Shown here in pieces: positions 1 through 64,000 of a stretch of DNA of 64,000 nucleotides. The position numbers and the translations under genes were made by a program. This DNA is from Marivita lacus (GTDB taxonomy: Bacteria; Pseudomonadota; Alphaproteobacteria; Rhodobacterales; Rhodobacteraceae). How positions within the stretch are numbered: the stretch's first letter is position 1; the number at the start of each line of letters is the position of its first letter. The stretch covers positions 62,001 to 126,000 of the forward strand of contig NZ_BMFC01000009.1 in NCBI RefSeq assembly GCF_014637725.1, read 5' to 3'. The notes beneath the pieces are model-generated. The model had not been told where the DNA came from. It saw nothing but the letters and a program-made list of their open reading frames with translations, and did not search any database.

Positions 1-254
1 CGCGCGACCGCTACGCCGATCTGGGCCCATGGCTTCTGGGCCGCTACTCCATTGCAGACATCGCCTTTGCCCCGGTCGCCGCACGGTTCGCGGGCTATGA
101 CGTGGCGTTGTCGGACAGCGCGCAGCGCTATGTCGACACGCATCTCGCCGATCCCTGGTTCCGCGAGTGGCGGGACATGGCGCTGACCATCGGCGACACC
201 CTGCCCTGGTACGCCAAACCCTTCGACACGCGGCCCTGGCCCGAACCGGCCTGA
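1..254 (+). CDS. Glutathione S-transferase-like protein, C-terminal part (5' end outside window)
   Basis: The reading frame is open from the first base and stops at TGA 252-254, giving about 83 residues. The segment reads like the all-alpha C-terminal domain of a GST: GPWLLGRYSIADIAFAPVA is the classic motif in which a Ser-Ile-Ala-Asp turn caps the buried helix, and a late WFREW segment follows. GSTs conjugate or transfer glutathione in the cytoplasm. The N-terminal thioredoxin fold and active residue lie outside the window, so substrate and subclass cannot be judged. The next gene starts about 90 bp downstream and is unrelated. Confidence 0.75.
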   Translation, partial: RDRYADLGPWLLGRYSIADIAFAPVAARFAGYDVALSDSAQRYVDTHLADPWFREWRDMALTIGDTLPWYAKPFDTRPWPEPA

Positions 255-347
255 ACAAACCCCCGGTACGACACCGATTTCCAAAGTCCGTTAACCATTT
301 CGCAACCAAGATCCCCTCACGGTCACAGCACACGAGGACCGGATCAC

Positions 348-1859
348 ATGGTTGCGCATGCCTATACTGTCGCCTTCGAAGGGGTGGATGCCCGCATGGT
401 CGAGGTCCAATGCGCGGTCACTCCCGGCGTGCCCGCCTTTGCCGTCGTGGGCCTGCCGGACAAGGCAGTGTCGGAATCCCGCGACCGGGTACGCGGCGCG
501 CTCTCGACCCTGCATATCGCACTGCCTTCGAAACGCATCACCGTGAACCTGTCGCCCGCCGACCTGCCCAAGGAAGGCTCGCATTTCGACCTGCCCATCG
601 CGCTGGCGCTGCTGGCCGAACTGGAAATCCTGCCCAAGGATGCGGTGGCCGACACCGTGGCACTTGGCGAGCTGTCGCTGGATGGCGCGCTGATCCCGGT
701 GATCGGCGCGCTGCCCGCTGCCATGGCCGCCGCCGAGGAAAACCGCACCTTGATCTGCCCCGCCGCCTCAGGGGCCGAGGCGGCTTGGGTCGGCGGCTGC
801 CAGGTGATCGGCGCAAAGGGTCTGATGGATGTGATCCAGCACATGACCGGGCGCACGCCGCTCGCCCCCTGCGATCCCGGCGAGGTCAGCCACGCCCCCG
901 ACTGCCGCGACATGCGCGATGTCAAAGGCCAGGAACGCGCCAAGCGCGCGCTCGAAATCGCCGCAGCCGGGCGGCACCATGTCCTGCTGGTCGGCACGCC
1001 GGGGTCGGGCAAATCCATGCTGGCGTCCCGCCTGCCGGGCATCCTGCCTCCGCTCACCCCGGCCGAGGCGCTTGAGACCTCGATGGTCCATTCGCTGTCG
1101 GGCCTGATCGAAGCCGGCGGCATCTCGCGGCATCGCCCGTTTCGGGAACCGCATCACACCGCCTCCATGCCTGCCATCGTCGGCGGTGGTCGCACCGCAA
1201 AGCCCGGCGAAATCAGCCTCGCCCATAACGGTGTGCTCTTCATGGACGAGTTTCCCGAATTCCCCCGCGCCGTGCTGGAAACCCTGCGCCAACCCATCGA
1301 GACCGGCGAGGTGATGATCGCCCGCGCCAACGCCCATATCCGCTATCCCTGCCGGTTCATGCTCGTGGCTGCCGCGAACCCCTGCAAATGCGGCTATCTC
1401 AGCGATCCGGCCCGCGCCTGTTCCCGCGCGCCGAATTGTGGCGAGGATTACATGGGCCGCATTTCCGGCCCGCTGATGGACCGGTTCGATCTGCGCGTCG
1501 ATGTGCCGCCCGTCGCGTTCCGTGACCTCGACCTGCCCAGCGCCGGCGCCAGCAGCGCCGAACTGGCGAGCCGCGTCGCCGCCGCCCGCAGCATCCAGAC
1601 AGTGCGGTTTCGGGATCACCCCGAGATGCGCCAGAACGCCGACCTTCAGGGCGATCTCCTCGATCAGGCAACCGCACTCGACACGGCAGCCCGCACGCTT
1701 TTGACCAGCGCCGCCGACCGCTTCGGCCTCTCGGCGCGCGGTTATCATCGCGTCCTGCGCGTCGCCCGCAGCATTGCCGATCTCGAGACGGCAGAGGTCA
1801 TCACCCGCGACCATGTTGCCGAAGCCCTGAGCTACCGACTTCCTGCAAACGCCCCGTGA
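348..1859 (+). CDS. comM: YifB/ComM family Mg-chelatase-like AAA+ ATPase
   Basis: 503 residues, normal full length for the YifB/ComM family. An N-terminal Lon-like (ChlI) domain covers about residues 1-165. A Mg-chelatase-type AAA module follows, with Walker A GTPGSGKS at 216-223, Walker B LFMDEF around D300-E301, and a cysteine pair region (NPCKCGY) typical of the family. ComM homologues are hexameric helicases that promote branch migration during integration of transformed DNA in naturally competent bacteria. That role is known for the family and only inferred here. The ATG at 348 is followed by a family-typical start (MVAHAYTVAF). The gene stands alone, with gshB converging from the other strand. 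Confidence 0.93.
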   Translation: MVAHAYTVAFEGVDARMVEVQCAVTPGVPAFAVVGLPDKAVSESRDRVRGALSTLHIALPSKRITVNLSPADLPKEGSHFDLPIALALLAELEILPKDAVADTVALGELSLDGALIPVIGALPAAMAAAEENRTLICPAASGAEAAWVGGCQVIGAKGLMDVIQHMTGRTPLAPCDPGEVSHAPDCRDMRDVKGQERAKRALEIAAAGRHHVLLVGTPGSGKSMLASRLPGILPPLTPAEALETSMVHSLSGLIEAGGISRHRPFREPHHTASMPAIVGGGRTAKPGEISLAHNGVLFMDEFPEFPRAVLETLRQPIETGEVMIARANAHIRYPCRFMLVAAANPCKCGYLSDPARACSRAPNCGEDYMGRISGPLMDRFDLRVDVPPVAFRDLDLPSAGASSAELASRVAAARSIQTVRFRDHPEMRQNADLQGDLLDQATALDTAARTLLTSAADRFGLSARGYHRVLRVARSIADLETAEVITRDHVAEALSYRLPANAP

Positions 1860-1889
1860 AAAGCGCCGCAAGGCGCGATGAACCGGCCT

Positions 1890-2822
1890 TTACAGCTTGG
1901 CTTCGATCGCCTGCCAGATCTTCTCGGCCACGTTGATCCCGTCGAACCGCTCGAGCTCCTGGATACCGGTGGGCGAGGTCACGTTGATCTCGGTCAGGTA
2001 GGTTCCGATCACGTCGATCCCCACAAAGACCTGCCCCTTTTCCCGCAACAGCGGCCCGATCCGCGCGCAAATCTCCAGATCACGCTCCGTCAGCCCGATC
2101 TTCTCGGGCCGTCCGCCCACATGCATGTTCGATCGCGTTTCCCCCTCCGCCGGCACCCGGTTGATCGCGCCCACCGCCTCGCCATCCACAAGGATCACGC
2201 GCTTGTCTCCTGCCGACACATCCGGCAGGAATTTCTGCACGATCAGCGGCTCTCGCGAAAACCCGGTGAACAGCTCGTGCAGCGACGTCAGGTTTCGGTC
2301 ATTTGCATCCAGCCGGAACACGCCCGCCCCGCCATTGCCGTACAATGGCTTGAGAATGACATCCCCGTGCCGCGCCTTGAACGCCTTGATCGTCGCAAGA
2401 TCCCGCGCGATCATCGTCGGCGGCGTGAGATCCGGGAAATCGAGCACCAGCAGTTTTTCCGGATAGTTCCGCACCCAGAACGGATCGTTCACCACAAGCG
2501 CCTTGCCGCGCAAACGGTCCAGCAGATGCGTCGATGTGATGTAATGCATGTCGAACGGCGGGTCCTGCCGCAGCCAGACCACGTCGAACTCCGCCAGATC
2601 GACCTGCTCTTCCGGCCCGAGCGCCACGTGATCGCCCTGCACCCGTTGCACGGTAAAGCTCTGCCCGATGGCAAGAATGCGCCCCTCGTCAAAGGCCAGC
2701 TTGTCCGGACTGTAGAAAAACAGCTCATGCCCCCGCGCCTGCGCCTCTTCGGCAAGCCGGAAAGAGCTGTCGGCAGTGATGTTGACCGACTGGATCGGGT
2801 CCATCTGAAACGCGATTTTCAT
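1890..2822 (-). CDS. gshB: Glutathione synthetase
   Basis: 310 residues, matching GshB length. The start [13 protein letters not shown] is the standard N terminus. A lid and ATP-grasp segment reads [15 protein letters not shown], and the C-terminal metal/phosphate region contains [12 protein letters not shown]. The enzyme joins gamma-glutamylcysteine and glycine using ATP, the last step of glutathione synthesis, in the cytoplasm. It lies 66 bp downstream of the yraN-like gene on the same strand, an arrangement common in alphaproteobacteria (rsmI-yraN-gshB). Co-transcription is likely but no promoter was located. Confidence 0.96.
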
Positions 2823-2888
2823 GTGCTGTCCCTTGCAACCTCTGCCCTCCTAATGGCGCAAGCCATCCAGCGGTGCAAGATCGCGGCG

Positions 2889-3311
2889 TCAGAGGCCCAT
2901 GCTGGCATTCGGGATGATTTCGATCACCCCCTGCGCATCCACCAGCGCCACGTCCAGCCGCGCCTCCGTCAAGGCCCCTTTCGGACAGTGCCCGAGATAA
3001 TCCTCGGCACTGCGCAGGATACGGCCAAGCTGCCGCGCGGTGATGCGCTGCACCGCCGCCGCATGGGTCCGGCTTTTCTTGACCTCGACAAAGACCACCC
3101 TGTCGCCTTCGGACAGGATCAGGTCGATCTCCCCGCAACGGCCGCGCCAGCGTGTTTCGCGCAGCTGCGCACCGCGGTCGAGGTAATGACGCGCAACTGG
3201 CAGTTCTGCACTTAGCCCGGCGTGATAATTCGTCCGCCGCAGATCGCCTGCAGCCTGAGGTTCATGGCGCGGGCCACCAGCGTCAAGATCACCCAGAAAA
3301 TCGAATGGCAT
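2889..3311 (-). CDS. YraN family (UPF0102) endonuclease-like protein
   Basis: 140 residues. The PD-(D/E)XK-like core is visible: RWRGRCGEIDLI, then VVFVEVKKSRTH. The Asp and the E-x-K of this fold sit in GEIDLI and FVEVK. The family is widespread and usually sits beside rsmI, as here (39 bp downstream of it, same strand). Its biological role is unresolved; it is normally called a predicted nuclease. The ATG at 3311 gives the MPFDF N terminus seen in related proteins, though the first 30 residues are poorly conserved and a shorter start is possible. Confidence 0.85.
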   Translation of the reverse strand: MPFDFLGDLDAGGPRHEPQAAGDLRRTNYHAGLSAELPVARHYLDRGAQLRETRWRGRCGEIDLILSEGDRVVFVEVKKSRTHAAAVQRITARQLGRILRSAEDYLGHCPKGALTEARLDVALVDAQGVIEIIPNASMGL

Positions 3312-3350
3312 GTCACATCCCCTTTCCCCATCACCCTAACCGCAAAACAT

Positions 3351-4208
3351 CTAACGTTCCCCTAACGCCATCGCCCGTTGATAGGCCTCCCGCCGCGGCA
3401 CGCCGAAGACCTTCGACACCTCGCTGGCCGCATCCTTGACCGACATCCGCGTCAAGGCATCCTGCAACGCCTCGTCCAGCGTGGCCTGGTCTGTCACCGC
3501 CCCAACACCACGATCGATGAGCACGACAATCTCGCCTTTCGGGGTCTCCTCCGCATATTTCGAGGATAAATCCGCCAGACTCCCCGCGCAACGCTCTTCG
3601 AATTTCTTGGTTAACTCGCGGCACACCACCGCTTCGCGATCCGCGCCCAGAACCTCTGCCGCGTCGCGCAACATCGCACCCAGCCGCTTGGGCGATTCGT
3701 AGAAGATCAGCGTCGCGGGCACAGCGATGAACTCGGCCAGCGCGGTTTTCCGCTTGCTCGCGGTGTTGGGCAGGAACCCCGCGAACATGAAGCGGTCCGA
3801 CGGCAGGCCCGACAGGGTCAGCGCGGCCACCACCGCGGTCGGCCCCGGTGCCGTGGTGCAGGGCAGGCCCGCCTGCAAGGCCGCCCGCATCAGGTCGAAT
3901 CCCGGATCGGAAATCAGCGGCGTTCCCGCTTCCGAGGCATAGACCACCGATTGTCCCGCCTCCAGCGCCGCCATCAGCCGCGGCCTCGCGCGTTCGCCGT
4001 TGTGGTCGTGATAGGCCACCAGCGGACGGTCCCCCAGGGCCACGCCGTGGATCTCCATCAACCGTCGCAGCGACCGCGTGTCCTCGGCCGCCAGCACATC
4101 CGCCCCCGCCAGCAGGTCGAGCGCCCGCAGCGTGATGTCGCGTGCATTGCCCAATGGGGTCGCCACAAGGTACAGGCCCGGCGCGATCTCGCGTGTCTGC
4201 CATTTCAT
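3351..4208 (-). CDS. rsmI: 16S rRNA (cytidine-1402-2'-O)-methyltransferase
   Basis: 285 residues, the usual RsmI size. The tetrapyrrole-methylase fold is clear: the SAM-binding N terminus LYLVATPLGNARDITLRAL, then VLAAEDTR, SEAGTPLISDPG and the internal motif PSDRFMFAGFLP. RsmI methylates the 2'-hydroxyl of C1402 in the ribosomal P site. The gene diverges from the LpoA-like lipoprotein gene with an 88-bp gap that must hold both promoters. The order rsmI/lpoA-like/yraN parallels yraL-yraM-yraN of enterobacteria. Confidence 0.96.
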   Translation of the reverse strand: MKWQTREIAPGLYLVATPLGNARDITLRALDLLAGADVLAAEDTRSLRRLMEIHGVALGDRPLVAYHDHNGERARPRLMAALEAGQSVVYASEAGTPLISDPGFDLMRAALQAGLPCTTAPGPTAVVAALTLSGLPSDRFMFAGFLPNTASKRKTALAEFIAVPATLIFYESPKRLGAMLRDAAEVLGADREAVVCRELTKKFEERCAGSLADLSSKYAEETPKGEIVVLIDRGVGAVTDQATLDEALQDALTRMSVKDAASEVSKVFGVPRREAYQRAMALGER

Positions 4209-4296
4209 GTCTGGACCCGCCTTTGTCGTTGTTTATTATCAGCCCCAATCGAAAGTTTGCGCCGGATGTTCCGCGCGCGACAAGGGAGTACCTTTT

Positions 4297-5478
4297 ATGT
4301 TGGCTGTTTTGTCCACCCCCCGCAAGCTGTTGCGCAAAGCCGTGGCGGTGGCCGCGTTCATGGGTCTTACGGCCTGTGACCCGGCCCTCATGACGGCCCC
4401 CGCTGGCGGGACCGGACCCAGCGTCAACACCAGCGCCCCCGTGCCGGTGGCGCTCCTGATCCCGCGCAGCGACCCCAGCGCAGGTGCCGTGGCCGCAAGC
4501 CTCGAAAACGCAGCCCGCCTCGCAGTGGCCTCGCTCGACGGCGTGCAGATCGACCTGCGCGTCTACGACACCGGAGGCGATGCCCAGCGCGCCGCGCTTC
4601 AGGCCGAAACCGCCGTCGCCGAGGGCGCGCAGATCATCCTTGGCCCGCTTTTCGGCGAGGCGGCAAATGCCGCAGGCGTCGCCGTGGCCGACAACGGCGT
4701 CAACGTGCTCAGCTTCTCGAACAACCCCTCGATCGCCGGCGGCAATGTCTACGTGCTCGGGCCGACCTTCCGCAACACGGCCAACCGCCTGCTCGGCTAC
4801 GCCTCTCGCCAGGGCCGTACCTCCGTGGTCATCGTGCACCCGCAGAACGTCGAGGGTGAATTCGGCAAGGCCGCGATCCAGGCCGCGGCAAGCGAGAGCG
4901 GCGTGCGCGTCGCCGCCATCGAATCCTTCGCCTTCTCGCAGGAAGGTGTGGCCTCGGCTGTCCCGCGCATCCGGGACTCTGTCGAAAGCACCGGGGCGGA
5001 TTCGCTCTTCCTGACGTCCAACGCCGCAGGAGCCCTGCCGATCCTGCTGCAATTGCTGCCCGAAGCCGGGATCAGCCCCTCCGCAACCCAGTACATGGGC
5101 CTTGCGCGCTGGGACGTGCCTGCGCAGATCCTGTCGATGCCGGGCGCGCAGGGGGGCTACTTCACCCTGCCCGACACGGCGGCGCAATCGGCCTTCAACA
5201 GCCGCTACCGCGCGCAGTTCGGTCAGGAACCGCACCCCTTGGCCGGTCTCGCCTTCGACGGCATCGCCGCCATCGGAGCCTTGGTGCGCCAGGGGCGGTC
5301 CGATGCCCTCAGCGCACGGGCGCTGACACAAAGCTCGGGTTTTCAGGGGGCGAACGGCGTGTTCCGCCTGCGACCCGACGGAACCAATGAGCGCGGCCTC
5401 GCCGTGGCGACCGTGCGCAACAACCAGGTGACCATCCTTGACCCAGCCCCATCCGGCTTCGGCGGCGCAGGCTTCTAA
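4297..5478 (+). CDS. LpoA-like penicillin-binding protein activator lipoprotein
   Basis: 393 residues from ATG 4297, which follows AGGGAG at a proper distance; longer upstream starts would run into the divergent promoter. The N terminus is a lipoprotein signal ending in the lipobox LTAC, so the mature Cys would be lipidated and outer-membrane directed. The body is a periplasmic-binding fold (type 1): VALLIPRSDPSAGAVAASLENAARLA, then IILGPLFGEAANAAG. This is the C-terminal LpoA/YraM-type domain without the N-terminal TPR part of E. coli LpoA. In enterobacteria LpoA activates PBP1A; here that role is inferred from fold and neighbourhood. The gene end overlaps the likely glnD start. Confidence 0.82.
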   Translation: MLAVLSTPRKLLRKAVAVAAFMGLTACDPALMTAPAGGTGPSVNTSAPVPVALLIPRSDPSAGAVAASLENAARLAVASLDGVQIDLRVYDTGGDAQRAALQAETAVAEGAQIILGPLFGEAANAAGVAVADNGVNVLSFSNNPSIAGGNVYVLGPTFRNTANRLLGYASRQGRTSVVIVHPQNVEGEFGKAAIQAAASESGVRVAAIESFAFSQEGVASAVPRIRDSVESTGADSLFLTSNAAGALPILLQLLPEAGISPSATQYMGLARWDVPAQILSMPGAQGGYFTLPDTAAQSAFNSRYRAQFGQEPHPLAGLAFDGIAAIGALVRQGRSDALSARALTQSSGFQGANGVFRLRPDGTNERGLAVATVRNNQVTILDPAPSGFGGAGF

Positions 5479-8248
5479 ATCCCTGAGCCTGACCAACCCG
5501 TCGGAGACCCAGGTGGTCTCCGACTCGTTTTCAGACATCCTCGATGTGCCGCCCCTGCGTGACGCGATGTGGGCGGCCATCGGTGACATGCGCGACGAAC
5601 GCGATGTGCGCAGCGCTGTTGTCTCGGTGCTCAAGGAAGCGCAGACAACCGGCCGCGACGCCGTGGCGGCGCGACTGCACGCGCGGCCCCGGAATGCCCT
5701 GCCCGTGACCACCGGCTACACCTGGCTCACCGACCAGGTGATCAGCCTCACCTTCGAGGCCGTCACCGAACGCATCCACCGCAACCCCAACCCGACCGAG
5801 GGCGAACGCCTGTCCGTGCTCGCGGTCGGCGGCTACGGGCGCGGCGAGATGGCCCCGTTTTCGGATGTCGACCTGCTGTTCCTGACCCCCTACAAGATCA
5901 CTGCCTGGGCCGAGAGCGTGATCGAATCCATGCTCTACATCCTGTGGGATCTCAAACTGAAGGTCGGGCATTCCTCGCGCACCGTCAAAGACTGCCTGCG
6001 CCTTGGAGCCGATGATTTCACCATCCGCACCGCCATGCTCGAACACCGCTTCCTGGTCGGCTACGAACCTCTGGCCGACGAGCTGGACAGCAAGCTCTGG
6101 AACACGCTCTTCAAGGGCACAGAGGTCGAATTCGTCGAGGCGAAACTGGCCGAACGCGACGCCCGCCACATCAAGCAGGGCCAGCGCTACATGGTCGAGC
6201 CGAACGTCAAGGAGGGCAAGGGCGGGCTGCGTGACCTGCAATCGCTGTTCTGGATCGCCAAGTACATCCACCACACCGACGATCTGAGCAAGCTGGTCCG
6301 CACCGGCGTGTTCCGCGCCGAGGAGTTCGCCACCTTCGTGAAGGCCGAGAACTTTCTCTGGGCCGTCCGCTGTCACCTGCACCTCGCCTCCGGTCGCGCC
6401 ACCGAACAGCTCACCTTCGACATGCAGGTCGATGTCGCCGATCGCATGGGCTATGTTGACAAGGGAGGCCGCCGAGGGGTCGAGATCTTCATGCAGGATT
6501 TCTTCCGCCACGCCACCTCGGTCGGCGACCTGACCCGCATCTTCCTCACCTCGCTCGAGGCGACGCAGCAAAAGGAACCGCCGCTGCTGATGCGGCTTTT
6601 CAAGCGCGTTCCCAAGACGCGCGACGGCTACGAGGTGGTGAACAACCGCCTCGCCATTGCCGACGACCCGACCTTTCTTTCCGACAAGATGAACCTGCTG
6701 CGCATCTTCGAAGAGGCGCTGCGCACCGGCCTGCTGATCCACGCGAACGCGATGCGCCTGATCAGCGCCAACCTGCACCTCATCGACCGCGACATGCGCG
6801 AGGACAAAGAGGCCCAGCGCATCTTCCTCGACCTGCTGCTCAAGCATGGCAACCCGGAACGCGCGCTGCGGCGCATGAACGAACTCGGCGTGCTCGCCGC
6901 CTTCATCCCCGAGTTCGAACCGATCGTGGCGATGATGCAGTTCAACATGTACCACCACTACACCGTGGACGAACACACGATCCAATGCATCTGGCACCTC
7001 AGCGAGATCGAAAACGGCCAGCTTGAGGAAGACCTGCCCGTCGCCAGTTCCATCCTCAAGAACGGCGTGAACCGCAAGGTGCTCTATATCGCGCTCTTGC
7101 TGCATGACATCGGCAAGGGTCGGGACGAGGATCATTCGGTCCTGGGTGCCAAGATCGCCCGCAAGGTCGCGCCCCGGCTGGGCCTGAACAAGCAGGAATG
7201 CGCAACGGTCGAATGGCTGGTCCGCTACCACCTCTTGATGTCCGACATGGCCCAGAAACGCGACATCGCCGACCCCCGCACCGTGCGCGATTTCGCCAAG
7301 GCGGTGCAGACCCGCGAACGGCTCGACCTGCTTTGCGTGCTGACCGTCTGCGACATCCGCGGCGTGGGTCCGGGCACCTGGAACAACTGGAAAGCGGTGC
7401 TGATCCGCGCGCTCTACCGCCAGACCCGCCGCGCGCTCGAAGACGGGATGGAGGCGCTCAACCGCGAAAATCGCGGCACCGAGGCCAAGAAGGCTCTGCG
7501 CGACGCGCTCGCCGACTGGGATGCCAAGGACCTGCGCATCGAGACCAGCCGCCACTACCCGCCCTATTGGCAGGGCCTGCATGTCACCGCCCACAAGGTC
7601 TTTGCCGAGCTCTTGCGCAATATCGGCAACAACGAAATCCGCATCGACATCCACCCCGACGAAGACCGCGACGCGACCCGCGTCTGCTTCGCGCTCTCCG
7701 ATCATCCCGGCATCTTCTCGCGCCTCGCCGGCGCGCTGGCGCTCGTGGGTGCCAATGTCGTGGATGCCCGCACCTTCACGTCGAAAGACGGCTTTGCCAC
7801 CGCCGCCTTCTGGATCCAGGATGGCGACGGATCGCCTTACGAGGACGTGCGCATCCCGCGTCTGCGCGACATGATCTCGAAAACCCTGCGCGGCGACATC
7901 GTCCCGCGCGAGGCAATGAAACCCCGCGACAAGATCAAGAAACGCGAACGCGCCTTCAGGGTGCCCACCTCGATCACCTTCGACAACGAAGGCTCGGAAA
8001 TCTACACCATCATCGAGGTCGACACCCGCGACCGCCCGGGCCTTCTGTTCGACCTGACCCGGACGCTGGCCAACGCCAATGTCTACATCTCCTCCGCCCT
8101 CATCGCGACCTATGGCGAACAGGTGGTCGACACGTTCTACGTAAAAGACATGTTTGGCCTCAAATTCCATTCCGAAAGCAAACAGAAAGCCCTTGAAACC
8201 AAACTGCGCACCGCCATTTCCGAAGGCGCTGCGCGGGCCAAGGAATAG
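5438..8248 (+). CDS. glnD: [Protein-PII] uridylyltransferase / uridylyl-removing enzyme
   Basis: 936 residues from TTG 5438. It shows the full GlnD order: nucleotidyltransferase domain with GGYGRGEM at about residue 131 and the acidic SDVDLLFL just after; the GlnD helper region; an HD phosphohydrolase domain with LLHDIGKG (H556-D557); and two C-terminal ACT domains (about 725-800 and 850-930). It adds UMP to PII proteins when nitrogen is scarce and removes it when glutamine is high. The start is uncertain: TTG 5438 overlaps the preceding lipoprotein gene by 41 bp, and the first ~35 residues are not obviously conserved, so translation may begin further in. Confidence 0.95.
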   Translation: MTQPHPASAAQASKSLSLTNPSETQVVSDSFSDILDVPPLRDAMWAAIGDMRDERDVRSAVVSVLKEAQTTGRDAVAARLHARPRNALPVTTGYTWLTDQVISLTFEAVTERIHRNPNPTEGERLSVLAVGGYGRGEMAPFSDVDLLFLTPYKITAWAESVIESMLYILWDLKLKVGHSSRTVKDCLRLGADDFTIRTAMLEHRFLVGYEPLADELDSKLWNTLFKGTEVEFVEAKLAERDARHIKQGQRYMVEPNVKEGKGGLRDLQSLFWIAKYIHHTDDLSKLVRTGVFRAEEFATFVKAENFLWAVRCHLHLASGRATEQLTFDMQVDVADRMGYVDKGGRRGVEIFMQDFFRHATSVGDLTRIFLTSLEATQQKEPPLLMRLFKRVPKTRDGYEVVNNRLAIADDPTFLSDKMNLLRIFEEALRTGLLIHANAMRLISANLHLIDRDMREDKEAQRIFLDLLLKHGNPERALRRMNELGVLAAFIPEFEPIVAMMQFNMYHHYTVDEHTIQCIWHLSEIENGQLEEDLPVASSILKNGVNRKVLYIALLLHDIGKGRDEDHSVLGAKIARKVAPRLGLNKQECATVEWLVRYHLLMSDMAQKRDIADPRTVRDFAKAVQTRERLDLLCVLTVCDIRGVGPGTWNNWKAVLIRALYRQTRRALEDGMEALNRENRGTEAKKALRDALADWDAKDLRIETSRHYPPYWQGLHVTAHKVFAELLRNIGNNEIRIDIHPDEDRDATRVCFALSDHPGIFSRLAGALALVGANVVDARTFTSKDGFATAAFWIQDGDGSPYEDVRIPRLRDMISKTLRGDIVPREAMKPRDKIKKRERAFRVPTSITFDNEGSEIYTIIEVDTRDRPGLLFDLTRTLANANVYISSALIATYGEQVVDTFYVKDMFGLKFHSESKQKALETKLRTAISEGAARAKE

Positions 8249-8277
8249 CGCCCCAAATCACATTTCAGGACAGGTCC

Positions 8278-10167
8278 ATGCAGTTCACATTTACCGGCAA
8301 CAATTCCCGTTTTCTCGAACAGTCGTTCTACGACGGCACCGGTGCGTTGAGTATCGCGCTGACCTCGATTTCGCCAACCGAGGCCGTGCTGACCCACACG
8401 GTGTTCACGCAGGCAAACGTCAACGTGGTCCTGCGCGGTCAGGGGCTTTCGGCGGATGATCAGGGGAACGCTGTCTCGGGCGTCATCACGTCGATGACCT
8501 TCAACGGGCTGAACATCGAACAGGCAACGATCACCGGTATAAACTGGCCTGCCGACGCGTTTCAGGACGCGCTGATCGACATCGGCAACAGCTCCGATTT
8601 CACCACACTTGCGGCGCTTTTCAACGATTCGCCGCAGATCTCCATTGATGCCAGCGGCGCATTGACCGGTTTCGACCAGGAAGACGCCTGGGCCGCCCTC
8701 CTGCTCCTCATCACCTCGCCCATCAGCATTGTCGGATCGCAGTTCGACGATTCCGTCGAAGGCAGTTCGGGCGATGACACCATCAGCACTGGCGCCAGCA
8801 GCGAAGACGGGGACCGCATCGTCGGCAGCACCGGCGATGACACGATCCTCTTCGATGTGCCACCGGGCACGGATGGCCCCGGATTTTTCCTCGATTACGA
8901 CTCGATCGGCGCACCGGTGACCTTCGACATCGACGGTGTCACCAATACCGGCACGATCAGTTCCGCGGGCTTTGTCGACACCCTGCAGAATGTCGATGCG
9001 GCGCTCGGACAATATCTTGGCCTCAAGGGCACAAGCGGGGCGGACACCTACATCATCCGTCTGACAACCGGCCAAGTGGCGGCTTTGATCGGCGGCCCTG
9101 GCGCGGATGTCTACACCGTCGATGCCGGTGCGGGCCTGCCGATCCTCGATTTCCTCTTCAGCGATGTCACCGCCGGGCTTGAACTGGATTTCGCAACCGG
9201 CGTGGTTGCCAATGACGGGTTCGGCAACGTCGAAACCATCACCTTCAGCACCGCACCCGAATTGACCGTGCTCTTTGCCACCGATCTGAATGACGTGGTT
9301 TCCGACGGTGCCGGGGCACAGCTGGTCCGGCTGTACGAAGGTGACGACCTCTTCCTGTCCGATCTGCTGGGTGACGACAGCATCGACGGCGGCGACGGGC
9401 GCGATCTTGTCCGCTTGGATCCTTCTGCACAGGGCGACATGACGCTGACCTTCAACGGATCGGTTACCACCGTCACCGACCGCACGAATACCCAAGGCAG
9501 CGCCACGCTCTTGCGGGTGGAAACCATCGAAACCGCGGGCGGCGTCCAGCTCAACCTCGACCAACATGACGGGATCGGCCTGATTTCGGCGGCTGATCTG
9601 ACCACACTGACCGAGCTCTACATCGCCTATTTCGATCGTGCCCCCGACGCGTTGGGCCTGTCCTTCTGGGCCACCGCGTTCCAGACGAACGGGTTTTCGT
9701 TCGACGCGATTGCAGACCTCTTCTTCACCCAGCCTGAAACCGTCGCGCTTTATTCCGAGTTCAGCGATGGCGATTTCGTCACCGCCGTTTACAACAACGT
9801 GCTGGGCCGCGACCCCGATCAGGCCGGGTTTGACTTCTGGTCCGGCCAATTGGCCAACGGCAACGTCACGGAAAGCGGCTTCATCCTTGATCTGCTGGCC
9901 GGTGCGCGCGCCGCGACCGGATCGCCCGCCGATGTCGCCTATATCGAAGGCAAGACCGATCTGGGCCTTTATTTCGCGGTCATCCAGGGGCAGAACAACC
10001 TGAATGCGGCCAACAGCGTGATGGACGCGTTCAACGGCAGTGCGCAAAGCCTCGCCACTGCGCAAGCGCTGTCGGATGCCAGCCTTGCCACCGCCGAAGC
10101 GGGCAGCACCGACCTGCTGATGCCCGTTGTGGGCGTGATCGACACCCCCTTTGCCGAGATCGCCTAG
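8278..10167 (+). CDS. DUF4214 domain protein with RTX-like acidic repeats
   Basis: 629 residues, very acidic and low in Cys and Lys. Residues about 150-400 carry RTX-like Asp/Gly-rich stretches such as GSSGDDTISTG, GSTGDDTILFD, GDDSIDGGDGRDLV, which suggest calcium-binding beta-roll segments, although canonical nonapeptide arrays are short. Residues about 445-545 match DUF4214: ELYIAYFDRAPDALGLSFW and NNVLGRDPDQAGFDFW. There is no Sec signal peptide, which fits type I secretion through C-terminal signals; no ABC/HlyD exporter genes are adjacent. The function is unknown. DUF4214 is found in secreted and S-layer-like proteins of marine alphaproteobacteria. The gene sits 29 bp after glnD. Confidence 0.8.
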   Translation: MQFTFTGNNSRFLEQSFYDGTGALSIALTSISPTEAVLTHTVFTQANVNVVLRGQGLSADDQGNAVSGVITSMTFNGLNIEQATITGINWPADAFQDALIDIGNSSDFTTLAALFNDSPQISIDASGALTGFDQEDAWAALLLLITSPISIVGSQFDDSVEGSSGDDTISTGASSEDGDRIVGSTGDDTILFDVPPGTDGPGFFLDYDSIGAPVTFDIDGVTNTGTISSAGFVDTLQNVDAALGQYLGLKGTSGADTYIIRLTTGQVAALIGGPGADVYTVDAGAGLPILDFLFSDVTAGLELDFATGVVANDGFGNVETITFSTAPELTVLFATDLNDVVSDGAGAQLVRLYEGDDLFLSDLLGDDSIDGGDGRDLVRLDPSAQGDMTLTFNGSVTTVTDRTNTQGSATLLRVETIETAGGVQLNLDQHDGIGLISAADLTTLTELYIAYFDRAPDALGLSFWATAFQTNGFSFDAIADLFFTQPETVALYSEFSDGDFVTAVYNNVLGRDPDQAGFDFWSGQLANGNVTESGFILDLLAGARAATGSPADVAYIEGKTDLGLYFAVIQGQNNLNAANSVMDAFNGSAQSLATAQALSDASLATAEAGSTDLLMPVVGVIDTPFAEIA

Positions 10168-10214
10168 ACCAGGCCAGCCGATGATCTGCCTCAAGAGCCA
10201 GGCAACAAAAGGGA

Positions 10215-10517
10215 TCATCGCAGCCCAGCCACCTTGCGCAGGGCCTGCTCACCCATCTCGGCCACGGCGTGCCGCAACCGGTCCTCATCCTGCCGGCGCA
10301 AATCCCGTTCGATGTCCCGGTACCTGCGATCCACGCGCGATGCCTCGTAAAGTGCGCGCGCCTCGCTGACAGGCACGATCCCCGCGATCGGCTTGCCCCG
10401 TCGCAACACGGCATAGCGCGTGCCATGAAAACTCACCTCGTCCAGAACCTGCCGCAGATGGCTGCGCAGCCAGTCGGTGCTGATGTCGTTGATCTCTGAC
10501 AGGTTGTAGATATACAC
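10215..10517 (-). CDS. Phd/YefM-type antitoxin-like protein (orphan)
   Basis: 100 residues from GTG 10517, with AAGGGG upstream; the in-frame extension to 10802 has no family resemblance. The N terminus (YNLSEINDISTDWLRSHLRQVLDEV) followed by YAVLRRGKPIAGIVP is the Phd/YefM fold, in which a beta-hairpin carries the arginine-glycine turn and binds operator DNA. The C-terminal part is helical and charged, where such antitoxins grip their toxin. No toxin gene (Doc, YoeB, VapC type) is found on either side, so this is either an orphan regulator or acts on a distant toxin. It converges with the DUF4214 gene. Confidence 0.7.
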   Translation of the reverse strand: MYIYNLSEINDISTDWLRSHLRQVLDEVSFHGTRYAVLRRGKPIAGIVPVSEARALYEASRVDRRYRDIERDLRRQDEDRLRHAVAEMGEQALRKVAGLR

Positions 10518-10640
10518 GCGCCGGCCCCTTGGTCTGACATGCAACAACCCTGCCACCAAAACGTTCACAAATCGTAAGCGTCCTGCGCGTTGCACAGAAC
10601 CGCTGCAGCGCCCTCCTCGCAACGCAACCGTCAGGTTCCG

Positions 10641-10739
10641 CCGTACCAACCGTACGCTTGGCAACGGCGCAGGGCAAAACCGCCCCCAAATCCCCGAAAT
10701 CGGCGCTTTTTGCCGTCTGAGCCGTACAGGTCGTACGCT
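10641..10739. promoter_or_regulatory. Two copies of an 18-bp CCGTAC-N3-YCGTACGCT element upstream of murJ
   Basis: CCGTACCAACCGTACGCT at 10641-10658 and CCGTACAGGTCGTACGCT at 10722-10739 differ at four positions and lie 81 bp apart, about eight helical turns. Each contains two CGTAC half-sites. They lie between the divergent antitoxin gene and murJ. They look like operator copies for a DNA-binding protein; the regulator is not identified. Confidence 0.4.
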
Positions 10740-10811
10740 CGAACCGGACAAGAGGCACTTTTCGCCGGTCGATTTCTGCTCTACGCCACGGGGCACGCGC
10801 AAGGAGCCCGC

Positions 10812-12356
10812 ATGAAACCCATCCGCCTCATTTCCGGTGTTCTCACCGTCGGCTTCTGGACCCTGATGAGCCGCATCCTGGGCGTTCTCCGCGAGGTCAT
10901 GATCCTCGCCTTCATCGGTCCCGGCCCGGTGATGGATGCCTTCGTCGCCGCGTTCCGCCTGCCCAACATGTTCCGCCGTTTCTTTGCCGAAGGCGCGTTC
11001 AACGCCTCCTTTGTTCCCATGTTTTCCAAGCGGTTGGAGACCGATGACAACCCCATCGGCTTCGCCACTCAGGCGCTGTCCGGACTGGCTTTCGCGCTGC
11101 TCATCCTGAGCGCAGTCGCCATGGTCTTCATGCCCGGCCTCGTGTGGCTGACAGCCGGTGGGTTTGTCGGTGACGCGCGGTTCGATCTGACCGTGGACTA
11201 TGGCCGCATCGTCTTTCCCTACATCCTGCTGATCTCGCTGACGGCGCTGTTCTCGGGTGTGCTGAACGCCACGGGCCGCTTTGCCGCAGCTGCCGCCGCA
11301 CCGGTGTTCCTCAATATTTTCGTATGTATCTCAATGGCTTGGGCGGCCTATTCCGGTGGCGAGGTGATCCGCTGGCTGATCTGGACAGTGCCCGTCGCGG
11401 GTGTCGCCCAACTCGCCCTTGTCTGGGTCGCCGCCGACCGCGCCGGTATCAAGCTGCGCCCCTCGCGTCCGCGCTGGACCCCCGAGATGAAGCGGCTGGT
11501 CGCCGTCGCCATTCCCGCCGCGCTGGCGGGTGGGGTCATGCAGATCAATCTGCTGGTGGGTCAACAGGTTGCATCGCATTTCGACAAGGCCGTGGGCTGG
11601 CTCTATGCCGCCGACAGGCTCTACCAATTGCCGCTTGGCGTGGTTGGGATCGCCGTGGGCATCGTCCTGCTGCCGGACCTCTCCCGACGCCTTGGCGCAC
11701 AGGATGACGCTGGCGCCAAACACGCGTTTTCCCGCGCCGGGGAATTGTCGCTTGCACTGACCATTCCCGCTGCCGTCGCGCTTGTCGTGATCCCTCTGCC
11801 GCTGGTGTCTGTCCTGTTCGAACGCGGCGCCACGGGGTCGGACGATTCCGCAGCGATTGCTGCAGCGGTTGCGGTCTATGGTTTGGGGCTTCCTGCCTTT
11901 GTCCTGCAGAAGGTTCTGCAGCCGCTGTTCTTTGCCCGAGAGGACACCAAATCCCCGTTCCACTTTGCCGTTTGGGCCATGGTGGTCAACGCGGCGGTGG
12001 CCATCGGATTGGCCCCTGTCATCGGCTGGATCGCCCCTGCCATCGCCACCACGCTTGCAGGTTGGGTCATGGTCTGGATGCTGGCGCGGGGCGGTCGCAC
12101 CTTGGGGGATGTCGCTCGGTTCGACGACCGGTTCCGCCGTCGCATCTGGCGGGTGTGCCTTGCTTCTGTGGCAATGGGCGTGGTGCTCTGGGGCGGCACG
12201 CTTTTGCTGGGGCCATTCCTCGGCGTGGCAGGCATCCGCTTCATCGCGCTTGTTGCCCTGATCGCACTGGGAATGGTCAGTTATGCGCTGATCGGCCAAG
12301 CCATCGGCGCGTTCTCCCTGCGCGAATTCCGCGATGCGTTCCGGCGCGGGCGCTAG
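10812..12356 (+). CDS. murJ: Lipid II flippase MurJ (MviN)
   Basis: 514 residues from ATG 10812, preceded by AAGGAG at 10801-10806. It has about fourteen hydrophobic segments and the MurJ N terminus: TVGFWTLMSRILGVLREVM, then AFRLPNMFRRFFAEGAFN with the conserved Arg residues lining the cavity. It belongs to the MOP exporter superfamily and flips undecaprenyl-linked peptidoglycan precursor across the inner membrane. The stop codon overlaps the stop of the convergent rhomboid gene by 4 bp. The upstream region carries a repeated 18-bp element that may regulate it. Confidence 0.95.
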   Translation: MKPIRLISGVLTVGFWTLMSRILGVLREVMILAFIGPGPVMDAFVAAFRLPNMFRRFFAEGAFNASFVPMFSKRLETDDNPIGFATQALSGLAFALLILSAVAMVFMPGLVWLTAGGFVGDARFDLTVDYGRIVFPYILLISLTALFSGVLNATGRFAAAAAAPVFLNIFVCISMAWAAYSGGEVIRWLIWTVPVAGVAQLALVWVAADRAGIKLRPSRPRWTPEMKRLVAVAIPAALAGGVMQINLLVGQQVASHFDKAVGWLYAADRLYQLPLGVVGIAVGIVLLPDLSRRLGAQDDAGAKHAFSRAGELSLALTIPAAVALVVIPLPLVSVLFERGATGSDDSAAIAAAVAVYGLGLPAFVLQKVLQPLFFAREDTKSPFHFAVWAMVVNAAVAIGLAPVIGWIAPAIATTLAGWVMVWMLARGGRTLGDVARFDDRFRRRIWRVCLASVAMGVVLWGGTLLLGPFLGVAGIRFIALVALIALGMVSYALIGQAIGAFSLREFRDAFRRGR

Positions 12357-13042
12357 CTGCGCTGGCGTAGCCGCTGAACCAGCTTTCCCCATCCGCCGGG
12401 CACGAGAACCGTGGACAGCATGAACCCGATGGCAAAGCCCCCGAGGTCCGCCACCCATTCTGCCGATGGGCCGAAAAGAAGCCCGAAAATCAACTGGATG
12501 CCCAGAAGAAACCCGATCAGGGTAAAGGCGCGCACCTGGTTTTCGCCCATCTGTCCCAGCCGCAGCCACAGCAGGTAGGTGAATCCTCCGATCAGCCCGT
12601 AAACCGGCGGGAACGCCCCGATCAGCGGCAATGTGCCGCCCACGGTCAGCGCATAGATCAGCGCGCCACCCGCAGCCGAGGCAAAGAAGATAACGACCAC
12701 CGCGAGGCTGCCCATCGCCTCACCCACCATCTTGCCGAGCGCCAGCAACATGACACCGGCAAACAGCGCGTGGGTAAAGCTCGCATGAACAAACGGGTAG
12801 GACAGGAACCGCAGAACATGCTCGACAGGCCAACGCCCGGTCTCGCGCATCCACGCAAAGATCTCGGACGAAAAGGCAAACCGCTCGAGCGTGCCCAGAC
12901 GCCAGCCGACTGCCTCCGGCCCACCGACCAGACCCCGCGCACCAAGCGTGAACGCGACCTCCAGCCCGACGATGACCAGAAAAAGCGCGATCACCACCGG
13001 TGGCAGCGGGTTCAACGGGGATTCATTGTGCGGATGGGTCAC
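12353..13042 (-). CDS. Rhomboid family intramembrane serine protease
   Basis: 229 residues from GTG 13042, which has AAGGGG upstream; an ATG at 13078 would add 12 residues but lacks a ribosome site. Six or so membrane segments are visible. The rhomboid landmarks are partly present: YPFVHASFTHALFAGVMLLALG in the L1-TM2 region with the conserved His, then PVYGLIGGFTYLLWL where rhomboids have G-x-S-G. Here the position reads GLIGG, with Gly in place of the catalytic Ser, so this member may be an inactive pseudoprotease. Start and family are well supported; activity is doubtful. It converges with murJ. Confidence 0.78.
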   Translation of the reverse strand: MTHPHNESPLNPLPPVVIALFLVIVGLEVAFTLGARGLVGGPEAVGWRLGTLERFAFSSEIFAWMRETGRWPVEHVLRFLSYPFVHASFTHALFAGVMLLALGKMVGEAMGSLAVVVIFFASAAGGALIYALTVGGTLPLIGAFPPVYGLIGGFTYLLWLRLGQMGENQVRAFTLIGFLLGIQLIFGLLFGPSAEWVADLGGFAIGFMLSTVLVPGGWGKLVQRLRQRS

Positions 13043-13120
13043 TGCTCTGGCCCCTTGCTTGACGGCACTTGGGGTCATGGGTAAGGCACCAGCAGCAGAT
13101 TTGCCAGATGGAGTTTTGCC

Positions 13121-14167
13121 ATGACTGCGGCACCGACCGAGGGGCTCCAAACCTCTCCCGCGTTCACGCCCCGTGTTTTCTCGGGGATTCAGCCCTCGGG
13201 GGGGCTGACATTGGGCAACTATCTCGGTGCGATCAAGCGCTTCGTCGAAAAGCAGGACGAGGACTATGAAACGATCTACTGCATCGTCGATCTGCACGCG
13301 ATCACCGCGACCCTGTTCGAACCCGACGTGCTGCGCCGCCAGACCCGCGAATTGACGGCGGGCTACATCGCCTCGGGCCTCGACCCGGCGAAATCCATCC
13401 TCTTCAACCAGAGCCAGGTCGCCGAACACACGCAATTGGCGTGGATTTTCAACTGCATCACCCGCATGGGCTGGATGCAACGCATGACCCAGTGGAAGGA
13501 CAAGGCGGGCAAGAACCAGCAGAACGCGTCGCTGGGTCTCTTTGCCTATCCCGCGCTGATGGCGGCGGATATCCTTGTCTACCATGCGACCCATGTGCCG
13601 GTGGGCGAGGACCAGAAACAGCATCTCGAGCTGACCCGCGACATCGCGATCAAGTTCAACCATGACTATGGCGTCGAGTTTTTCCCGGTCACCGAGCCGG
13701 TGATCGAAGGCGCGGGCACGCGGGTGATGTCACTGCGGGACGGATCCAAGAAGATGTCGAAATCCGACGCGTCCGATGCCAGCCGGATCAACCTGACGGA
13801 TGATGCGGACACGATCGCGCAGAAAATCCGCAAGGCCAAGACCGATCCCGACGCGCTGCCATCCGAAGTTGAAGGCCTTGAGAATCGCCCCGAGGCCCGC
13901 AACCTCGTCAACATCTACGCCGCCCTGTCCGACCAGACTGTCGACGCTGTGCTGCGCGATGTCGGCGGCAAGCCGTTCTCGGAATTCAAGCCGATGCTGT
14001 CGGATCTGGCGGTGGACAGGCTGGCGCCGATCTCGACCGAGATGGCGCGGCTGATGCAGCAACCCGACGAGATCGACGCGATCCTCGCAAAAGGCTCCGA
14101 ACGGGCTCGCGCCATCGCCGCGCCGATCCTCAAGCAGACCTACGAGATCATCGGAATGGTGTCGTAA
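13121..14167 (+). CDS. trpS: Tryptophan-tRNA ligase
   Basis: 348 residues, close to the usual bacterial TrpRS size. The class I signatures are present: [13 protein letters not shown] as the HIGH-like motif near residue 25, and the KMSKS loop in [13 protein letters not shown] near residue 208. The enzyme charges tRNA-Trp with tryptophan in the cytoplasm. The gene is divergent from the rhomboid gene with a 78-bp gap. The murJ-rhomboid-trpS neighbourhood is common in Rhodobacteraceae. Confidence 0.97.
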
Positions 14168-14260
14168 CGGCGCACTCGCGCACGCATCCTGCGCGTTCCG
14201 AGGTCTTTTCCGCACAAACGCGCAGGATTATCTTGGTCAAAACGGTCGAAAGGACAGACC

Positions 14261-14743
14261 ATGACCAAGGCACATCCCGGCATGACCATCGGACATGTCC
14301 ACCTCAAGGTTTCCGACCTTTACCGCTCAATCGCCTTTTACCGCGATGTGATGGGGCTGGACGTGACCCAGAAATACGGCGACCAGGCCGCGTTCCTGTC
14401 TGCCGGTGGCTACCATCACCATATCGGCCTGAACACATGGTTCAGCAAGGATGGCCCGCCCGCCCCTCAGCGCAGCGCAGGGCTGTTTCACGTCGCCTTT
14501 CTTTATCCCGACCGCGCCGCCTTGGCGCAAGCGTTCAAGTCCGTGCTGGACGCCGCTGTCGAGATCGAAGGTGCAGCGGATCATGGCGTGAGCGAGGCGA
14601 TCTATTTCAGCGACCCGGATGGCAACGGGATCGAGATCTACCGCGACCGTCCCGAGGCAGAATGGCCACGCGATGCGCAGGGTCGGCTGGACATGGTAAA
14701 CGCGCCATTGGACCTCGACGCGCTTTTGCGCGAGTTGACCTGA
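14261..14743 (+). CDS. VOC (glyoxalase/bleomycin-resistance/dioxygenase) family protein
   Basis: 160 residues forming two beta-alpha-beta-beta-beta modules. The metal-ligand positions are visible: IGHVHLKVSDLYRSIAFY gives the first His, HHIGLNTW the middle segment, GLFHVAFLYPDR the second repeat, and DPDGNGIEIYRDRPE the closing Glu. This is the catechol-2,3-dioxygenase-like branch of the VOC superfamily. The substrate cannot be told from the sequence. The gene sits between trpS and ilvE, 83 bp from ilvE. Confidence 0.85.
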   Translation: MTKAHPGMTIGHVHLKVSDLYRSIAFYRDVMGLDVTQKYGDQAAFLSAGGYHHHIGLNTWFSKDGPPAPQRSAGLFHVAFLYPDRAALAQAFKSVLDAAVEIEGAADHGVSEAIYFSDPDGNGIEIYRDRPEAEWPRDAQGRLDMVNAPLDLDALLRELT

Positions 14744-14826
14744 CGCCGCAACGTCCCCTTCGCTCCGACACGCTCTGGACCTTCCCCAAACGCGCCCCTA
14801 ACCTGCGCCGCAAAAAGGAGGTCGCC

Positions 14827-15690
14827 ATGGCAACCGGAACAAACATCCATACATATTTCAACGGCACCTGGCACAAGGGCGATGTGCCGGTGATCAATGC
14901 CGCCGATCATGGCGCATGGCTGGGCAGCGGCGTGTTCGACGGCGCGCGCTACGTGAACGGCGTGGCGCCTGATCTGCTCGCCCATTGCCAGCGCGTGAAC
15001 CGCTCCGCCGAAGCTCTCATGGTGACGCCCACCGTCAGCGCCGAAGACATGGTCCAGATCGTCTGGGACGGTCTGCAGGCCTATCCCAAGGACAGCGCGG
15101 TCTACATCCGCCCGATGTACTGGGCCATCGACGGCGACCTGACAGCCATCGTGCCCCTGGCCGACAAGACCGGGTTTGCGATCTGTCTTGAGGAGATCCC
15201 GATGGCCCCGCAGACCGCCAGCGTGTCGCTGGGCAAGACACAGTTCCGCCGTCCCGTTCTGGAGAGCGCAGTGGTGAATGCCAAGGCTGGGTGCCTCTAT
15301 CCGAACAATGCCCGCATGCTGCGCGAGGTGCGCGCGCGCGGGTTCCAGAATGCGCTTGTGACCGATGCGATGGGCAATGTCGCGGAAAGCGCCACCGCCA
15401 ACGTCTTCATGGTCAAGGATGGCGAGGTGTTCACCCCGATCCCAAACGGCACTTTCCTTGCCGGGATCACCCGATCGCGGCACATGACCAACCTGCGCGC
15501 CGATGGCACACCCGTGCACGAGACCGTGCTCAGCTTTGCCGATTTCGAAGCGGCGGACGAGGTGTTCCTTTCGGGCAACATGAACAAGGTCACACCCGTT
15601 GTGGGCTTCGAGGACGTTTCGTACCAGGTTGGCCCAATCACCCGCCGAGTCCGCGAGATGTATTGGGATTGGGCGCAGTCCAGCCAATGA
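14827..15690 (+). CDS. ilvE: Branched-chain amino acid aminotransferase
   Basis: 287 residues from ATG 14827, which sits 6 nt behind a perfect AGGAGGT. Fold type IV PLP enzyme: N-terminal TYFNGTWHKGDVPVINAADHG, the Schiff-base lysine in VVNAKAGCLYPNN, and the cofactor-binding GNVAESATANVFMV. It catalyses transamination of Val, Leu and Ile with 2-oxoglutarate. The length and the Ser-rich phosphate cup fit IlvE better than D-amino acid transaminase or 4-amino-4-deoxychorismate lyase, though those relatives share the fold. A reading frame open further upstream is not used, because the VOC gene occupies it in another frame. Confidence 0.9.
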   Translation: MATGTNIHTYFNGTWHKGDVPVINAADHGAWLGSGVFDGARYVNGVAPDLLAHCQRVNRSAEALMVTPTVSAEDMVQIVWDGLQAYPKDSAVYIRPMYWAIDGDLTAIVPLADKTGFAICLEEIPMAPQTASVSLGKTQFRRPVLESAVVNAKAGCLYPNNARMLREVRARGFQNALVTDAMGNVAESATANVFMVKDGEVFTPIPNGTFLAGITRSRHMTNLRADGTPVHETVLSFADFEAADEVFLSGNMNKVTPVVGFEDVSYQVGPITRRVREMYWDWAQSSQ

Positions 15691-15768
15691 ACCAGAGCGC
15701 TGACACGGAACCGAGTTCTATTGCGCGGGGTCGTTTCCTGCGTCATGATCCCCGGCGGGAGAACATAA

Positions 15769-16224
15769 ATGCGTAAATTCCTTGTGGTGCTGGATGACAG
15801 CCGCGAATGTCTGAACGCCATGCGCTTTGCGGCCATGCGCGCGGCCAAAACCGGCGGCGGGGTAGAGGTGCTGTCGGTCATCCCGGCCGACGAATTCAAC
15901 CACTGGATCGGCGTCGGAGAGGTCATGCGCGAAGAAGCGCGGGAGCGCATTCACGCGCATTTCGAGGTGTTCGCCAAGTGGATGCGCGACAAGCAGGGCG
16001 TCGACCCCGAACTGGTGATCCGCGAAGGCGAGGCCGTGACCGAGATCATCGCGCAGCTGCAGGACGATCCCGAGATCGGCGTGCTCGTGCTGGGTGCGAA
16101 CACCGGCAAGAAAGGCCCCGGCCCCTTGGTCACGGCGCTGACCAAGAATGCAGGCAGCCTGCCGATCCCGATCACCATCGTACCTGGCGAATTGTCCAAG
16201 GAACGGCTCGAAGCGATCACGTGA
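15769..16224 (+). CDS. Universal stress protein (UspA) family protein
   Basis: 151 residues, single Usp domain. The N terminus KFLVVLDDSRECLNAMRFA is typical, followed by GGGVEVLSVIP and the ATP-binding-type glycine loop in VLVLGANTGKKGPGPLVTAL. The spacing recalls the G-2x-G-9x-G(S/T) motif, though the final residues are altered. Such proteins help cells survive stress, by mechanisms that differ between members. The gene is preceded by a weakly purine-rich GGCGGGAGAAC site. It lies upstream of the iron-regulated NifU gene but a dyad (Irr box) separates them. Confidence 0.88.
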   Translation: MRKFLVVLDDSRECLNAMRFAAMRAAKTGGGVEVLSVIPADEFNHWIGVGEVMREEARERIHAHFEVFAKWMRDKQGVDPELVIREGEAVTEIIAQLQDDPEIGVLVLGANTGKKGPGPLVTALTKNAGSLPIPITIVPGELSKERLEAIT

Positions 16225-16249
16225 CAGGGTCAACACAGGGATCACCTGT

Positions 16250-16266
16250 TTTAGAACGGTTCTAAA
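16250..16266. promoter_or_regulatory. Irr box / iron control element (ICE) upstream of the NifU-like gene
   Basis: The 17-bp sequence TTTAGAACGGTTCTAAA is a perfect dyad of two 8-bp arms around one base. It matches the ICE consensus TTTAGAAnnnTTCTAAA, which the haem-dependent regulator Irr binds in Rhizobiales and Rhodobacterales. It ends 57 bp before the ATG of the NifU-like gene, so it can control that promoter. Confidence 0.85.
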
Positions 16267-16323
16267 CCTTGACGCATCGCGTTCGGCACCGCATATATGA
16301 CGAATGCATCAGGAGGTGCCGCC

Positions 16324-16887
16324 ATGTTTATCCAGACTGAATCAACGCCCAACCCCGCTACCCTCAAGTTTCTGCCCGGCCAGACCGTGCTGGACATGGG
16401 CACGGCTGATTTCCCGACAGCGGATGGTGCGTCCGTTTCGCCATTGGCAACGCGGCTCTTCGCGGTCTCGGGCGTCAAGGGCGTGTTCTTTGGCCATGAC
16501 TTCGTCACCGTAACCAAGGAAGACGACACCGATTGGGACCACCTGAAGCCCGCGCTGCTGGGCGCGATCATGGAGCATTTCCAGTCCGGTGATCCGGTCA
16601 TGGCGGGCGATGCCAAGGCCCCGTCGGGCCATGCCGAACATTCCGGCGAAGATGGCGAGATCGTGGGCCAGATCAAGGAACTGCTCGACAGCCGCGTGCG
16701 TCCTGCGGTGGCTCAGGATGGCGGCGACATCACCTTCCACGGGTTTGATCGCGGCGTGGTCTATCTGCACATGCAGGGCGCCTGCGCAGGCTGCCCGTCC
16801 TCGACCCTGACGCTCAAGATGGGGATCGAGAACCTGCTGCGCCATTACATTCCCGAAGTGACCGAGGTGCGCCCGGTTGCCGTCTGA
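16324..16887 (+). CDS. NifU family Fe-S cluster carrier/scaffold protein
   Basis: 187 residues from ATG 16324, directly behind AGGAGGTG; an ATG at 16297 would add nine residues but leave the strong site inside the gene. The N-terminal NFU domain reads MFIQTESTPNPATLKFLPG. The C-terminal NifU domain has the cluster-binding CAGCPSS (CxxC) at about residue 155. These proteins hold and hand on 4Fe-4S clusters. The Irr box immediately upstream is direct sequence evidence that the gene is iron-responsive. The tsaB start overlaps the 3' end by 11 bp. Confidence 0.93.
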   Translation: MFIQTESTPNPATLKFLPGQTVLDMGTADFPTADGASVSPLATRLFAVSGVKGVFFGHDFVTVTKEDDTDWDHLKPALLGAIMEHFQSGDPVMAGDAKAPSGHAEHSGEDGEIVGQIKELLDSRVRPAVAQDGGDITFHGFDRGVVYLHMQGACAGCPSSTLTLKMGIENLLRHYIPEVTEVRPVAV

Positions 16888-17452
16888 CACGACACTTCTG
16901 GCCTTCGACACATCGGCTGCGCATTGCGCAGCCGCTTTGTTTTGCGGCACCCGTGTTGTGGCCACCCATGTCGACGACATGGCGCGCGGACAGGCTGAAC
17001 ACCTGATGCCGATGCTCGAGGCCTTTCTGGCGGAACACGGCAAGACGTGGTCGGACCTGACGCGACTTGCCGTCGGCGTTGGCCCCGGTAACTTCACGGG
17101 CATTCGCATCTCTGTCTCTGCAGCACGCGGTCTGGCTCTGGGACTGGATGTTCCGGCAATCGGCGTCTCGACACTGGACGCGCTGCAGCATCTGCACCCA
17201 GACGCAACCACCGCCGTGACCGCGCCGCGCGACATGATCTATGCCCAAAGCCCCGGCAGCCTGCCCGCGCTCATCGCGGCCAAAGATGCGCCCCAAGCGG
17301 TCTATGCCGACGATCCGCACGCGCTGATCGGCGCGATGGCCGAGGTGGCGGCAGATGCAGACGCCGACACCGCAGCACGGCCCAAACCGCTCTATATCAA
17401 ACCCGCCGATGCGGCCCCGGCACGGGACACCGCGCCGGTGATGCTGCCGTGA
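16877..17452 (+). CDS. tsaB: tRNA threonylcarbamoyladenosine biosynthesis protein TsaB
   Basis: 191 residues from TTG 16877, overlapping the NifU gene by 11 bp. The ASKHA-type N terminus LLAFDTSAAHCAAAL and the segment LAVGVGPGNFTGIRI are the TsaB/YeaZ hallmarks. TsaB partners TsaD (and TsaE) to make the t6A base at position 37 of ANN-decoding tRNAs. The next gene, rimI, overlaps by 4 bp (GTGA), the classic tsaB-rimI pair. The protein is slightly shorter than E. coli TsaB. The start is supported mainly by homology. Confidence 0.92.
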   Translation: MPSDTTLLAFDTSAAHCAAALFCGTRVVATHVDDMARGQAEHLMPMLEAFLAEHGKTWSDLTRLAVGVGPGNFTGIRISVSAARGLALGLDVPAIGVSTLDALQHLHPDATTAVTAPRDMIYAQSPGSLPALIAAKDAPQAVYADDPHALIGAMAEVAADADADTAARPKPLYIKPADAAPARDTAPVMLP

Positions 17453-17916
17453 CACCCGACGCCTTTGCGACGATCATGGACCGGGCCTATGTCCAGATGC
17501 GGCCATGGTCGGCACAGGACATCGCCGATACGCTCGCCAGTCCGCATGTGCATTTCCTGACCCGCGAGAGCGGTGGACTGATCGCGCAGGTGGTCGCTGG
17601 TGAGTGCGAGATACTGGCCATCGCCACCGACCCGGACGCGCAACGCAAGGGGGTCGCTTCCGCGCTCCTTGCAGAGATTGTCAGCCTTGCCGGGGCCACC
17701 GGATGTTCCCAAATCCTGCTCGAAGTGGCCGGCCGGAACCACGCGGCCCGGTCGTTCTACGACGCGAGGGGATTCGCCCGGATCGGCACACGTCCCGCCT
17801 ATTACACCTTGCGCGACGGCACAAAGGATGATGCCCTGCTGCTTTCGCTTGCCATTGGGCATGTTGAAGCCGATCCTGCGCCAACGTCACATGGCGCAAG
17901 CACAAAAAGCGGTTGA
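17449..17916 (+). CDS. rimI: RimI-like GNAT N-acetyltransferase
   Basis: 155 residues, single GNAT domain. The acetyl-CoA loop reads DPDAQRKGVASALLAE (Q-x-x-G-x-A), preceded by the beta-strand CEILAIATD and followed by ILLEVAGRNHAARSFYDARGF, the RimI-type motif B. RimI acetylates the N-terminal alanine of ribosomal protein S18. Context with tsaB supports the assignment, as the two are commonly adjacent. The GTG start overlaps the tsaB stop by 4 bp, indicating translational coupling. Confidence 0.87.
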   Translation: MTPDAFATIMDRAYVQMRPWSAQDIADTLASPHVHFLTRESGGLIAQVVAGECEILAIATDPDAQRKGVASALLAEIVSLAGATGCSQILLEVAGRNHAARSFYDARGFARIGTRPAYYTLRDGTKDDALLLSLAIGHVEADPAPTSHGASTKSG

Positions 17917-18011
17917 CCCTCTGGCGTCCCTAACCGTTAATTGCATCCGATCAACCGATCTTTTCCAGCGACGCAATCAAGTCGTCGCAGTCCAACACCT
18001 GGGAGCTGCAA

Positions 18012-19007
18012 ATGACCCTTATGACCAAACTTTACGGTGCCGCCGCTGCGTTGGCGCTCACCGCTGGCGCGGCGGTTGCCGAACCGGCCCTGATCTTCGA
18101 TCTGGGCGGCAAGTTCGACAAATCCTTCAACGAGGCCGCGTTCAACGGTGCGGTCCGTTGGGCCGAGGAAACCGGCGAGACGTTCCGAGAGATCGAGCTT
18201 CAGTCCGAAGCCCAGCGCGAGCAGGCGCTGCGCCGCTTTGCCGAGAACGGCAACAACCCGATCGTGATGACCGGCTTTGCCTTCGGCAACGTGCTGTCCG
18301 AAGTGGCCCCCGATTACCCGGACACCAAGTTCGCGATCATCGACATGGTGGTCGATCAGCCCAACGTGCGCTCGGTCGTGTTCAACGAACATGAAGGCAG
18401 CTATCTCGTGGGCATGATGGCGGCGATGGCGTCCGAATCCGGGACTGTCGGCTTCATCGGCGGCATGGACATTCCGCTGATCCGCAAGTTCGCCTGCGGC
18501 TATGCGCAGGGCGTCAAGGCGGTGAACCCGGACGCGACGGTTGTGGCCAACATGACAGGCACGACACCTGCCGCCTGGAACGACCCGGTCAAAGGCTCCG
18601 AACTGACAAAGGCGCAGATCAGCCAGGGCGCTGACGTGGTCTATGCGGCCGCAGGCGGCACCGGCGTTGGTGTTCTGCAGACGGCGGCGGACGAAGGCAT
18701 CCTGTCCATCGGCGTCGACAGCAACCAGAACTACCTGCACCCCGGTCAGGTTCTGACCTCGATGATGAAACGCGTGGACAACGCGGTCTATGACGCGATG
18801 ATGGCGGGCACCGATCTGGAGACCGGCATCAACGTCATGGGAATCTCGAACGGTGGCGTGGGCTATGCGCTTGATGAGAACAATGCAGAGCTGGTCAGCG
18901 CCGAGATGCAGGCCGCAGTTGATGAAGCGTCGGCCAAGATCGCGAGCGGTGAACTTCAGGTGCATGATTACATGTCCGACGACAGCTGCCCGGCGCTCAG
19001 CTTCTGA
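18012..19007 (+). CDS. BMP family ABC transporter substrate-binding protein
   Basis: 331 residues with a Sec signal peptide (cut expected after AVAE or just before, near residue 22). The mature start ALIFDLGGKFDKSFNEAAFNGA is the diagnostic BMP/PnrA-like segment, in which the Asp and Phe contact a purine nucleoside in characterised members. Later motifs GFIGGMDIPLIRKFACGY and VYAAAGGTGVGV agree. The protein would capture a nucleoside-like solute in the periplasm for the ATPase and two permeases that follow. A strong hairpin lies between this gene and the ATPase gene. Confidence 0.92.
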   Translation: MTLMTKLYGAAAALALTAGAAVAEPALIFDLGGKFDKSFNEAAFNGAVRWAEETGETFREIELQSEAQREQALRRFAENGNNPIVMTGFAFGNVLSEVAPDYPDTKFAIIDMVVDQPNVRSVVFNEHEGSYLVGMMAAMASESGTVGFIGGMDIPLIRKFACGYAQGVKAVNPDATVVANMTGTTPAAWNDPVKGSELTKAQISQGADVVYAAAGGTGVGVLQTAADEGILSIGVDSNQNYLHPGQVLTSMMKRVDNAVYDAMMAGTDLETGINVMGISNGGVGYALDENNAELVSAEMQAAVDEASAKIASGELQVHDYMSDDSCPALSF

Positions 19008-19032
19008 TCCGTAAAAGACCCGCTTAGAGTTA

Positions 19033-19058
19033 CGGAGCGGCCGGTCACGGCCGCTCCG
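19033..19058 (+). other. Strong 11-bp stem-loop between the binding-protein and ATPase genes
   Basis: CGGAGCGGCCG, loop GTCA, CGGCCGCTCCG: a perfect stem. No U-run follows, so it is unlikely to be a complete terminator. Its place after the binding-protein gene suggests an mRNA stabiliser that leaves more binding protein than membrane components, as in other importer operons. Confidence 0.7.
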
Positions 19059-19103
19059 CCATGTATCGGGCACCAGACCCGAAGACTGATGCAGGGATAG
19101 TTC

Positions 19104-21170
19104 ATGAATACCGCTGTAGCCGCCCCCGAAACGGACCCGCTTCTTGCGCCTGTTCCGCCTGCGATCCAGCTCAAGGGCATTTCCAAGGCGTTCGGCCCGG
19201 TTCAGGCCAACAAGAACATCTCGATCAGCGTCAAACCCGGCACCATTCACGGCATCATCGGCGAGAACGGCGCGGGCAAATCGACCCTCATGTCGATCCT
19301 ATACGGCTTTTACAAAGCCGACAGCGGCCAGATTTTCGTCAACGGCCAGGAAACCCAGATCCCCGACAGCCAGGCCGCGATCAAGGCGGGCATCGGCATG
19401 GTCTTCCAGCATTTCAAGCTGGTGCAGAATTTCACCGTCCTCGAAAACGTGATCCTCGGGGCCGAGGATGGCCCGTTGCTCCGTCCGTCGCTGAACAAGG
19501 CGCGCGGCGTGTTGAAGCAATTGGCGCAGGAATACGAATTGAACGTCGATCCCGACGCGGTGATCGAAAACCTGAGCGTCGGCCACCAGCAGCGTGTCGA
19601 GATCCTCAAGGCGCTGTACCGGCAGGCGGATATCCTGATCCTAGACGAACCCACCGGCGTGCTGACGCCCGCCGAGGCGGACCACCTGTTCCGCATCCTC
19701 GACAACCTGCGCAAGGAGGGCAAGACGATCATCCTGATCACCCACAAGCTGCGCGAGATCATGAATGTGACCGACACCGTGTCGGTGATGCGACGTGGCG
19801 AGATGACGGCGACGGTCCAGACCTCGGAAACCAGCCCCGAACGGCTGGCCGAGATGATGGTGGGGCGCAAGGTTCTGTTGCGGGTCGACAAGACCCCGGC
19901 CAAACCCGCGCAACCGGTGCTCGAAGTGGAAAATCTGCGCCTGACCGACGACAAGGGTGTCGAACGGCTCAAGGGCATATCGCTCGAGGTGCGGGCTGGC
20001 GAAATACTCGGCATTGCCGGGGTGGCGGGCAATGGCCAGTCCGAACTGCTCGAAGTGCTGGGCGGCTATGCGGAGGCCACCGGAACGGTCCGGGTCAACG
20101 GCCAGCCGCTCCCGCTCAGCGGCGCAGGCTCGGACGGCCAGTCGCGCCGGGCGCGCGGCATCGGCCATGTGCCCGAGGACAGGCACCGCGCAGGGCTGAT
20201 CATGTCCTTCAGCGCATGGGAAAACACCATCTTCGGCTATCATCGCGATCCGAAAATCCAGACCGGTCCCTTGATGAACAATGCCGGGATCAAGGCCGAG
20301 GCCGCCGCCAAGATGGAGCGGTTCGACGTGCGCCCGCCAAACCCCAATCTTTCGGCGCGCAACTTTTCTGGCGGCAACCAGCAAAAGATCGTTCTGGCCC
20401 GCGAGATCGAACGCAACCCCGATATCCTGCTGATCGGCCAGCCGACCCGCGGCGTCGATATCGGCGCGATCGAATTCATCCACCAGCAGATCATCCGCCT
20501 GCGTGACGAGGGCAAGGCGATCCTGCTGGTCTCCGTTGAGCTCGACGAGATCTTTTCCCTGTCCGACCGCATCGCGGTGATGTTCGACGGCCAGATCATG
20601 GGTGAACGCCTGCCGGACGAGACCAGCGAACAGGAGCTTGGGTTGCTGATGGCCGGGATCACCGACACGGCACATGCCCACATGCCAGCCGCGCCCATGG
20701 CGATGACCGAAGAAGAGTTACAAAAGGCTGCTGAGGCTGAGGCTGAGGCTGAGGCTGAGGCTGAGGCTGAAACGGCACCCGCTGACGAAACACCCGTCAA
20801 CGAGGAAACGGACGCGGCGGCCAAAAAGCCAGAGAGTGCCGAGAGCGCGGACGTGGTTGAGCTTCCCGTACCAGAGGCCAAACCGTTCGACGTTCCCGAC
20901 AAATCCGAAACCAAGACCGAGATCGCAACCGAAAAGGCCCCCGAGGCCCCACAGCCCGCGCCTCCGGCACCCGTCGCGCCCTCGATCGAAGTGTCCACCG
21001 CTCCGGTCAGCGTCGAAGCACCGCCAAAGGTAACTGAGTCGATCAGCCTTGGCAGCCTCAGCGCGACGATCACCCAATCCGCACCGCAACGGCCCAAGAC
21101 ACCAGAGCCCAAGCCGGTTGCAAAGCCGGAAACCAAGCAAGACTCCGAGGAGAGCGACAAAGATGGATAA
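19104..21170 (+). CDS. Nucleoside-type ABC importer ATP-binding protein (two ATPase domains) with an acidic C-terminal tail
   Basis: 688 residues. The first ATPase domain has Walker A GENGAGKST near residue 53 and signature NLSVGHQQR; the second has the degenerate loop GVAGNGQSE and signature NFSGGNQQK. Such tandem ATPases (RbsA/NupA/YufO type) drive BMP importers. Normal members end near residue 510-530. Here a further ~155 residues follow: an (AE)n run at about 543-556, then Pro/Ala/Glu/Lys-rich, apparently disordered sequence. Walker B reads LILDEPTGVL in domain 1, but LLIGQPTRGV in domain 2, with Gly-Gln in place of Asp-Glu, normal for this subfamily. The stop overlaps the next start by 8 bp. 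Confidence 0.92.
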   Translation: MNTAVAAPETDPLLAPVPPAIQLKGISKAFGPVQANKNISISVKPGTIHGIIGENGAGKSTLMSILYGFYKADSGQIFVNGQETQIPDSQAAIKAGIGMVFQHFKLVQNFTVLENVILGAEDGPLLRPSLNKARGVLKQLAQEYELNVDPDAVIENLSVGHQQRVEILKALYRQADILILDEPTGVLTPAEADHLFRILDNLRKEGKTIILITHKLREIMNVTDTVSVMRRGEMTATVQTSETSPERLAEMMVGRKVLLRVDKTPAKPAQPVLEVENLRLTDDKGVERLKGISLEVRAGEILGIAGVAGNGQSELLEVLGGYAEATGTVRVNGQPLPLSGAGSDGQSRRARGIGHVPEDRHRAGLIMSFSAWENTIFGYHRDPKIQTGPLMNNAGIKAEAAAKMERFDVRPPNPNLSARNFSGGNQQKIVLAREIERNPDILLIGQPTRGVDIGAIEFIHQQIIRLRDEGKAILLVSVELDEIFSLSDRIAVMFDGQIMGERLPDETSEQELGLLMAGITDTAHAHMPAAPMAMTEEELQKAAEAEAEAEAEAEAETAPADETPVNEETDAAAKKPESAESADVVELPVPEAKPFDVPDKSETKTEIATEKAPEAPQPAPPAPVAPSIEVSTAPVSVEAPPKVTESISLGSLSATITQSAPQRPKTPEPKPVAKPETKQDSEESDKDG
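20730..20771 (+). repeat. Seven tandem GCTGAR hexamers coding (Ala-Glu)7
   Basis: Six exact GCTGAG units and a final GCTGAA lie in frame inside the ATPase gene. Copy changes would alter tail length by two residues without a frameshift. It is the only obvious tandem repeat of this length in the window. Confidence 0.95.
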
Positions 21171-22254
21171 GATGCCCGGCTGGGCCGACGCGGTCCTTGT
21201 CCCGCTGATTTCGCTCATCCTCGCGGCGATCCTGTCGGCGCTGGTGATCATCGGCATCGGCGAAGATCCGATTGCAGCGTTCAACCTCATGGTCGAAGGC
21301 GCGCTGATGCGGTCGTCGGGATGGGGCTATACGCTTTATTACGCGACCAACTTCATCTTCACCGGCCTTGCCGTGGCCATCGCCTTTCACGCCCGCCTGT
21401 TCAACATCGGCGGCGAAGGTCAGGCGATGATCGGCGGCCTGGGCGTGGCGCTGGCCTGTCTCTACATCCCTTGGCCGAACTGGTACGTGGCGCTTGTCGG
21501 GGCGACAGTGTCGGCGGCGCTGTTCGGCGCGCTCTGGGCGCTGATCCCGGCCTATCTGCAAGCCAAGCGTGGCAGCCATATCGTGATCACCACGATCATG
21601 TTCAACTTCATCGCGGCGGCTGTTCTGAACTACGTTCTGGTCAACCTGCTGCGCCCGCAAGGCGCGATGGACCCGGCAACGGCGCGCTTTCCCGAACCCA
21701 CGCATCTGCCGACCTTTCAGGAGATGTTCTCGACGGCTGCGGAACCGATGTTCCGGGGCGCCCCTGCCAATGTCACCTTCTTCCTCGCGCTCTTCATGTG
21801 CCTTGCTGTCTGGGTTCTGATCTGGCGCACCAAACTGGGCTACGAGATCCGCGCGTTTGGCGAAAGCGAATCCGCCGCCAGATATGCAGGGATCAGCCCG
21901 GTCAAGATCACGGTGGTCGCCATGCTGATCTCGGGTGGTCTGGCGGGGATGATGGCGCTCAACACCACGATGGGCGAAGCGGAACGGCTGGTGATGAACG
22001 CCACCGAAGGCGCTGGCTTCATCGGGATCGCCGTTGCGCTGATGGGCCGCTCACACCCTCTGGGCGTGCTGCTGGCAGCCCTGCTCTTTGGCTTTCTGTA
22101 CCAGGGCGGTGCGGAACTGGCGCTCTGGACGAATATCCCGCGTGAACTGATCGTGGTGATCCAGGCGCTTGTGATCCTCTTCACCGGCGCGCTCGACAAC
22201 ATGGTGCGGATGCCGCTCGAAAAGCTCTTCCTCGCAACCCGGAGGAAAGCCTGA
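21163..22254 (+). CDS. BMP-type ABC transporter permease (first subunit)
   Basis: 363 residues from ATG 21163, which overlaps the ATPase stop (ATGGATAA). About ten membrane segments. The family segments ARLFNIGGEGQAMIGGLG and the EAA-like loop GESESAARYAGISPVKI match the YufP/NupB branch of the BPD_transp_2 family (ribose/branched-chain/nucleoside permeases). With its partner it forms the inner-membrane channel. Coupling with both neighbours (8-bp and 1-bp overlaps) shows one operon. The solute is probably a purine nucleoside, by analogy only. Confidence 0.9.
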   Translation: MDKMPGWADAVLVPLISLILAAILSALVIIGIGEDPIAAFNLMVEGALMRSSGWGYTLYYATNFIFTGLAVAIAFHARLFNIGGEGQAMIGGLGVALACLYIPWPNWYVALVGATVSAALFGALWALIPAYLQAKRGSHIVITTIMFNFIAAAVLNYVLVNLLRPQGAMDPATARFPEPTHLPTFQEMFSTAAEPMFRGAPANVTFFLALFMCLAVWVLIWRTKLGYEIRAFGESESAARYAGISPVKITVVAMLISGGLAGMMALNTTMGEAERLVMNATEGAGFIGIAVALMGRSHPLGVLLAALLFGFLYQGGAELALWTNIPRELIVVIQALVILFTGALDNMVRMPLEKLFLATRRKA

Positions 22255-23219
22255 TGGATCTCGCAACCCTTCTGCAGGTGCTCGACAGCACCGTGCGGCT
22301 GGCCACACCGTTGTTGCTCGCCTGTCTGGCAGGCCTCTTTTCCGAACGCGCTGGCATTTTCGACATCGGCCTCGAGGGCAAGATGCTCGCCGCTGCATTC
22401 TTTTCCGCTGCGATCGCGTCGATCACCCGGGATGTGTGGATCGGTCTGGGCGCGGGTATCGCGGCATCGCTGGCGCTGTCCCTTCTGCACGGGTTGGCCT
22501 CGATCACCTTCCGAGGCAACCAGCTCATTTCCGGCGTCGCCATCAACTTCCTCGCTGCCGGTCTGACAGTGCTGATCGCGCAGGACTGGTTCAGCCAGGG
22601 TGGACGCACGCCTTCGCTGATCGGCGCGGGGCGGTTCGAACCCATCGTCCTGCCGGGGGCAGAGGCATTGGCGGGCGTACCGCTCTTGGGTCCGATCTAT
22701 GCAGAGCTGATTTCGGGCCACTCCATCCTCGTCTATGTCGCCTTCGCGATGGTGCCTCTCACGTGGTGGCTGCTCTACCGCACGCGCTTCGGGTTGCGCC
22801 TGCGTGCCGTGGGCGAAGCACCCGAAGCGGTTGATACGGCAGGGATCTCGGTGGTCGGACTTCGCTTCGTGGCCGTGGGCATCTGCGGTGTCCTCTGCGG
22901 CCTTGCCGGGGCGTACCTTGCCACCGCTCTGCAGGCTGGCTTCGTCAAGGACATGACCGCCGGTCGCGGCTTCATCGCACTGGCGGCGCTGATCTTTGCC
23001 AAGTGGCGGCCCTGGTACGCACTTTACGCCTGCCTGCTGTTCGGTCTGCTGCAGGCCGTGGCCCTGCGGTATCAGAACATCGACCTTGGTGTCTTCGTGG
23101 TGCCGGTGCAGTTCATGGACGCCCTGCCCTACATCCTGACGGTGGTGATCCTTGCCGGTTTCGTCGGCAAGGCGATTCCCCCCCGCGCAGGTGGAGAGCC
23201 CTACGTCAAGGAACGCTGA
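22254..23219 (+). CDS. BMP-type ABC transporter permease (second subunit)
   Basis: 321 residues, start fused to the previous stop as TGATG. About nine hydrophobic helices. The family motif ERAGIFDIGLEGKMLAAAF and the coupling loop GEAPEAVDTAGISVVGLRF identify the YufQ/NupC type. It pairs with the preceding permease. A two-hairpin element follows 18 bp after the stop codon and probably ends or protects the transcript. Confidence 0.9.
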   Translation: MDLATLLQVLDSTVRLATPLLLACLAGLFSERAGIFDIGLEGKMLAAAFFSAAIASITRDVWIGLGAGIAASLALSLLHGLASITFRGNQLISGVAINFLAAGLTVLIAQDWFSQGGRTPSLIGAGRFEPIVLPGAEALAGVPLLGPIYAELISGHSILVYVAFAMVPLTWWLLYRTRFGLRLRAVGEAPEAVDTAGISVVGLRFVAVGICGVLCGLAGAYLATALQAGFVKDMTAGRGFIALAALIFAKWRPWYALYACLLFGLLQAVALRYQNIDLGVFVVPVQFMDALPYILTVVILAGFVGKAIPPRAGGEPYVKER

Positions 23220-23237
23220 CGATCAGGTTAAGCGGGA

Positions 23238-23280
23238 GTTTCCGTGAACGGAAACATGGTGATGCGTCAACGCATCACCA
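23238..23280 (+). repeat. Tandem two-hairpin 3' element, copy 1
   Basis: Hairpin 1 is GTTTCCG-TGAA-CGGAAAC (23238-23255). Hairpin 2 is TGGTGATGCG-TCAA-CGCATCACCA (23257-23280). Both have perfect stems and 4-nt U-N-A-A loops. The pair sits 18 bp after the permease stop. A second copy with the same order relative to its gene follows priA (30665-30705). Neither has a U-run. Confidence 0.75.
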
Positions 23281-23380
23281 CCCTTGGCCTAGGTCCAGTT
23301 GACCCCGATCCGTAAGTCCTTTTTGCACCTGCGGCACCGGACCGCTTGAAACGGGGCAAAGGTTGGGTCTATGCACAAAC

Positions 23381-24295
23381 ATGCAAATCTACCTGCCCAT
23401 CGCCGAAGTATCGGTCAATGCCTACCTCTTGCTGGGCCTTGGCGGGATGGTGGGCGTGCTTTCGGGCATGTTCGGTGTCGGTGGCGGCTTCCTGATGACG
23501 CCGCTTCTGTTCTTCATCGGCATCCCCCCGGCAGTTGCAGTGGCGACCGAAGCGAACCAGATTGTCGCCTCGTCCTTTTCCGGTGTTCTCGCGCATCTCA
23601 GGCGAAAAACCGTCGATCTCAGGATGGGGACGGTTCTGCTCATCGGAGGTTTGATCGGTGCCGCCTTGGGCGTTGCGGTCTTCAACTATCTCAAGAGCAT
23701 GGGTCAGGTCGATCTGCTGGTCAAACTCTGCTACGTCGTGTTCCTTGGCGTCATCGGCGCCCTGATGTTCATCGAAAGCCTGAACGCGATCCGCAAGACC
23801 CGGTCTGGCGCGAAGCCCAAGCGCAGAAAGCACAACTGGATTCACGGCCTGCCCTTCAAGATGCGGTTCCGGACCTCGGGGCTTTATATCTCCGTCATCC
23901 CGCCGGTGATCGTCGGGGTTCTGGTCGGTATCCTTGCCGCGATCATGGGCGTCGGTGGCGGGTTCATCATGGTCCCCGCGATGATCTACCTGCTGGGCAT
24001 GCCCACCAAGGTCGTTGTCGGCACCTCCCTGTTTCAGATCATCTTCGTGACCGGCTTCACGACCCTGCTGCACGCGACGACGAACTACACCGTGGACATG
24101 GTGCTGGCCGTGCTGCTTCTGATCGGCGGTGTCATCGGCGCGCAGATCGGCACGGTGATCGGAGCCAGACTCAAGGCCGAGCAGCTGCGCATCCTGCTGG
24201 CCATCATGGTCCTTGCCGTCTGCGGCAAGCTGGCGCTCGACCTGCTGATCCAGCCCGCCGAGCTGTTCTCGGTCGGCACGGCAGGAGGTCATTGA
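23381..24295 (+). CDS. TauE/SafE family sulfite exporter-like membrane protein
   Basis: 304 residues from ATG 23381; a TTG at 23363 would add six residues. Two homologous halves each begin with the TauE glycine motif: GLGGMVGVLSGMFGVGGGFL and later LVGILAAIMGVGGGFI. About eight membrane spans. The family exports sulfite, sulfoacetate or related organosulfur anions in known cases. The stop codon overlaps the next start (TGATG), linking it to a TIGR02186 protein. That pairing is recurrent in Rhodobacteraceae and suggests a shared, undefined transport job. Confidence 0.9.
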   Translation: MQIYLPIAEVSVNAYLLLGLGGMVGVLSGMFGVGGGFLMTPLLFFIGIPPAVAVATEANQIVASSFSGVLAHLRRKTVDLRMGTVLLIGGLIGAALGVAVFNYLKSMGQVDLLVKLCYVVFLGVIGALMFIESLNAIRKTRSGAKPKRRKHNWIHGLPFKMRFRTSGLYISVIPPVIVGVLVGILAAIMGVGGGFIMVPAMIYLLGMPTKVVVGTSLFQIIFVTGFTTLLHATTNYTVDMVLAVLLLIGGVIGAQIGTVIGARLKAEQLRILLAIMVLAVCGKLALDLLIQPAELFSVGTAGGH

Positions 24296-25053
24296 TGCGC
24301 GGGCTGCTTCTGATCCTCATGCTTCTTGCCACGCCGTTGCGGGCCGAGGAGGTGGTGCTTGGCCTTAGCCAGGACCAGGTATCGATCTCGACCAATTTCG
24401 ACGGGTCCGAGATCATCATTTATGGCGGAATCAAACGCGAAACGCCCATTCCGCAAGACGAACCTTTGCAGGTCATCGTCACCATCGCAGGCCCGCAGGA
24501 ACCGATCACCGTCTGGCGCAAGGACCGCGTTCTCGGCATCTGGGTCAACACAGATGCGCTGGAGGTGTCCGCAGCCCCAAGCTTTTACGCCATTGCCACA
24601 TCCGCCCCTTGGGACGAGGTCATCAACGAGTCCGAAGACCTGAGGCACACAATTTCCATTCCACGGGCGATCCGGTCCATCGGCGCGTGGTCACAGGTTG
24701 CCAAGCCACAGGACTTCATCGACGGTCTCGTACGCATCCGCAAGAAAAACGGGCTTTACGTGCTGGACGAGGGCGCGGTCAACCTGCGCGAATCCACCCT
24801 GTTCAATGCCGCGATCCACATGCCCGCGAACCTGACCGAGGGCGAATACGCAACGCGCGTTTTTCTGACCCGAGGTGGCAGGGTGGTGTCGATATACGAG
24901 ACCAGCATCGACGTGCGAAAGGTTGGTATCGAGCGCTGGCTGTTCAACCTGTCGCGCGAGCAACCACTGGTCTATGGACTGCTGTCGCTGGCCATCGCGA
25001 TCTTTGCGGGTTGGGGCGCCTCTGCCGCGTTCCGACTGATCCGGTCCGGCTGA
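24295..25053 (+). CDS. TIGR02186 family periplasm-facing membrane protein
   Basis: 252 residues from ATG 24295, behind GCAGGAGGTC inside the TauE-like gene's end. Signal peptide: MRGLLLILMLLATPLRAEE, cut after ARA/RAE. A beta-rich extracytoplasmic domain follows, and a single C-terminal helix near residues 225-245 (VYGLLSLAIAIFAGWGAS) anchors it. The segment GSEIIIYGGIKRETPIP is typical of TIGR02186. Its biochemical role is unknown. It nearly always accompanies a TauE-like transporter in alphaproteobacteria. Both ends overlap neighbours by 1 bp. Confidence 0.85.
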   Translation: MRGLLLILMLLATPLRAEEVVLGLSQDQVSISTNFDGSEIIIYGGIKRETPIPQDEPLQVIVTIAGPQEPITVWRKDRVLGIWVNTDALEVSAAPSFYAIATSAPWDEVINESEDLRHTISIPRAIRSIGAWSQVAKPQDFIDGLVRIRKKNGLYVLDEGAVNLRESTLFNAAIHMPANLTEGEYATRVFLTRGGRVVSIYETSIDVRKVGIERWLFNLSREQPLVYGLLSLAIAIFAGWGASAAFRLIRSG

Positions 25054-25481
25054 TGCCGCGCACACCACCCGGAACCCGCGCCGACTACCGCGCCTTCCGC
25101 ATCCTGCCCACCCGCTGGCAGGACAATGACGAATACGGCCATCTGAACAACGCGACCTATTACGCGCTGTTCGACACTGCGGTCAGCCTTTGGCAGATGG
25201 AGCAGGGAATCGAGATCCGCGGCGCTGACGCCATCCGGTTCCTCGTCGTCGAAAGCGGCTGCCGCTATCACGCGGAACTGGGCTTTCCCGACATCCTGAC
25301 CGCAGGCATCCGCATTGCCCATATCGGGTCGTCCTCATTCCGCTACGAGATCGCGCTGTTCGCAGGCGGCAGCGATATCGCCGGGGCCGAAGGGTTCTTC
25401 ACGCAGGTCCATGTCGACCAGCAAACCCGCCCGACCCCCTTGGAAGAGCCGATCCGCAGGATTCTTGAACAACTGACCTGA
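25053..25481 (+). CDS. 4HBT-type acyl-CoA thioesterase
   Basis: 142 residues, single hotdog fold. The 4-hydroxybenzoyl-CoA thioesterase motif is plain: TRWQDNDEYGHLNNATYYALFD, in which the Asp is the expected catalytic residue (quoted segment split: TRWQDNDEYGH and LNNATYYALFD). The start ATG overlaps the stop of the TIGR02186 gene (TGATG). It hydrolyses an acyl- or aryl-CoA; the natural substrate is not predictable. It converges with uvrC. Confidence 0.88.
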   Translation: MPRTPPGTRADYRAFRILPTRWQDNDEYGHLNNATYYALFDTAVSLWQMEQGIEIRGADAIRFLVVESGCRYHAELGFPDILTAGIRIAHIGSSSFRYEIALFAGGSDIAGAEGFFTQVHVDQQTRPTPLEEPIRRILEQLT

Positions 25482-25536
25482 CCCCGGCTTATTTGGGCAA
25501 CACATACCTCCGCCGGACGCACATCAACAAACATGC

Positions 25537-25551
25537 GTGTGCGCAGCACAC
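25537..25551. terminator. Short hairpin between convergent thioesterase and uvrC genes
   Basis: GTGTGC-GCA-GCACAC forms a 6-bp stem with a 3-nt loop in the 85-bp gap. There is no clear U-run on either strand, so termination is only a guess from position. Confidence 0.3.
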
Positions 25552-25566
25552 ACAATCGGATCACAC

Positions 25567-27435
25567 CTATCCCTTCTCGTGAAAGAACGCGTAGATCCGT
25601 TCGGCCAGCGCCTCGCTGACGCCGTCCACCGCTTTCAAATCGGCAAGGTTCGCCCGGCTCACCGCCTTGGCAGAGCCGAAATGCGCCAGAAGCGCCCGCT
25701 TGCGTGCACCGCCCACCCCAGCGATTTCATCGAGCGGGTTGGCCATCTGCGATTTCGCCCGTTTGGCCCTGTGGGTGCCGATGGCAAAGCGGTGCGCCTC
25801 GTCGCGCAGGCGCTGCACGAAGTAGAGAACCGGGTCGTTGTGGCGCAGCGCGAACGGCCGTGTGCCGGTCCGGTGAAACTCTTCCTTGCCGGCATCGCGG
25901 TCCACACCCTTGGCGACACCGACCATCGGAACATCCTCAACCCCGTGTTCCTTCATGATCTCGCGCACGGCTGACACCTGCCCGGCACCGCCATCAATCA
26001 GCAGCAGATCGGGCCAAAGCCCCTTGTCGCGGTCGGGGTCTTCCTTGAGCAAGCGCTTGAAGCGGCGGGTCAGCACCTCTTTCATCATGCCGAAATCGTC
26101 GCCGGGGGTCAGTTCCTCCCCCCTGATGTTGAACTTGCGGTACTGGCTCTTGAGAAATCCATCCGGCCCCGCAACGATCATCGCACCCACCGCATTGGTC
26201 CCCTGAATGTGGCTGTTGTCATAGACCTCGATCCGCTGGGGCGGTGCATCCAGATCGAACGCCTCGGCCAGACCGCTCAGCAGCTTTGTCTGCGTCGCGG
26301 TTTCCGCCATCCGACGCCCCAGGGATTCACGCGCATTGCGCAGCGCGCCGTCCAACAGTTCCGACTTTTCCCCGCGAAGTGGCACAGCGATCTCGACCTT
26401 GCGGCCCAGCTTGTCCGACAGCGCCTCGGTCATCAGGTCTTCGTTTTCGATCGCGTGCGACAGCAGGATCAGGCGCGGCGGTTCCTTGGTGTCGTAGAAC
26501 TGGCCCAGGAAGGCTTCCAGCACCTCGGCCTCTTCGACATCGGGGCCGACACGCGGATAGAAATCACGGTTGCCCCAGTTCTGGTTCGCGCGGATGAAGA
26601 ACACCTGCACGCAGGCCTGTCCCTTTTCCAGATGCAGCGCGACCACATCCGCCTCGGTCACGCCGCGCGGGTTGATCCCCTGCGCCGTCTGCACCTGCGT
26701 CAAGGCGCGAATCCGGTCGCGCAAGGCGGCGGCCCGTTCGAACTCCATCTCTTCGGAGGCCTGTGCCATTTCCTTGGCCAGCGTTTCCTGAATGTTGGTC
26801 GATTTGCCCGAAAGAAACCGTTCGGCATCGCGCACGCTCTCGGCATACTCCTTTTCCGATATCTTGCCGACGCAAGGCGCGGAGCAGCGTTTGATCTGGT
26901 GCAGCAGGCACGGGCGTGTCCGGCTGTCGAACATCGCATCGGTGCAATTGCGCAGCAGGAAGACCCGTTGCAGCTGGTTGAGCGTCCGGTTCACCGCGCC
27001 CGCGCTGGCAAAGGGACCGTAGTAGGCGCCCTTGTCCTTTTTCGCGCCGCGATGCTTGTGGATCATCGGGTAGGCGTGGTTGGTGACATGGATGTTCGGA
27101 AAGGATTTGTCGTCCCGCAGCAGCACGTTGTAGCGCGGCTTGAGCTGCTTGATGAGGTTCTGTTCGAGCAGCAGCGCTTCGGTTTCGGTGCGCGTCGTCA
27201 GGAACATCATCGACGCGGTTTCCGAGATCATCCGCGCGATGCGGCCGGAATGCTGCGGCGAAGGCCGCGCATAGTTCGACACCCGCGCCTTGAGGTTGCG
27301 CGCCTTGCCGACATACAGCACCCGCGCCTGCGCATCGAGCATCCGGTAGACACCGGGGCTCGAGTCGAGCGTCCTGAGATAGCCCTGGATACAGGCGTGG
27401 CCTGTCAGAGTTTCGGTGTTGGTTTGCTCGACCAT
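25567..27435 (-). CDS. uvrC: Excinuclease ABC subunit C
   Basis: 622 residues from ATG 27435. Domain order is complete: GIY-YIG nuclease ([26 protein letters not shown]) near residues 25-100, a UVR motif in the middle ([20 protein letters not shown]), the RNase H-like second nuclease ([29 protein letters not shown]), and C-terminal helix-hairpin-helix repeats ([18 protein letters not shown]). UvrC makes both cuts in nucleotide excision repair. An in-frame TTG at 27510 would add 25 residues with no family support, so the internal ATG is preferred. Confidence 0.95.
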
Positions 27436-27745
27436 GTCAGTCTGTTTTGAAACCTTCGCTGCGTCTTCGATTCTGGGCAATCCGCTGCCTGATCGAACCT
27501 GCTTATGCAAGCTTTAAGGCATCCACTGTTTCTGTGGATAAGTCTGCGGAAAAAATATAGACAGCCAGTATTTTCCTTTGTGTTTCGGTAGCTTCGCTGA
27601 TTTGCCTAAATTTTAATCACGACAATAACTGGCTGATTTTATTTGGTTATTTTTACACCCAAAGACAAGTCATTGATATCTTTAGCACTTTGTTAACAGT
27701 TTTGTAACGCTCGCGTGAACGGTGCAAAACTCGTTGCGGCTCGCG
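27436..27745. other. AT-rich intergenic region upstream of uvrC
   Basis: This 310-bp stretch holds no convincing gene. About 27520-27710 is markedly A+T-rich compared with the surroundings, with runs such as AAATTTTAATC and TTTTATTTGGTTATTTTTA. It most likely contains the uvrC promoter and the end of the SDR transcript. No standard terminator hairpin is seen after the SDR stop. Confidence 0.6.
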
Positions 27746-28525
27746 TTATTCGACACCGATGACATCGGGTGTCTGCCACCCAAGATGCTGCCCGCCATCC
27801 ACGCAAAGAAGCTGCCCGGTGACCCCCGGAGCATCCAGAAAGTAGCCCAGCGCCCCGGTGATATCGCCCGTGTTGGCACCCCGTTCGAGGATGGTGGCCG
27901 AACGCTGCTTGGCGAAATGCGATTCGCTCTGGCGACCGCCGCGCAGGGTGGGTCCGGGGCCGATGGCATTCACCCGACACTTGGGGGCAAGCGCCTGCGC
28001 CGCCGTCTGCGTGAAGGCCCAGAGCCCCATCTTGGCGATCGTGTAGGTCATGAACTCGGGAGTCAGCTTGCGCACGCGCTGGTCGATCATGTTGATGACC
28101 AGCCCGGACGCGACAGGCTCCTCCATGTCGTCTATTGTCGGCTCGGGCAGTTGCGCCGCGAAATGCTGGGTCAGAACGAAAGGCGCGCGCAGGTTGCTTT
28201 CCAGATGCCGGTCCCAGCTTTCGCGGGTGGCGGTGGCGATGTTGTCATACTCGAAGATCGACGCGTTGTTGATCAGCACGGTCAGCGGTCCGCCGATCCC
28301 GGCAACCGCCGCGTCAACCAGACCTTGCGTCGCGTCCTCGTTCAACAGATCCGCCTGCACGGTGCAGGCGGCCCGGCCCTTGGCGCGGATCAAGTCGGCA
28401 ACCTCTTCGGCGGCCTCTGCGGAACTGGCGTAATGGACCGCCACGTCAAAGCCACGGTCCGCCAGGTAAAGCGCCATCGCGCGTCCCAGCCGTTTGCCCG
28501 CGCCTGTGATCAATGCCCTGCTCAT
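27746..28525 (-). CDS. SDR family oxidoreductase (pteridine reductase-like)
   Basis: 259 residues. The Rossmann N terminus reads ALITGAGKRLGRAMALYLA, with TGAGKRLG as the cofactor loop; the Arg-Leu after Lys favours NADPH. The NNAS motif (INNASIF) and the active-site YTIAKMG (Tyr-x-x-x-Lys) are intact, and a Pro-Gly turn GPGPTLRG follows. TGxxKRLG members include FolM-type dihydromonapterin/pteridine reductases; the substrate here is not certain. It is the last gene of a four-gene minus-strand run (sppA, zinc ribbon, antiporter, SDR), 15 bp after the antiporter. Confidence 0.87.
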   Translation of the reverse strand: MSRALITGAGKRLGRAMALYLADRGFDVAVHYASSAEAAEEVADLIRAKGRAACTVQADLLNEDATQGLVDAAVAGIGGPLTVLINNASIFEYDNIATATRESWDRHLESNLRAPFVLTQHFAAQLPEPTIDDMEEPVASGLVINMIDQRVRKLTPEFMTYTIAKMGLWAFTQTAAQALAPKCRVNAIGPGPTLRGGRQSESHFAKQRSATILERGANTGDITGALGYFLDAPGVTGQLLCVDGGQHLGWQTPDVIGVE

Positions 28526-28540
28526 CGGAATGCCTCGCGC

Positions 28541-29494
28541 CTATAGGATGACAAGCGCAATGTAGCCCAGATACAGCGCCGACAAGACCACACCCCAGAT
28601 GCGGGTCAGGTCGCGGCCCATGAAAACCAACGGGAAAATCAGCAGGGATGCACCCAGCATCACCCATAGGTCGAAGCGCAGGAATTCGGGATCGACCGGG
28701 ATCGGCGCAATCAGGGATGCAATGCCGATGATGGCCAGCAGGTTGAACATGTTCGACCCGATGACATTGCCCAGCGCCACATCCGCCTGACGCCGCAACG
28801 CCGCCATCACGGTGGTTGCGAGCTCCGGCAGCGAGGTGCCCAGCGCCACGAGCGTCAGACCGATGACCGTGTCGCTCACGCCGAACATGGTTGCCAGTTC
28901 GACAGAGCTGTCGACAAGCATGTCCGCACCGATCGGCAGACCGATCAGGCCAAGTGCGAGGTAGAGCACGATCTTCCACCACGGCATGTCGGGATCTGCG
29001 CCTTCGGGCTCTTCCTCCTCCGGGGCGGCTTGCCCGGCGCGACGATGCACCAGCACATCCCGAAAGGAGTCGCCGAGGATCAGGACAAGTGCCGCCAAAA
29101 GGATGATCCCCGCCAGAGGATCGAAAATGCCCCGGAACGCCAGCGCGATGAACAGCACCGAGGCTCCCACCATGATGACATAGCTTTTGCGCGTGTCGCA
29201 TTCGCTGGTGTGCATGACAGCCAGCAGCGCCGGGATACCCAGAACAAGCAGGATGTTGGCGGTGTTCGATCCAACCACGTTGCCAAGTGCGATACCCGGC
29301 ACATTGTCCAGCGCAGCGTTGACCGAGATCAGCAATTCCGGCGCCGATGTACCGAAGGCCACGATGGTCAGGCTGACGATCAGGGCCGGGATGCCCACAC
29401 GCAGCGACAGGTTCACCGCGCCCTTGACCAGCGCATCCCCTGCCAGCAGCAGGATCACCAGACCGATGGCGACGCCCCCCCAGATCATCAACAT
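28541..29494 (-). CDS. Calcium/sodium antiporter (CaCA family, YrbG-like)
   Basis: 317 residues from ATG 29494. Two alpha repeats are present: IVAFGTSAPELLISVNAAL in the first half and LVALGTSLPELATTVMAAL in the second, each with the acidic residue that binds cation. GNVVGSNTANI and GNVIGSNMFNL follow each repeat. About ten membrane spans with an acidic loop (PEEEEPEGADPD) in the middle. The family exchanges Ca2+ for Na+ or H+. Its start lies one base after the stop of the 55-residue zinc-ribbon gene, so it is co-transcribed. Confidence 0.92.
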   Translation of the reverse strand: MLMIWGGVAIGLVILLLAGDALVKGAVNLSLRVGIPALIVSLTIVAFGTSAPELLISVNAALDNVPGIALGNVVGSNTANILLVLGIPALLAVMHTSECDTRKSYVIMVGASVLFIALAFRGIFDPLAGIILLAALVLILGDSFRDVLVHRRAGQAAPEEEEPEGADPDMPWWKIVLYLALGLIGLPIGADMLVDSSVELATMFGVSDTVIGLTLVALGTSLPELATTVMAALRRQADVALGNVIGSNMFNLLAIIGIASLIAPIPVDPEFLRFDLWVMLGASLLIFPLVFMGRDLTRIWGVVLSALYLGYIALVIL

Positions 29495-29495
29495 G

Positions 29496-29663
29496 TCACT
29501 TACCCTTTCCGCTACAGGGACATGGACCTTTACCGATCCGGTAGCGGCCACAATTCTTGCACTTTGCACTGGCCAGGCGCTTCGCACCGGGGATGCGGAG
29601 CTTGCCGAACATGGCGAGCACGGCAATGAACACGAGGAAGAGAATTACGATCTTGCTGATCAC
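29496..29663 (-). CDS. Small membrane-anchored zinc-ribbon-like protein
   Basis: 55 residues from GTG 29663. One N-terminal hydrophobic helix (IVILFLVFIAVLAMFG) is followed by a basic stretch and a compact Cys cluster: CKNCGRYRIGKGPCPC. The pattern C-x2-C-x8-C-x-C suggests a metal-binding ribbon. It is wedged between sppA (stop one base upstream of this start) and the antiporter gene (start one base after its stop), so it is surely part of the operon. No function is known to me. A longer in-frame start would overlap sppA and is unlikely. Confidence 0.72.
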   Translation of the reverse strand: MISKIVILFLVFIAVLAMFGKLRIPGAKRLASAKCKNCGRYRIGKGPCPCSGKGK

Positions 29664-29664
29664 A

Positions 29665-30462
29665 TCAAAGGCCGTACCGCGCGAACTCGGCGCGCTCTTC
29701 GATGGCGCTGAGCGCATCGCTGGTGAGTGTCGCACCGAAATGGCTGAGGAAGGGGCGTCGCTGTTCGTAGCGGCGGAATTTAACCTTGTCGCCAAAGCGA
29801 TCCTTCATCGCCGGAACCAGGTGGCCGACGTGATCGGCCAGACCGACATCAACCGCGCCCTGACCGACCCAGATCTCGCCGGTGAAGAGGTCGGGGTTGT
29901 CAGCCAGCTTGGCGCCCCGGCTGGTCTTGATCTGGTTTATGAAGGTGTCGTGCAACTGACCGAGCAGCTTGTTCAGGCGCGCCACGTCCTCTTCGTTTTC
30001 GGGGCGGAACGGGTCCAGCATCGATTTGGATTTGCCAGCGGTGTAGACGCGCCGTTCGATGCCCTGCCGCTGCAGGAAAACATGCGCGCCAAACCCTGCA
30101 GAGATGACGCCGATGGATCCGAGGATCGACGCCGGGTCGGTGTAGATTTCGTCGGCGGCGCTGGCGATCCAGTAGCCACCCGACGCAGCAACGTCCTCGA
30201 CAAAGGCATAGACCGGAACTTCGGTCTCGTCGGACAGGCGGCGGATGCGCGCGCCGATCAGCGAGCTTTGAACCGGAGAGCCACCGGGAGAATTGATCTC
30301 GAGCGCCACGGCAGAGGGTTTGCCCTTGCGAAACGCCTTTTCCAGAAGGGGCCTCAGGCTTGCGTCGCTCAGGGTGCCACGTGACCCTGCCGCGATCGTG
30401 CCTTGCATCCGGACCACTGCGACCGTGGGGTCGGATTTCATGAATGGGATAAAGCGCTTCAT
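29665..30462 (-). CDS. sppA: S49 family signal peptide peptidase-like serine protease
   Basis: 265 residues, a single-domain SppA/SohB-type enzyme. The segment AVALEINSPGGSPVQSSLI is the oxyanion-hole region. The nucleophile Ser lies in VAASGGYWIASAAD. The catalytic Lys is expected in the YTAGKSKSMLDPF segment. No clear signal peptide or strong N-terminal anchor is seen, unlike E. coli SppA. It probably degrades leftover signal peptides at the membrane. It is the first gene of the sppA-zinc ribbon-antiporter-SDR run. Confidence 0.9.
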   Translation of the reverse strand: MKRFIPFMKSDPTVAVVRMQGTIAAGSRGTLSDASLRPLLEKAFRKGKPSAVALEINSPGGSPVQSSLIGARIRRLSDETEVPVYAFVEDVAASGGYWIASAADEIYTDPASILGSIGVISAGFGAHVFLQRQGIERRVYTAGKSKSMLDPFRPENEEDVARLNKLLGQLHDTFINQIKTSRGAKLADNPDLFTGEIWVGQGAVDVGLADHVGHLVPAMKDRFGDKVKFRRYEQRRPFLSHFGATLTSDALSAIEERAEFARYGL

Positions 30463-30570
30463 GTCGGATGATGTAGAATGTGGGTGCTAGGCATACAAGG
30501 CATGGGGTGAAATATGGCCGACCTGAGGATCCCGAAACGCGTCGGCTATCGGAACGCAGACTGACCCAGT

Positions 30571-30586
30571 GTTTCGCGCGCGAAAC
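30571..30586. other. 16-bp perfect palindrome GTTTCGCGCGCGAAAC
   Basis: It lies in the gap between priA and sppA, about 80 bp downstream of the two-hairpin element copy 2, and begins and ends with the same GTTTC/GAAAC as that element. It could be an sppA operator or an RNA hairpin. Confidence 0.5.
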
Positions 30587-30664
30587 ATTAAGGCCGGACC
30601 GGACCCATTTACCATTTTTTAACAGATCGATGCCGGGCTGGTGCGGTGTCAGCTGCCACGGCGG

Positions 30665-30705
30665 TGGATGCGTCAACGCATCCAGAGGTTTCGGTCAACC
30701 GAAAC
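30665..30705 (-). repeat. Tandem two-hairpin 3' element, copy 2 (downstream of priA)
   Basis: On the plus strand TGGATGCG-TCAA-CGCATCCA (30665-30684) is followed by GTTTCGG-TCAA-CCGAAAC (30688-30705). Read in priA's direction, the GTTTC hairpin comes first and the GATGCG hairpin second, the same order as in copy 1. It starts 19 bp after the priA stop. Confidence 0.75.
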
Positions 30706-30723
30706 GGCGCCGGGTGGCAGCGG

Positions 30724-32922
30724 TCAGTAAAAACTCTGCGGGTCGATGTCGATGGCCATGCGCAACTCGCCTTTGAGCCTGAAGGGCGCGACCCATTCCG
30801 CCAGCGCGGATTGCAGCGCGGTGCCCTTGGGGGCTTTGACCAGCAGGCGCACCCTATGCCGCCCTCTGACGCGGGCGATGGGGGCCGGAGCCGGGCCGAA
30901 CACCTGCGCGCCGACACGCCGCAGCGGTCCGTCATTGCGGGCCAGCGCATTGCCGAGGTCGAACACCTCCTGCACATCCGTGGAAGACAGGATGATCCCG
31001 GCAAGGCGGCCATAGGGGGGCACACCGGCGGCGCGGCGTTCCCCGGCCTCGGCGGCCCAGAAATCCTGTTCGTCGCCGGACAGGATCGCGCGGATCACCG
31101 GATGTTCAGGCTGGTAGGTCTGCATCAGTGCCTGACCGGGTTTGTCGGCACGCCCGGCCCGGCCCGACACCTGCCGCATCAGCTGGAACGTGCGTTCCGC
31201 CGCGCGCAGGTCCGACCCTTGCAGGCCCAGATCAGCGTCGATCACGCCCACTAGTGTCAGCAGCGGAAAGTTGTGCCCCTTGGCGACCAGCTGCGTGCCG
31301 ATGATCAGGTCCGCGCCCCCGCTGGCAATCGTTTCGATCTCGGCCTTGATCGCGCGGGCGGAGCCGAACATGTCCGACGACAGCACGGCAAGACGGGCAT
31401 CGGGGAACAGGCTTTGTGCCTCTTCGGCCAGACGTTCGACACCGGGACCTACGGCGGCCAGCTTGTCTTCGGCCGCGCAATGCGGGCAGACGTTCGGCAA
31501 GGGTTTCGTCTCGCCGCACTGGTGGCAGACAAGGCGCTTCAGGAACCGATGTTCGACCATGCGTGCATCGCAATGGTCACAGCCGATCTGGTGCCCGCAG
31601 GCGCGGCAGATGGTGACGGGCGCATAGCCGCGCCGGTTGATGAACAGAAGCGCCTGTTCCTTGTTGTCGAGCCTTTTCTGCACGGCGCGTTGCAGGGTGG
31701 GGGAGATCCAGCTTGATCCGGCAAGCTGTTCGGTCCGCATGTCGATGGCGCGCATGTCGGGCATGACGGCAGCACCAAAGCGCGAGGTCAGTTCGATCTT
31801 GGCATATTTCCCCGCATCGGCATTGGCCCAGGATTCAAGGCTTGGCGTGGCGGAGGCAAGGATTACCTGTGCGCCGCAGATAGAGGCGCGTAGCACCGCC
31901 ATGTCACGGGCGTTGTAGAGCACGCCGTCCTCTTGCTTGTAGGAGGTGTCGTGTTCTTCATCGACCACGATCAGACCCAGATCGCGGAACGGCAAGAACA
32001 GCGAGGAGCGCGCGCCCACGACCAGTTGCGCACCGCCCTGGGCGACCATCTTCCAGACGCGGCGACGTTCGGTGATGGTGACGCCGGAGTGCCATTCGGC
32101 GGGTTTCGCACCAAACCGCGCATCGACGCGGGTGAGGAATTCGGCGGTCAGCGCAATCTCGGGCAGGAGCACCAACGCCTGACGGCCTTGGCTCAGGCAT
32201 TCGGCCACCGCTTCGAGATAGACCTCGGTCTTGCCCGACCCCGTGACGCCCTTGAGCAGGGTCGTGCCATAGGCTCGCGTGGCAACGGCGGCGCGCAGGG
32301 TGGCGGAGGCGGAGGTCTGGTCCTCGGTCAGCGCCTTGCCCGAATAGCTCGGGTCGAGCGTCGGAAACGGTGTGTCGCGCGGGCTGTCTTCCTCTCGGAC
32401 CACGCCCTGTTTGGCGAGTCCCTTGACCACGGAGGTCGTCACACCCGCCGCCTCGGCCAGTTCCTTGAGCGTGAGCGACAGACCGCCCATGTCCCGGAGC
32501 ACGTCGAGAACGCGGGTCCGGGCGTCGGTCATGCGGTCAGGTGTGGTGTCGCCAAGACGGTAGATCTTGCGCATCGACGGCGGATCGCCCAGCCCCGGCG
32601 CGCGGGTGGCCAGCCGCAGCATCGCGGGCATGGGTGTGAGCGTGTAATCCCCTGCACGGGTGAGGAAGGCCATCAGTTCCTCGCGCATCGGTGCAGCATC
32701 CAGAACGCGGATCACCGACCGCACCTTGGAGATGTCGTAATCGCCCTGCCCGGCCCCCCAGACCACACCCAGCACCTTGCGCGGCCCAAGCGGCACTTCC
32801 ACGAAGGCCCCCAGATGGCACCCGCCTTCGGGCGCACGGTAATCCAGCACCCGGTCCAAGGGCTGGGTGGTCAGCACGCCGATCAGCATGCCCTCATCGA
32901 AATAGCTGGGTGTTAGCGCCAT
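30724..32922 (-). CDS. priA: Primosomal protein N' (replication restart helicase)
   Basis: 732 residues from ATG 32922. PriA landmarks: N-terminal DNA-binding VLDYRAPEG region, Walker [13 protein letters not shown], Walker [13 protein letters not shown], and a zinc-binding insert with paired Cys motifs ([13 protein letters not shown] then [17 protein letters not shown]). C-terminal helicase motif QVSGRAGRA is intact. PriA reloads the replisome at stalled forks. It is divergent from the transaldolase-like gene with a 79-bp gap. A two-hairpin element follows its stop. Confidence 0.96.
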
Positions 32923-33001
32923 CGCTTCGGGGTTTCCGTCGTCATTGTCATGGGGTAAAGCCACCGGTAGCAAAGGCCAACCCATCACAGGAGTGACAGC
33001 C

Positions 33002-33655
33002 ATGAAATTCTTTGTCGACACAGCCGATATCGACGCAATCGCGGAACTCAATGATCTGGGGATGGTCGATGGCGTGACCACCAACCCATCGCTGATCAAG
33101 AAATCCGGTCGTGACATCCTCGAAGTCACAAAGGAGATCTGTGACATGGTCGACGGGCCGGTCTCTGCCGAGGTTATCGCGCTCAAGGCCGAGGACATGA
33201 TCGCCGAGGGCCGCAAGCTGGCCGAGATTGCCGAGAACATCGCCGTCAAGGTGCCGCTGACATGGGACGGTCTGAAGGCGTGCAAGGTGCTCAGCGACGA
33301 GGGCAAGATGGTCAACGTCACGCTGTGCTTTTCCGCCAATCAGGCGCTTCTGGCGGCCAAGGCCGGTGCGACGTTCATTTCCCCATTCATCGGCCGTCTG
33401 GACGACCTGAACATGGACGGGCTCGATCTGATCGCGGATATCCGCGAGATCTATGACAATTACGGGTTCGAGACGAACATCCTTGCCGCGTCGATCCGTA
33501 CTGCCAACCACATGAGCGAATGCGCCAAGATCGGTGCAGATGTCGCGACCGCCCCGCCCGCCGTGATCAAGGCGATGGCGAACCACATCCTGACCGACAA
33601 GGGTCTGGACCAGTTCGTCAAGGACGCAGCAGAGGCAAAAATCAAGATTCTCTGA
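33002..33655 (+). CDS. Transaldolase / fructose-6-phosphate aldolase family protein
   Basis: 217 residues from ATG 33002, behind CAGGAGTGACAGCC. This is the short (TalC/FSA) transaldolase class: [13 protein letters not shown] start, [10 protein letters not shown], the Schiff-base Lys in [12 protein letters not shown], and [19 protein letters not shown]. These enzymes exchange three-carbon units in the pentose phosphate pathway or cleave fructose 6-phosphate; sequence alone does not fully separate the two. A strong terminator follows about 40 bp after the stop. Confidence 0.92.
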
Positions 33656-33694
33656 GGCTCGGTGACAGTCCGTTCTGCCACAGCTCAGCACATC

Positions 33695-33730
33695 GCCCGC
33701 ATTTTATTGAAAAAATGCGGGCATCTTTTT
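33695..33730 (+). terminator. Rho-independent terminator after the transaldolase gene
   Basis: GCCCGCATTTT, loop ATTG, AAAAAATGCGGGC, then ATCTTTTT. A long stem with A/T extension and a U-tract. The A-rich side may also let it work on the other strand. Confidence 0.9.
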
Positions 33731-33777
33731 GATGTGACTGATAGGATCCCCGAAAAATACTTCACCACGAGGACGGC

Positions 33778-34482
33778 ATGAACAGCCCCCGGATCGATGA
33801 CGATTTGCGCGAAACCATCATGACGCGCCCTGACGTGATTCTCGAGGATCAGGACCTGATGCGCGCACTGATCGCCGCGAATGAACGCGCCATGGGCGGC
33901 AATATCGTGGATCTGCGCGGCATCGCGATGGACCGGCTCGAGGCGCGTCTTGACCGGCTCGAGGACACGCATCGCTCTGTTATTGCCGCGGCCTACGAGA
34001 ACCTTGCCGGCACCAACCAGATACACCGCGCGATCCTGCGGATGCTGGACCCGGTAGAATTCGAATCCTTCCTGCGCGATCTGGGCGGTGACGTGGCCGA
34101 GATACTGCGCGTCGACGTGATCAAGCTGGTGCTGGAATCGGTGCAGAACGACGAAGACCCGGCGATCAAGCGGCTGGGGTCAGTCCTTTCGGTTGCGGCG
34201 CCCGGCTTTATCGACGCCTATCTGAGTACAGGGCGCAATGCTCCGCCGCGACAAGTGACATTGCGCCAGATCGACATCGCCACGCGCGAGATTTACGGCG
34301 ACAAGGCCGACTGGATCCGCTCCGAGGCCTGTCTCAAGCTTGATTTCGGCCCCGGTCGGTTGCCCGGCCTGCTGGTGATGGGTGCCGAAGACCCGCATCA
34401 GTTCACACCGCAACAAGGCAGCGATCTGCTGACCTTTTTCACCGGTGTGTTCGAGCGCCAGATGCGGCGCTGGCTGTCGTGA
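33778..34482 (+). CDS. DUF484 family protein
   Basis: 234 residues. The N-terminal helix region with DVILEDQDLMRALIAANE and the GAF-like body are typical of DUF484, a family found just upstream of xerC in many proteobacteria, as here (4-bp overlap). No catalytic motif is known. The pairing suggests a part in chromosome dimer resolution or in coordinating it, but this is inference. The strong terminator just upstream isolates the transcript from the transaldolase gene. Confidence 0.85.
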   Translation: MNSPRIDDDLRETIMTRPDVILEDQDLMRALIAANERAMGGNIVDLRGIAMDRLEARLDRLEDTHRSVIAAAYENLAGTNQIHRAILRMLDPVEFESFLRDLGGDVAEILRVDVIKLVLESVQNDEDPAIKRLGSVLSVAAPGFIDAYLSTGRNAPPRQVTLRQIDIATREIYGDKADWIRSEACLKLDFGPGRLPGLLVMGAEDPHQFTPQQGSDLLTFFTGVFERQMRRWLS

Positions 34483-35405
34483 CGCTGATGATCTCTCCGG
34501 CGGCGCGGGACGCGCTGGAGGGATGGCTGGCCAGCAGCCGCGCGCTGAACGGCACGGCCGAGAACACGCTGACCGCCTATCGGGGCGACGTGGTCGATTT
34601 CATCGCTTTCCTGACCGAATACAAAGGCGAGGCGCAGGGGCTTGCCCCCCTGGCGCGGATCACGGTGCCCGACATGCGGGCCTGGATGGCGCATATCCGC
34701 GGCGGCGGGGCCAGCGCACGGTCGCTCGCGCGCAAGCTGTCGGCCGTCAAGTCCTTCTACCGCTGGCTGGCGGAACGCGAGGGGTTCGAGCCGACCGCCG
34801 TGCTGTCGGCCCGTGCGCCCAAGTTTCAGAAGAAACTGCCCCGCCCCCTGAACGAGGACGCGGCGCGGGCGATGATCGACACGGTGGGCCTGCAATCGCA
34901 AAAGCACTGGGTCGGTGCGCGGGACATGGCGGTGGTCACGCTGCTTTATGGCTGCGGATTGCGGATTTCCGAAGCGCTTGGCCTGATGGGCCGCGACCTG
35001 CCCTTGGGCGAGGCGATGCGGATCCTCGGCAAGGGTGGCAAGGAACGGGTGGTGCCTGTCCTGCCCATCGCGCGGCAGGCGGTGGCCACCTATGTGAAAC
35101 TTTGCCCGTTCGACATTGAGCCGAACGCGCCGGTGTTTCGGGGCGCGCGCGGCGGTGCGCTGAATGCGCGTCTGGTGCAGAAGGTCACGGAACAGGCGCG
35201 CCTTCAACTGGGCCTGCCCGCCACGGCCACGCCGCATGCGATGCGGCACAGCTTTGCAACGCATCTTCTGTCGGCGGGGGGCGATTTGCGCACGATCCAG
35301 GAATTGCTGGGCCACGCGTCCCTGTCGACGACGCAGGCGTACACCTCGGTCGATACCGTCCACCTGATGAAGGTTTACGAGGCGACCCATCCCAAGGCGG
35401 GATGA
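34479..35405 (+). CDS. xerC: Tyrosine recombinase XerC
   Basis: 308 residues from GTG 34479. N-terminal SAM-like core-binding domain (ENTLTAYRGDVVDFIAFL), then the catalytic domain with Arg in YGCGLRISEALGL, Lys in GKGGKERVVP, HAMRHSFATHLLSAGGDLR (His-x-x-Arg), GHASLSTTQAYTSVD (His and the nucleophile Tyr). It resolves chromosome dimers at dif with XerD. It ends with LMKVYEATHPKAG, as in other alphaproteobacterial XerC. No XerD is in the window. Confidence 0.95.
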   Translation: MTLMISPAARDALEGWLASSRALNGTAENTLTAYRGDVVDFIAFLTEYKGEAQGLAPLARITVPDMRAWMAHIRGGGASARSLARKLSAVKSFYRWLAEREGFEPTAVLSARAPKFQKKLPRPLNEDAARAMIDTVGLQSQKHWVGARDMAVVTLLYGCGLRISEALGLMGRDLPLGEAMRILGKGGKERVVPVLPIARQAVATYVKLCPFDIEPNAPVFRGARGGALNARLVQKVTEQARLQLGLPATATPHAMRHSFATHLLSAGGDLRTIQELLGHASLSTTQAYTSVDTVHLMKVYEATHPKAG

Positions 35406-35489
35406 TTGTTTCGGATACAATCAAACTCGGGATTTCCGCACAGGATCGTGCAACTGATTGGACAGTTCCAGTACCTTGAAGGTTTTGCC

Positions 35490-36110
35490 ATGCATCCCAA
35501 CCCGATCTTCCACAGCCAGGACCACGCCAAGGACATCGCCTTTGTGCGTGACCGCGGCTTTGGCACGTTGATGATGAACGGCGATCCGGTGCCTCTGGCG
35601 GCGCATGTGCCGATCCTGTTGTCCGAGGACGGGCGCGCCGTGCTGATCCATCTGGTGCGGTCAAATCCGATCGCACGGGCGCTGACGGCGCCGGCGCCTG
35701 CGCGGATCACGGTGATGGGGCCGGATGGCTATGTCTCTCCGGACTGGTACGGGGTCGCGGATCAAGTGCCGACCTGGAACTACGTGGCGGTGCAGATCAC
35801 GGGTGTTCTGGAACTTTTGCCACAAGATGACATGCGGGAAATACTGGACATCCAGTCAGCGCATTACGAGACCCGCCTTGCGCCCAAGACGCCCTGGACC
35901 ACCGACAAGATGACACCCGATGTGCTGGACAGGATGATGCGCATGATCGTGCCCTGCCGGATGCAGGTCGGGGATATCGCGGCGACATGGAAGCTTGGCC
36001 AGAACAAGGACGCCGCGGTGCGCACAAGTGCTGCGGCACAGGTGGCTGGCGGCATGGGGGCCGAGCTTGCGGCGCTGTCCGCGTTGATGACCGATCCTCC
36101 GGCGCTTTAG
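35490..36110 (+). CDS. FMN-binding split-barrel protein (PaiB family)
   Basis: 206 residues from ATG 35490, giving the family N terminus MHPNPIFH. The split-barrel core includes RGFGTLMMNGDPVPLAAHVP and YVSPDWYG, with the C-terminal segment EILDIQSAHYETRLAPKTPW typical of PaiB. The family is often called a negative transcriptional regulator after B. subtilis PaiB, but the fold suggests FMN or haem binding. A longer start at 35406 has no family support. Confidence 0.87.
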   Translation: MHPNPIFHSQDHAKDIAFVRDRGFGTLMMNGDPVPLAAHVPILLSEDGRAVLIHLVRSNPIARALTAPAPARITVMGPDGYVSPDWYGVADQVPTWNYVAVQITGVLELLPQDDMREILDIQSAHYETRLAPKTPWTTDKMTPDVLDRMMRMIVPCRMQVGDIAATWKLGQNKDAAVRTSAAAQVAGGMGAELAALSALMTDPPAL

Positions 36111-36170
36111 CATCTTTGCAATCGTCCCGCGCTGCCTTAGCGTGGGGCGTCGCCAAGAGGGAGGTCAGAC

Positions 36171-36776
36171 ATGCAGCTTCTGCGCACCGGTCCATCACCA
36201 TTTGTCCGCAAAGTCGTCGTGACATTGCATGAAACCGGCCAGTACGACGATGTCGAACATGTGGATGTGGCCACATCGCCGCTTGTCCCGGATGCCAAGT
36301 TGGTCGCGGCGAACCCCGTGGGCAAGATCCCGGCACTGGTGCGTCCGGATGGGCCAACGCTCTATGACAGCCGGGTGATCTGCCGGTTTCTGGATGCGCG
36401 GGCGGGTGCCGGGTTGTATCCCGAATCCCGGATTTGGGACACGCTGACGCTTGAGGCGACTGCGGATGGTATTCTTGATGCGTCGGTGCTGATGATCTAC
36501 GAGACGCGCTTTCGGCCTGAAGAAAAGGTCATGATGGAATGGGTCGAGGGCCAGTGGGGCAAGGTCTCGCGCGCGCTGGATGCGTTGAACACGCGCTGGA
36601 TGAGCCATCTGAACGGGCGCATGGACATGGGCCATATCGCCGTGGGCTGTGCTTTGGGGTATCTTGACCTGCGCCATGACGCGCGGTCGTGGCGTACCGG
36701 GCGCGATGGTCTGGCCGCGTGGTTCGAGGATTTTGCCAAGCGGGACAGCATGGTGGCGACCCATCCCGAACCGTGA
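36171..36776 (+). CDS. Glutathione S-transferase family protein
   Basis: 201 residues. Thioredoxin-fold N terminus: MQLLRTGPSPFVRKVVVTLH, where the Ser in SPFVRK would activate glutathione, then NPVGKIPALVRPDGPTLYDS for gamma-glutamyl contact (NPVGKIPALV and LYDS). The C-terminal helical domain includes IAVGCALGYLDLR. A typical bacterial GST; substrate unknown. A good ribosome site (GGGAGG) precedes the ATG. Confidence 0.92.
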   Translation: MQLLRTGPSPFVRKVVVTLHETGQYDDVEHVDVATSPLVPDAKLVAANPVGKIPALVRPDGPTLYDSRVICRFLDARAGAGLYPESRIWDTLTLEATADGILDASVLMIYETRFRPEEKVMMEWVEGQWGKVSRALDALNTRWMSHLNGRMDMGHIAVGCALGYLDLRHDARSWRTGRDGLAAWFEDFAKRDSMVATHPEP

Positions 36777-36864
36777 CCCGCGACGGCACGTCACCACAGG
36801 ATGCCTTGCACGTTGCGTGTCGCGGGTTTACCGACACGCAACGCTTTGAAAGGAACCTGCCGCG

Positions 36865-37527
36865 ATGCGGATGACCGACACATTCATCAAGCCGATGCAT
36901 CCCGAGGGACGCAAGTTCGTCGCGATCTTTGCCGCGATCACCCTTGTCCTGTTCGCGATGGAGGACGTGCTGGGCTGGATCGGCGTCGGCCTGACGGTCT
37001 GGTGCTACTATTTCTTCCGCGATCCCGAACGGGTCACGCCCGACAGGCCGGGGCTGGTGATCAGCCCGGCGGACGGGATCGTATCGCTGATCGAACCGGC
37101 GGTCCCGCCGCGCGAGCTTGGCCTGCCCGAGGTGCCGTTGACGCGGGTCAGCGTATTCATGTCGGTGTTCAACTGCCATGTGAACCGCGCGCCCGTGGCC
37201 GGGAAGATCGAAAAGATCGCCTATCGTCCGGGCAAGTTCCTGAACGCGTCGCTGGACAAGGCGAGCGAGGACAACGAGCGCAATTCGCTTGTGATCCGCA
37301 TGGAGGATGACCGCATCCTGACCGTGACGCAGATCGCCGGGCTGGTGGCGCGGCGGATCGTCAGCTTCACGCAGGAAGGCGCGGTTCTGGACCGGGGTGA
37401 ACGGTTCGGGCTGATCCGCTTTGGCTCGCGGCTGGACATCTATCTCCCCGAGGGTGTGGAGCCGTTGGTGATGATCGGCCAGACAATGGTGGCGGGTGAA
37501 ACGGTGATTGCGGACCTGAACCCATGA
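36865..37527 (+). CDS. psd: Phosphatidylserine decarboxylase proenzyme
   Basis: 220 residues, the short archaeal/alphaproteobacterial Psd type. N-terminal hydrophobic helix pair anchors it to the membrane. The segment [14 protein letters not shown] matches the family core. Self-cleavage at Gly-Ser in [11 protein letters not shown] yields the pyruvoyl group on the small alpha chain. It makes phosphatidylethanolamine from phosphatidylserine. The pssA start overlaps the stop by 4 bp (ATGA), the usual psd-pssA pair. Confidence 0.95.
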
Positions 37528-38291
37528 CCGGGGACCGCAATGGTGAGAAACTGACGCTGGTTCAGCTTTTGCCGAACATGCTGACCGTCACTGCCATTTG
37601 TGCAGGCATGACGGCGATCCGGTTCGGGTTGCAGGGAAATTACGAACTGGCCGTGCAGTTGATCCTGCTGGCTGCGATCCTTGATGGGCTGGACGGGCGA
37701 CTGGCCCGCGCGCTTGGCGGCGACAGCAAAATGGGGGCGGAGCTGGATTCGCTCGCGGATTTCCTGAATTTCGGGGTCGCGCCGGGCGTTCTGTTGTACG
37801 TTTGGGCCTTGCAGGACACGCGGCAACTGGGCTGGCTGGCGGTGCTGGTCTACGCGGTCTGCGCTGTCACCCGGCTTGCCCGGTTCAACGTGGCGCGCAA
37901 GTCCGAGAACGGATCGGCGGAGAACGCGTATTTCATCGGCATCCCCTCGCCTGCGGGGGCGATTCTGGTGATGCTGCCGATGTACGCATCCTTTGCCTTC
38001 AACAGCCCGCAGATCATTCCGGATGTGCTGCTGGCGATCTACATCGCGCTGGTCGGGATGCTGATGATCGGGCGCTTCCCGGTCTGGTCGTTCAAGACCA
38101 CGCGGATCAGCCAACGCCGGGTCAAGGTGTTCCTTGTCGGCTTTGCCGCGATCGGCGCGGCCGTGGCGATCTATACATGGGTCGCCCTGGTGGTGCTGAG
38201 CATTACCTATATCTGCGCGGTTGTGTGGATGTTGCCATCATCGCGCCGCGCCCTCGCGCAGGCCAAGACAGACACCCAAGCCCCCGATTAG
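37524..38291 (+). CDS. pssA: CDP-diacylglycerol--serine O-phosphatidyltransferase
   Basis: 255 residues, about eight membrane spans. The CDP-alcohol phosphatidyltransferase motif D-G-x2-A-R-x8-G-x3-D-x3-D is present: [14 protein letters not shown] then [18 protein letters not shown]. It forms phosphatidylserine, the substrate of Psd. Translationally coupled to psd. Its stop overlaps the stop region of the convergent outer-membrane protein gene by 4 bp. Confidence 0.95.
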
Positions 38292-38956
38292 AACTTGAGC
38301 GTGAGGCCGACGTTCAGGGCGTTGGTCTTGATGTCGGTCTCCAGCGATCCGTTTTCGGGCAAATCGACCGAATTGCTGGAGTAGGTGAACTGGTATTCGC
38401 CGAAGACCGCAAAACGATCGTTCAGGTCATAACTGACACCTGCCGTAACACGCGCTGCCGGTCCGGTGTACTGAAACCCGTATTCCTCGATCCCGGTTGT
38501 CGTGTCGATATCGACATGGGGAACCGCGATGCCGACACCGCCGCCCACATAGGGGGTCACAGCGCCTTCGGCCCAGAGGCCTGGCCACCGACGGTAGGCG
38601 TTGACGGTCAATATGTTCAGACCATCGGTGAATTCCAGATCGGAAAAGCCGATGGCCGCCTTTTCATCATCCGGTGCATACGCTTTGGTGTGGGTGAATT
38701 CGAGCCCAAAGCCGAGCTGTTCGTTTTTCCACCATGTGCCGCGCACACCGTAATAGGGCGGCATCTCGAAGGACCGGCCTTCCCAGCCGATCAGCGCGTC
38801 GATGTCGGCTCCGGTGCCCGGATAATCACCATAGACACGGCTGTGGGGCGACGTCTGCCATCCTGAATAGATCGACACCTCCATCTCTGCCAGCGCGGGT
38901 GAGGCGATGGTCAGGGAGCTGAGCGTAAGTAGACCTGACAGAATCGTTTTCTGCAT
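38288..38956 (-). CDS. Outer-membrane beta-barrel protein, possibly lipid A oxidase-like
   Basis: 222 residues with a Sec signal peptide ending ASPALAEM. The mature protein alternates hydrophobic and polar residues in eight or so strands and ends in a C-terminal Phe (VGLTLKF), the usual outer-membrane signature. Segments SIYSGWQTSPHSRV and MPPYYGVRGTWW resemble proteins annotated as LpxQ-type lipid A oxidases in alphaproteobacteria. That function is not proven by the sequence. The gene converges with pssA. Confidence 0.72.
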   Translation of the reverse strand: MQKTILSGLLTLSSLTIASPALAEMEVSIYSGWQTSPHSRVYGDYPGTGADIDALIGWEGRSFEMPPYYGVRGTWWKNEQLGFGLEFTHTKAYAPDDEKAAIGFSDLEFTDGLNILTVNAYRRWPGLWAEGAVTPYVGGGVGIAVPHVDIDTTTGIEEYGFQYTGPAARVTAGVSYDLNDRFAVFGEYQFTYSSNSVDLPENGSLETDIKTNALNVGLTLKF

Positions 38957-39172
38957 GAGGAGCCGTCCAATTCAAATATTTCGCGTGAGTAACACGGCAA
39001 ACTTGCAAGGTCAGTGCCATTTACCGCGACACTTCGGCGCTTATCCGTAACCTAGGTGTTCTGGAGGTGGACGACTAGGGGGTAGCCCGCTAAATAGCCT
39101 TTCGGAGCGCCGCTTGGTGCGGCCCAAACCGTATTGTGGCCAGACGATCGGCCGTTAATTGGAGATAACCTC

Positions 39173-39751
39173 GTGTCCAACGCAGAACACCACGAAGGCA
39201 CCCGGAGGGACTTCCTGTACTACGCAACAGCCGGCGCAGGCGCGGTTGCGACCGGTGCCGCAGTCTGGCCTCTGGTCAATCAGATGAACCCGTCGGCCGA
39301 CGTCCTGGCATTGTCCTCGATTCGCGTCGACGTGTCGGGCGTATCGGAAGGCTCTCAGATCACGGTCAAATGGCTCGGCAAGCCGGTCTTTATCCGTCGC
39401 CGCACGCCGGTCGAGATCGAAGCCGCCCGCAATGTCGACCTGTCCGACCTTCCTGACCAAGTCGCTCGCAACGCGAATATCGAAGAGAGCGCCGACGCGA
39501 CTGACGAAAACCGCGCCCTCGATGAAACCGGCGAATGGCTGGTTCAGATGGGTGTGTGCACGCATCTTGGCTGCGTTCCCCTGGGCAACGCGGGAGATTA
39601 CACGGTCGATAGCGGCGTTGGCGGCTGGTTCTGCCCGTGCCACGGGTCGCACTACGATACGTCTGGCCGCATCCGCAAAGGACCGGCCCCCGAGAACCTG
39701 CCGGTTCCGCCGGCTGAATTCGTCGACGAAACAACCATCCTGCTGGGATAA
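39173..39751 (+). CDS. petA: Ubiquinol-cytochrome c reductase Rieske iron-sulfur subunit
   Basis: 192 residues from GTG 39173, behind GGAGATAAC. The N terminus has a twin-arginine motif ([12 protein letters not shown]) and one uncleaved membrane helix. The 2Fe-2S ligands are CTHLGC and CPCHGSHYD. The protein takes electrons from ubiquinol in the bc1 complex and passes them to cytochrome c1. First gene of petABC, 12 bp ahead of petB. Confidence 0.97.
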
Positions 39752-39763
39752 GGAGACGCGCGA

Positions 39764-41110
39764 ATGTCTGGAATTCCACACGACCATTACGAGCCGTCGA
39801 CCGGCGGCGAAAAGTGGCTGCACAAGCGGCTGCCGATTGTCGGTCTGATGTACGACACCCTGATGCTCCCCACACCCAAGAACCTGAACTGGATGTGGAT
39901 CTGGGGCATCGTGCTGACGTTCTGCCTTGCGCTGCAGATCATCACCGGTGTCGTCTTGGCGATGCACTACACGCCGCATGTCGATCAGGCGTTTGCCAGC
40001 ATCGAACACATCATGCGCAACGTGAATGGCGGCGCGATGCTGCGCTACCTGCACATGAACGGCGCGTCTCTGTTCTTTGTCGCGGTCTACGCGCATATCT
40101 TCCGCGGCCTCTACTACGGGTCCTACAAGGCTCCGCGCGAGATCACGTGGATCATCGGCATGCTGATCTACCTTCTGATGATGGGCACCGCCTTCATGGG
40201 CTACGTTCTGCCCTGGGGTCAGATGTCCTTCTGGGGTGCAACCGTGATCACCGGCCTTTTCGGTGCGATCCCGTTTGTCGGTGAATCGATCCAGACCTGG
40301 CTTCTGGGCGGACCGGCGGTGGACAATGCCACGCTGAACCGCTTCTTCTCGCTGCACTATCTGATGCCGTTCATCATTGCCGGCCTCGTGATCGTGCACA
40401 TCTGGGCGTTCCACACCACGGGCAACAACAACCCGACCGGTGTCGAAGTGCGCCGCACCTCGAAAGCGGATGCTGAAAAGGACACGCTGCCCTTCTGGCC
40501 GTATTTCGTGATCAAGGATCTGTTCGCCCTCGCGGTCATTCTGGTGGTGTTCTTCGCCGTTGTCGGCTTCATGCCCAACTACCTCGGTCACCCGGACAAC
40601 TACATCGAAGCGAACCCGCTGGTGACACCCGCACACATCGTGCCGGAATGGTACTTCCTGCCGTTCTACGCCATTCTGCGCGCGTTCGACTCGGAAGTCT
40701 GGGTCGTGATCGCTGCGAACTTCCTGACCGGCGGTATCGTCGATGCGAAGTTCTTCGGTGTTCTGGCCATGTTCGGGTCGATTGCCGTGATGGCGCTGGC
40801 GCCGTGGCTCGACACATCGTCGGTGCGCTCGGGCCGGTACCGTCCGATGTTCAAGTGGTGGTTCTGGCTCTTCGTGGTGAACTTCTTCGTTCTGATGTGG
40901 GTTGGCGCGATGCCGGCAGAAGGCATCTACCCCTACATCGCCCTGATCGGGTCCACCTATTGGTTCGCCTATTTCCTCGTGATCCTGCCGTTGCTGGGCG
41001 TGCTTGAAAAGCCGCTGCCGCAGCCCGACACGATCGAGGACGATTACAAGACGAACTATGGCAAGTCCTCGACCAATGCGGGCGCTCCTGCAGCGACCCC
41101 GGCCGAGTAA
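39764..41110 (+). CDS. petB: Cytochrome b of the bc1 complex
   Basis: 448 residues with eight membrane helices. The four haem-ligand His residues occur in helices B and D ([19 protein letters not shown] and [20 protein letters not shown]; quoted parts kept short: [33 protein letters not shown]). The quinol-site motif [13 protein letters not shown] is complete. The short acidic and Ala-rich C-terminal tail is usual in Rhodobacteraceae. Confidence 0.97.
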
Positions 41111-41127
41111 GAAAGGACAAGCGACCA

Positions 41128-41916
41128 ATGCTTAAGAAACTTGCCCTCGCGGCCACATTGGCCTTGGCCCCAGTCTCCGGCGCATTTGCCGCCGGAGCCT
41201 CGGGTCACGTCGAGAATTACGACTTTTCGTTCGAAGGCCCGTTCGGCACCTTTGACCAGGCGCAATTGCAGCGTGGTCTTCAGGTCTACACCCAGGTGTG
41301 CTCGGCTTGCCACGGTATGCAATACGTGCCACTGCGCACATTGTCTGCCGAAGATGGTCCCGGCATGCCCGAAGATCAGGTCCGCGCCTATGCGGAGCAG
41401 TTCTTCGAAGTCTATGACGACGAACTGGATGACTTCCGTCCGGCCCGTCCGACCGACAACTTCCCTGCAAACAATGCCGCGGGCGCACCGGACCTCAGCA
41501 TGATGGCCAAGGCCCGTGCTGGTTTCCACGGCCCGTACGGTCTTGGTATCAACCAGTTCTTCAAAGGCATGGGCGGACCGGAATACATCGCCTCTCTGCT
41601 GGCCGGCTACACCGGTGAAGAAAAAGAAGAAGCGGGTACGATCCTGTACGAGAACGAAGCGTTCCCCGGTGGATGGATCTCGATGGGACCGCCGCTTTAC
41701 GGGGATGACGTGGATTTCGCGGACGGCACTGAAGCCACCATCGAACAGCAGTCCCAAGACGTGGCGGCGTTCCTGATGTGGGCGGCGGAACCCAAGCTGA
41801 TGGCCCGCAAGCAGGCTGGGTTTGTCGGCGTCGTCTTCCTCACCGTGCTGTCGGTCCTGCTCTACCTGACCAACAAACGCCTCTGGGCGCCGGTCAAGGC
41901 CCGCGCAAAAGAGTAG
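41128..41916 (+). CDS. petC: Cytochrome c1 of the bc1 complex
   Basis: 262 residues. A signal peptide (cut after GAFAAGA region) is followed by the haem-binding CSACHG near residue 55, and a C-terminal membrane anchor ([21 protein letters not shown]). The axial Met is expected in the [13 protein letters not shown] segment. It passes electrons from the Rieske protein to soluble or membrane-bound cytochrome c. A clean terminator ends the operon 21 bp after the stop. Confidence 0.97.
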
Positions 41917-41936
41917 CCTTCGCGATCAAGACAGTG

Positions 41937-41966
41937 AAAAGCCCCGCCAACCCGGCGGGGCTTTTT
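41937..41966 (+). terminator. Rho-independent terminator of petABC
   Basis: AAAAGCCCCGCC, loop AACCC, GGCGGGGCTTTTT: a strong symmetric stem with U-tract. The flanking A-run makes it likely to work for the convergent thi transcript too. Confidence 0.93.
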
Positions 41967-41993
41967 CGTTGGGGCAAGCTGGTTCGGGGTCGC

Positions 41994-42698
41994 CTACCCC
42001 CCTCCGAGGTAAGCGCGCAACGCGGGTGGTGGATCTTCCAGCAACGCCTGCGTGTCCTGCGGCGGTGAAACCTGTCCGGCCTCGACAAGGATACTCTGGC
42101 GCGCGAACCTGCGGGCATCCTTGGGATCGTGCGACACCAGCAGCACCGTCAGACTCTCGGCCTCGGCCACCTCTGCCACGAGATCGAGCATCTCGTCCTT
42201 CAAGGCCGGACCAAGCGCCGCAAAAGGCTCATCCAGCAACAGCACCGGTCGCGCCTGTACCAGAACCCGTGCAAGCGCGGCACGGCTTTGTTGACCACCG
42301 GACATTTCGGACAAACGGCGATCAGCGAACCCCGAGAGACCCACCCGCGTCAGGTCCGCGTCGATCCGTTCCTTGTTGCCGGGGCGCAGACGTCCTGTCA
42401 TCGGATTGAGAGCCAGCGCAAGGTTCTGCGCAATCGTCAGATGTGGAAACAGGTTGGTGTCCTGAAACAGGATGCTGATGGGCCGGTTCGACGGCGACCG
42501 CCGCGTGATGTCCTCAGCGTCCCAGCGCACGGTTCCGGACAGCGGCACGAGAAACCCCGCGATCACGTCCAGCAGCGTGGACTTGCCCGATCCCGACGCG
42601 CCGATGATCGCCACCCGTTGGCCTGTCTCGACCGTCAGGTCAGCGGTCAGCTCAAACGTCCCGGATCGGGCATGCACATGGTCAAGATGCAGAGCCAA
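41994..42698 (-). CDS. thiQ: Thiamine ABC transporter ATP-binding protein
   Basis: 234 residues. Walker A GASGSGKST, signature LSEMSGGQQSRAALARVL, Walker B VLLLDEPFAAL, and the switch His in LLVSHDPKDA. The short ThiQ-type ATPase lacks the C-terminal OB domains of larger importers. It energises thiamine or thiamine pyrophosphate uptake with ThiB and ThiP. It overlaps the thiP stop by 17 bp. Confidence 0.93.
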   Translation of the reverse strand: MALHLDHVHARSGTFELTADLTVETGQRVAIIGASGSGKSTLLDVIAGFLVPLSGTVRWDAEDITRRSPSNRPISILFQDTNLFPHLTIAQNLALALNPMTGRLRPGNKERIDADLTRVGLSGFADRRLSEMSGGQQSRAALARVLVQARPVLLLDEPFAALGPALKDEMLDLVAEVAEAESLTVLLVSHDPKDARRFARQSILVEAGQVSPPQDTQALLEDPPPALRAYLGGG

Positions 42699-44211
42699 CG
42701 CGCCCTCCCTGGTCGAACATCCAGAACAGGCCCAGGCTCAACAGGAGCAACAGCAAAGCACCACCTGCGGCCTGCTCCATACGATAGGCACCCATCAGCT
42801 GATACACCTTCAACGGCAAGGTAGCGTGATCCGGATTGGCAAACAGCGCGATCACCCCAAGATCACCCATCGACAGCGCCGCGGTCAGCCCCGACGCAAA
42901 CCCGAGGGGCCGCTGCAGACGCGGCACCAGAACCCAGCGCAGCCACGCCCAACCCGACAACCCCAGCGCCTGCCGCAGGCGGCTGTAATCGGCACGGATG
43001 GTTTCGGCTTCGGGGCGCAGGATACGCAGGGCGAAGGGCAGGCTCACGAAGGCATTGACCGTGGCCGTGACGTAGAGTGCCAGGTCGAACGGATTGGCGA
43101 AGGGGCGCACGATCAGGAAAAGACCGATGCCCAGCACCAGCGGCGACAGGGCAATCCCGGCAAGGCCCAGCCATTCACCCCAGCGCGTTGCCAGCGGCAG
43201 CGCCCAGAGCAGGCAGAGCACAGTCGAACCCAGCGCGACCATCACCGAATGCCCGGCCGCCTGCCAGACCGATGCGCCCAGGGTGGTGATCCCGGCCAAG
43301 CCGTTCCACGTGACCATCGCAAGTGGTGTCAGCAGGAACAGGGCGGCAAGGGTGATCCAGACCGCATCCGTACAGATGGACAGGCGATCCGTACGGTCCC
43401 AGCGCGGCACGCGCCGGTCGAGCCCCTTGGACGCGACCGGGAGGGTGGTGACCCGCAGCGCAATCAACCCCGCAGTCAACGCAAGCGCCAACTGTACAAG
43501 CCCAAGCACGGCGGCGCGCGCCAGATCGAAATCGAACCGCATGGATTGATAGATCGCCAGCTCCAGCGTCGTTGCGCGCGGCCCACCGCCCAGTGTCAGG
43601 GCCACCGCGAAGGACGACAGGCAGATCACGAAAATCACCGCAAAGGCTCCTGGAGCGATCCGCAGCAGCATCGGTATTTCAATCGCTCGCCACATCGCCC
43701 CGCGGCCCATGCCCAATGTTGCCGCGAGGCGAAATTGCTCTGCGGGAATAGCCAGCCAGCCTTGCAGGATCAACCGCGTCGCCAAGGGCAGGTTGAAGAA
43801 CACATGTGCCAGCACCACACCATGAAGACCGTAGATTTGCAGCTCCGGCAGGCCCAGCGGGGACAGGATGCGGTTGAGCAATCCCGATTGCCCGAACACC
43901 GCCAGCAGGCCCAGCACCGCCACGATCACCGGCAGGATGAACGGTGCTCCCAGAAGCGCCACCAACAGCCCGCGCCCGAGAAAGGTGCGTCGTGCCAGTG
44001 CCCGCGCCAAGGGGATCGCGAACAGCACGCTCAGCGCTGCAGATAGCGTGGCCTGCAACAGCGTGAACCGCAACGCCTGCCAATCCGCCGGACGAAAGCC
44101 GCTGAACGCCTCCGCCCGCAGGATCACCGCCGTGACCGGGCCGATCACAAGACCGGCCACGGTCAGTCCCGCAATCAGTGCGGGCGCTACTGAGAGAGGG
44201 CGCGACGCCAT
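42682..44211 (-). CDS. thiP: Thiamine/TPP ABC transporter permease
   Basis: 509 residues with about twelve membrane spans, a fused two-half permease. Each half carries an EAA-type coupling loop (AATLGMGRGAMWRAIEIPML in the first, RQALGLSGWAWLRWVLVPRL in the second). ThiP forms the inner-membrane channel of the thiamine importer. The start overlaps thiB by 25 bp, indicating one thiBPQ operon. Confidence 0.93.
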   Translation of the reverse strand: MASRPLSVAPALIAGLTVAGLVIGPVTAVILRAEAFSGFRPADWQALRFTLLQATLSAALSVLFAIPLARALARRTFLGRGLLVALLGAPFILPVIVAVLGLLAVFGQSGLLNRILSPLGLPELQIYGLHGVVLAHVFFNLPLATRLILQGWLAIPAEQFRLAATLGMGRGAMWRAIEIPMLLRIAPGAFAVIFVICLSSFAVALTLGGGPRATTLELAIYQSMRFDFDLARAAVLGLVQLALALTAGLIALRVTTLPVASKGLDRRVPRWDRTDRLSICTDAVWITLAALFLLTPLAMVTWNGLAGITTLGASVWQAAGHSVMVALGSTVLCLLWALPLATRWGEWLGLAGIALSPLVLGIGLFLIVRPFANPFDLALYVTATVNAFVSLPFALRILRPEAETIRADYSRLRQALGLSGWAWLRWVLVPRLQRPLGFASGLTAALSMGDLGVIALFANPDHATLPLKVYQLMGAYRMEQAAGGALLLLLLSLGLFWMFDQGGRVGSAS

Positions 44212-45176
44212 TCCTCGACCGTTTCATCCCGCAAGGCTGCAGCCTCTTTTTCCGTGTAGAACAGCACTTTTTCGGGCAGGTTCAGTTCCTTGAACCCGTC
44301 CGGCCACTTGCTCGGATCAAGCTTGGCCGGGAAGGACCAGTTGCCGGTGGCGATCATGGTCTGGAACTCTTCGGACAGCTGGAATTCGAGAAACTGGTCC
44401 GCAAGCTCGGGCACATCGGTGCCCGCGACCTTGGCCGACAACTCCACCATGAAGTAATGACCTTCGGGGAAGATCACTGCCTTCTTTGTGCGGTCATCCT
44501 CGGCGATGATGTGATAGGCAGGCGAGGTGGTGTAGCTGAGCACCATGTCCGCCTCACCATCGGTGAAGAGGCCATAACTTTCCGACCAACCCTTGGTCAC
44601 GGTCAGGATTTTGGGCGCCAGCCGTTCCCAGACCGCTTCCGCCTCATCGCTATAGATCGCCTTGACCCAGAGCACGAGCGCAAGCCCCGAGATCGACGAG
44701 CGCGGATCCTGGATCACGATCTTGAGGTCATCCGGCGCATTGAGCAGCGCGTCGAAGCTTTCGGGCACATCCGACACCCGCTCTTCGTTATAGACGAACG
44801 CGGTATGCCCGTAATTGTAAGGCAGGAACACGTCGTCGGTCCAAACCACCGGCAGGGTCAGGCTAGAGGTGTCCTGCCCGTGCGGCGCGAACAACCCGCT
44901 TTCGCGGGCGCGCCGGGTGACGTCGGTGTTCAGGCCGAACACGATATCCGCATCGGTCTGGTCCCCTTCCAGCAGGATGCGGGGCAAGAGATCGCCCGGC
45001 TTGAACTGCAGATCGCAGGCGCATTGCGCCTCGAACATCTCTTCGATCCGTGGGCCGGGACCCCATTCCGAGACGATGTAATCGCCTGCATAGACGGTCA
45101 GAACGGGTGTATCTTGTGCCGCCACCATCGTGGTCGACGCAAGGAGTCCCGCAGCAAATGTAAGGGCCGGTTTCAT
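44187..45176 (-). CDS. thiB: Thiamine ABC transporter substrate-binding protein
   Basis: 329 residues with a Sec signal (LLASTTMVAAQD). The mature start VLTVYAGDYIVSEWGPGPRIEEMF and the segments YNYGHTAFVYNEERV and GWSESYGLFTDGEADMVLSYTTSPAY are typical of ThiB/TbpA, whose Trp/Tyr side chains stack on thiamine (long segments are given here only as GWSESYGLF and LSYTTSPAYH). A TPP riboswitch lies directly upstream, confirming the solute class. Confidence 0.95.
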   Translation of the reverse strand: MKPALTFAAGLLASTTMVAAQDTPVLTVYAGDYIVSEWGPGPRIEEMFEAQCACDLQFKPGDLLPRILLEGDQTDADIVFGLNTDVTRRARESGLFAPHGQDTSSLTLPVVWTDDVFLPYNYGHTAFVYNEERVSDVPESFDALLNAPDDLKIVIQDPRSSISGLALVLWVKAIYSDEAEAVWERLAPKILTVTKGWSESYGLFTDGEADMVLSYTTSPAYHIIAEDDRTKKAVIFPEGHYFMVELSAKVAGTDVPELADQFLEFQLSEEFQTMIATGNWSFPAKLDPSKWPDGFKELNLPEKVLFYTEKEAAALRDETVEEWRRALSQ

Positions 45177-45221
45177 GGCATCCTCCTGTTTTGCGACGAG
45201 AGGGCAAAGCAGGAGCGTATC

Positions 45222-45306
45222 CAGACCTTCCCTCCGCCGGTGTTAACCGGTTCAGGTTCAACGGGTTCGCATCACGCATCTCAGCCAGTTGCCTGGCACC
45301 CCGAGG
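45222..45306 (-). ncRNA. TPP riboswitch (THI element) of thiBPQ
   Basis: Read on the minus strand, the conserved pieces appear in order: CGGGGTGCC, the CTGAGA core (AACTGGCTGAGATGCG), then ACCCGTTGAACCTGAACCGGTTAACACCGGCG closing with GGAGGGAAGG. These are the P2-J-P3 and P4/P5 motifs of the thi-box. It ends about 45 nt before the thiB start. TPP binding should lower thiBPQ expression, probably by hiding the ribosome site (AGGAGGA at 45181-45187). Confidence 0.95.
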
Positions 45307-45360
45307 TACGCGCAGAGGTAGCCTTGCGCGCAGGACACTTCAAGCCGAAACCTCTGCCCG

Positions 45361-45410
45361 CTTCTTCTTGTTCCAAATACCTCCGGGGGGTTTGGGGGGC
45401 AGAGCCCCCC
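45361..45410. repeat. Rhodobacteraceae-type G/C-rich extragenic palindromic repeat
   Basis: A run AAATACCTCCGGGGGG is followed by a hairpin GGGGGGC-AGA-GCCCCCC. On the minus strand it reads GGGGGGCTCTGCCCCCC then CCCGGAGGTATTTGG and AACAAGAAG, a pattern common in many copies in Rhodobacteraceae genomes. It lies between the divergent thi and aroC genes. Only one copy is in this window. Confidence 0.6.
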
Positions 45411-45496
45411 ACGGATCGGATGGGCGCAGCCCATTCGAAACACCTTGAGACCAGACCCGCCCTGTCCTAGGACACGTCTGAGCCAAGGAGACCGCC

Positions 45497-46597
45497 ATGA
45501 GCCTGAACACTTTCGGACATCTTTTCCGCGTGACCACTTGGGGCGAAAGCCACGGGCCTGCCTTGGGGGTGACCGTCGATGGCTGCCCACCGGGCGTTCC
45601 GATCGACGAAGGCATGATCCAGCACTGGCTCGACCGGCGCAAACCGGGGCAGAACAAGTACACGACCCAGCGTCGTGAAGCTGACGAGGTGAAGATCCTG
45701 TCGGGTGTCTTCGAAGGCCAGACCACGGGCACCCCGGTGCAGTTGATGATCGAGAACACTGACCAGAGGTCCAAGGATTACTCGGACATCATGGAGAAAT
45801 TCCGCCCCGGTCATGCCGATATAACCTATTGGCAGAAATACGGCATCCGCGACTATCGCGGCGGCGGGCGGTCCTCGGCGCGGGAAACGGCGTCGCGCGT
45901 GGCGGCGGGTGGTCTCGCGCGCGAGGCGATCCGGGCGTTGCTGCCCGGTGTGCAGATCACCGGCTACATGACACAGATGGGTCCGCACAAGATCGACCGG
46001 GACAGGTTCGACTGGGACGAGATCGAGAACAACCCGTTCTGGGTGCCGGACGCGCAGGCGGCGACGGATTGGGCCGACTATCTCGACGGGCTGCGCAAGT
46101 CGGGCGAAAGCGTCGGCGCGATCATCGAGGTTGTGGCGCGCGGCGTGCCTGCGGGTCTGGGTGCGCCCGTTTACGGCAAGCTGGACACCGATCTTGCCGC
46201 CGCGATGATGAGCATCAACGCGGTCAAGGGTGTGGAGATCGGTGAGGGCATGTCCTCGGCCATGTTGACCGGCACGTTGAACGCCGACGAGATCTTCATG
46301 GGTCCGAACGGGCCGGAATACAGCTCAAACCATGCGGGCGGCGTTCTGGGCGGGATCTCGACCGGGCAGGACATCGTCGTGCGGTTCGCCGTCAAACCGA
46401 CCTCCTCGATCCTCTCGACTCGACGGACGATCACCAAGTCCGGGGAAGAAACAGAGATCATCACAAAGGGTCGACACGACCCGTGCGTGGGCATCCGTGC
46501 GGTGCCGGTCGGAGAGGCAATGATGGCGTGCGTGATCCTTGACCACATGCTGCTGCACCGGGGCCAGGTGGGCGAGAACCGGGGCAAGATCGGGTAG
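45497..46597 (+). CDS. aroC: Chorismate synthase
   Basis: 366 residues. The start [20 protein letters not shown] contains the first family signature (GESHGPALG), followed by [21 protein letters not shown] and [17 protein letters not shown]. Reduced FMN is needed to convert EPSP into chorismate, the branch point to aromatic amino acids. It has its own ribosome site (AAGGAG). It converges with the DMT transporter gene. Confidence 0.97.
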
Positions 46598-46605
46598 CCT
46601 GCGGG

Positions 46606-47478
46606 TCAGGCTTTCACGGTCTGCCGCGACAATTGCACCGCAAGGATGCCGAAGGTGATGATGACAACACCGATGATGTCGGTCGCTCCGAGGGTTTCGG
46701 ACAGGACCAGCGCGGCGATGGCGACTCCCAGAAACGGGTTGAGGAAGTGGAAGGTCGCGGCCTTGACCGCGCCGATGCGGTTGACCAGCCAGAACCAGAC
46801 CAGCGTGGCGGCCAGCCCAGGCACCAGCGTGGTATAGACGAACGCCAGAACCAGCTTTGTGGACAGCGTGACTTCGACCGTTTCGAGCAGCAGGCCCGCG
46901 GGCCAGAGCACCGCACTGCCGATCAGCATTTGCAGCCCAACGATCATCATGAAATTGCCGCCTGAGCTTGCATTGCGCAGCGCCAGCGTGGCGACCGTCA
47001 GGGACAGCACACCGATCAGGCACAGGCCGACGCCGTACAAATCCGCCCCTGCACCAAGGCGCGCGCCCATGATGATCACCACCCCGCAGAAGCCCGCGAT
47101 CAGACCGACGACACCGATGGGCGACATGCGCTGTCCGGCGAAAAGCCAACCCGCAACCCCCACGAGCAGCGGCATGGACGAGGCGATGATGGCTGCCAAG
47201 GATGCCTCGATCCTTTGCATGGCGACAAAATTCAGCCCGAGATAAAGCGCGTTCTGGCAAATGCCGAAAATGATCGTCGCGCGCCATTGCAGTGGCGTCA
47301 GCCGCCAGCTTTGGCCCATCCAGAGGGCGATCAGGACCGCCAGTGCCCCCGAAATGGCAAACCGAAGCGCAAGCGCCATCAAAGGAGGCGCATCGGCAAC
47401 AATGATGCGGGCGGATGTAAAGGCTGAAGACCACATGACGGCAAAAGCCAGCCCCATCAGGATTGCGCGTATGTCCAA
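46606..47478 (-). CDS. DMT (EamA) family metabolite exporter
   Basis: 290 residues from TTG 47478, which follows CCGGAGGACC at good spacing. Ten membrane spans in two EamA halves: FAVMWSSAFTSARIIV opens the first, and the second half has NFMMIVGLQMLIG and LVPGLAATLVWFWLVNRIG. The substrate of RhaT/EamA members varies widely (amino acids, sugars, nucleotides) and cannot be told here. An in-frame extension to 47580 is Cys-rich and not hydrophobic, so it is rejected. Confidence 0.87.
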   Translation of the reverse strand: MDIRAILMGLAFAVMWSSAFTSARIIVADAPPLMALALRFAISGALAVLIALWMGQSWRLTPLQWRATIIFGICQNALYLGLNFVAMQRIEASLAAIIASSMPLLVGVAGWLFAGQRMSPIGVVGLIAGFCGVVIIMGARLGAGADLYGVGLCLIGVLSLTVATLALRNASSGGNFMMIVGLQMLIGSAVLWPAGLLLETVEVTLSTKLVLAFVYTTLVPGLAATLVWFWLVNRIGAVKAATFHFLNPFLGVAIAALVLSETLGATDIIGVVIITFGILAVQLSRQTVKA

Positions 47479-47744
47479 GAGGTCCTCCGGTCGGGGATTT
47501 TGTGCTGCGGACGCAGTCAGGGGCGGTACCGTGGCACATCTACACATCGCGCGGCGGAAACTGCAATGTCTGCAATGCAATACACCTAGGCGCGTCGAAG
47601 GTGCCCGCCCCTGTTTCGAGAGATGCGCAACAAAGTTGCGGCATCCTTGCCATGAATGGAAATGCTTGCATGCGCACAGGCTTGCGGCGCTACCAGACTG
47701 GTGTAACGGTCACAGATGACCGACCACAAATGAATGAGTGCGAC

Positions 47745-48023
47745 ATGACCAGAGCCAAGGCTTTCCTCGCGGCCCCCCTGACATTGCTGATCCTTGCGGC
47801 CTGCGAACCGGTGCCTACCTCAGGTGGACCGGGCGGTGCGGGCCGTGTCACAGTGCCCGAGGCGGTGTCGTCCATTGCGGCGTCCCATCAAGACCTCACA
47901 ACGGCACGGGTGCGGGAAGACGATGGGTGTTACTGGTACACCCATCGCGGCCCGGTCGAGACGACCGAACTGCCCTTGCGGACCAGCAACGGCAATCCGA
48001 TCTGTGTGCGTCCGGCGGGCTGA
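47745..48023 (+). CDS. Small lipoprotein of unknown function
   Basis: 92 residues from ATG 47745. The signal peptide has a basic start (MTRAKAFL), a hydrophobic core and a lipobox LAAC, so the Cys at about residue 19 would be lipidated. The mature part is short, with two more Cys residues (DGCYWY and NPICVRPAG) that may form a disulfide. The WYTHRGPVETTELPLRT region is hydrophilic. No domain is recognised. An ATG at 47730 would add five residues. Confidence 0.65.
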   Translation: MTRAKAFLAAPLTLLILAACEPVPTSGGPGGAGRVTVPEAVSSIAASHQDLTTARVREDDGCYWYTHRGPVETTELPLRTSNGNPICVRPAG

Positions 48024-48034
48024 CCCCTACTGCG

Positions 48035-48679
48035 TCAGAGAGGGCCACCGTCTGTCGGGTAGAGATAGGCGGTGACCCCGGTGTCGACCTGATCGTAGAG
48101 CGCATTGATGTGCGCCATGACCATGCGCACGCAGCCCGAGCTTGCGCGCGTTCCGATGGAGCGCGGTGCCGGTGTACCGTGGATGCGGAGATACGTGTCG
48201 CGGTTGCCGACATAGAGATAAAGCGCCCGCGATCCCAACGCGTTGTCAGGTCCGGGAGGCATCCCCTCGGCCCAGCGCTCGTAGACCTCCGGTTCGCGTT
48301 CGATCATCGCGGGGGTCGGTGTCCAATTCGGCCATTTTGCCTTGCGCCGGATCGTGTACACCCCCGGCTCGTACAGCCCGTCACGCCCGATGGCCACGCC
48401 GTACCGCATCGCGGTCCCGCCGGCCTCAATGTGGTAGAGATAGCGGGCCACCGCATCGACATGGATGTCACCCGGCGTCAGCCCAGGATTGGCCTGAACG
48501 CGCTGAGGCAGGTATCGCGGGTGCAGATCCCATGGATTGGTAGTGCCCAGATCGAAATTCGCAGGCGTGATCTGCGTGTCCCATCCATCCCAGTCTCTTG
48601 GGGCGGCAAACGCCGGTCCGACAAGGGCGGGCGCGGCCAGGGTGGTGAGAGTGACGATCATCTGGCGTCTGGTGAACAT
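48035..48679 (-). CDS. L,D-transpeptidase (YkuD family)
   Basis: 214 residues from ATG 48679. A twin-arginine-like or Sec signal (MFTRRQMIVTLTTLAAPALV) leads to the catalytic domain. The YkuD motif is complete: LRIHGTPAPRSIGTRASSGC split as RIHGTPAP and SSGCVRMVMAHI, with the nucleophile Cys. The enzyme makes 3-3 crosslinks in peptidoglycan or attaches lipoproteins. It converges with the small lipoprotein gene 11 bp away. That the lipoprotein is a partner is only a guess. Confidence 0.92.
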   Translation of the reverse strand: MFTRRQMIVTLTTLAAPALVGPAFAAPRDWDGWDTQITPANFDLGTTNPWDLHPRYLPQRVQANPGLTPGDIHVDAVARYLYHIEAGGTAMRYGVAIGRDGLYEPGVYTIRRKAKWPNWTPTPAMIEREPEVYERWAEGMPPGPDNALGSRALYLYVGNRDTYLRIHGTPAPRSIGTRASSGCVRMVMAHINALYDQVDTGVTAYLYPTDGGPL

Positions 48680-48793
48680 GGGCAGCCTTTCAAACGTGTT
48701 GGGTCTGCAAAGATGCAGGGCCCACAATATGCAAGATTTCAGGTATGTATTGAAACCGCCAAATTCATCCCGGTTTCAAATGAAAATTGACGC

Positions 48794-48821
48794 TTGCACA
48801 GACATTTGTGCGGTTGTGCAA
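48794..48821. other. Dyad TTGCACA-N13-TTGTGCAA in the gap upstream of the L,D-transpeptidase gene
   Basis: TTGCACA at 48794 and TTGTGCAA ending at 48821 are inverted halves separated by about 13 bp. They lie between the FAH-family gene end and the transpeptidase promoter region. An operator or a weak terminator are both possible. Confidence 0.35.
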
Positions 48822-48872
48822 CACAGTCGCTCGCGTCTCGGGTTATCGCAGCGGACAGGCCACAATCAATGG

Positions 48873-49646
48873 TCATGCCTCTGAAGGGGCAACCAGCATC
48901 ACACTCAGACCGCCTATGCCTTCGATCACCACTTCGACCTCCATCCCGGCCTTCACCGGGCGCGCGCCCAGCGATGTGCCGCAGGCGATCAGATCACCGG
49001 GATTGAGGGTCATGTCCTGCGACAACAGGCTGACGATGTGCGCAGGCGGCAGGATCATGTCGGACGCCGGATAGGATTGGCGTTCGCGGCCATTGACCAG
49101 AACAGTGACGGTCACGTCTTGCCACTCCAGATCGGTTTCGATCACCGGACCGACAACCCCGAAACCATCAAAGCTCTTGGAGCGGGTCCATTGCGGAAAG
49201 GACGGATCGGCGTTGAGGATATCGAGAGAGGTCATGTCATTGATGCAGGTGTAGCCGAAGATGGCCTGCTGTGCCTCTTCGGGCGACACAGTCTTGCAGG
49301 TTTGTCCGATGACGATGCCCAGCTCACCCTCGAAAATCACGCGACCGGCGGAGTCCGGCAGTTCCACCTCTGCCCCCGGACCGGACAGAGACGTGTCGGC
49401 CTTGAAGAACCACAGCGGGTGTGTCGGATGTTCGTGCCCGCCCTTTTCGGCAGCCGCCTTGAAATTGTTCCAGAGCCCGATGAATTTGCCCGGAACCACC
49501 GGAGGCAGCAGCGTTACATCTGATACCGGTACGGGGTCGCCCGCTGCAATGTCCGATCCGAGACCCGCGCGCGGATGAAACATCCCGTCTTCAATGACCC
49601 CTGTCATTGCGTCGCTTCCGGCGACGGCTCCCCTGGCCCATTTCAT
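48873..49646 (-). CDS. Fumarylacetoacetate hydrolase family protein
   Basis: 257 residues from ATG 49646, behind CGGGAGGACAG; a longer frame to 49700 lacks a ribosome site. The FAH fold is clear: PPVVPGKFIGLWNNF, then FEGELGIVIGQTC with the metal-binding Glu residues, YTCINDMTSLD, and GDLIACGTSLG. Members open rings or decarboxylate in aromatic breakdown, including 5-oxo or 2-hydroxyhepta-diene dioate steps. The exact reaction is not clear. Confidence 0.88.
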   Translation of the reverse strand: MKWARGAVAGSDAMTGVIEDGMFHPRAGLGSDIAAGDPVPVSDVTLLPPVVPGKFIGLWNNFKAAAEKGGHEHPTHPLWFFKADTSLSGPGAEVELPDSAGRVIFEGELGIVIGQTCKTVSPEEAQQAIFGYTCINDMTSLDILNADPSFPQWTRSKSFDGFGVVGPVIETDLEWQDVTVTVLVNGRERQSYPASDMILPPAHIVSLLSQDMTLNPGDLIACGTSLGARPVKAGMEVEVVIEGIGGLSVMLVAPSEA

Positions 49647-49778
49647 GATCTGTCCTCCCGCTGGCATGGTCTGTGCGGTCTCGGAAAACCGCAGGTTCAC
49701 GGTCTTATAAGTCGCCTTTCAGGAGGTTCCACGGAATTCGACATCCGCAGCCATAAGCCCGTCACGGCTCCGATTTTG

Positions 49779-49805
49779 AAAAAACCCCGCCGAAGAACGA
49801 CGGGG
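49779..49805 (-). terminator. Rho-independent terminator of ccrM
   Basis: On the minus strand CCCCGTCG, loop TTCTT, CGGCGGGG, then TTTTTT. One G-U wobble in the stem. It begins 57 nt after the ccrM stop codon. Confidence 0.88.
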
Positions 49806-49861
49806 CAAGGTGTAGTGCCGCGCGGATCATGGCCGCAGGCACCGGCGGTGTTCGGTAAATG

Positions 49862-51058
<1,197 letters not shown>

Positions 51059-51080
51059 AATTGGTTATGAAATTGACTTG

Positions 51081-51686
51081 TCACAAGATATTGTGCACCG
51101 GCCGAAACGAACGTCTATGGTGTGGGGTTGCACCAAGATTTCGAAGGGCTTCTTTGTGACATTTCGTGGGGTATCCCTGATTTCGCTCCCAGCCGTAGCC
51201 GGGAAACTGTTGCGCCAAATCCCACATGATCGCGTCACGCCGTGTTTTCGCCATGATTGACGCCGCGGCGATGCTCAGCGACAGGCTGTCTCCCTTCACG
51301 ATTGGCGTCGCCGACAGGGTCAGATCACGCGGGACAAGATTGCCATCGATCAGCACGTGATCGGGGGATGCGCTTAGTGCCGCGACCGCCCGGCACATGG
51401 CGAGATGACTGGCGCGCAGGATGTTGATCTCGTCGATTTCTTCGACACTGGCCAGCCCGACGCCCACCTCGGCCTGCGCCAGAATGAGGTCCAGTAGCGC
51501 GTTCCGTTTCTTGGCCGTCAACATCTTGGAATCATTGAGGCCGATGGGCACCCTTGCGGGATCAAGGATCACCGCAGCCGCAACAACCGGCCCGGCCAAA
51601 GGCCCCCTGCCCGCCTCGTCCACACCGGCGATCCGCATGACGCCCCGCATCCGCAAACCGTCTTCAACATCAAAGCTTGGTCCCAT
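51081..51686 (-). CDS. rnhB: Ribonuclease HII
   Basis: 201 residues from ATG 51686. Catalytic acidic residues appear in RIAGVDEAGRGPLAGPVV (Asp-Glu) and in VLIDGNLVPRDL and SIAAASIMAKTRRD. The ending HRRSFRPVHNIL is typical. It removes RNA from DNA-RNA hybrids and single ribonucleotides from DNA. An in-frame extension to 51815 has no family support. The order rnhB-ccrM is common in alphaproteobacteria. Confidence 0.95.
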   Translation of the reverse strand: MGPSFDVEDGLRMRGVMRIAGVDEAGRGPLAGPVVAAAVILDPARVPIGLNDSKMLTAKKRNALLDLILAQAEVGVGLASVEEIDEINILRASHLAMCRAVAALSASPDHVLIDGNLVPRDLTLSATPIVKGDSLSLSIAAASIMAKTRRDAIMWDLAQQFPGYGWERNQGYPTKCHKEALRNLGATPHHRRSFRPVHNIL

Positions 51687-51861
51687 GCCCCCAACTTGAC
51701 CAACCCGCCCGCAAAGGCAAGGCACGGCGGGCGTTTTCGTATCATCCATCGCCCGGTTTGGCGCCGCGTATGTGTTTTTGCGATTTAGGTGGAATACCCA
51801 CTGGACACGCCCCAAACCGTGACCTAGAACGCCGCCACCCGAACGTATATCGTTCTCCCGT

Positions 51862-51936
51862 GCCCGGGTAGCTCAGGGGTAGAGCAGTGGATTGAAAATC
51901 CTCGTGTCGGTGGTTCGATTCCGCCCCCGGGCACCA
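51862..51936 (+). tRNA. tRNA-Phe (anticodon GAA)
   Basis: 75 nt including the encoded CCA. The acceptor stem GCCCGGG pairs with CCCGGGC, and the D arm GCTCAGGGGTAGAGC and T arm GGTGGTTCGATTCCGCC are regular. The anticodon GAA is at 51894-51896 in the loop TTGAAAA. One T-T opposition sits in the anticodon stem. The gene is intact because the element's integration restored its 3' half. Confidence 0.97.
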
Positions 51937-51937
51937 C
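51891..51937 (+). repeat. Left attachment site (47-bp direct repeat within tRNA-Phe)
   Basis: The sequence from the anticodon loop through the CCA plus one C is identical to 62675-62721. Bases on either side differ between the two copies, which defines the repeat ends. Confidence 0.95.
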
Positions 51938-52242
51938 AAAAACAAATTAAAACAATATCTTAATCAAGCGCCGAAGACTCGCTAGCTGCGTCGACTGCGC
52001 CTTGGGTATCATTCGGGTAGCAAAAAACAGCTAGGTTGCGACCAGTTGTCTAACGGTAAGGATGCACCCCCCAGATCAGCAGAGGTTGTTTTGACCCCCA
52101 GTTGGCTAGCTTGCTGGCGGTAGGCAATGGAGTATCACTTAGATAGGGTGCGACGTTGCTCGCACACACCATATCTTGTAGCGTCAATGAAGAAGGCAGC
52201 CGCGAGTCGTCCCTAAGAGCAAATGGCGCCAAAGGATTGAGA
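51938..52242. other. Left end of the element: candidate integrase arm site and leader of the methyltransferase operon
   Basis: No gene is seen in these 305 bp. GGGTATCA at 52004-52011 and GGGTAGCA at 52015-52022 repeat with an 11-bp period; the same pair with the same spacing recurs near the right end (62525-62543). The rest is moderately A+T-rich and should carry the promoter of the methyltransferase gene, though no clear -35/-10 pair stands out. Confidence 0.6.
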
Positions 52243-53208
52243 ATGATCGACAGCTTACTGGTTGGAAACTCTGCAGAAATCATGAAGGAGCTGCCTGACG
52301 GTAGCGTCGACCTAATTGTAACATCGCCTCCATACTGGGACGCTGTCGAATATGACCAAGGTAGGGCGTCTTGGGCAAGCTATGACGAGTACCTAGAGGA
52401 GATGATGCGCGTTTGGGCACAGTGTGCCCGAGTACTACGGCCTAACGGAAAACTCTGCATCAATGCCCCAATCATGCCAGTTCCAAAGGCGGTGATTGAA
52501 CAACATACGCGGCACTTGAAAAATATTGCATTCGACTTGGAACACATGATTTTGGAACGTACCGACCTAGAGCGGTACAGCCTATTTGTTTGGCAAAAAC
52601 AAACATCAAAGATGATGTTTGGGAGCTACCCATATCCCGGAAACATTATCGAGAATAATACTGTTGAGTTCATCAATGTCTACGTGAAGCCCGGCAAGCC
52701 GCCAAAATTCGAACCTGAGGTTAAAGAAGCCAATAGGTTGACGCGTACTGAATGGATCGATCTCGCACAGCAGGTTTGGTTCATGTATCCTGAAGATGTA
52801 AAGCGCGATGGCGACCATCCGGCCCCTTTCCCTTCGAAGCTCCCTGCACGCTTGGTCAGACTATATACCTACGGTGCAGTGGGCAACTTCGACGGAGAAA
52901 TAGTTTTGGATCCGTTCGTTGGAACAGGAACTACTTGTGCTGTTGCAAAGTCCATGGGTCGACGGTTCATTGGGATCGACATCAACGAAAAGTATATTGC
53001 GCTTGCTGAGCAAAAGATCGCAAACGCCCCACCTTTTGACCCCCTTCTCCTCGTCGGTCGCGCCAAATACCCCGGAAAAGAGGAGCTTTTGGAAATTGCG
53101 CAGTCGGATGCTGGGAGTAAGGGAAAACAAGCCGAAGCCAAGCATAAGCGCAAGACATACGGTCGCACTGTGCCGATAAAAGAAACGGATCAGCTTAATC
53201 TGTTCTAG
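52243..53208 (+). CDS. Beta-class DNA methyltransferase (N4-cytosine or N6-adenine)
   Basis: 321 residues from ATG 52243, behind AAAGGATTGAGA. The catalytic motif TSPPYW (S28-P-P-Y31-W) comes first and the SAM motif LDPFVGTGTT (D223 onward) last, so this is a beta-class (permuted) enzyme. SPPY is most common in N4-cytosine methyltransferases but also occurs in N6-adenine ones. The 180-residue middle should read the target. It is unlike the host CcrM outside these motifs. It heads a three-gene, A+T-rich operon with two nuclease genes (18 bp to the next), so it is probably the protective methylase. Confidence 0.9.
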   Translation: MIDSLLVGNSAEIMKELPDGSVDLIVTSPPYWDAVEYDQGRASWASYDEYLEEMMRVWAQCARVLRPNGKLCINAPIMPVPKAVIEQHTRHLKNIAFDLEHMILERTDLERYSLFVWQKQTSKMMFGSYPYPGNIIENNTVEFINVYVKPGKPPKFEPEVKEANRLTRTEWIDLAQQVWFMYPEDVKRDGDHPAPFPSKLPARLVRLYTYGAVGNFDGEIVLDPFVGTGTTCAVAKSMGRRFIGIDINEKYIALAEQKIANAPPFDPLLLVGRAKYPGKEELLEIAQSDAGSKGKQAEAKHKRKTYGRTVPIKETDQLNLF

Positions 53209-53226
53209 ACAAACTGGAGTTTACGG

Positions 53227-54609
53227 ATGGCGAAGGGGAAGGTTGCCGTCCCTAAAGAGTGGCGGAAGTTCGTCAACGAATACGGTAAAGAGCAGCATTA
53301 CTGGTATGTGCCTAAAGGGCTGGCCGTCAGCGTTGATGCTATCAAGCATCGCCTAAGAGTTCTGAAACAGTTCGAGAACACAAATCCATGGCGCGACGTC
53401 CAGCATGATTTTGTTGAGGCGTTGAACAATCAAGGTATATCATCAGCACGCGCCGAATGGGACGGTGGGGGTGCTCCCCTGGCGCGAATGCTTAAGCAAG
53501 TATTTGCAATGCTTGGACTCGCTTGGGTTCAACCTTCTGATTTGATCGAACTCACCGATGTTGGAAATGAATTTCTGAACTCTTCTGAGCCTGAGAAAGT
53601 GTTGTCCCGGCAAGTCTTCCGATATCAGTTCACCAACCCAAGCGTCAACGCGTCAGTCCACCATGCCGTTAATGTTCATCCGGTGCCGTTCATTGTCGAA
53701 GCCCTTCGTAATACCGATGATAGATTCATTTCACCAATTGAATATGTGCTGTTTCTATCACGGGCAAAAAAATATGGCGATTTCGAGGCAGTAGTTGATC
53801 GCATTCACCGCTTTCGGCAACTCGGCGAAGGCCAGCAGAAGGCGATAATTGACCAATGCGAGCGCTATAAATTGGCAGGTGTGCGCCGGACAAGTATGCT
53901 TAACACCATCCGGCTAAATCGTTCGTATGCATTGAAATTCTTTTCTTTATCCGAGCTATTTGAGATCGGCGATGATGGAAAAATTGTGCTTTCTTCGGGT
54001 CAGCACTTGAATGCCAGGAGGCTCCTGAACTCATACAACGCATCCGGGGAATACATTCAGTTCGATAATGAAGAAGACTGGATCGCATTTTACGGCGGAA
54101 CTGCTGAGATGCCCAATCAGTCTAGTGCCCTTGAGTACTATGTAAAGCGAGGCAAGATCGAACAAGCTAAAGCCACAAAGAAAAAGCAATCGAAGAGCAA
54201 GGCTGATTTTGATGAATTTGAGGACATGATCGTTTCAGAGAAAGCTCTTGAAGATTATTTGGAGCATAACCTGAATGCTGTCGGAGATCGCGTCAAAAGC
54301 AACCTTGAACTTGTTGGAAGACAATACAGCACTCCTGTTGGTCCAATTGATCTTCTAGCAAAAGATCGGAAGACAGGAGACTACGTTGTTTTGGAGTTAA
54401 AAAAAGGCCGGTCAGCGGATAAGGTCTTTGGCCAGTGCTCACGTTACATGGGTTGGATACGACGAAACCTTGCTTCACCTGGACAAGACGTCCATGGCGT
54501 GATTGTAGCGCGATCAATTGACGAAAAACTGAAAGCGGCAAGGGATGCCCATGATACAAAGGTTCATCTTATCGAGTTTGAGCTGAAGCTGGGCGCAAGA
54601 TCGGTGTAG
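53227..54609 (+). CDS. Putative restriction endonuclease subunit 1: AlwI/BstNBI-like domain plus NucS-like nuclease domain
   Basis: 460 residues from ATG 53227, behind CTGGAG. The N-terminal ~220 residues follow the AlwI/BstNBI layout: HYWYVPKG start, RVLKQFENTNPW, an ELTDVGNEFLNS segment, RQVFRYQFTNPS, VHPVPFIVEALR, ISPIEYVLFLSRA and IHRFRQL. A C-terminal domain (about 345-455) has the PD-(D/E)XK pattern of NucS/RecB-like nucleases: GPIDLL (D375), then VVLELKKG (E390-x-K392) and FGQCSRYMGWI. A Lys-rich linker (KATKKKQSKSKAD) joins the halves. The fold assignments rest on my reading of motifs. The next gene is a collinear paralogue 2 bp away. Confidence 0.75.
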   Translation: MAKGKVAVPKEWRKFVNEYGKEQHYWYVPKGLAVSVDAIKHRLRVLKQFENTNPWRDVQHDFVEALNNQGISSARAEWDGGGAPLARMLKQVFAMLGLAWVQPSDLIELTDVGNEFLNSSEPEKVLSRQVFRYQFTNPSVNASVHHAVNVHPVPFIVEALRNTDDRFISPIEYVLFLSRAKKYGDFEAVVDRIHRFRQLGEGQQKAIIDQCERYKLAGVRRTSMLNTIRLNRSYALKFFSLSELFEIGDDGKIVLSSGQHLNARRLLNSYNASGEYIQFDNEEDWIAFYGGTAEMPNQSSALEYYVKRGKIEQAKATKKKQSKSKADFDEFEDMIVSEKALEDYLEHNLNAVGDRVKSNLELVGRQYSTPVGPIDLLAKDRKTGDYVVLELKKGRSADKVFGQCSRYMGWIRRNLASPGQDVHGVIVARSIDEKLKAARDAHDTKVHLIEFELKLGARSV

Positions 54610-54611
54610 TC

Positions 54612-55955
54612 ATGGCGGCAGGCGGATTTTGGGATGCATTTGTCGAAGAGTATTCTAGCAGCGAAGTTTATTGGTTTTTTCCTAAGGGTTCGACGGTAGA
54701 CACGGATCAATTCAGGGAAAAATTCCGGGTTTTCGATCTTTTTGAGGGTATGATTTGGCGCCCTGATCTTCATGGAGAGATTCTGCGAGAACTGCGAAGC
54801 GAGGGACTCTCTTCTGCTGGGGCCGCTCTGCCACGAATGATCAAGCGAGTATTTGAGGTTATGGGGCTTTGCATTGTAGAAAGCGACCAGCCAATTAGAA
54901 TTACGAACATTGGAAAGCAGTTCTTGGATGAAGATAGCGGACCGAGTAGAGTTTTGGATCGTTCTATTTGGCGATATCAATTGCCGACACCAGTCAATGA
55001 CAGCGATGTCACACACGGCATTGCGCTTCATCCCCATCCATTTTTGGTCGAAGTTCTTTTGCGAGGCATGCTTGAGATCAGCGCAGAAGAATACGCATTG
55101 TTCGTTGCAAGATCAATGAAGCCAGAGGATGTGGAGAAGTCTGTTGAACGTATCGCAGAGTGGAGGGGTCTCAAAGAAAATGAGAGAAAAACGATAAGAA
55201 ATCGATTGTCTGGTACAGTTCTTCAAACAATTGAAAGAAATAGATCATATGCGTTTGCATTCCACAACTGTGATCTCGCTATAAGCAAGGGCGGTCAGAC
55301 TCTTTCCGTCAGGCATGCGAACGTAGCGTCGCTCGAACGCAGGCTCGAACTATTCAAGCAACGTGCCCCCCTGTATCATTTTGAAACAGAAAAAGACTAC
55401 GTTGAGTTTATCGCCAGCGAACCAGAAACGAAGACGCCGCTGGAAGAACTTGAGCACTATGTGGATGTTTCTGATGTGGAAAATGCTGTTCGAGCATTCA
55501 AGAAGCTTCCCGATGAGTTTCGGGCTGGACAAAGTGTTGAAGACTTTGAGAAAGAACAGTTTCTTGAGAGGGACCTTGAGCAGTTTTTGGCAAGGAATAT
55601 GGAGTTAATTGAGCCAGGTCTGGTATTCAAATCGAGGCAGTACCAGACTGCGACGGGTCCATTGGACCTGTTGGGGGTGGCAGCGAATGGGGATTTGGTT
55701 GTCATTGAACTGAAAAAGGGCCGCGCTTCTGACAAGGTGTTCGGTCAAATAGCCCGGTATATGGGCAGCATGATGAACGAAGCAGAGATCGGCCAAATCG
55801 TTCGCGGATTTATTGTTGCGAGAGAGGTAGACCAAAGACTTGTGCTTGCGAGTCGGATTTCTGCCGAAAACCGACTAAAGGCGCTTGTGTTTGAACTTGA
55901 AGACAGTGATGGGAAGGAACGTTGGGTTAAGATTGGTTCAGAGAGTTTACTTTGA
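54612..55955 (+). CDS. Putative restriction endonuclease subunit 2, paralogue of subunit 1
   Basis: 447 residues, start 2 bp after the previous stop. It aligns end to end with subunit 1: VYWFFPKG, RVFDLFEGMIW, RMIKRVFEVMGL, IRITNIGKQFLD, LHPHPFLVEVLL, ISAEEYALFVARS, RNRSYAFAF, then the C-terminal GPLDLLG (D352), VVIELKKG (E366-x-K368) and VFGQIARYMGS. Both active sites look intact, so each copy could cut one strand. The middle of the protein has diverged most. Two different subunits beside one methylase suggest a heterodimer reading an asymmetric site. Codon use and A+T content match its operon partners, not the host. Confidence 0.75.
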   Translation: MAAGGFWDAFVEEYSSSEVYWFFPKGSTVDTDQFREKFRVFDLFEGMIWRPDLHGEILRELRSEGLSSAGAALPRMIKRVFEVMGLCIVESDQPIRITNIGKQFLDEDSGPSRVLDRSIWRYQLPTPVNDSDVTHGIALHPHPFLVEVLLRGMLEISAEEYALFVARSMKPEDVEKSVERIAEWRGLKENERKTIRNRLSGTVLQTIERNRSYAFAFHNCDLAISKGGQTLSVRHANVASLERRLELFKQRAPLYHFETEKDYVEFIASEPETKTPLEELEHYVDVSDVENAVRAFKKLPDEFRAGQSVEDFEKEQFLERDLEQFLARNMELIEPGLVFKSRQYQTATGPLDLLGVAANGDLVVIELKKGRASDKVFGQIARYMGSMMNEAEIGQIVRGFIVAREVDQRLVLASRISAENRLKALVFELEDSDGKERWVKIGSESLL

Positions 55956-56177
55956 TCTCTTTTCCTTGCGATTTGAGCTTCTTACCATGTATTTCTTTTG
56001 AGATTTCTGGAAAAGATTTACTTCTTTGTCTACGTGGGGCCTCACCTTTTTGGAGAATCCACCGTCGGATATATCCGGCGGGACAGAGTGAAACCCTGTG
56101 TTTACTGAATTTTTCGTTCAAGCATTGAACAGTTGAAAGTACTTGTTGGGTGGATGGCAGTGTCCGGGTTCGTGAAT

Positions 56178-56203
56178 AAAAAACAAGGGCGCCTTGTACG
56201 CCC
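56178..56203 (-). terminator. Probable terminator of the 70-residue protein gene
   Basis: On the minus strand GGGCG, loop TACAAGG, CGCCC, then TTGTTTTTTA. A short stem but a good U-tract, about 35 nt after the stop. The 280-bp gap to the nuclease gene otherwise shows nothing clear. Confidence 0.6.
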
Positions 56204-56237
56204 CTGATCAGTTTTTCGGCCGGAGCTGTTACCGCGT

Positions 56238-56450
56238 CTACTGGGCTTTTGTCGGCCTCAGTGCGCGCTTTGCTTCTTCAAGCGCCTTCGACCCCTTCAC
56301 CCACTGCCACGGGGTGCGTGGCTTACGTGCCTTCGCCAGTTCGGGGTTCGCCTTGGCGGCGCTTGCGGCGGCGCGCAGCCGTTCGCGGGCCTCGCGCGGG
56401 TCGATCTTGAGTTCGTCGCAGATGGCCTTGAGCGTTACGATATCGGTCAT
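56238..56450 (-). CDS. Small conserved protein of unknown function
   Basis: 70 residues, behind AGGAGATCGAC. The N-terminal half (VTLKAICDELKIDPREARERLR) could fold as a small helix-turn-helix or adaptor; the C-terminal half is basic with a conserved-looking RTPWQWVKGSKAL. Similar short proteins occur widely in alphaproteobacteria without an assigned job. It has its own promoter, which overlaps the end of the XRE gene and shares a 41-bp pattern with the integrase promoter. Confidence 0.7.
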   Translation of the reverse strand: MTDIVTLKAICDELKIDPREARERLRAAASAAKANPELAKARKPRTPWQWVKGSKALEEAKRALRPTKAQ

Positions 56451-56478
56451 GTCGATCTCCTAAGTTGCTGATGCAGGT

Positions 56479-56519
56479 CGATAAGACGCAAGGTCAGAGC
56501 GTGTCAGGGATAACCCTAG
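56479..56519 (-). promoter_or_regulatory. Promoter module of the 70-residue protein gene (twin of the integrase promoter)
   Basis: On the minus strand CTAGGGTTATCCCTGAC is followed after 18 bp by TTATCG. CCTGAC/TTATCG fit -35 and -10 boxes. The upstream AGGG-N4-CCCT dyad overlaps the -35 box and is an operator candidate. 29 of 41 bases match 62418-62458. Confidence 0.55.
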
Positions 56520-56734
56520 TTCGGCTTGAAGATTTCCGAGACGTCCACGCCGAGGGCCTTGGCGATGCGCTCGACCACCAAGATCGACGGGTTGCGCTTC
56601 CCGGTTTCGACGCCGCTCAGGTAGGTCTGGTGAATGTCCGCGCGATGGGCGACCTCTTCTTGCGAAAGGCCCTTCTCCCTCCTGATCCTCTGGATATTTC
56701 TCGAAACGCGCGATTGAATTGACATGCGCGGCAT
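56516..56734 (-). CDS. XRE family transcriptional regulator
   Basis: 72 residues. Nearly the whole protein is an XRE helix-turn-helix: NIQRIRREKGLSQEEVAHRA then IHQTYLSGVETGKRNPSILV and the closing ALGVDVSEIF. No C-terminal protease or sensor domain is present, so it resembles a small autoregulator or island repressor. It is divergent from the GIY-YIG gene. Two inverted copies of GACTYATAGTCTAT flank the shared promoter region and are likely its operators. A start at 56725 would also preserve the domain. Confidence 0.88.
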   Translation of the reverse strand: MPRMSIQSRVSRNIQRIRREKGLSQEEVAHRADIHQTYLSGVETGKRNPSILVVERIAKALGVDVSEIFKPN

Positions 56735-56760
56735 GGCGCATGGCGGTCATGTCTTCGACC

Positions 56761-56876
56761 ATAGACTATAAGTCATATTCGACTTAGGCTCACGGAAGGC
56801 CCGAAGTCACTGGCGACATTCAGGAATGCAGGAAGAGGCAGGGGGACGTGCGCCCTCGTGGTTGACTCATAGTCTA
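56761..56876. promoter_or_regulatory. Candidate XRE operators between and inside divergent genes
   Basis: ATAGACTATAAGTC at 56761-56774 is the inverse of GACTCATAGTCTAT at 56863-56876 with one mismatch. A third dyad TAAGTC-ATATTC-GACTTA (56769-56786) overlaps the first. Together they straddle the start of the GIY-YIG gene and the XRE promoter. Confidence 0.6.
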
Positions 56877-57440
56877 TCTGAGGAGGCGAGGGCCGTCCTG
56901 TCGCCCGAGGCCCTTCTGCTGCCCGATCATGTCTTGGATTTCATCGACCGGCACGCGGTCACGCACGGCGTCTATGGCTGGTGGTTCGACAACCGCCTGC
57001 CTCTGGTGCCGAGGGAGGGATGCATCGAGCGTGACGGGAAACACCTGCTCTACATTGGCATTGCCCCCCCGAAAGACCGGTCAGTGCGCCGAGGTGGGCC
57101 AACGCCTGTGAAAAGCCGACTTTGGAGAAACCATCTACGCGGGACCGTGCGCTCCTCGACCTTGAGGCATTCCCTTGCGGCCCTTCTCGAACAGGAGCTT
57201 GAACTGGCATTCTGGCGCGACAAGCGAAACCGAGTTCGCATGGACCGCCACTACGAGGACAGGCTGTCAGAATGGATCGCCAAGCACGCGGCGATCTCGG
57301 TCGTGCAGCATGACGAACCGTGGTCCCTTGAGGAAACGCTGATCAGGAACGGCCCACCCTTGCCGCTCAACCTGAGCATGTCAGCGCATCCGTTCAGATC
57401 GACGCTGAGCGACCTGCGCCGCGCGCTTGGGCGAAGCTGA
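56826..57440 (+). CDS. GIY-YIG nuclease family protein
   Basis: 204 residues. The pieces of a GIY-YIG fold appear in order: HGVYGWWF for GIY, HLLYIGIAPP for YIG, SRLWRNHLRG with the expected Arg, and EPWSLEETLI with a Glu near the metal site. The end LPLNLSMSAHPF followed by LSDLRRALG is typical of an alphaproteobacterial subfamily seen in islands and prophages. Its role is unknown; nuclease activity is inferred from the fold. The start is uncertain because an operator-like site lies at codon 13-17; an internal start is possible. Confidence 0.75.
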   Translation: MQEEAGGRAPSWLTHSLSEEARAVLSPEALLLPDHVLDFIDRHAVTHGVYGWWFDNRLPLVPREGCIERDGKHLLYIGIAPPKDRSVRRGGPTPVKSRLWRNHLRGTVRSSTLRHSLAALLEQELELAFWRDKRNRVRMDRHYEDRLSEWIAKHAAISVVQHDEPWSLEETLIRNGPPLPLNLSMSAHPFRSTLSDLRRALGRS

Positions 57441-57735
57441 CATGACCTGCAACAAACCCCGAGGACCGAGAGCCAAACGCGCGCGCGGCGGCGTTGTATT
57501 GAGCCAGGAGCGCCGGGGGGCGCCTCGGACGTGGTGATCCCGTCGCAATCCCGGCTGGCGCGCTGTGTGCGGCGCTCACGCCGATCATGCTGGCGGCGCA
57601 TGGTATCTGCACGGACACGGTGCATCGGCATGGCTGCGCATATGGTCACCCTCGACGGCGCGGGAATTACCCTGACGGGCGACGGTCCTCGATCTTATTG
57701 CAATCGCATCGAAACCAGCCAGCGAGGAAATCGAC
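57441..57735. other. Non-coding gap between the GIY-YIG and small membrane protein genes
   Basis: Short open frames exist but none has a ribosome site with protein-like composition. A G/C-rich hairpin GCGCC-GGGG-GGCGC lies near 57505. I see nothing else here. Confidence 0.5.
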
Positions 57736-57966
57736 ATGACGATACGCGCGACATGGGCCTTCAATGGCCAGACGAAAATCATCTTGGGAAACTGGCACCG
57801 GTTGTGGTGCCTGCTGTTCGGCCCGTTCTACTACCTGTTCAAGGGCATGTTCCTATGGGCGATCTTGTCGTTCTTCACCTTGAATGGCCTGTGGATCGGC
57901 TTCCCCCTATTCAACCGCGCCATCGTGCTGCGGCATTACCATCGCAAAGGGTGGGTGCAAGAGTGA
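57736..57966 (+). CDS. Small DUF2628-like membrane protein
   Basis: 76 residues, behind GAGGAAATCG. Two hydrophobic segments (LWCLLFGPFYYLFKGMFLWA, then ILSFFTLNGLWIGFPLF) are followed by a basic end RHYHRKGWVQE. The pattern of a Phe-Gly-Pro-Phe-Tyr-Tyr turn and a final R-x-H-x-x-x-G-W is shared with DUF2628 proteins. No function is known. It may be independent of the replication genes, which lie on the other strand. Confidence 0.65.
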   Translation: MTIRATWAFNGQTKIILGNWHRLWCLLFGPFYYLFKGMFLWAILSFFTLNGLWIGFPLFNRAIVLRHYHRKGWVQE

Positions 57967-58322
57967 CCGCCCGAGCAGTTTGCCACCCGAGTGGAACCCG
58001 GCGCGCGATGTCGAAACTCAGAGTGGATGCGGACCGTATGAAAAGACTCGGCAATTCGGGTCCGGCTGGCGTCCGACAGACTGATTCATGATCAACGGGT
58101 CGCTCCGAGGCGGTCCGCGCCGCGCTGTCGAAGGGCGACCACAGGGGGGATGGGGGGAGGCGTTTTTTTATCGGCGCGCGCCCCGTTGGCGGACAAGGGG
58201 TCATGCGTACTGCCAAGATTTTCGGCCCCTAGCCGTGAAACCGGCAACCATCGATAACTTCGGTAACGCGATAACCTTGGGCATGGCCGTTGGTTATCAG
58301 GTTACCGAGGTTACCGTGTTCG
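57967..58322. other. Intergenic region holding the repeat cluster downstream of the RepA-like gene
   Basis: No gene is supported in these 356 bp. The first 280 bp have no visible signal besides G/C-rich runs. The last 70 bp contain the six GRTAAC repeats listed separately. Confidence 0.6.
58252..58316. repeat. Symmetric cluster of six GRTAAC(C) repeats, candidate origin
   Basis: Three direct copies (58253, 58262, 58270) face three inverted copies (58292, 58300, 58309). Spacings are 9 and 8 bp on the left, 8 and 9 on the right, around a 15-bp centre. The two 25-bp arms are imperfect inverted repeats with four mismatches. It lies 7 bp from the stop of the RepA-like gene, where satellites such as SaPIs keep their iteron-flanked origin. 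Confidence 0.6.
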
Positions 58323-59348
58323 TCATGTTTCGTCAGCGACGCAATACCGACCGCGCCCCTGTTTCTTGAGTTCACCGTCCTTGTGCATCTTGAACAGCAG
58401 TTGCTTGACGTTGTCCGTCTTCCAGCCCAAGGCGTCGGCGATTTCCTTCGGCCCCATCGGCTCGTCAGCCGCTTCCAGAACTTCGAGGATTGCGCTGCGT
58501 TCTTCCGACCGCCGAACCTCGGCAGCATCACCCAGCACCTTCCACATGCCGCCGACGAACTCGACAGCTTGTTCCATCTCTTCGATTTCCCGGCCTCGAC
58601 CGTAGAGCGTGACCCCCTGCTTGCCACGATGCAAAACGAAGGCGGTATCGACCGCGCCCGTTAGCCCGGTTGTGCCGGAAATCATGTCGAACGGGTCATC
58701 ACCCAACATTTTCCGAAGATGATGGATTACGAGGATCGCCACGCCCATCTGACCGGCCATTTCCTGCAAGGGTGACAGGGCCGCATAATCGGCGTCGTAG
58801 CCCTCGCGCCGCGACTGCGGGCGAACGCCAGCGAAGGTGTCGATGATGACGAGTTTCGGGCGGTGTGCCTCGATCCAGTCGCGCAAGTCGTCAACCAGCC
58901 CGTCGCCCAAACGCCTGACCTGCGTGGCGAAGTGCAGGCCTGGTGGCCAGTGCTCGACATCGCCGTAGAGTTGGCTCATGCGCCTTTTCAAACGGCGATG
59001 GTTGTCCTCCAGCGCGCAATACAGGACCGCGCCTTGGCGACATCTGACGCTTCCCAGCGCCAAGTCCCCGGTGGCGACGGCCATTGCGAAGTCAAGCGCC
59101 ATCCACGACTTTCCGATCTTCGGCTTGCCAGCCAGCAGGGTCACGCCCTCGGCAAGATAGCCGTCCACGGCATATCGAAGGGGTGGGAACTCCTTGGATT
59201 GAAGGGCGTTGGCCGTAATTGTCGTAATCGCTTCACCCGTCGCGGACATTGGTGCGAACTTCGCGGTGCGATTGTTCCGTTTCGGTGGGCGCGGTGTGGT
59301 CTTCGGGTTTTGGCGTCTATTGCCTTTCGGGAAATGCCGCTTGGTCAT
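58323..59348 (-). CDS. RepA-like AAA (AAA_25) ATPase/helicase
   Basis: 341 residues. Walker A GKPKIGKSWMALDFA, then LVIIDTFAGV as Walker B and AILVIHHLRK, the order found in RecA/DnaB-fold hexameric RepA helicases of RSF1010 type. The N terminus is basic and likely disordered (NRRQNPKTTPRPPKRNN). A C-terminal winged-helix-like segment (MGPKEIADALGWKTDNVKQL) may bind DNA. It overlaps the primase-like gene by 4 bp. Together they could replicate the excised element. Confidence 0.85.
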   Translation of the reverse strand: MTKRHFPKGNRRQNPKTTPRPPKRNNRTAKFAPMSATGEAITTITANALQSKEFPPLRYAVDGYLAEGVTLLAGKPKIGKSWMALDFAMAVATGDLALGSVRCRQGAVLYCALEDNHRRLKRRMSQLYGDVEHWPPGLHFATQVRRLGDGLVDDLRDWIEAHRPKLVIIDTFAGVRPQSRREGYDADYAALSPLQEMAGQMGVAILVIHHLRKMLGDDPFDMISGTTGLTGAVDTAFVLHRGKQGVTLYGRGREIEEMEQAVEFVGGMWKVLGDAAEVRRSEERSAILEVLEAADEPMGPKEIADALGWKTDNVKQLLFKMHKDGELKKQGRGRYCVADET

Positions 59349-60301
59349 TGCGCCCCTCCCACTCGCGCGATGATGCGCGATACCTCCGTTTCCAGCGCGT
59401 TCTGGTCTTCGCCGTACTTGTCGCGGAAATATGGGCTGGACCAGATCACGCTGGCGATCTCGTCGAGCGACGCCTCGGCCTCGTGCAGGCCAGCGACCAT
59501 CGCGAAGATCCGGCTGGAACGGTTTGGTGCCATCACGCGGTTGTGCCGGATCAGTGACCGCGTCGAGGCCGTGAGCTTCGAACGGTATTTCCTCAGGACA
59601 GCGAGCGGGTCATGCGCATGGGGGTTCATGTCCAGCGACTCGGGTTCCGCCGCGCCGACGCCGTATCGATCCGTCAGCAGCTTGGGGCGGGCCGTGATCG
59701 GGCTTGGATCGAAATGCACCAGTGGAATGAACGGTCTGTCGTAGTCGGGCTTGTGGTTGAACGACCCCGGCAACCGAAGCAGCTTGTTCGGCGCGCTTCC
59801 GCCCTTGTCGCCGCCATGACGATACGTGAGCGCCTTCGAGAAGGCCGACGCCTGCACGGGCGTGTGTGGCCTATCCCAAAACCACAGTGCCTGCGTGCGT
59901 CCCGGCGAGGTTTCCCAAACCACGGACGGCTTCGGATCGAAGGCGAACGGGTCGGCATCGTCCACGTCGCACCAGCCCAGCCGCGTGATCTGGACGCAAC
60001 TGACCTTCCGGCTCGGGCGCGCATAGACATTAGGGCTGAAGTACTGATCGAAACGATGGCGATCATAGCGACGGAGAAGGCGGTCGATCCTGATTTTTCC
60101 TCGTAAGGGAACGAATTTGTCGATCATCTTCGTGGTGCCCCTTCGGCGGAAACACAGGTTTCCGAAAGCATCGGGTGCGAGAAACGCCGGGTCGTACCAC
60201 AGATCGCAGAGGAAATCGTATTGGCCTTGCAGAACGGCGCGTTCTGTTGCGCCTTCGGCCATCAGGGCAGGGTATTCAGTCTTTTTCTTGTGCTTTTCCA
60301 T
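59345..60301 (-). CDS. RepB-like primase domain protein
   Basis: 318 residues from ATG 60301; a start at 60355 would add 18 residues. A central segment GWCDVDDADPFAFDPKPSVV with two close Asp residues and LRLPGSFNHKPDYDRPFIPL recall the RepB/PrimPol-type primases found next to AAA helicases on mobile elements (quoted parts: WCDVDDAD and LRLPGSFNHKP). The last 60 residues are helical. Priming activity is inferred from these motifs and from the coupled ATPase gene (4-bp overlap). Confidence 0.72.
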   Translation of the reverse strand: MEKHKKKTEYPALMAEGATERAVLQGQYDFLCDLWYDPAFLAPDAFGNLCFRRRGTTKMIDKFVPLRGKIRIDRLLRRYDRHRFDQYFSPNVYARPSRKVSCVQITRLGWCDVDDADPFAFDPKPSVVWETSPGRTQALWFWDRPHTPVQASAFSKALTYRHGGDKGGSAPNKLLRLPGSFNHKPDYDRPFIPLVHFDPSPITARPKLLTDRYGVGAAEPESLDMNPHAHDPLAVLRKYRSKLTASTRSLIRHNRVMAPNRSSRIFAMVAGLHEAEASLDEIASVIWSSPYFRDKYGEDQNALETEVSRIIARVGGAQ

Positions 60302-60385
60302 TGTCTTGTCTTTCGAGAAGGCACACCATGAGGCGCGCGCCAAAGCGCGTTGCACGTCAGTGGTGGGTTTTTGGGGGATCGCCGG

Positions 60386-60610
60386 TCAGTATTCGGCGTA
60401 GTATGTGCGGGCGCGCTCGGCGGCGCGTTCAGCGAGCCAGTCCTCGATCTCGGACAGGAACCACGCGACGCTGGTCCCGGCCATCCTGATACGCCGAGGG
60501 AAGCGCCCACGGGCCTCCCAGCGCAGCAGGGTCGTGTTGCTCACGTTGATGCCAAGTCGCTTGAGGTCAGCGCGCGTGGCCAAGGTCTTACGACCGTCGG
60601 TTATATTCAT
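60386..60610 (-). CDS. AlpA-like helix-turn-helix regulator
   Basis: 74 residues from ATG 60610, behind GGAGGA. The winged-helix AlpA/excisionase fold is plain: ATRADLKRLGINVSNTTLLR, WEARGRFPRRIRMAGTSVAW, then a helical end. In phage satellites AlpA-type proteins turn on excision and replication genes. The position between integrase and replication genes fits that role. Confidence 0.85.
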   Translation of the reverse strand: MNITDGRKTLATRADLKRLGINVSNTTLLRWEARGRFPRRIRMAGTSVAWFLSEIEDWLAERAAERARTYYAEY

Positions 60611-60705
60611 GATGGTCCTCCATCGGTTAGATGAAGGGGTCGACCCCAAAGGGTGCATGCAGTCGAAGATTAGCAGGGGCGATGCGCCGATGCGCGGGAC
60701 ACAAA

Positions 60706-61251
60706 TCAGGTGTTTTCGTCCCAGATCGCATCAGACTGAACGCCGAGGTTTTCGAGCAATTCGAGAACGGCAATCATCGTTCGGGTATGGGGCGCGTCGG
60801 GATCGAACAGAGACTCGATCTCGGCCATTTCCCCTGTGGTCAACTGGGCACCGGCTTTTCTGCGCAGGCGATGCTCAACAGCGTCATCGCTCACGTTGTC
60901 GCTCTTTCCGGCCAGTTCTGCGAAACGCCGCGCGGCCTCGCGAACCTTCATGGGGTCACGCGCGATTTCAGTTTCCCATTCGGGCGTTTGAAGCTTTTCG
61001 TCCTTCTTCGCGATGGCGCGTCGAAGACCATCAAGTTCGCGCTTGCGCACCTCGTCAATGACCTTGAATAGCGCCAGATCATCGAATGCAGCCGTTCGAC
61101 CACGCCCACGCTTTTCGCCGAATAGGGCCTCGCGCACGATTGCCAGACGTTCGGCCTCGCTTTTCCTATCGGGATGTTCGTAGGCGCGAATGATACTGAG
61201 AAGCAGTAGGTCAACATGACGCTTGCGCAATTTCGGTTTCGGTGGCGTCAT
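60706..61251 (-). CDS. Hypothetical protein of the island integrase operon
   Basis: 181 residues, charged, no membrane segment or signal peptide. The N terminus (KLRKRHVDLLLLSIIRAYEH) is helical and basic; the rest has many Glu/Arg heptad-like stretches (VIDEVRKRELDGLRRAIAKK). No domain is recognised. Its start overlaps the integrase end by 41 bp, so it is co-transcribed with the integrase gene. Proteins with similar size and place occur in related tRNA-borne islands but their job is unknown. Confidence 0.65.
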   Translation of the reverse strand: MTPPKPKLRKRHVDLLLLSIIRAYEHPDRKSEAERLAIVREALFGEKRGRGRTAAFDDLALFKVIDEVRKRELDGLRRAIAKKDEKLQTPEWETEIARDPMKVREAARRFAELAGKSDNVSDDAVEHRLRRKAGAQLTTGEMAEIESLFDPDAPHTRTMIAVLELLENLGVQSDAIWDENT

Positions 61252-62410
61252 TGCTTGACCTGACCAGTTTCATCACGTGTTGCGACCATGCGCCGAGGGC
61301 TTCGCGCTTCTCGTCCGCGTATGAATAGACATTGTAGATAGCGGCCACGCCCGAGACCACACCCGTTTTGTGGTTCAACAGCGCCTCGGTGACGGGCTGA
61401 GGGACGCCCAGCATCGCCATGTTGGTGGACATCGTGCGGCGCAGGTCGTGGATGATCCACGGGTCCGTGCCTTCGGGCAGCGCCTTGTCGAGCCGGTCTT
61501 TCAGTCGACCGAACCCCGACACGGGCGATTTGCCGGTGGTCGTGAACACGTAGTCAGACCCGAGGAACCTCGGAACCCTGCGCAGCACGTCCAGCATCGC
61601 GTCGGTGATCGGCACGGTGTGCTGCCTGCCGTTCTTGGCGCGCTGCGAAGGCAGGGTCCACAGGCGTTTTTCGAGGTCGAGTTCCGACCAGCGCATCTCG
61701 GCGACCTCGGCGCGTCTCTGGCCGCTGAGCATCAGCAGCTTCATGCAATCCCCGAAAGGATAGCCTTCGGCGTCACAGGCCGTCCACAGCGCGCCCAGCT
61801 CGTCGTCTGTCAACACGCGCTCGCGCGACCGTTCCTTGGACAAAGGTTTCATCCCGGCGATAGGGGAGGCGTCGATCATGCCGCGCTCGACACACCAGCC
61901 CATGAGGTGCTTGAGGTGGGCCAGCGCGCGGTTCGCGCTGACCGGCGCGGATTTGTGGATCACGTCGCAGGCTTTCACGACATCGGCGCGCTTGATCTCG
62001 TCGATCCGTTTGCCATGCAGGGTGGTGAACTTCGCCAGCAGGGCTTCCTTGCGCTTCCAGTCGCGATTGTGAACCTTGGCGTGCTTCTCGATGTAATCGG
62101 GGATCACGTCACCCAGCGTTGGCTTGGTCTCGACTTCGACGCCCGTCCGATCCTCGAACCGGCCCGTCTCGATTTCGTAGAGAACCTGTCGCACCCGTTC
62201 GCGCGCCTCGGCCAGCGACACGACGCCGAACCTCCCGATGGTCAGGCGGCGCATCTTGCCGTTGATGCGCTTGTGCAGGCAGAATGTCTTGGTGCCGGAC
62301 GCGCTGATGCGCAGGACCAGACCCGGCATCAACTCGTCGCGGAAATCGAGACGTTTTGACGGGTTGGGCCTCTGGCCTTCGATGAACTTGGTGGTGAGCT
62401 TGCGTTTCAT
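61211..62410 (-). CDS. Tyrosine integrase with N-terminal DUF4102 domain
   Basis: 399 residues from ATG 62410. The N-terminal arm-binding DUF4102 domain includes RDELMPGLVLRISASGTKTF and GRFGVVSLAEARERV. The catalytic residues are in SGQRRAEVAEMRW (Arg), HDLRRTMSTNMA (His-x-x-Arg), LLNHKTG (His) and IYNVYSYADEKREAL (nucleophile Tyr). P4-type integrases of this kind use tRNA 3' ends. The candidate -10 box ends only 7 nt before this ATG, so the mRNA may be leaderless. An upstream frame to 62602 has no domain support. Confidence 0.95.
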   Translation of the reverse strand: MKRKLTTKFIEGQRPNPSKRLDFRDELMPGLVLRISASGTKTFCLHKRINGKMRRLTIGRFGVVSLAEARERVRQVLYEIETGRFEDRTGVEVETKPTLGDVIPDYIEKHAKVHNRDWKRKEALLAKFTTLHGKRIDEIKRADVVKACDVIHKSAPVSANRALAHLKHLMGWCVERGMIDASPIAGMKPLSKERSRERVLTDDELGALWTACDAEGYPFGDCMKLLMLSGQRRAEVAEMRWSELDLEKRLWTLPSQRAKNGRQHTVPITDAMLDVLRRVPRFLGSDYVFTTTGKSPVSGFGRLKDRLDKALPEGTDPWIIHDLRRTMSTNMAMLGVPQPVTEALLNHKTGVVSGVAAIYNVYSYADEKREALGAWSQHVMKLVRSSNDATETEIAQASC

Positions 62411-62417
62411 AAGCCCA

Positions 62418-62458
62418 TGATAAGATGGGCGGATGAACCGCGTCAGGGACAACCCTAG
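62418..62458 (-). promoter_or_regulatory. Integrase promoter module (twin of 56479-56519)
   Basis: On the minus strand CTAGGGTTGTCCCTGAC, 18 bp, then TTATCA. The -10 box is 7 bp from the integrase ATG. The AGGG-N4-CCCT dyad at the -35 edge is identical in place to that of the twin promoter. Confidence 0.55.
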
Positions 62459-62767
62459 AGGGTTTGCAGGGTTTTGGATCGGTCTGCGCTGGACCGTGAT
62501 ACCCGTGTGGTCTTCGGCGTCCTCGGGTATCACTGGGGTAGCAGAAGCGGTGTGCTTGAACGCTCCGGCGTGAGACGGGTCGAAACGATCTGCCAAGCGC
62601 AAAGGTTAAGGTTTTCAATCGACTACGTTACGGGTTGAGCGATCCTGAGACAGCGCGCGCGGATCAACAGGCCAATTGAAAATCCTCGTGTCGGTGGTTC
62701 GATTCCGCCCCCGGGCACCACTTGAAAAGCTGAAATGGTTGGGTTTTGTGCTCATGTCTGGTCCTCG
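62459..62767. other. Right end of the element: arm-type repeats, attR and the flank beyond
   Basis: No gene is supported here. GTGATACCCG (62496-62505) faces CGGGTATCAC (62524-62533), and GGGTAGCA follows at 62536-62543, matching the left-end pair. The attR copy is at 62675-62721. The 46 bp after it lead to the stop of the second integrase. Confidence 0.7.
62675..62721 (+). repeat. Right attachment site (second copy of the 47-bp tRNA-Phe repeat)
   Basis: Identical to 51891-51937. It lacks the 5' half of the tRNA, so it is not a second tRNA gene but the att copy left by integration. Confidence 0.95.
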
Positions 62768-63865
62768 TCAGGGTCGGGTTTGACGCTTTTCGGCGGAAGG
62801 TTTGACAATCTTCGCACGTCTTGCGTTCTCTTTTTCCAGCGTCGCCATCGTCTCGCGGTTCTTGTCGGCAAGGTTCGCGGACCGTGAATAGTGCCGCGCC
62901 ATGGACGGTGTTTTCTGCCCCAAGAGGTCCGCGATGCGCCGCTCATCCAGCCCCGCCTCGCGCAGCGTCGTCGCAACAGTATGGCGCAGGCCCTTGAGCG
63001 TGAGGCCGGGCGCGATCAGCCCTTCCTCTTCCAACCCGGTCTTGAAACGGTGCCAGACGGTCGAAAAGCCGTTGTAGGTCCAAGGCCCGCCCTGCGAACT
63101 GGCCAGCACCGTGGCTGCCTCATGCCCGGGGATGCTGTCGAGGGCCGCCTGCAAGGTCGGGCTGACAGGAATCGCCACCTCTTCGCCGGTCTTGCCGCGC
63201 ACGCCCCAGATCGTGTCACCGTCAATCTGGTCCTTGCGCAGCTTCAACGCGTCCGACGGGTCGAGCCCGGTATTCATCATCAGCGCCAGCGCCACCCGCA
63301 CATGCGGCTTGGCGCGGGACAGGACGATGTCGCGCTCCTCGATGGTCCAGGGCCGGTTGGCATAAGCCCGGTCGCGCGGGCGGCGCTTGGGGATCACGTC
63401 CTTGGCGTAATTCGCCGCGATCAGACCTTGGGGGATGGCATGGCGGAACACCTCGCTCAGCAGGGTGCGCACCATGTTGGCCCGCCGCCAGCCGATCTTT
63501 TTCGCGGCCTTGTCGTGGATGCCTGCGATCAGCGGCGTGTCGATCACATGCACTGGCGTGTCGCGGATTGGGGCCAGGAAATCCGCGCATTAGCGGTAAT
63601 CGCGGCGCGTGGCCTCGGCGAGGTTGGCGAAATGCCCGGTCTCGAAATAGCCCTTGATCAGCCCGCCCAAAGTACCCGCACGAGGGCCCTTTTCCTTCTG
63701 CGCCACGGCGATGGCCCGGATCGTCTCGCATTGCGCCAGAAATTCGGCCGACCCCAGCGGTGCCTCGGTCAGATCGATCTTGTGGCCCGTCGCGCGGTGG
63801 TAGCAGCGCATCCGGCCGTGGCGATCCTTGAATATCTTGAATCCCTTGACGCGCACATGGGTCAT
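62768..63865 (-). pseudogene. Second tyrosine integrase, interrupted by an in-frame TAA
   Basis: From ATG 63865 the frame runs through an N-terminal arm-binding region (VKGFKIFKDRHGRMRCYHRA) and GTLGGLIKGYFETGHFANLA, then meets TAA at 63590-63592 right after ATRRDYR. The same frame continues with CADFLAPIRDTPVHVID and a full catalytic domain: NTGLDPSDALKL in place of the usual Arg box, LKGLRHTVATTL (His-x-x-Arg region), LLGQKTPSMARHYSR (Tyr). One base change explains the break. The Arg I position reads Asp, another sign of decay or divergence. It ends 46 bp from attR. Confidence 0.82.
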
Positions 63866-64000
63866 CAGAGCCGGTCCAGGATGTCGTCGCGCGTCATCTC
63901 GACATGGTCGGCCTTCATCGTGTCGATCCAGCGATCGATGTCGCGCCGGTCCCACAGCAGCGTGCCGCGCGCCAGCTCGACAGGCCGCACCGGGCAGCTT
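63865..64000 (-). CDS. AlpA/excisionase-like helix-turn-helix protein, partial (start outside window)
   Basis: 44 residues before the TGA at 63865-63867, open to the window edge. The segment RPVELARGTLLWDRRDIDRW is typical of the end of short helix-turn-helix proteins encoded next to integrases. The stop overlaps the integrase start (TGATG), so the two were one operon. Confidence 0.65.
   Translation of the reverse strand, partial: SCPVRPVELARGTLLWDRRDIDRWIDTMKADHVEMTRDDILDRL

Follow-up and report, generated by a model that had tools for sequence, protein, structure and literature searches.

The M-R1-R2 locus, at 52243-55955 of the window (the whole 64,000-nucleotide stretch of DNA that was analysed), probably encodes a type II restriction-modification system carried on a tRNA-Phe island. 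A beta-class SPPY methyltransferase gene, M (52243..53208, + strand, 321 aa), is followed on the same strand by two collinear paralogues, R1 (53227..54609, 460 aa) and R2 (54612..55955, 447 aa), with intergenic gaps of 18 bp and 2 bp, an arrangement described in the sequence-only reading and with which both the coordinates and Pfam agree. R1 is a predicted nuclease in which an AlwI/Nt.BspD6I-related recognition region is joined to a NucS/EndoMS-type PD-(D/E)XK cleavage domain whose active site is complete, and R2 is a diverged R1 paralogue with the same domain order and an equally complete active site. As judged by sequence comparison, M plus R forms a two-gene unit that recurs in five other alphaproteobacterial loci, and that unit is very probably a restriction-modification system. 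The second cutter, R2, is the puzzle, as the relatives found have one cutter.

Architecture of R1 and R2

Both nucleases exceed the Pfam cut-offs for NucS_C (24 bits) and RE_AlwI (23.1 bits), with R1 scoring 44.1 and 27.9 bits and R2 scoring higher on each at 56.9 and 33.5 bits, so that the profile check against the AlwI (PF09491) and NucS families proposed alongside the sequence-only reading comes out positive for both proteins. Of the 441 positions in the RE_AlwI profile, R1 matches 3-170 and R2 matches 3-139, and the AlwI-like character claimed for the N-terminal halves is thereby upheld for the recognition side, the N-terminal third of the profile only. MlyI and PleI belong to RE_AlwI, and it is in this N-terminal recognition region that R1 and R2 resemble Nt.BspD6I/BstNBI, AlwI, MlyI and PleI, whereas the AlwI-type C-terminal part is unmatched. 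A full-length AlwI architecture with its own cleavage region was thus not found in R1 or R2, which have a NucS-type domain at the C-terminus instead; two other RE_AlwI proteins from a 249-genome sample match the profile almost whole (3-439 and 11-436 of 441). Residues ~200-330 of the R proteins gave no match over a curated cut-off except where the two matched regions extend into them.

The fold assignments proposed for R1 and R2 rest on profiles. A profile built from five R proteins and compared with solved sequences matched residues 10-192 of Nt.BspD6I (E 8e-10) and NucS (E 1.6e-5 and 0.0013), with the rest of the matches listed at E values of at least 0.14. As single queries, R2 matched NucS at E 1e-6 and R1 did so weakly in a pairwise comparison (E 0.016), and neither alone found Nt.BspD6I among the solved sequences at E up to 1. 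The R homologue of Sphingobium plasmid pTK7 reaches 19.7 bits against RE_AlwI, which is under the 23.1-bit cut-off.

The catalytic motifs that the sequence-only reading had named in the C-terminal halves, D375/E390/K392 in R1, D352/E366/K368 in R2 and GQ-x-x-RYMG in both, are exact, the last appearing as GQCSRYMG in R1 and GQIARYMG in R2. These triads align with D160/E174/K176 of NucS (2vld; the R1 alignment is the weak one at E 0.016, and the NucS numbering is counted from chain positions of the printed alignment). A fourth conserved acid, E338 in R1 and E319 in R2, is aligned with NucS E127, directly for R2 and through the R-protein alignments for R1. The E-D-E-K active-site residues and a Q-x3-Y motif are invariant across the five aligned R proteins, and both R1 and R2 contain a NucS_C nuclease domain with its active-site residues. 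This likeness to NucS/EndoMS (PF01939) is confined to the C-terminal side: the N-terminus of R1 and R2 matches AlwI/BspD6I instead of NucS, and the best scores against the NCBI NucS equivalog are 46.9 and 65.9 bits against a cut-off of 216.

Joining of the NucS C-terminal region to other domains has been noted earlier in general terms in the available part of PMC5290159. In the open-access literature searched, no description of an AlwI/BspD6I-like and NucS-like fusion was found, nor a characterised tandem pair, in keeping with the claim that no such system had been described; NucS and DUF91 were both absent from the available text of two BspD6I papers. Three of the literature matches to the term DUF91 concerned the unrelated families DUF917, DUF911 and DUF913. 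If the fusion is active, an AlwI/BspD6I-type reader can pair with a NucS/EndoMS-type cutter. Restriction and mismatch-repair nucleases would then have exchanged domains in nature, and proteins of this kind might supply new enzymes that are site-specific or that nick.

The methyltransferase

M matches the Pfam family N6_N4_Mtase (PF01555) at 2.4e-40, and its closest solved sequence is 2zie (7.8e-38). Its start is placed at the ATG that the earlier reader chose and that alignment with related sequences also indicates; the mechanical frame starts at TTG 52156. Motif IV, TSPPYW (SPPY at residue 28), precedes motif I, DPFVGTGTT (residue 223), which is the order that defines beta-class m4C methyltransferases (PMC2890505, PMC8885841), and SPPY is common to most bacterial m4C enzymes (PMC8885841). 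The product of M is therefore probably N4-methylcytosine, the call between m4C and m6A being based on this single motif.

Relatives of M also occur apart from R. An orphan M of 70% identity lies on a viral contig, which fits phage self-protection, and M as a query against viral contigs returned this orphan and one M-like match of 39 residues. Helicobacter suis plasmids encode an M-like protein (42%), and in one such plasmid no counterpart of R1, R2 or the pTK7 R was found.

A recurring pair of M and one nuclease

Five other distinct loci carry M directly upstream of ONE fusion nuclease. They are found in Sphingobium sp. TKS (pTK7) and Rhizorhabdus wittichii (pDC09), counted once, and in Sphingomonas sp. 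SRS2, a Paracoccus contig, Erythrobacter oryzae and Sulfitobacter sabulilitoris, which with the window make six distinct loci. Among these six, the five relatives having been recruited via R and not via M, M lies immediately 5' of R in every case with gaps of -1 to 24 bp, so that separate methyltransferase and endonuclease genes, as in type II systems, are linked at 6/6 loci with R. Gene order is the same throughout, the M proteins are 69-72% identical to that of the window, and the R proteins are 46-58% identical to R1. No second R was found in the sequence examined around the five relatives, and the tandem R1-R2 is present at one of the six loci.

Because the five relatives have M with a single nuclease, the core is best read as a type II restriction-modification system of two genes, in which recognition and cleavage regions are fused in an unusual way. 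The same comparison does not support the proposal of a new restriction type, since a comparable M stands beside one fusion nuclease at five other loci, and it shows that the system does not always include R2; as R2 occurs at one locus only, conservation gives no support for its usefulness. In the proposed mechanism, the target of M would be a palindromic or quasi-palindromic site, methylated probably at N4-cytosine; R1 would read unmethylated copies of that site and cut the DNA once two NucS-type domains meet.

This recurrent adjacency also bears on the alternative that M and the nucleases are not cognate, with M an orphan or phage-type enzyme and the nucleases acting in another defence or repair pathway through NucS-like cleavage of mismatched or branched DNA. 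The NucS-like C-terminal domain and the orphan M on a viral contig are what such a reading would draw on, but the invariable placement of M before R, together with the AlwI/BspD6I-like N-terminus and the NucS equivalog scores below cut-off, makes it highly improbable.

Several hosts of M plus R are mobile elements, the island of the window included (the Sulfitobacter surroundings were left out of typing). The relatives' plasmids were typed as mobilisable, the Sphingomonas sp. SRS2 locus lies on a small contig that also encodes MobA/MobL, a Mob_Pre gene adjoins the Erythrobacter R, and the Paracoccus contig is circular-looking and has a replication-initiator gene. In whole-genome samples, which were overlapping sets searched under stringent E thresholds (1e-25 to 1e-30), matches were obtained in 1/398 genomes of the phylum sample and 1/385 of the class sample (the own genome in both), in 3/390 of the order sample (the own genome, G469 and G591, the last matching in the NucS domain only) and in 2/394 of the family sample (the own genome and G469). 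A scan of genome contigs matched 93 stretches, 4 of which were confirmed, with a sensitivity limited by the shortness of two peptide patterns, so that distant tandem pairs may have been missed. No R relative was found in viral contigs with R2 alone or A2 as the query, phage records gave no match to R1, and the N-terminal parts alone, searched against plasmids at E up to 1, returned beyond pTK7/pDC09 only two weak Rhodococcus matches (R2, E 0.5).

The role of R2

R1 and R2 align end to end at 36-39% identity depending on the alignment. A recent tandem copying of R1 was considered as the origin of R2 and rejected, as R1 is 58% identical to the Sulfitobacter R. In an unrooted whole-protein tree, a supported branch (97/100) sets R2, R1 and the Sulfitobacter R apart from the rest, the order among the three being unsettled; in the C-terminal tree R2 lies apart from the six other proteins at moderate support (80/89), adjoining a weak root, and the N-terminal tree leaves its position unsettled. 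All three trees give R2 a very long branch, and the tree program warns against trusting the placement of R2. From these comparisons we infer that R2 is an addition to the M plus R core, either an old or a foreign paralogue.

R2 would probably be co-expressed with R1 across the 2-bp gap, and the likeliest of its candidate roles is that of a second, specialised subunit of R1; that the two form some heterodimer, obligate or not, is favoured here only tentatively. The stricter version, an obligate heterodimer that evolved from a single-gene homodimeric enzyme and in which each subunit has its own recognition region and NucS-type cutter, is somewhat unlikely. Under this model an asymmetric site would be cut in one strand by R1 and in the other by R2, in a type IIT-like manner, and the single methyltransferase would see a quasi-palindrome. 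The presence of recognition and catalytic regions in both proteins and the close spacing of their genes are consistent with it, as is the precedent of BbvCI, a type IIT enzyme whose two subunits are similar in size and both contribute to recognition (PMC4081073). The likeness to BbvCI and Bpu10I, which have two different nuclease subunits (PMC4081073), is one of description, here two adjacent nuclease genes. Against an obligate pair stand the five relatives in which the same kind of M accompanies a single R, and the fact that type IIT enzymes generally, although not absolutely, have two methyltransferases, one per strand (PMC4081073), whereas this locus has one methyltransferase gene. One M for a type IIS-like enzyme is, by analogy, not without precedent, as BbvI and MlyI are single-methyltransferase type IIS systems (PMC4081073). 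The comparison with the BspD6I heterodimer drawn in the sequence-only reading holds for the AlwI/BspD6I-like recognition region and fails for the partner: in BspD6I the partner is a small subunit without a recognition function (PMC4081073), whereas R2 is full length and keeps both recognition region and active site, so that the analogy fits only loosely.

Alternatively, R2 may be an independent second endonuclease, with its own or a relaxed site covered by the same methylation, and R1 alone the cognate enzyme as in the relatives. This is unlikely, even though R1 has more in common with the single R proteins (46-58%) than with R2 (36-39%) and the length of the R2 branch would suit a separate enzyme; the two genes are adjacent with the same region order, and divergence of the R2 site would presumably be constrained because an unmethylated site would endanger the host. 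That R2 is a decaying or regulatory copy with no nuclease role of its own is improbable: its strong divergence and its presence at 1/6 distinct loci are compatible with decay, but its 447-aa frame is open, the four active-site residues and Q-x3-Y are intact, and its RE_AlwI and NucS_C scores exceed those of R1.

The one-R and two-R versions, whose methylases are of one kind, amount to a natural experiment in how heterodimeric restriction enzymes originate. Were the obligate heterodimer true, the locus would show a restriction enzyme in transition, its symmetric form giving way to an asymmetric one of two subunits while still guarded by one methylase, with one-R relatives of the ancestral homodimer persisting on small plasmids.

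The tRNA-Phe island

The M-R1-R2 genes have a lower GC content and are carried as cargo on an island of 10.8 kb flanked by perfect 47-bp repeats of the tRNA-Phe 3' end. The tRNA-Phe(GAA) gene was located with ARAGORN (51862..51936, + strand), and the island is integrated at the 3' part of this gene. The left att-like direct repeat lies at 51891..51937 (+) and the right one, at the island end, at 62675..62721 (+); a 27-mer inside the repeat has a chance expectation of 0.00 in 100 shuffles. Between the cargo and the right repeat lie, on the - strand, an AAA_25 ATPase/helicase-like replication protein (58323..59348; PF13481 1.1e-33, with PHROG primase/helicase matches), a primase-like protein (59345..60355; RepB_primase PF16793 1.2e-9, PHROG DNA primase 7.6e-19), an excisionase-like regulator (60386..60658; PHROG 2790 9.5e-10) and an integrase (61211..62602; PHROG 1 integrase 2.2e-65). 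A GIY-YIG domain protein (56826..57440, + strand; PF20815 2.8e-21) belongs to the island backbone common to a sister island and sits inside a DNA block 81% identical to G433. The sister island, from the same genus, has different genes at the position occupied here by M-R1-R2.

Results and Discussion

We rate the methyltransferase gene M and its downstream fusion nuclease as a type II restriction-modification system in which the nuclease joins a reader to a cutter; one instance has a second nuclease. The coordinates and gaps of the sequence-only reading, a methyltransferase followed by two collinear paralogues, were reproduced: M (52243-53208, + strand; PF01555, 2.4e-40) is separated by 18 bp from the first nuclease gene, R1 (53227-54609, + strand), which is separated by 2 bp from the second, R2 (54612-55955, + strand). 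Profile searches bore out the AlwI-like N-terminal and NucS-like C-terminal halves, as R1 and R2 both exceed the curated cut-offs for RE_AlwI and NucS_C, with active-site residues that align with those of NucS. In both proteins just the first third of the RE_AlwI profile is matched, followed by the NucS-type C-terminus, whereas the two RE_AlwI proteins that a 249-genome sample gave from other genomes align with nearly the whole profile, so the short match reflects a real difference in architecture. In PADLOC the C-terminal domains of R1 and R2 matched candidate defence families (best PDC-S02, 2.9e-27 and 2.1e-23), and R2 weakly matched a type II nicking endonuclease model (4.5e-5).

Comparison with solved sequences assigns putative roles to the two regions. 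A profile of five fusion nucleases (A5; R1, R2 and the Sulfitobacter, Sphingomonas sp. SRS2 and Erythrobacter proteins) matched Nt.BspD6I across residues 10-192 (E 8e-10) and separately the C-terminal nuclease domain of NucS (2vld, 1.6e-5; 5gke, 0.0013), all remaining listed matches being at E 0.14 or worse; the A6 profile gave identical rows at E up to 0.01. Single-sequence searches were weaker, R2 matching NucS at about 1e-6 and R1 at 0.016, and neither protein alone matched Nt.BspD6I among solved sequences at E up to 1. Nt.BspD6I is described as binding its site through the N-terminal domain and cutting the top strand with the C-terminal domain (PMC6261011). Counted from alignment positions, R2 E319, D352, E366 and K368 align with NucS E127, D160, E174 and K176, and R1 D375, E390 and K392 align with D160, E174 and K176 in its weak match (E 0.016). 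All four active-site columns are invariant across the five aligned proteins, and an E-D-E-x-K motif is on record for the DUF91 and YhcG families (PMC1189080). From these alignments we infer the folds of both regions.

The relatives indicate that the common arrangement is M with a single fusion nuclease (R). A tblastn search with R1 against 72,556 plasmid records returned 20 records, with at least 80% query coverage in only two, the same-sized plasmids pTK7 (Sphingobium; sequence complete) and pDC09 (Rhizorhabdus), each carrying M and then one R directly after it. A genome-contig scan gave four further loci, in Sulfitobacter sabulilitoris, Sphingomonas sp. SRS2, an uncultured Paracoccus and Erythrobacter oryzae, all four with one R directly downstream of an M that is 69-72% identical to that of the window. 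No second R was found by tblastn in the sequence examined around these four loci, a search limited in SRS2 by a contig that extends only about 490 bases past R; whole-genome searches of Sulfitobacter gave one R match, and the Paracoccus contig, which has a 77-base terminal overlap and an R running across its ends, is probably a closed circle. With M directly upstream of R in 6/6 distinct loci (pTK7 and pDC09 counted once) and a second R in 1/6, the earlier proposal of a new restriction-modification type gives way to the type II rating.

In M, motif IV (TSPPYW) precedes motif I, as in beta-group enzymes (PMC2890505), and SPPY is common to most bacterial N4-cytosine methyltransferases (PMC8885841). 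Type IIS sites can be guarded by one methyltransferase that sees a quasi-palindrome, as for BbvI and MlyI, whereas two are described as the general rule for type IIT enzymes (PMC4081073); the window has a single M. In the simplest reading, R of the relatives would read the site and cut as a homodimer, and in the window R2 would have joined R as a second subunit; we infer homodimer, heterodimer, site and cutting pattern alike. A viral contig from IMG/VR (L004:6001-6945) carries a copy of M, 70% identical to that of the window, with no R within the 13 kb examined, and this copy is likely a phage self-methylation gene against the system.

R1 and R2 align along their full length at 36-39% identity, and R1 is nearer to the R of Sulfitobacter (58%) and of SRS2 and Erythrobacter (46-47%), which rules out R2 as a recent copy of R1. 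R2 itself has a small excess of identity to R1 over the other R proteins (N-terminal part 34% vs 29-32%; C-terminal part 38% vs 33-36%), and its branch is very long. In an unrooted whole-protein tree R2 falls together with R1 and the Sulfitobacter protein on one side of a supported branch (97/100). In the C-terminal tree all six other proteins group apart from it (80/89), while the N-terminal tree leaves its placement open. R2 may be a paralogue of old origin, an imported gene, or a partner that split off near R1 and evolves fast. With an intact active site and both regions preserved, it is probably functional.

The module lies in an island flanked at 51891-51937 and 62675-62721 by perfect 47-bp copies of the 3' part of tRNA-Phe, beside integrase, excisionase-like, primase-like and helicase-like genes, with a GC content of 0.47-0.49 for M-R1-R2 vs 0.616 upstream of the island. 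A further integrase gene, split into separate open pieces of which the larger matches PHROG 1 (62768-63955, - strand), lies close beyond the right repeat, and a third copy of the 25-base repeat core occurs about 20 kb further on (G000:C9:145108), which together suggest a second island in tandem. Just outside the island, reading of translations named a CcrM-like adenine methyltransferase gene (49862-50965) and, near it, a ribonuclease HII-like gene (51081-51815).

An integrase search of 17 same-genus genomes matched two, the genome itself and G433, whose integrase is 87% identical as protein and 88% as DNA. In G433 a DNA block around the GIY-YIG gene is 81% identical and lies between copies of the repeat that bounds the window's island, and two other large genes on opposite strands (708 and 755 aa; L033:13467-17870) occupy the place of M-R1-R2, so the module is probably exchangeable cargo. 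No PADLOC model matched these two genes, one of which has a sub-threshold HEAT_2 match, and the pair is a candidate unknown defence module. The repeats suggest integration of the G433 island at tRNA-Phe, although no complete tRNA gene was found in the 19.5 kb of G433 examined. Among the relatives, plasmid typing classes pTK7 and pDC09 as mobilisable, the SRS2 contig carries a MobA/MobL gene, a Mob_Pre gene follows R in Erythrobacter, and the Paracoccus contig carries a replication initiator gene.

Among the papers listed by open-access searches, none was seen to treat an AlwI/BspD6I-NucS fusion, a weak indication of novelty; joining of the NucS C-terminal region to other domains was noted earlier in general terms (PMC5290159). 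On a Hydrogenophaga plasmid (L027:3087-7372), a gene of ~3.5 kb annotated as DNA methyltransferase comes after that for a 268-aa NucS-domain protein, possibly another pairing of methylase and NucS-type nuclease of different make.
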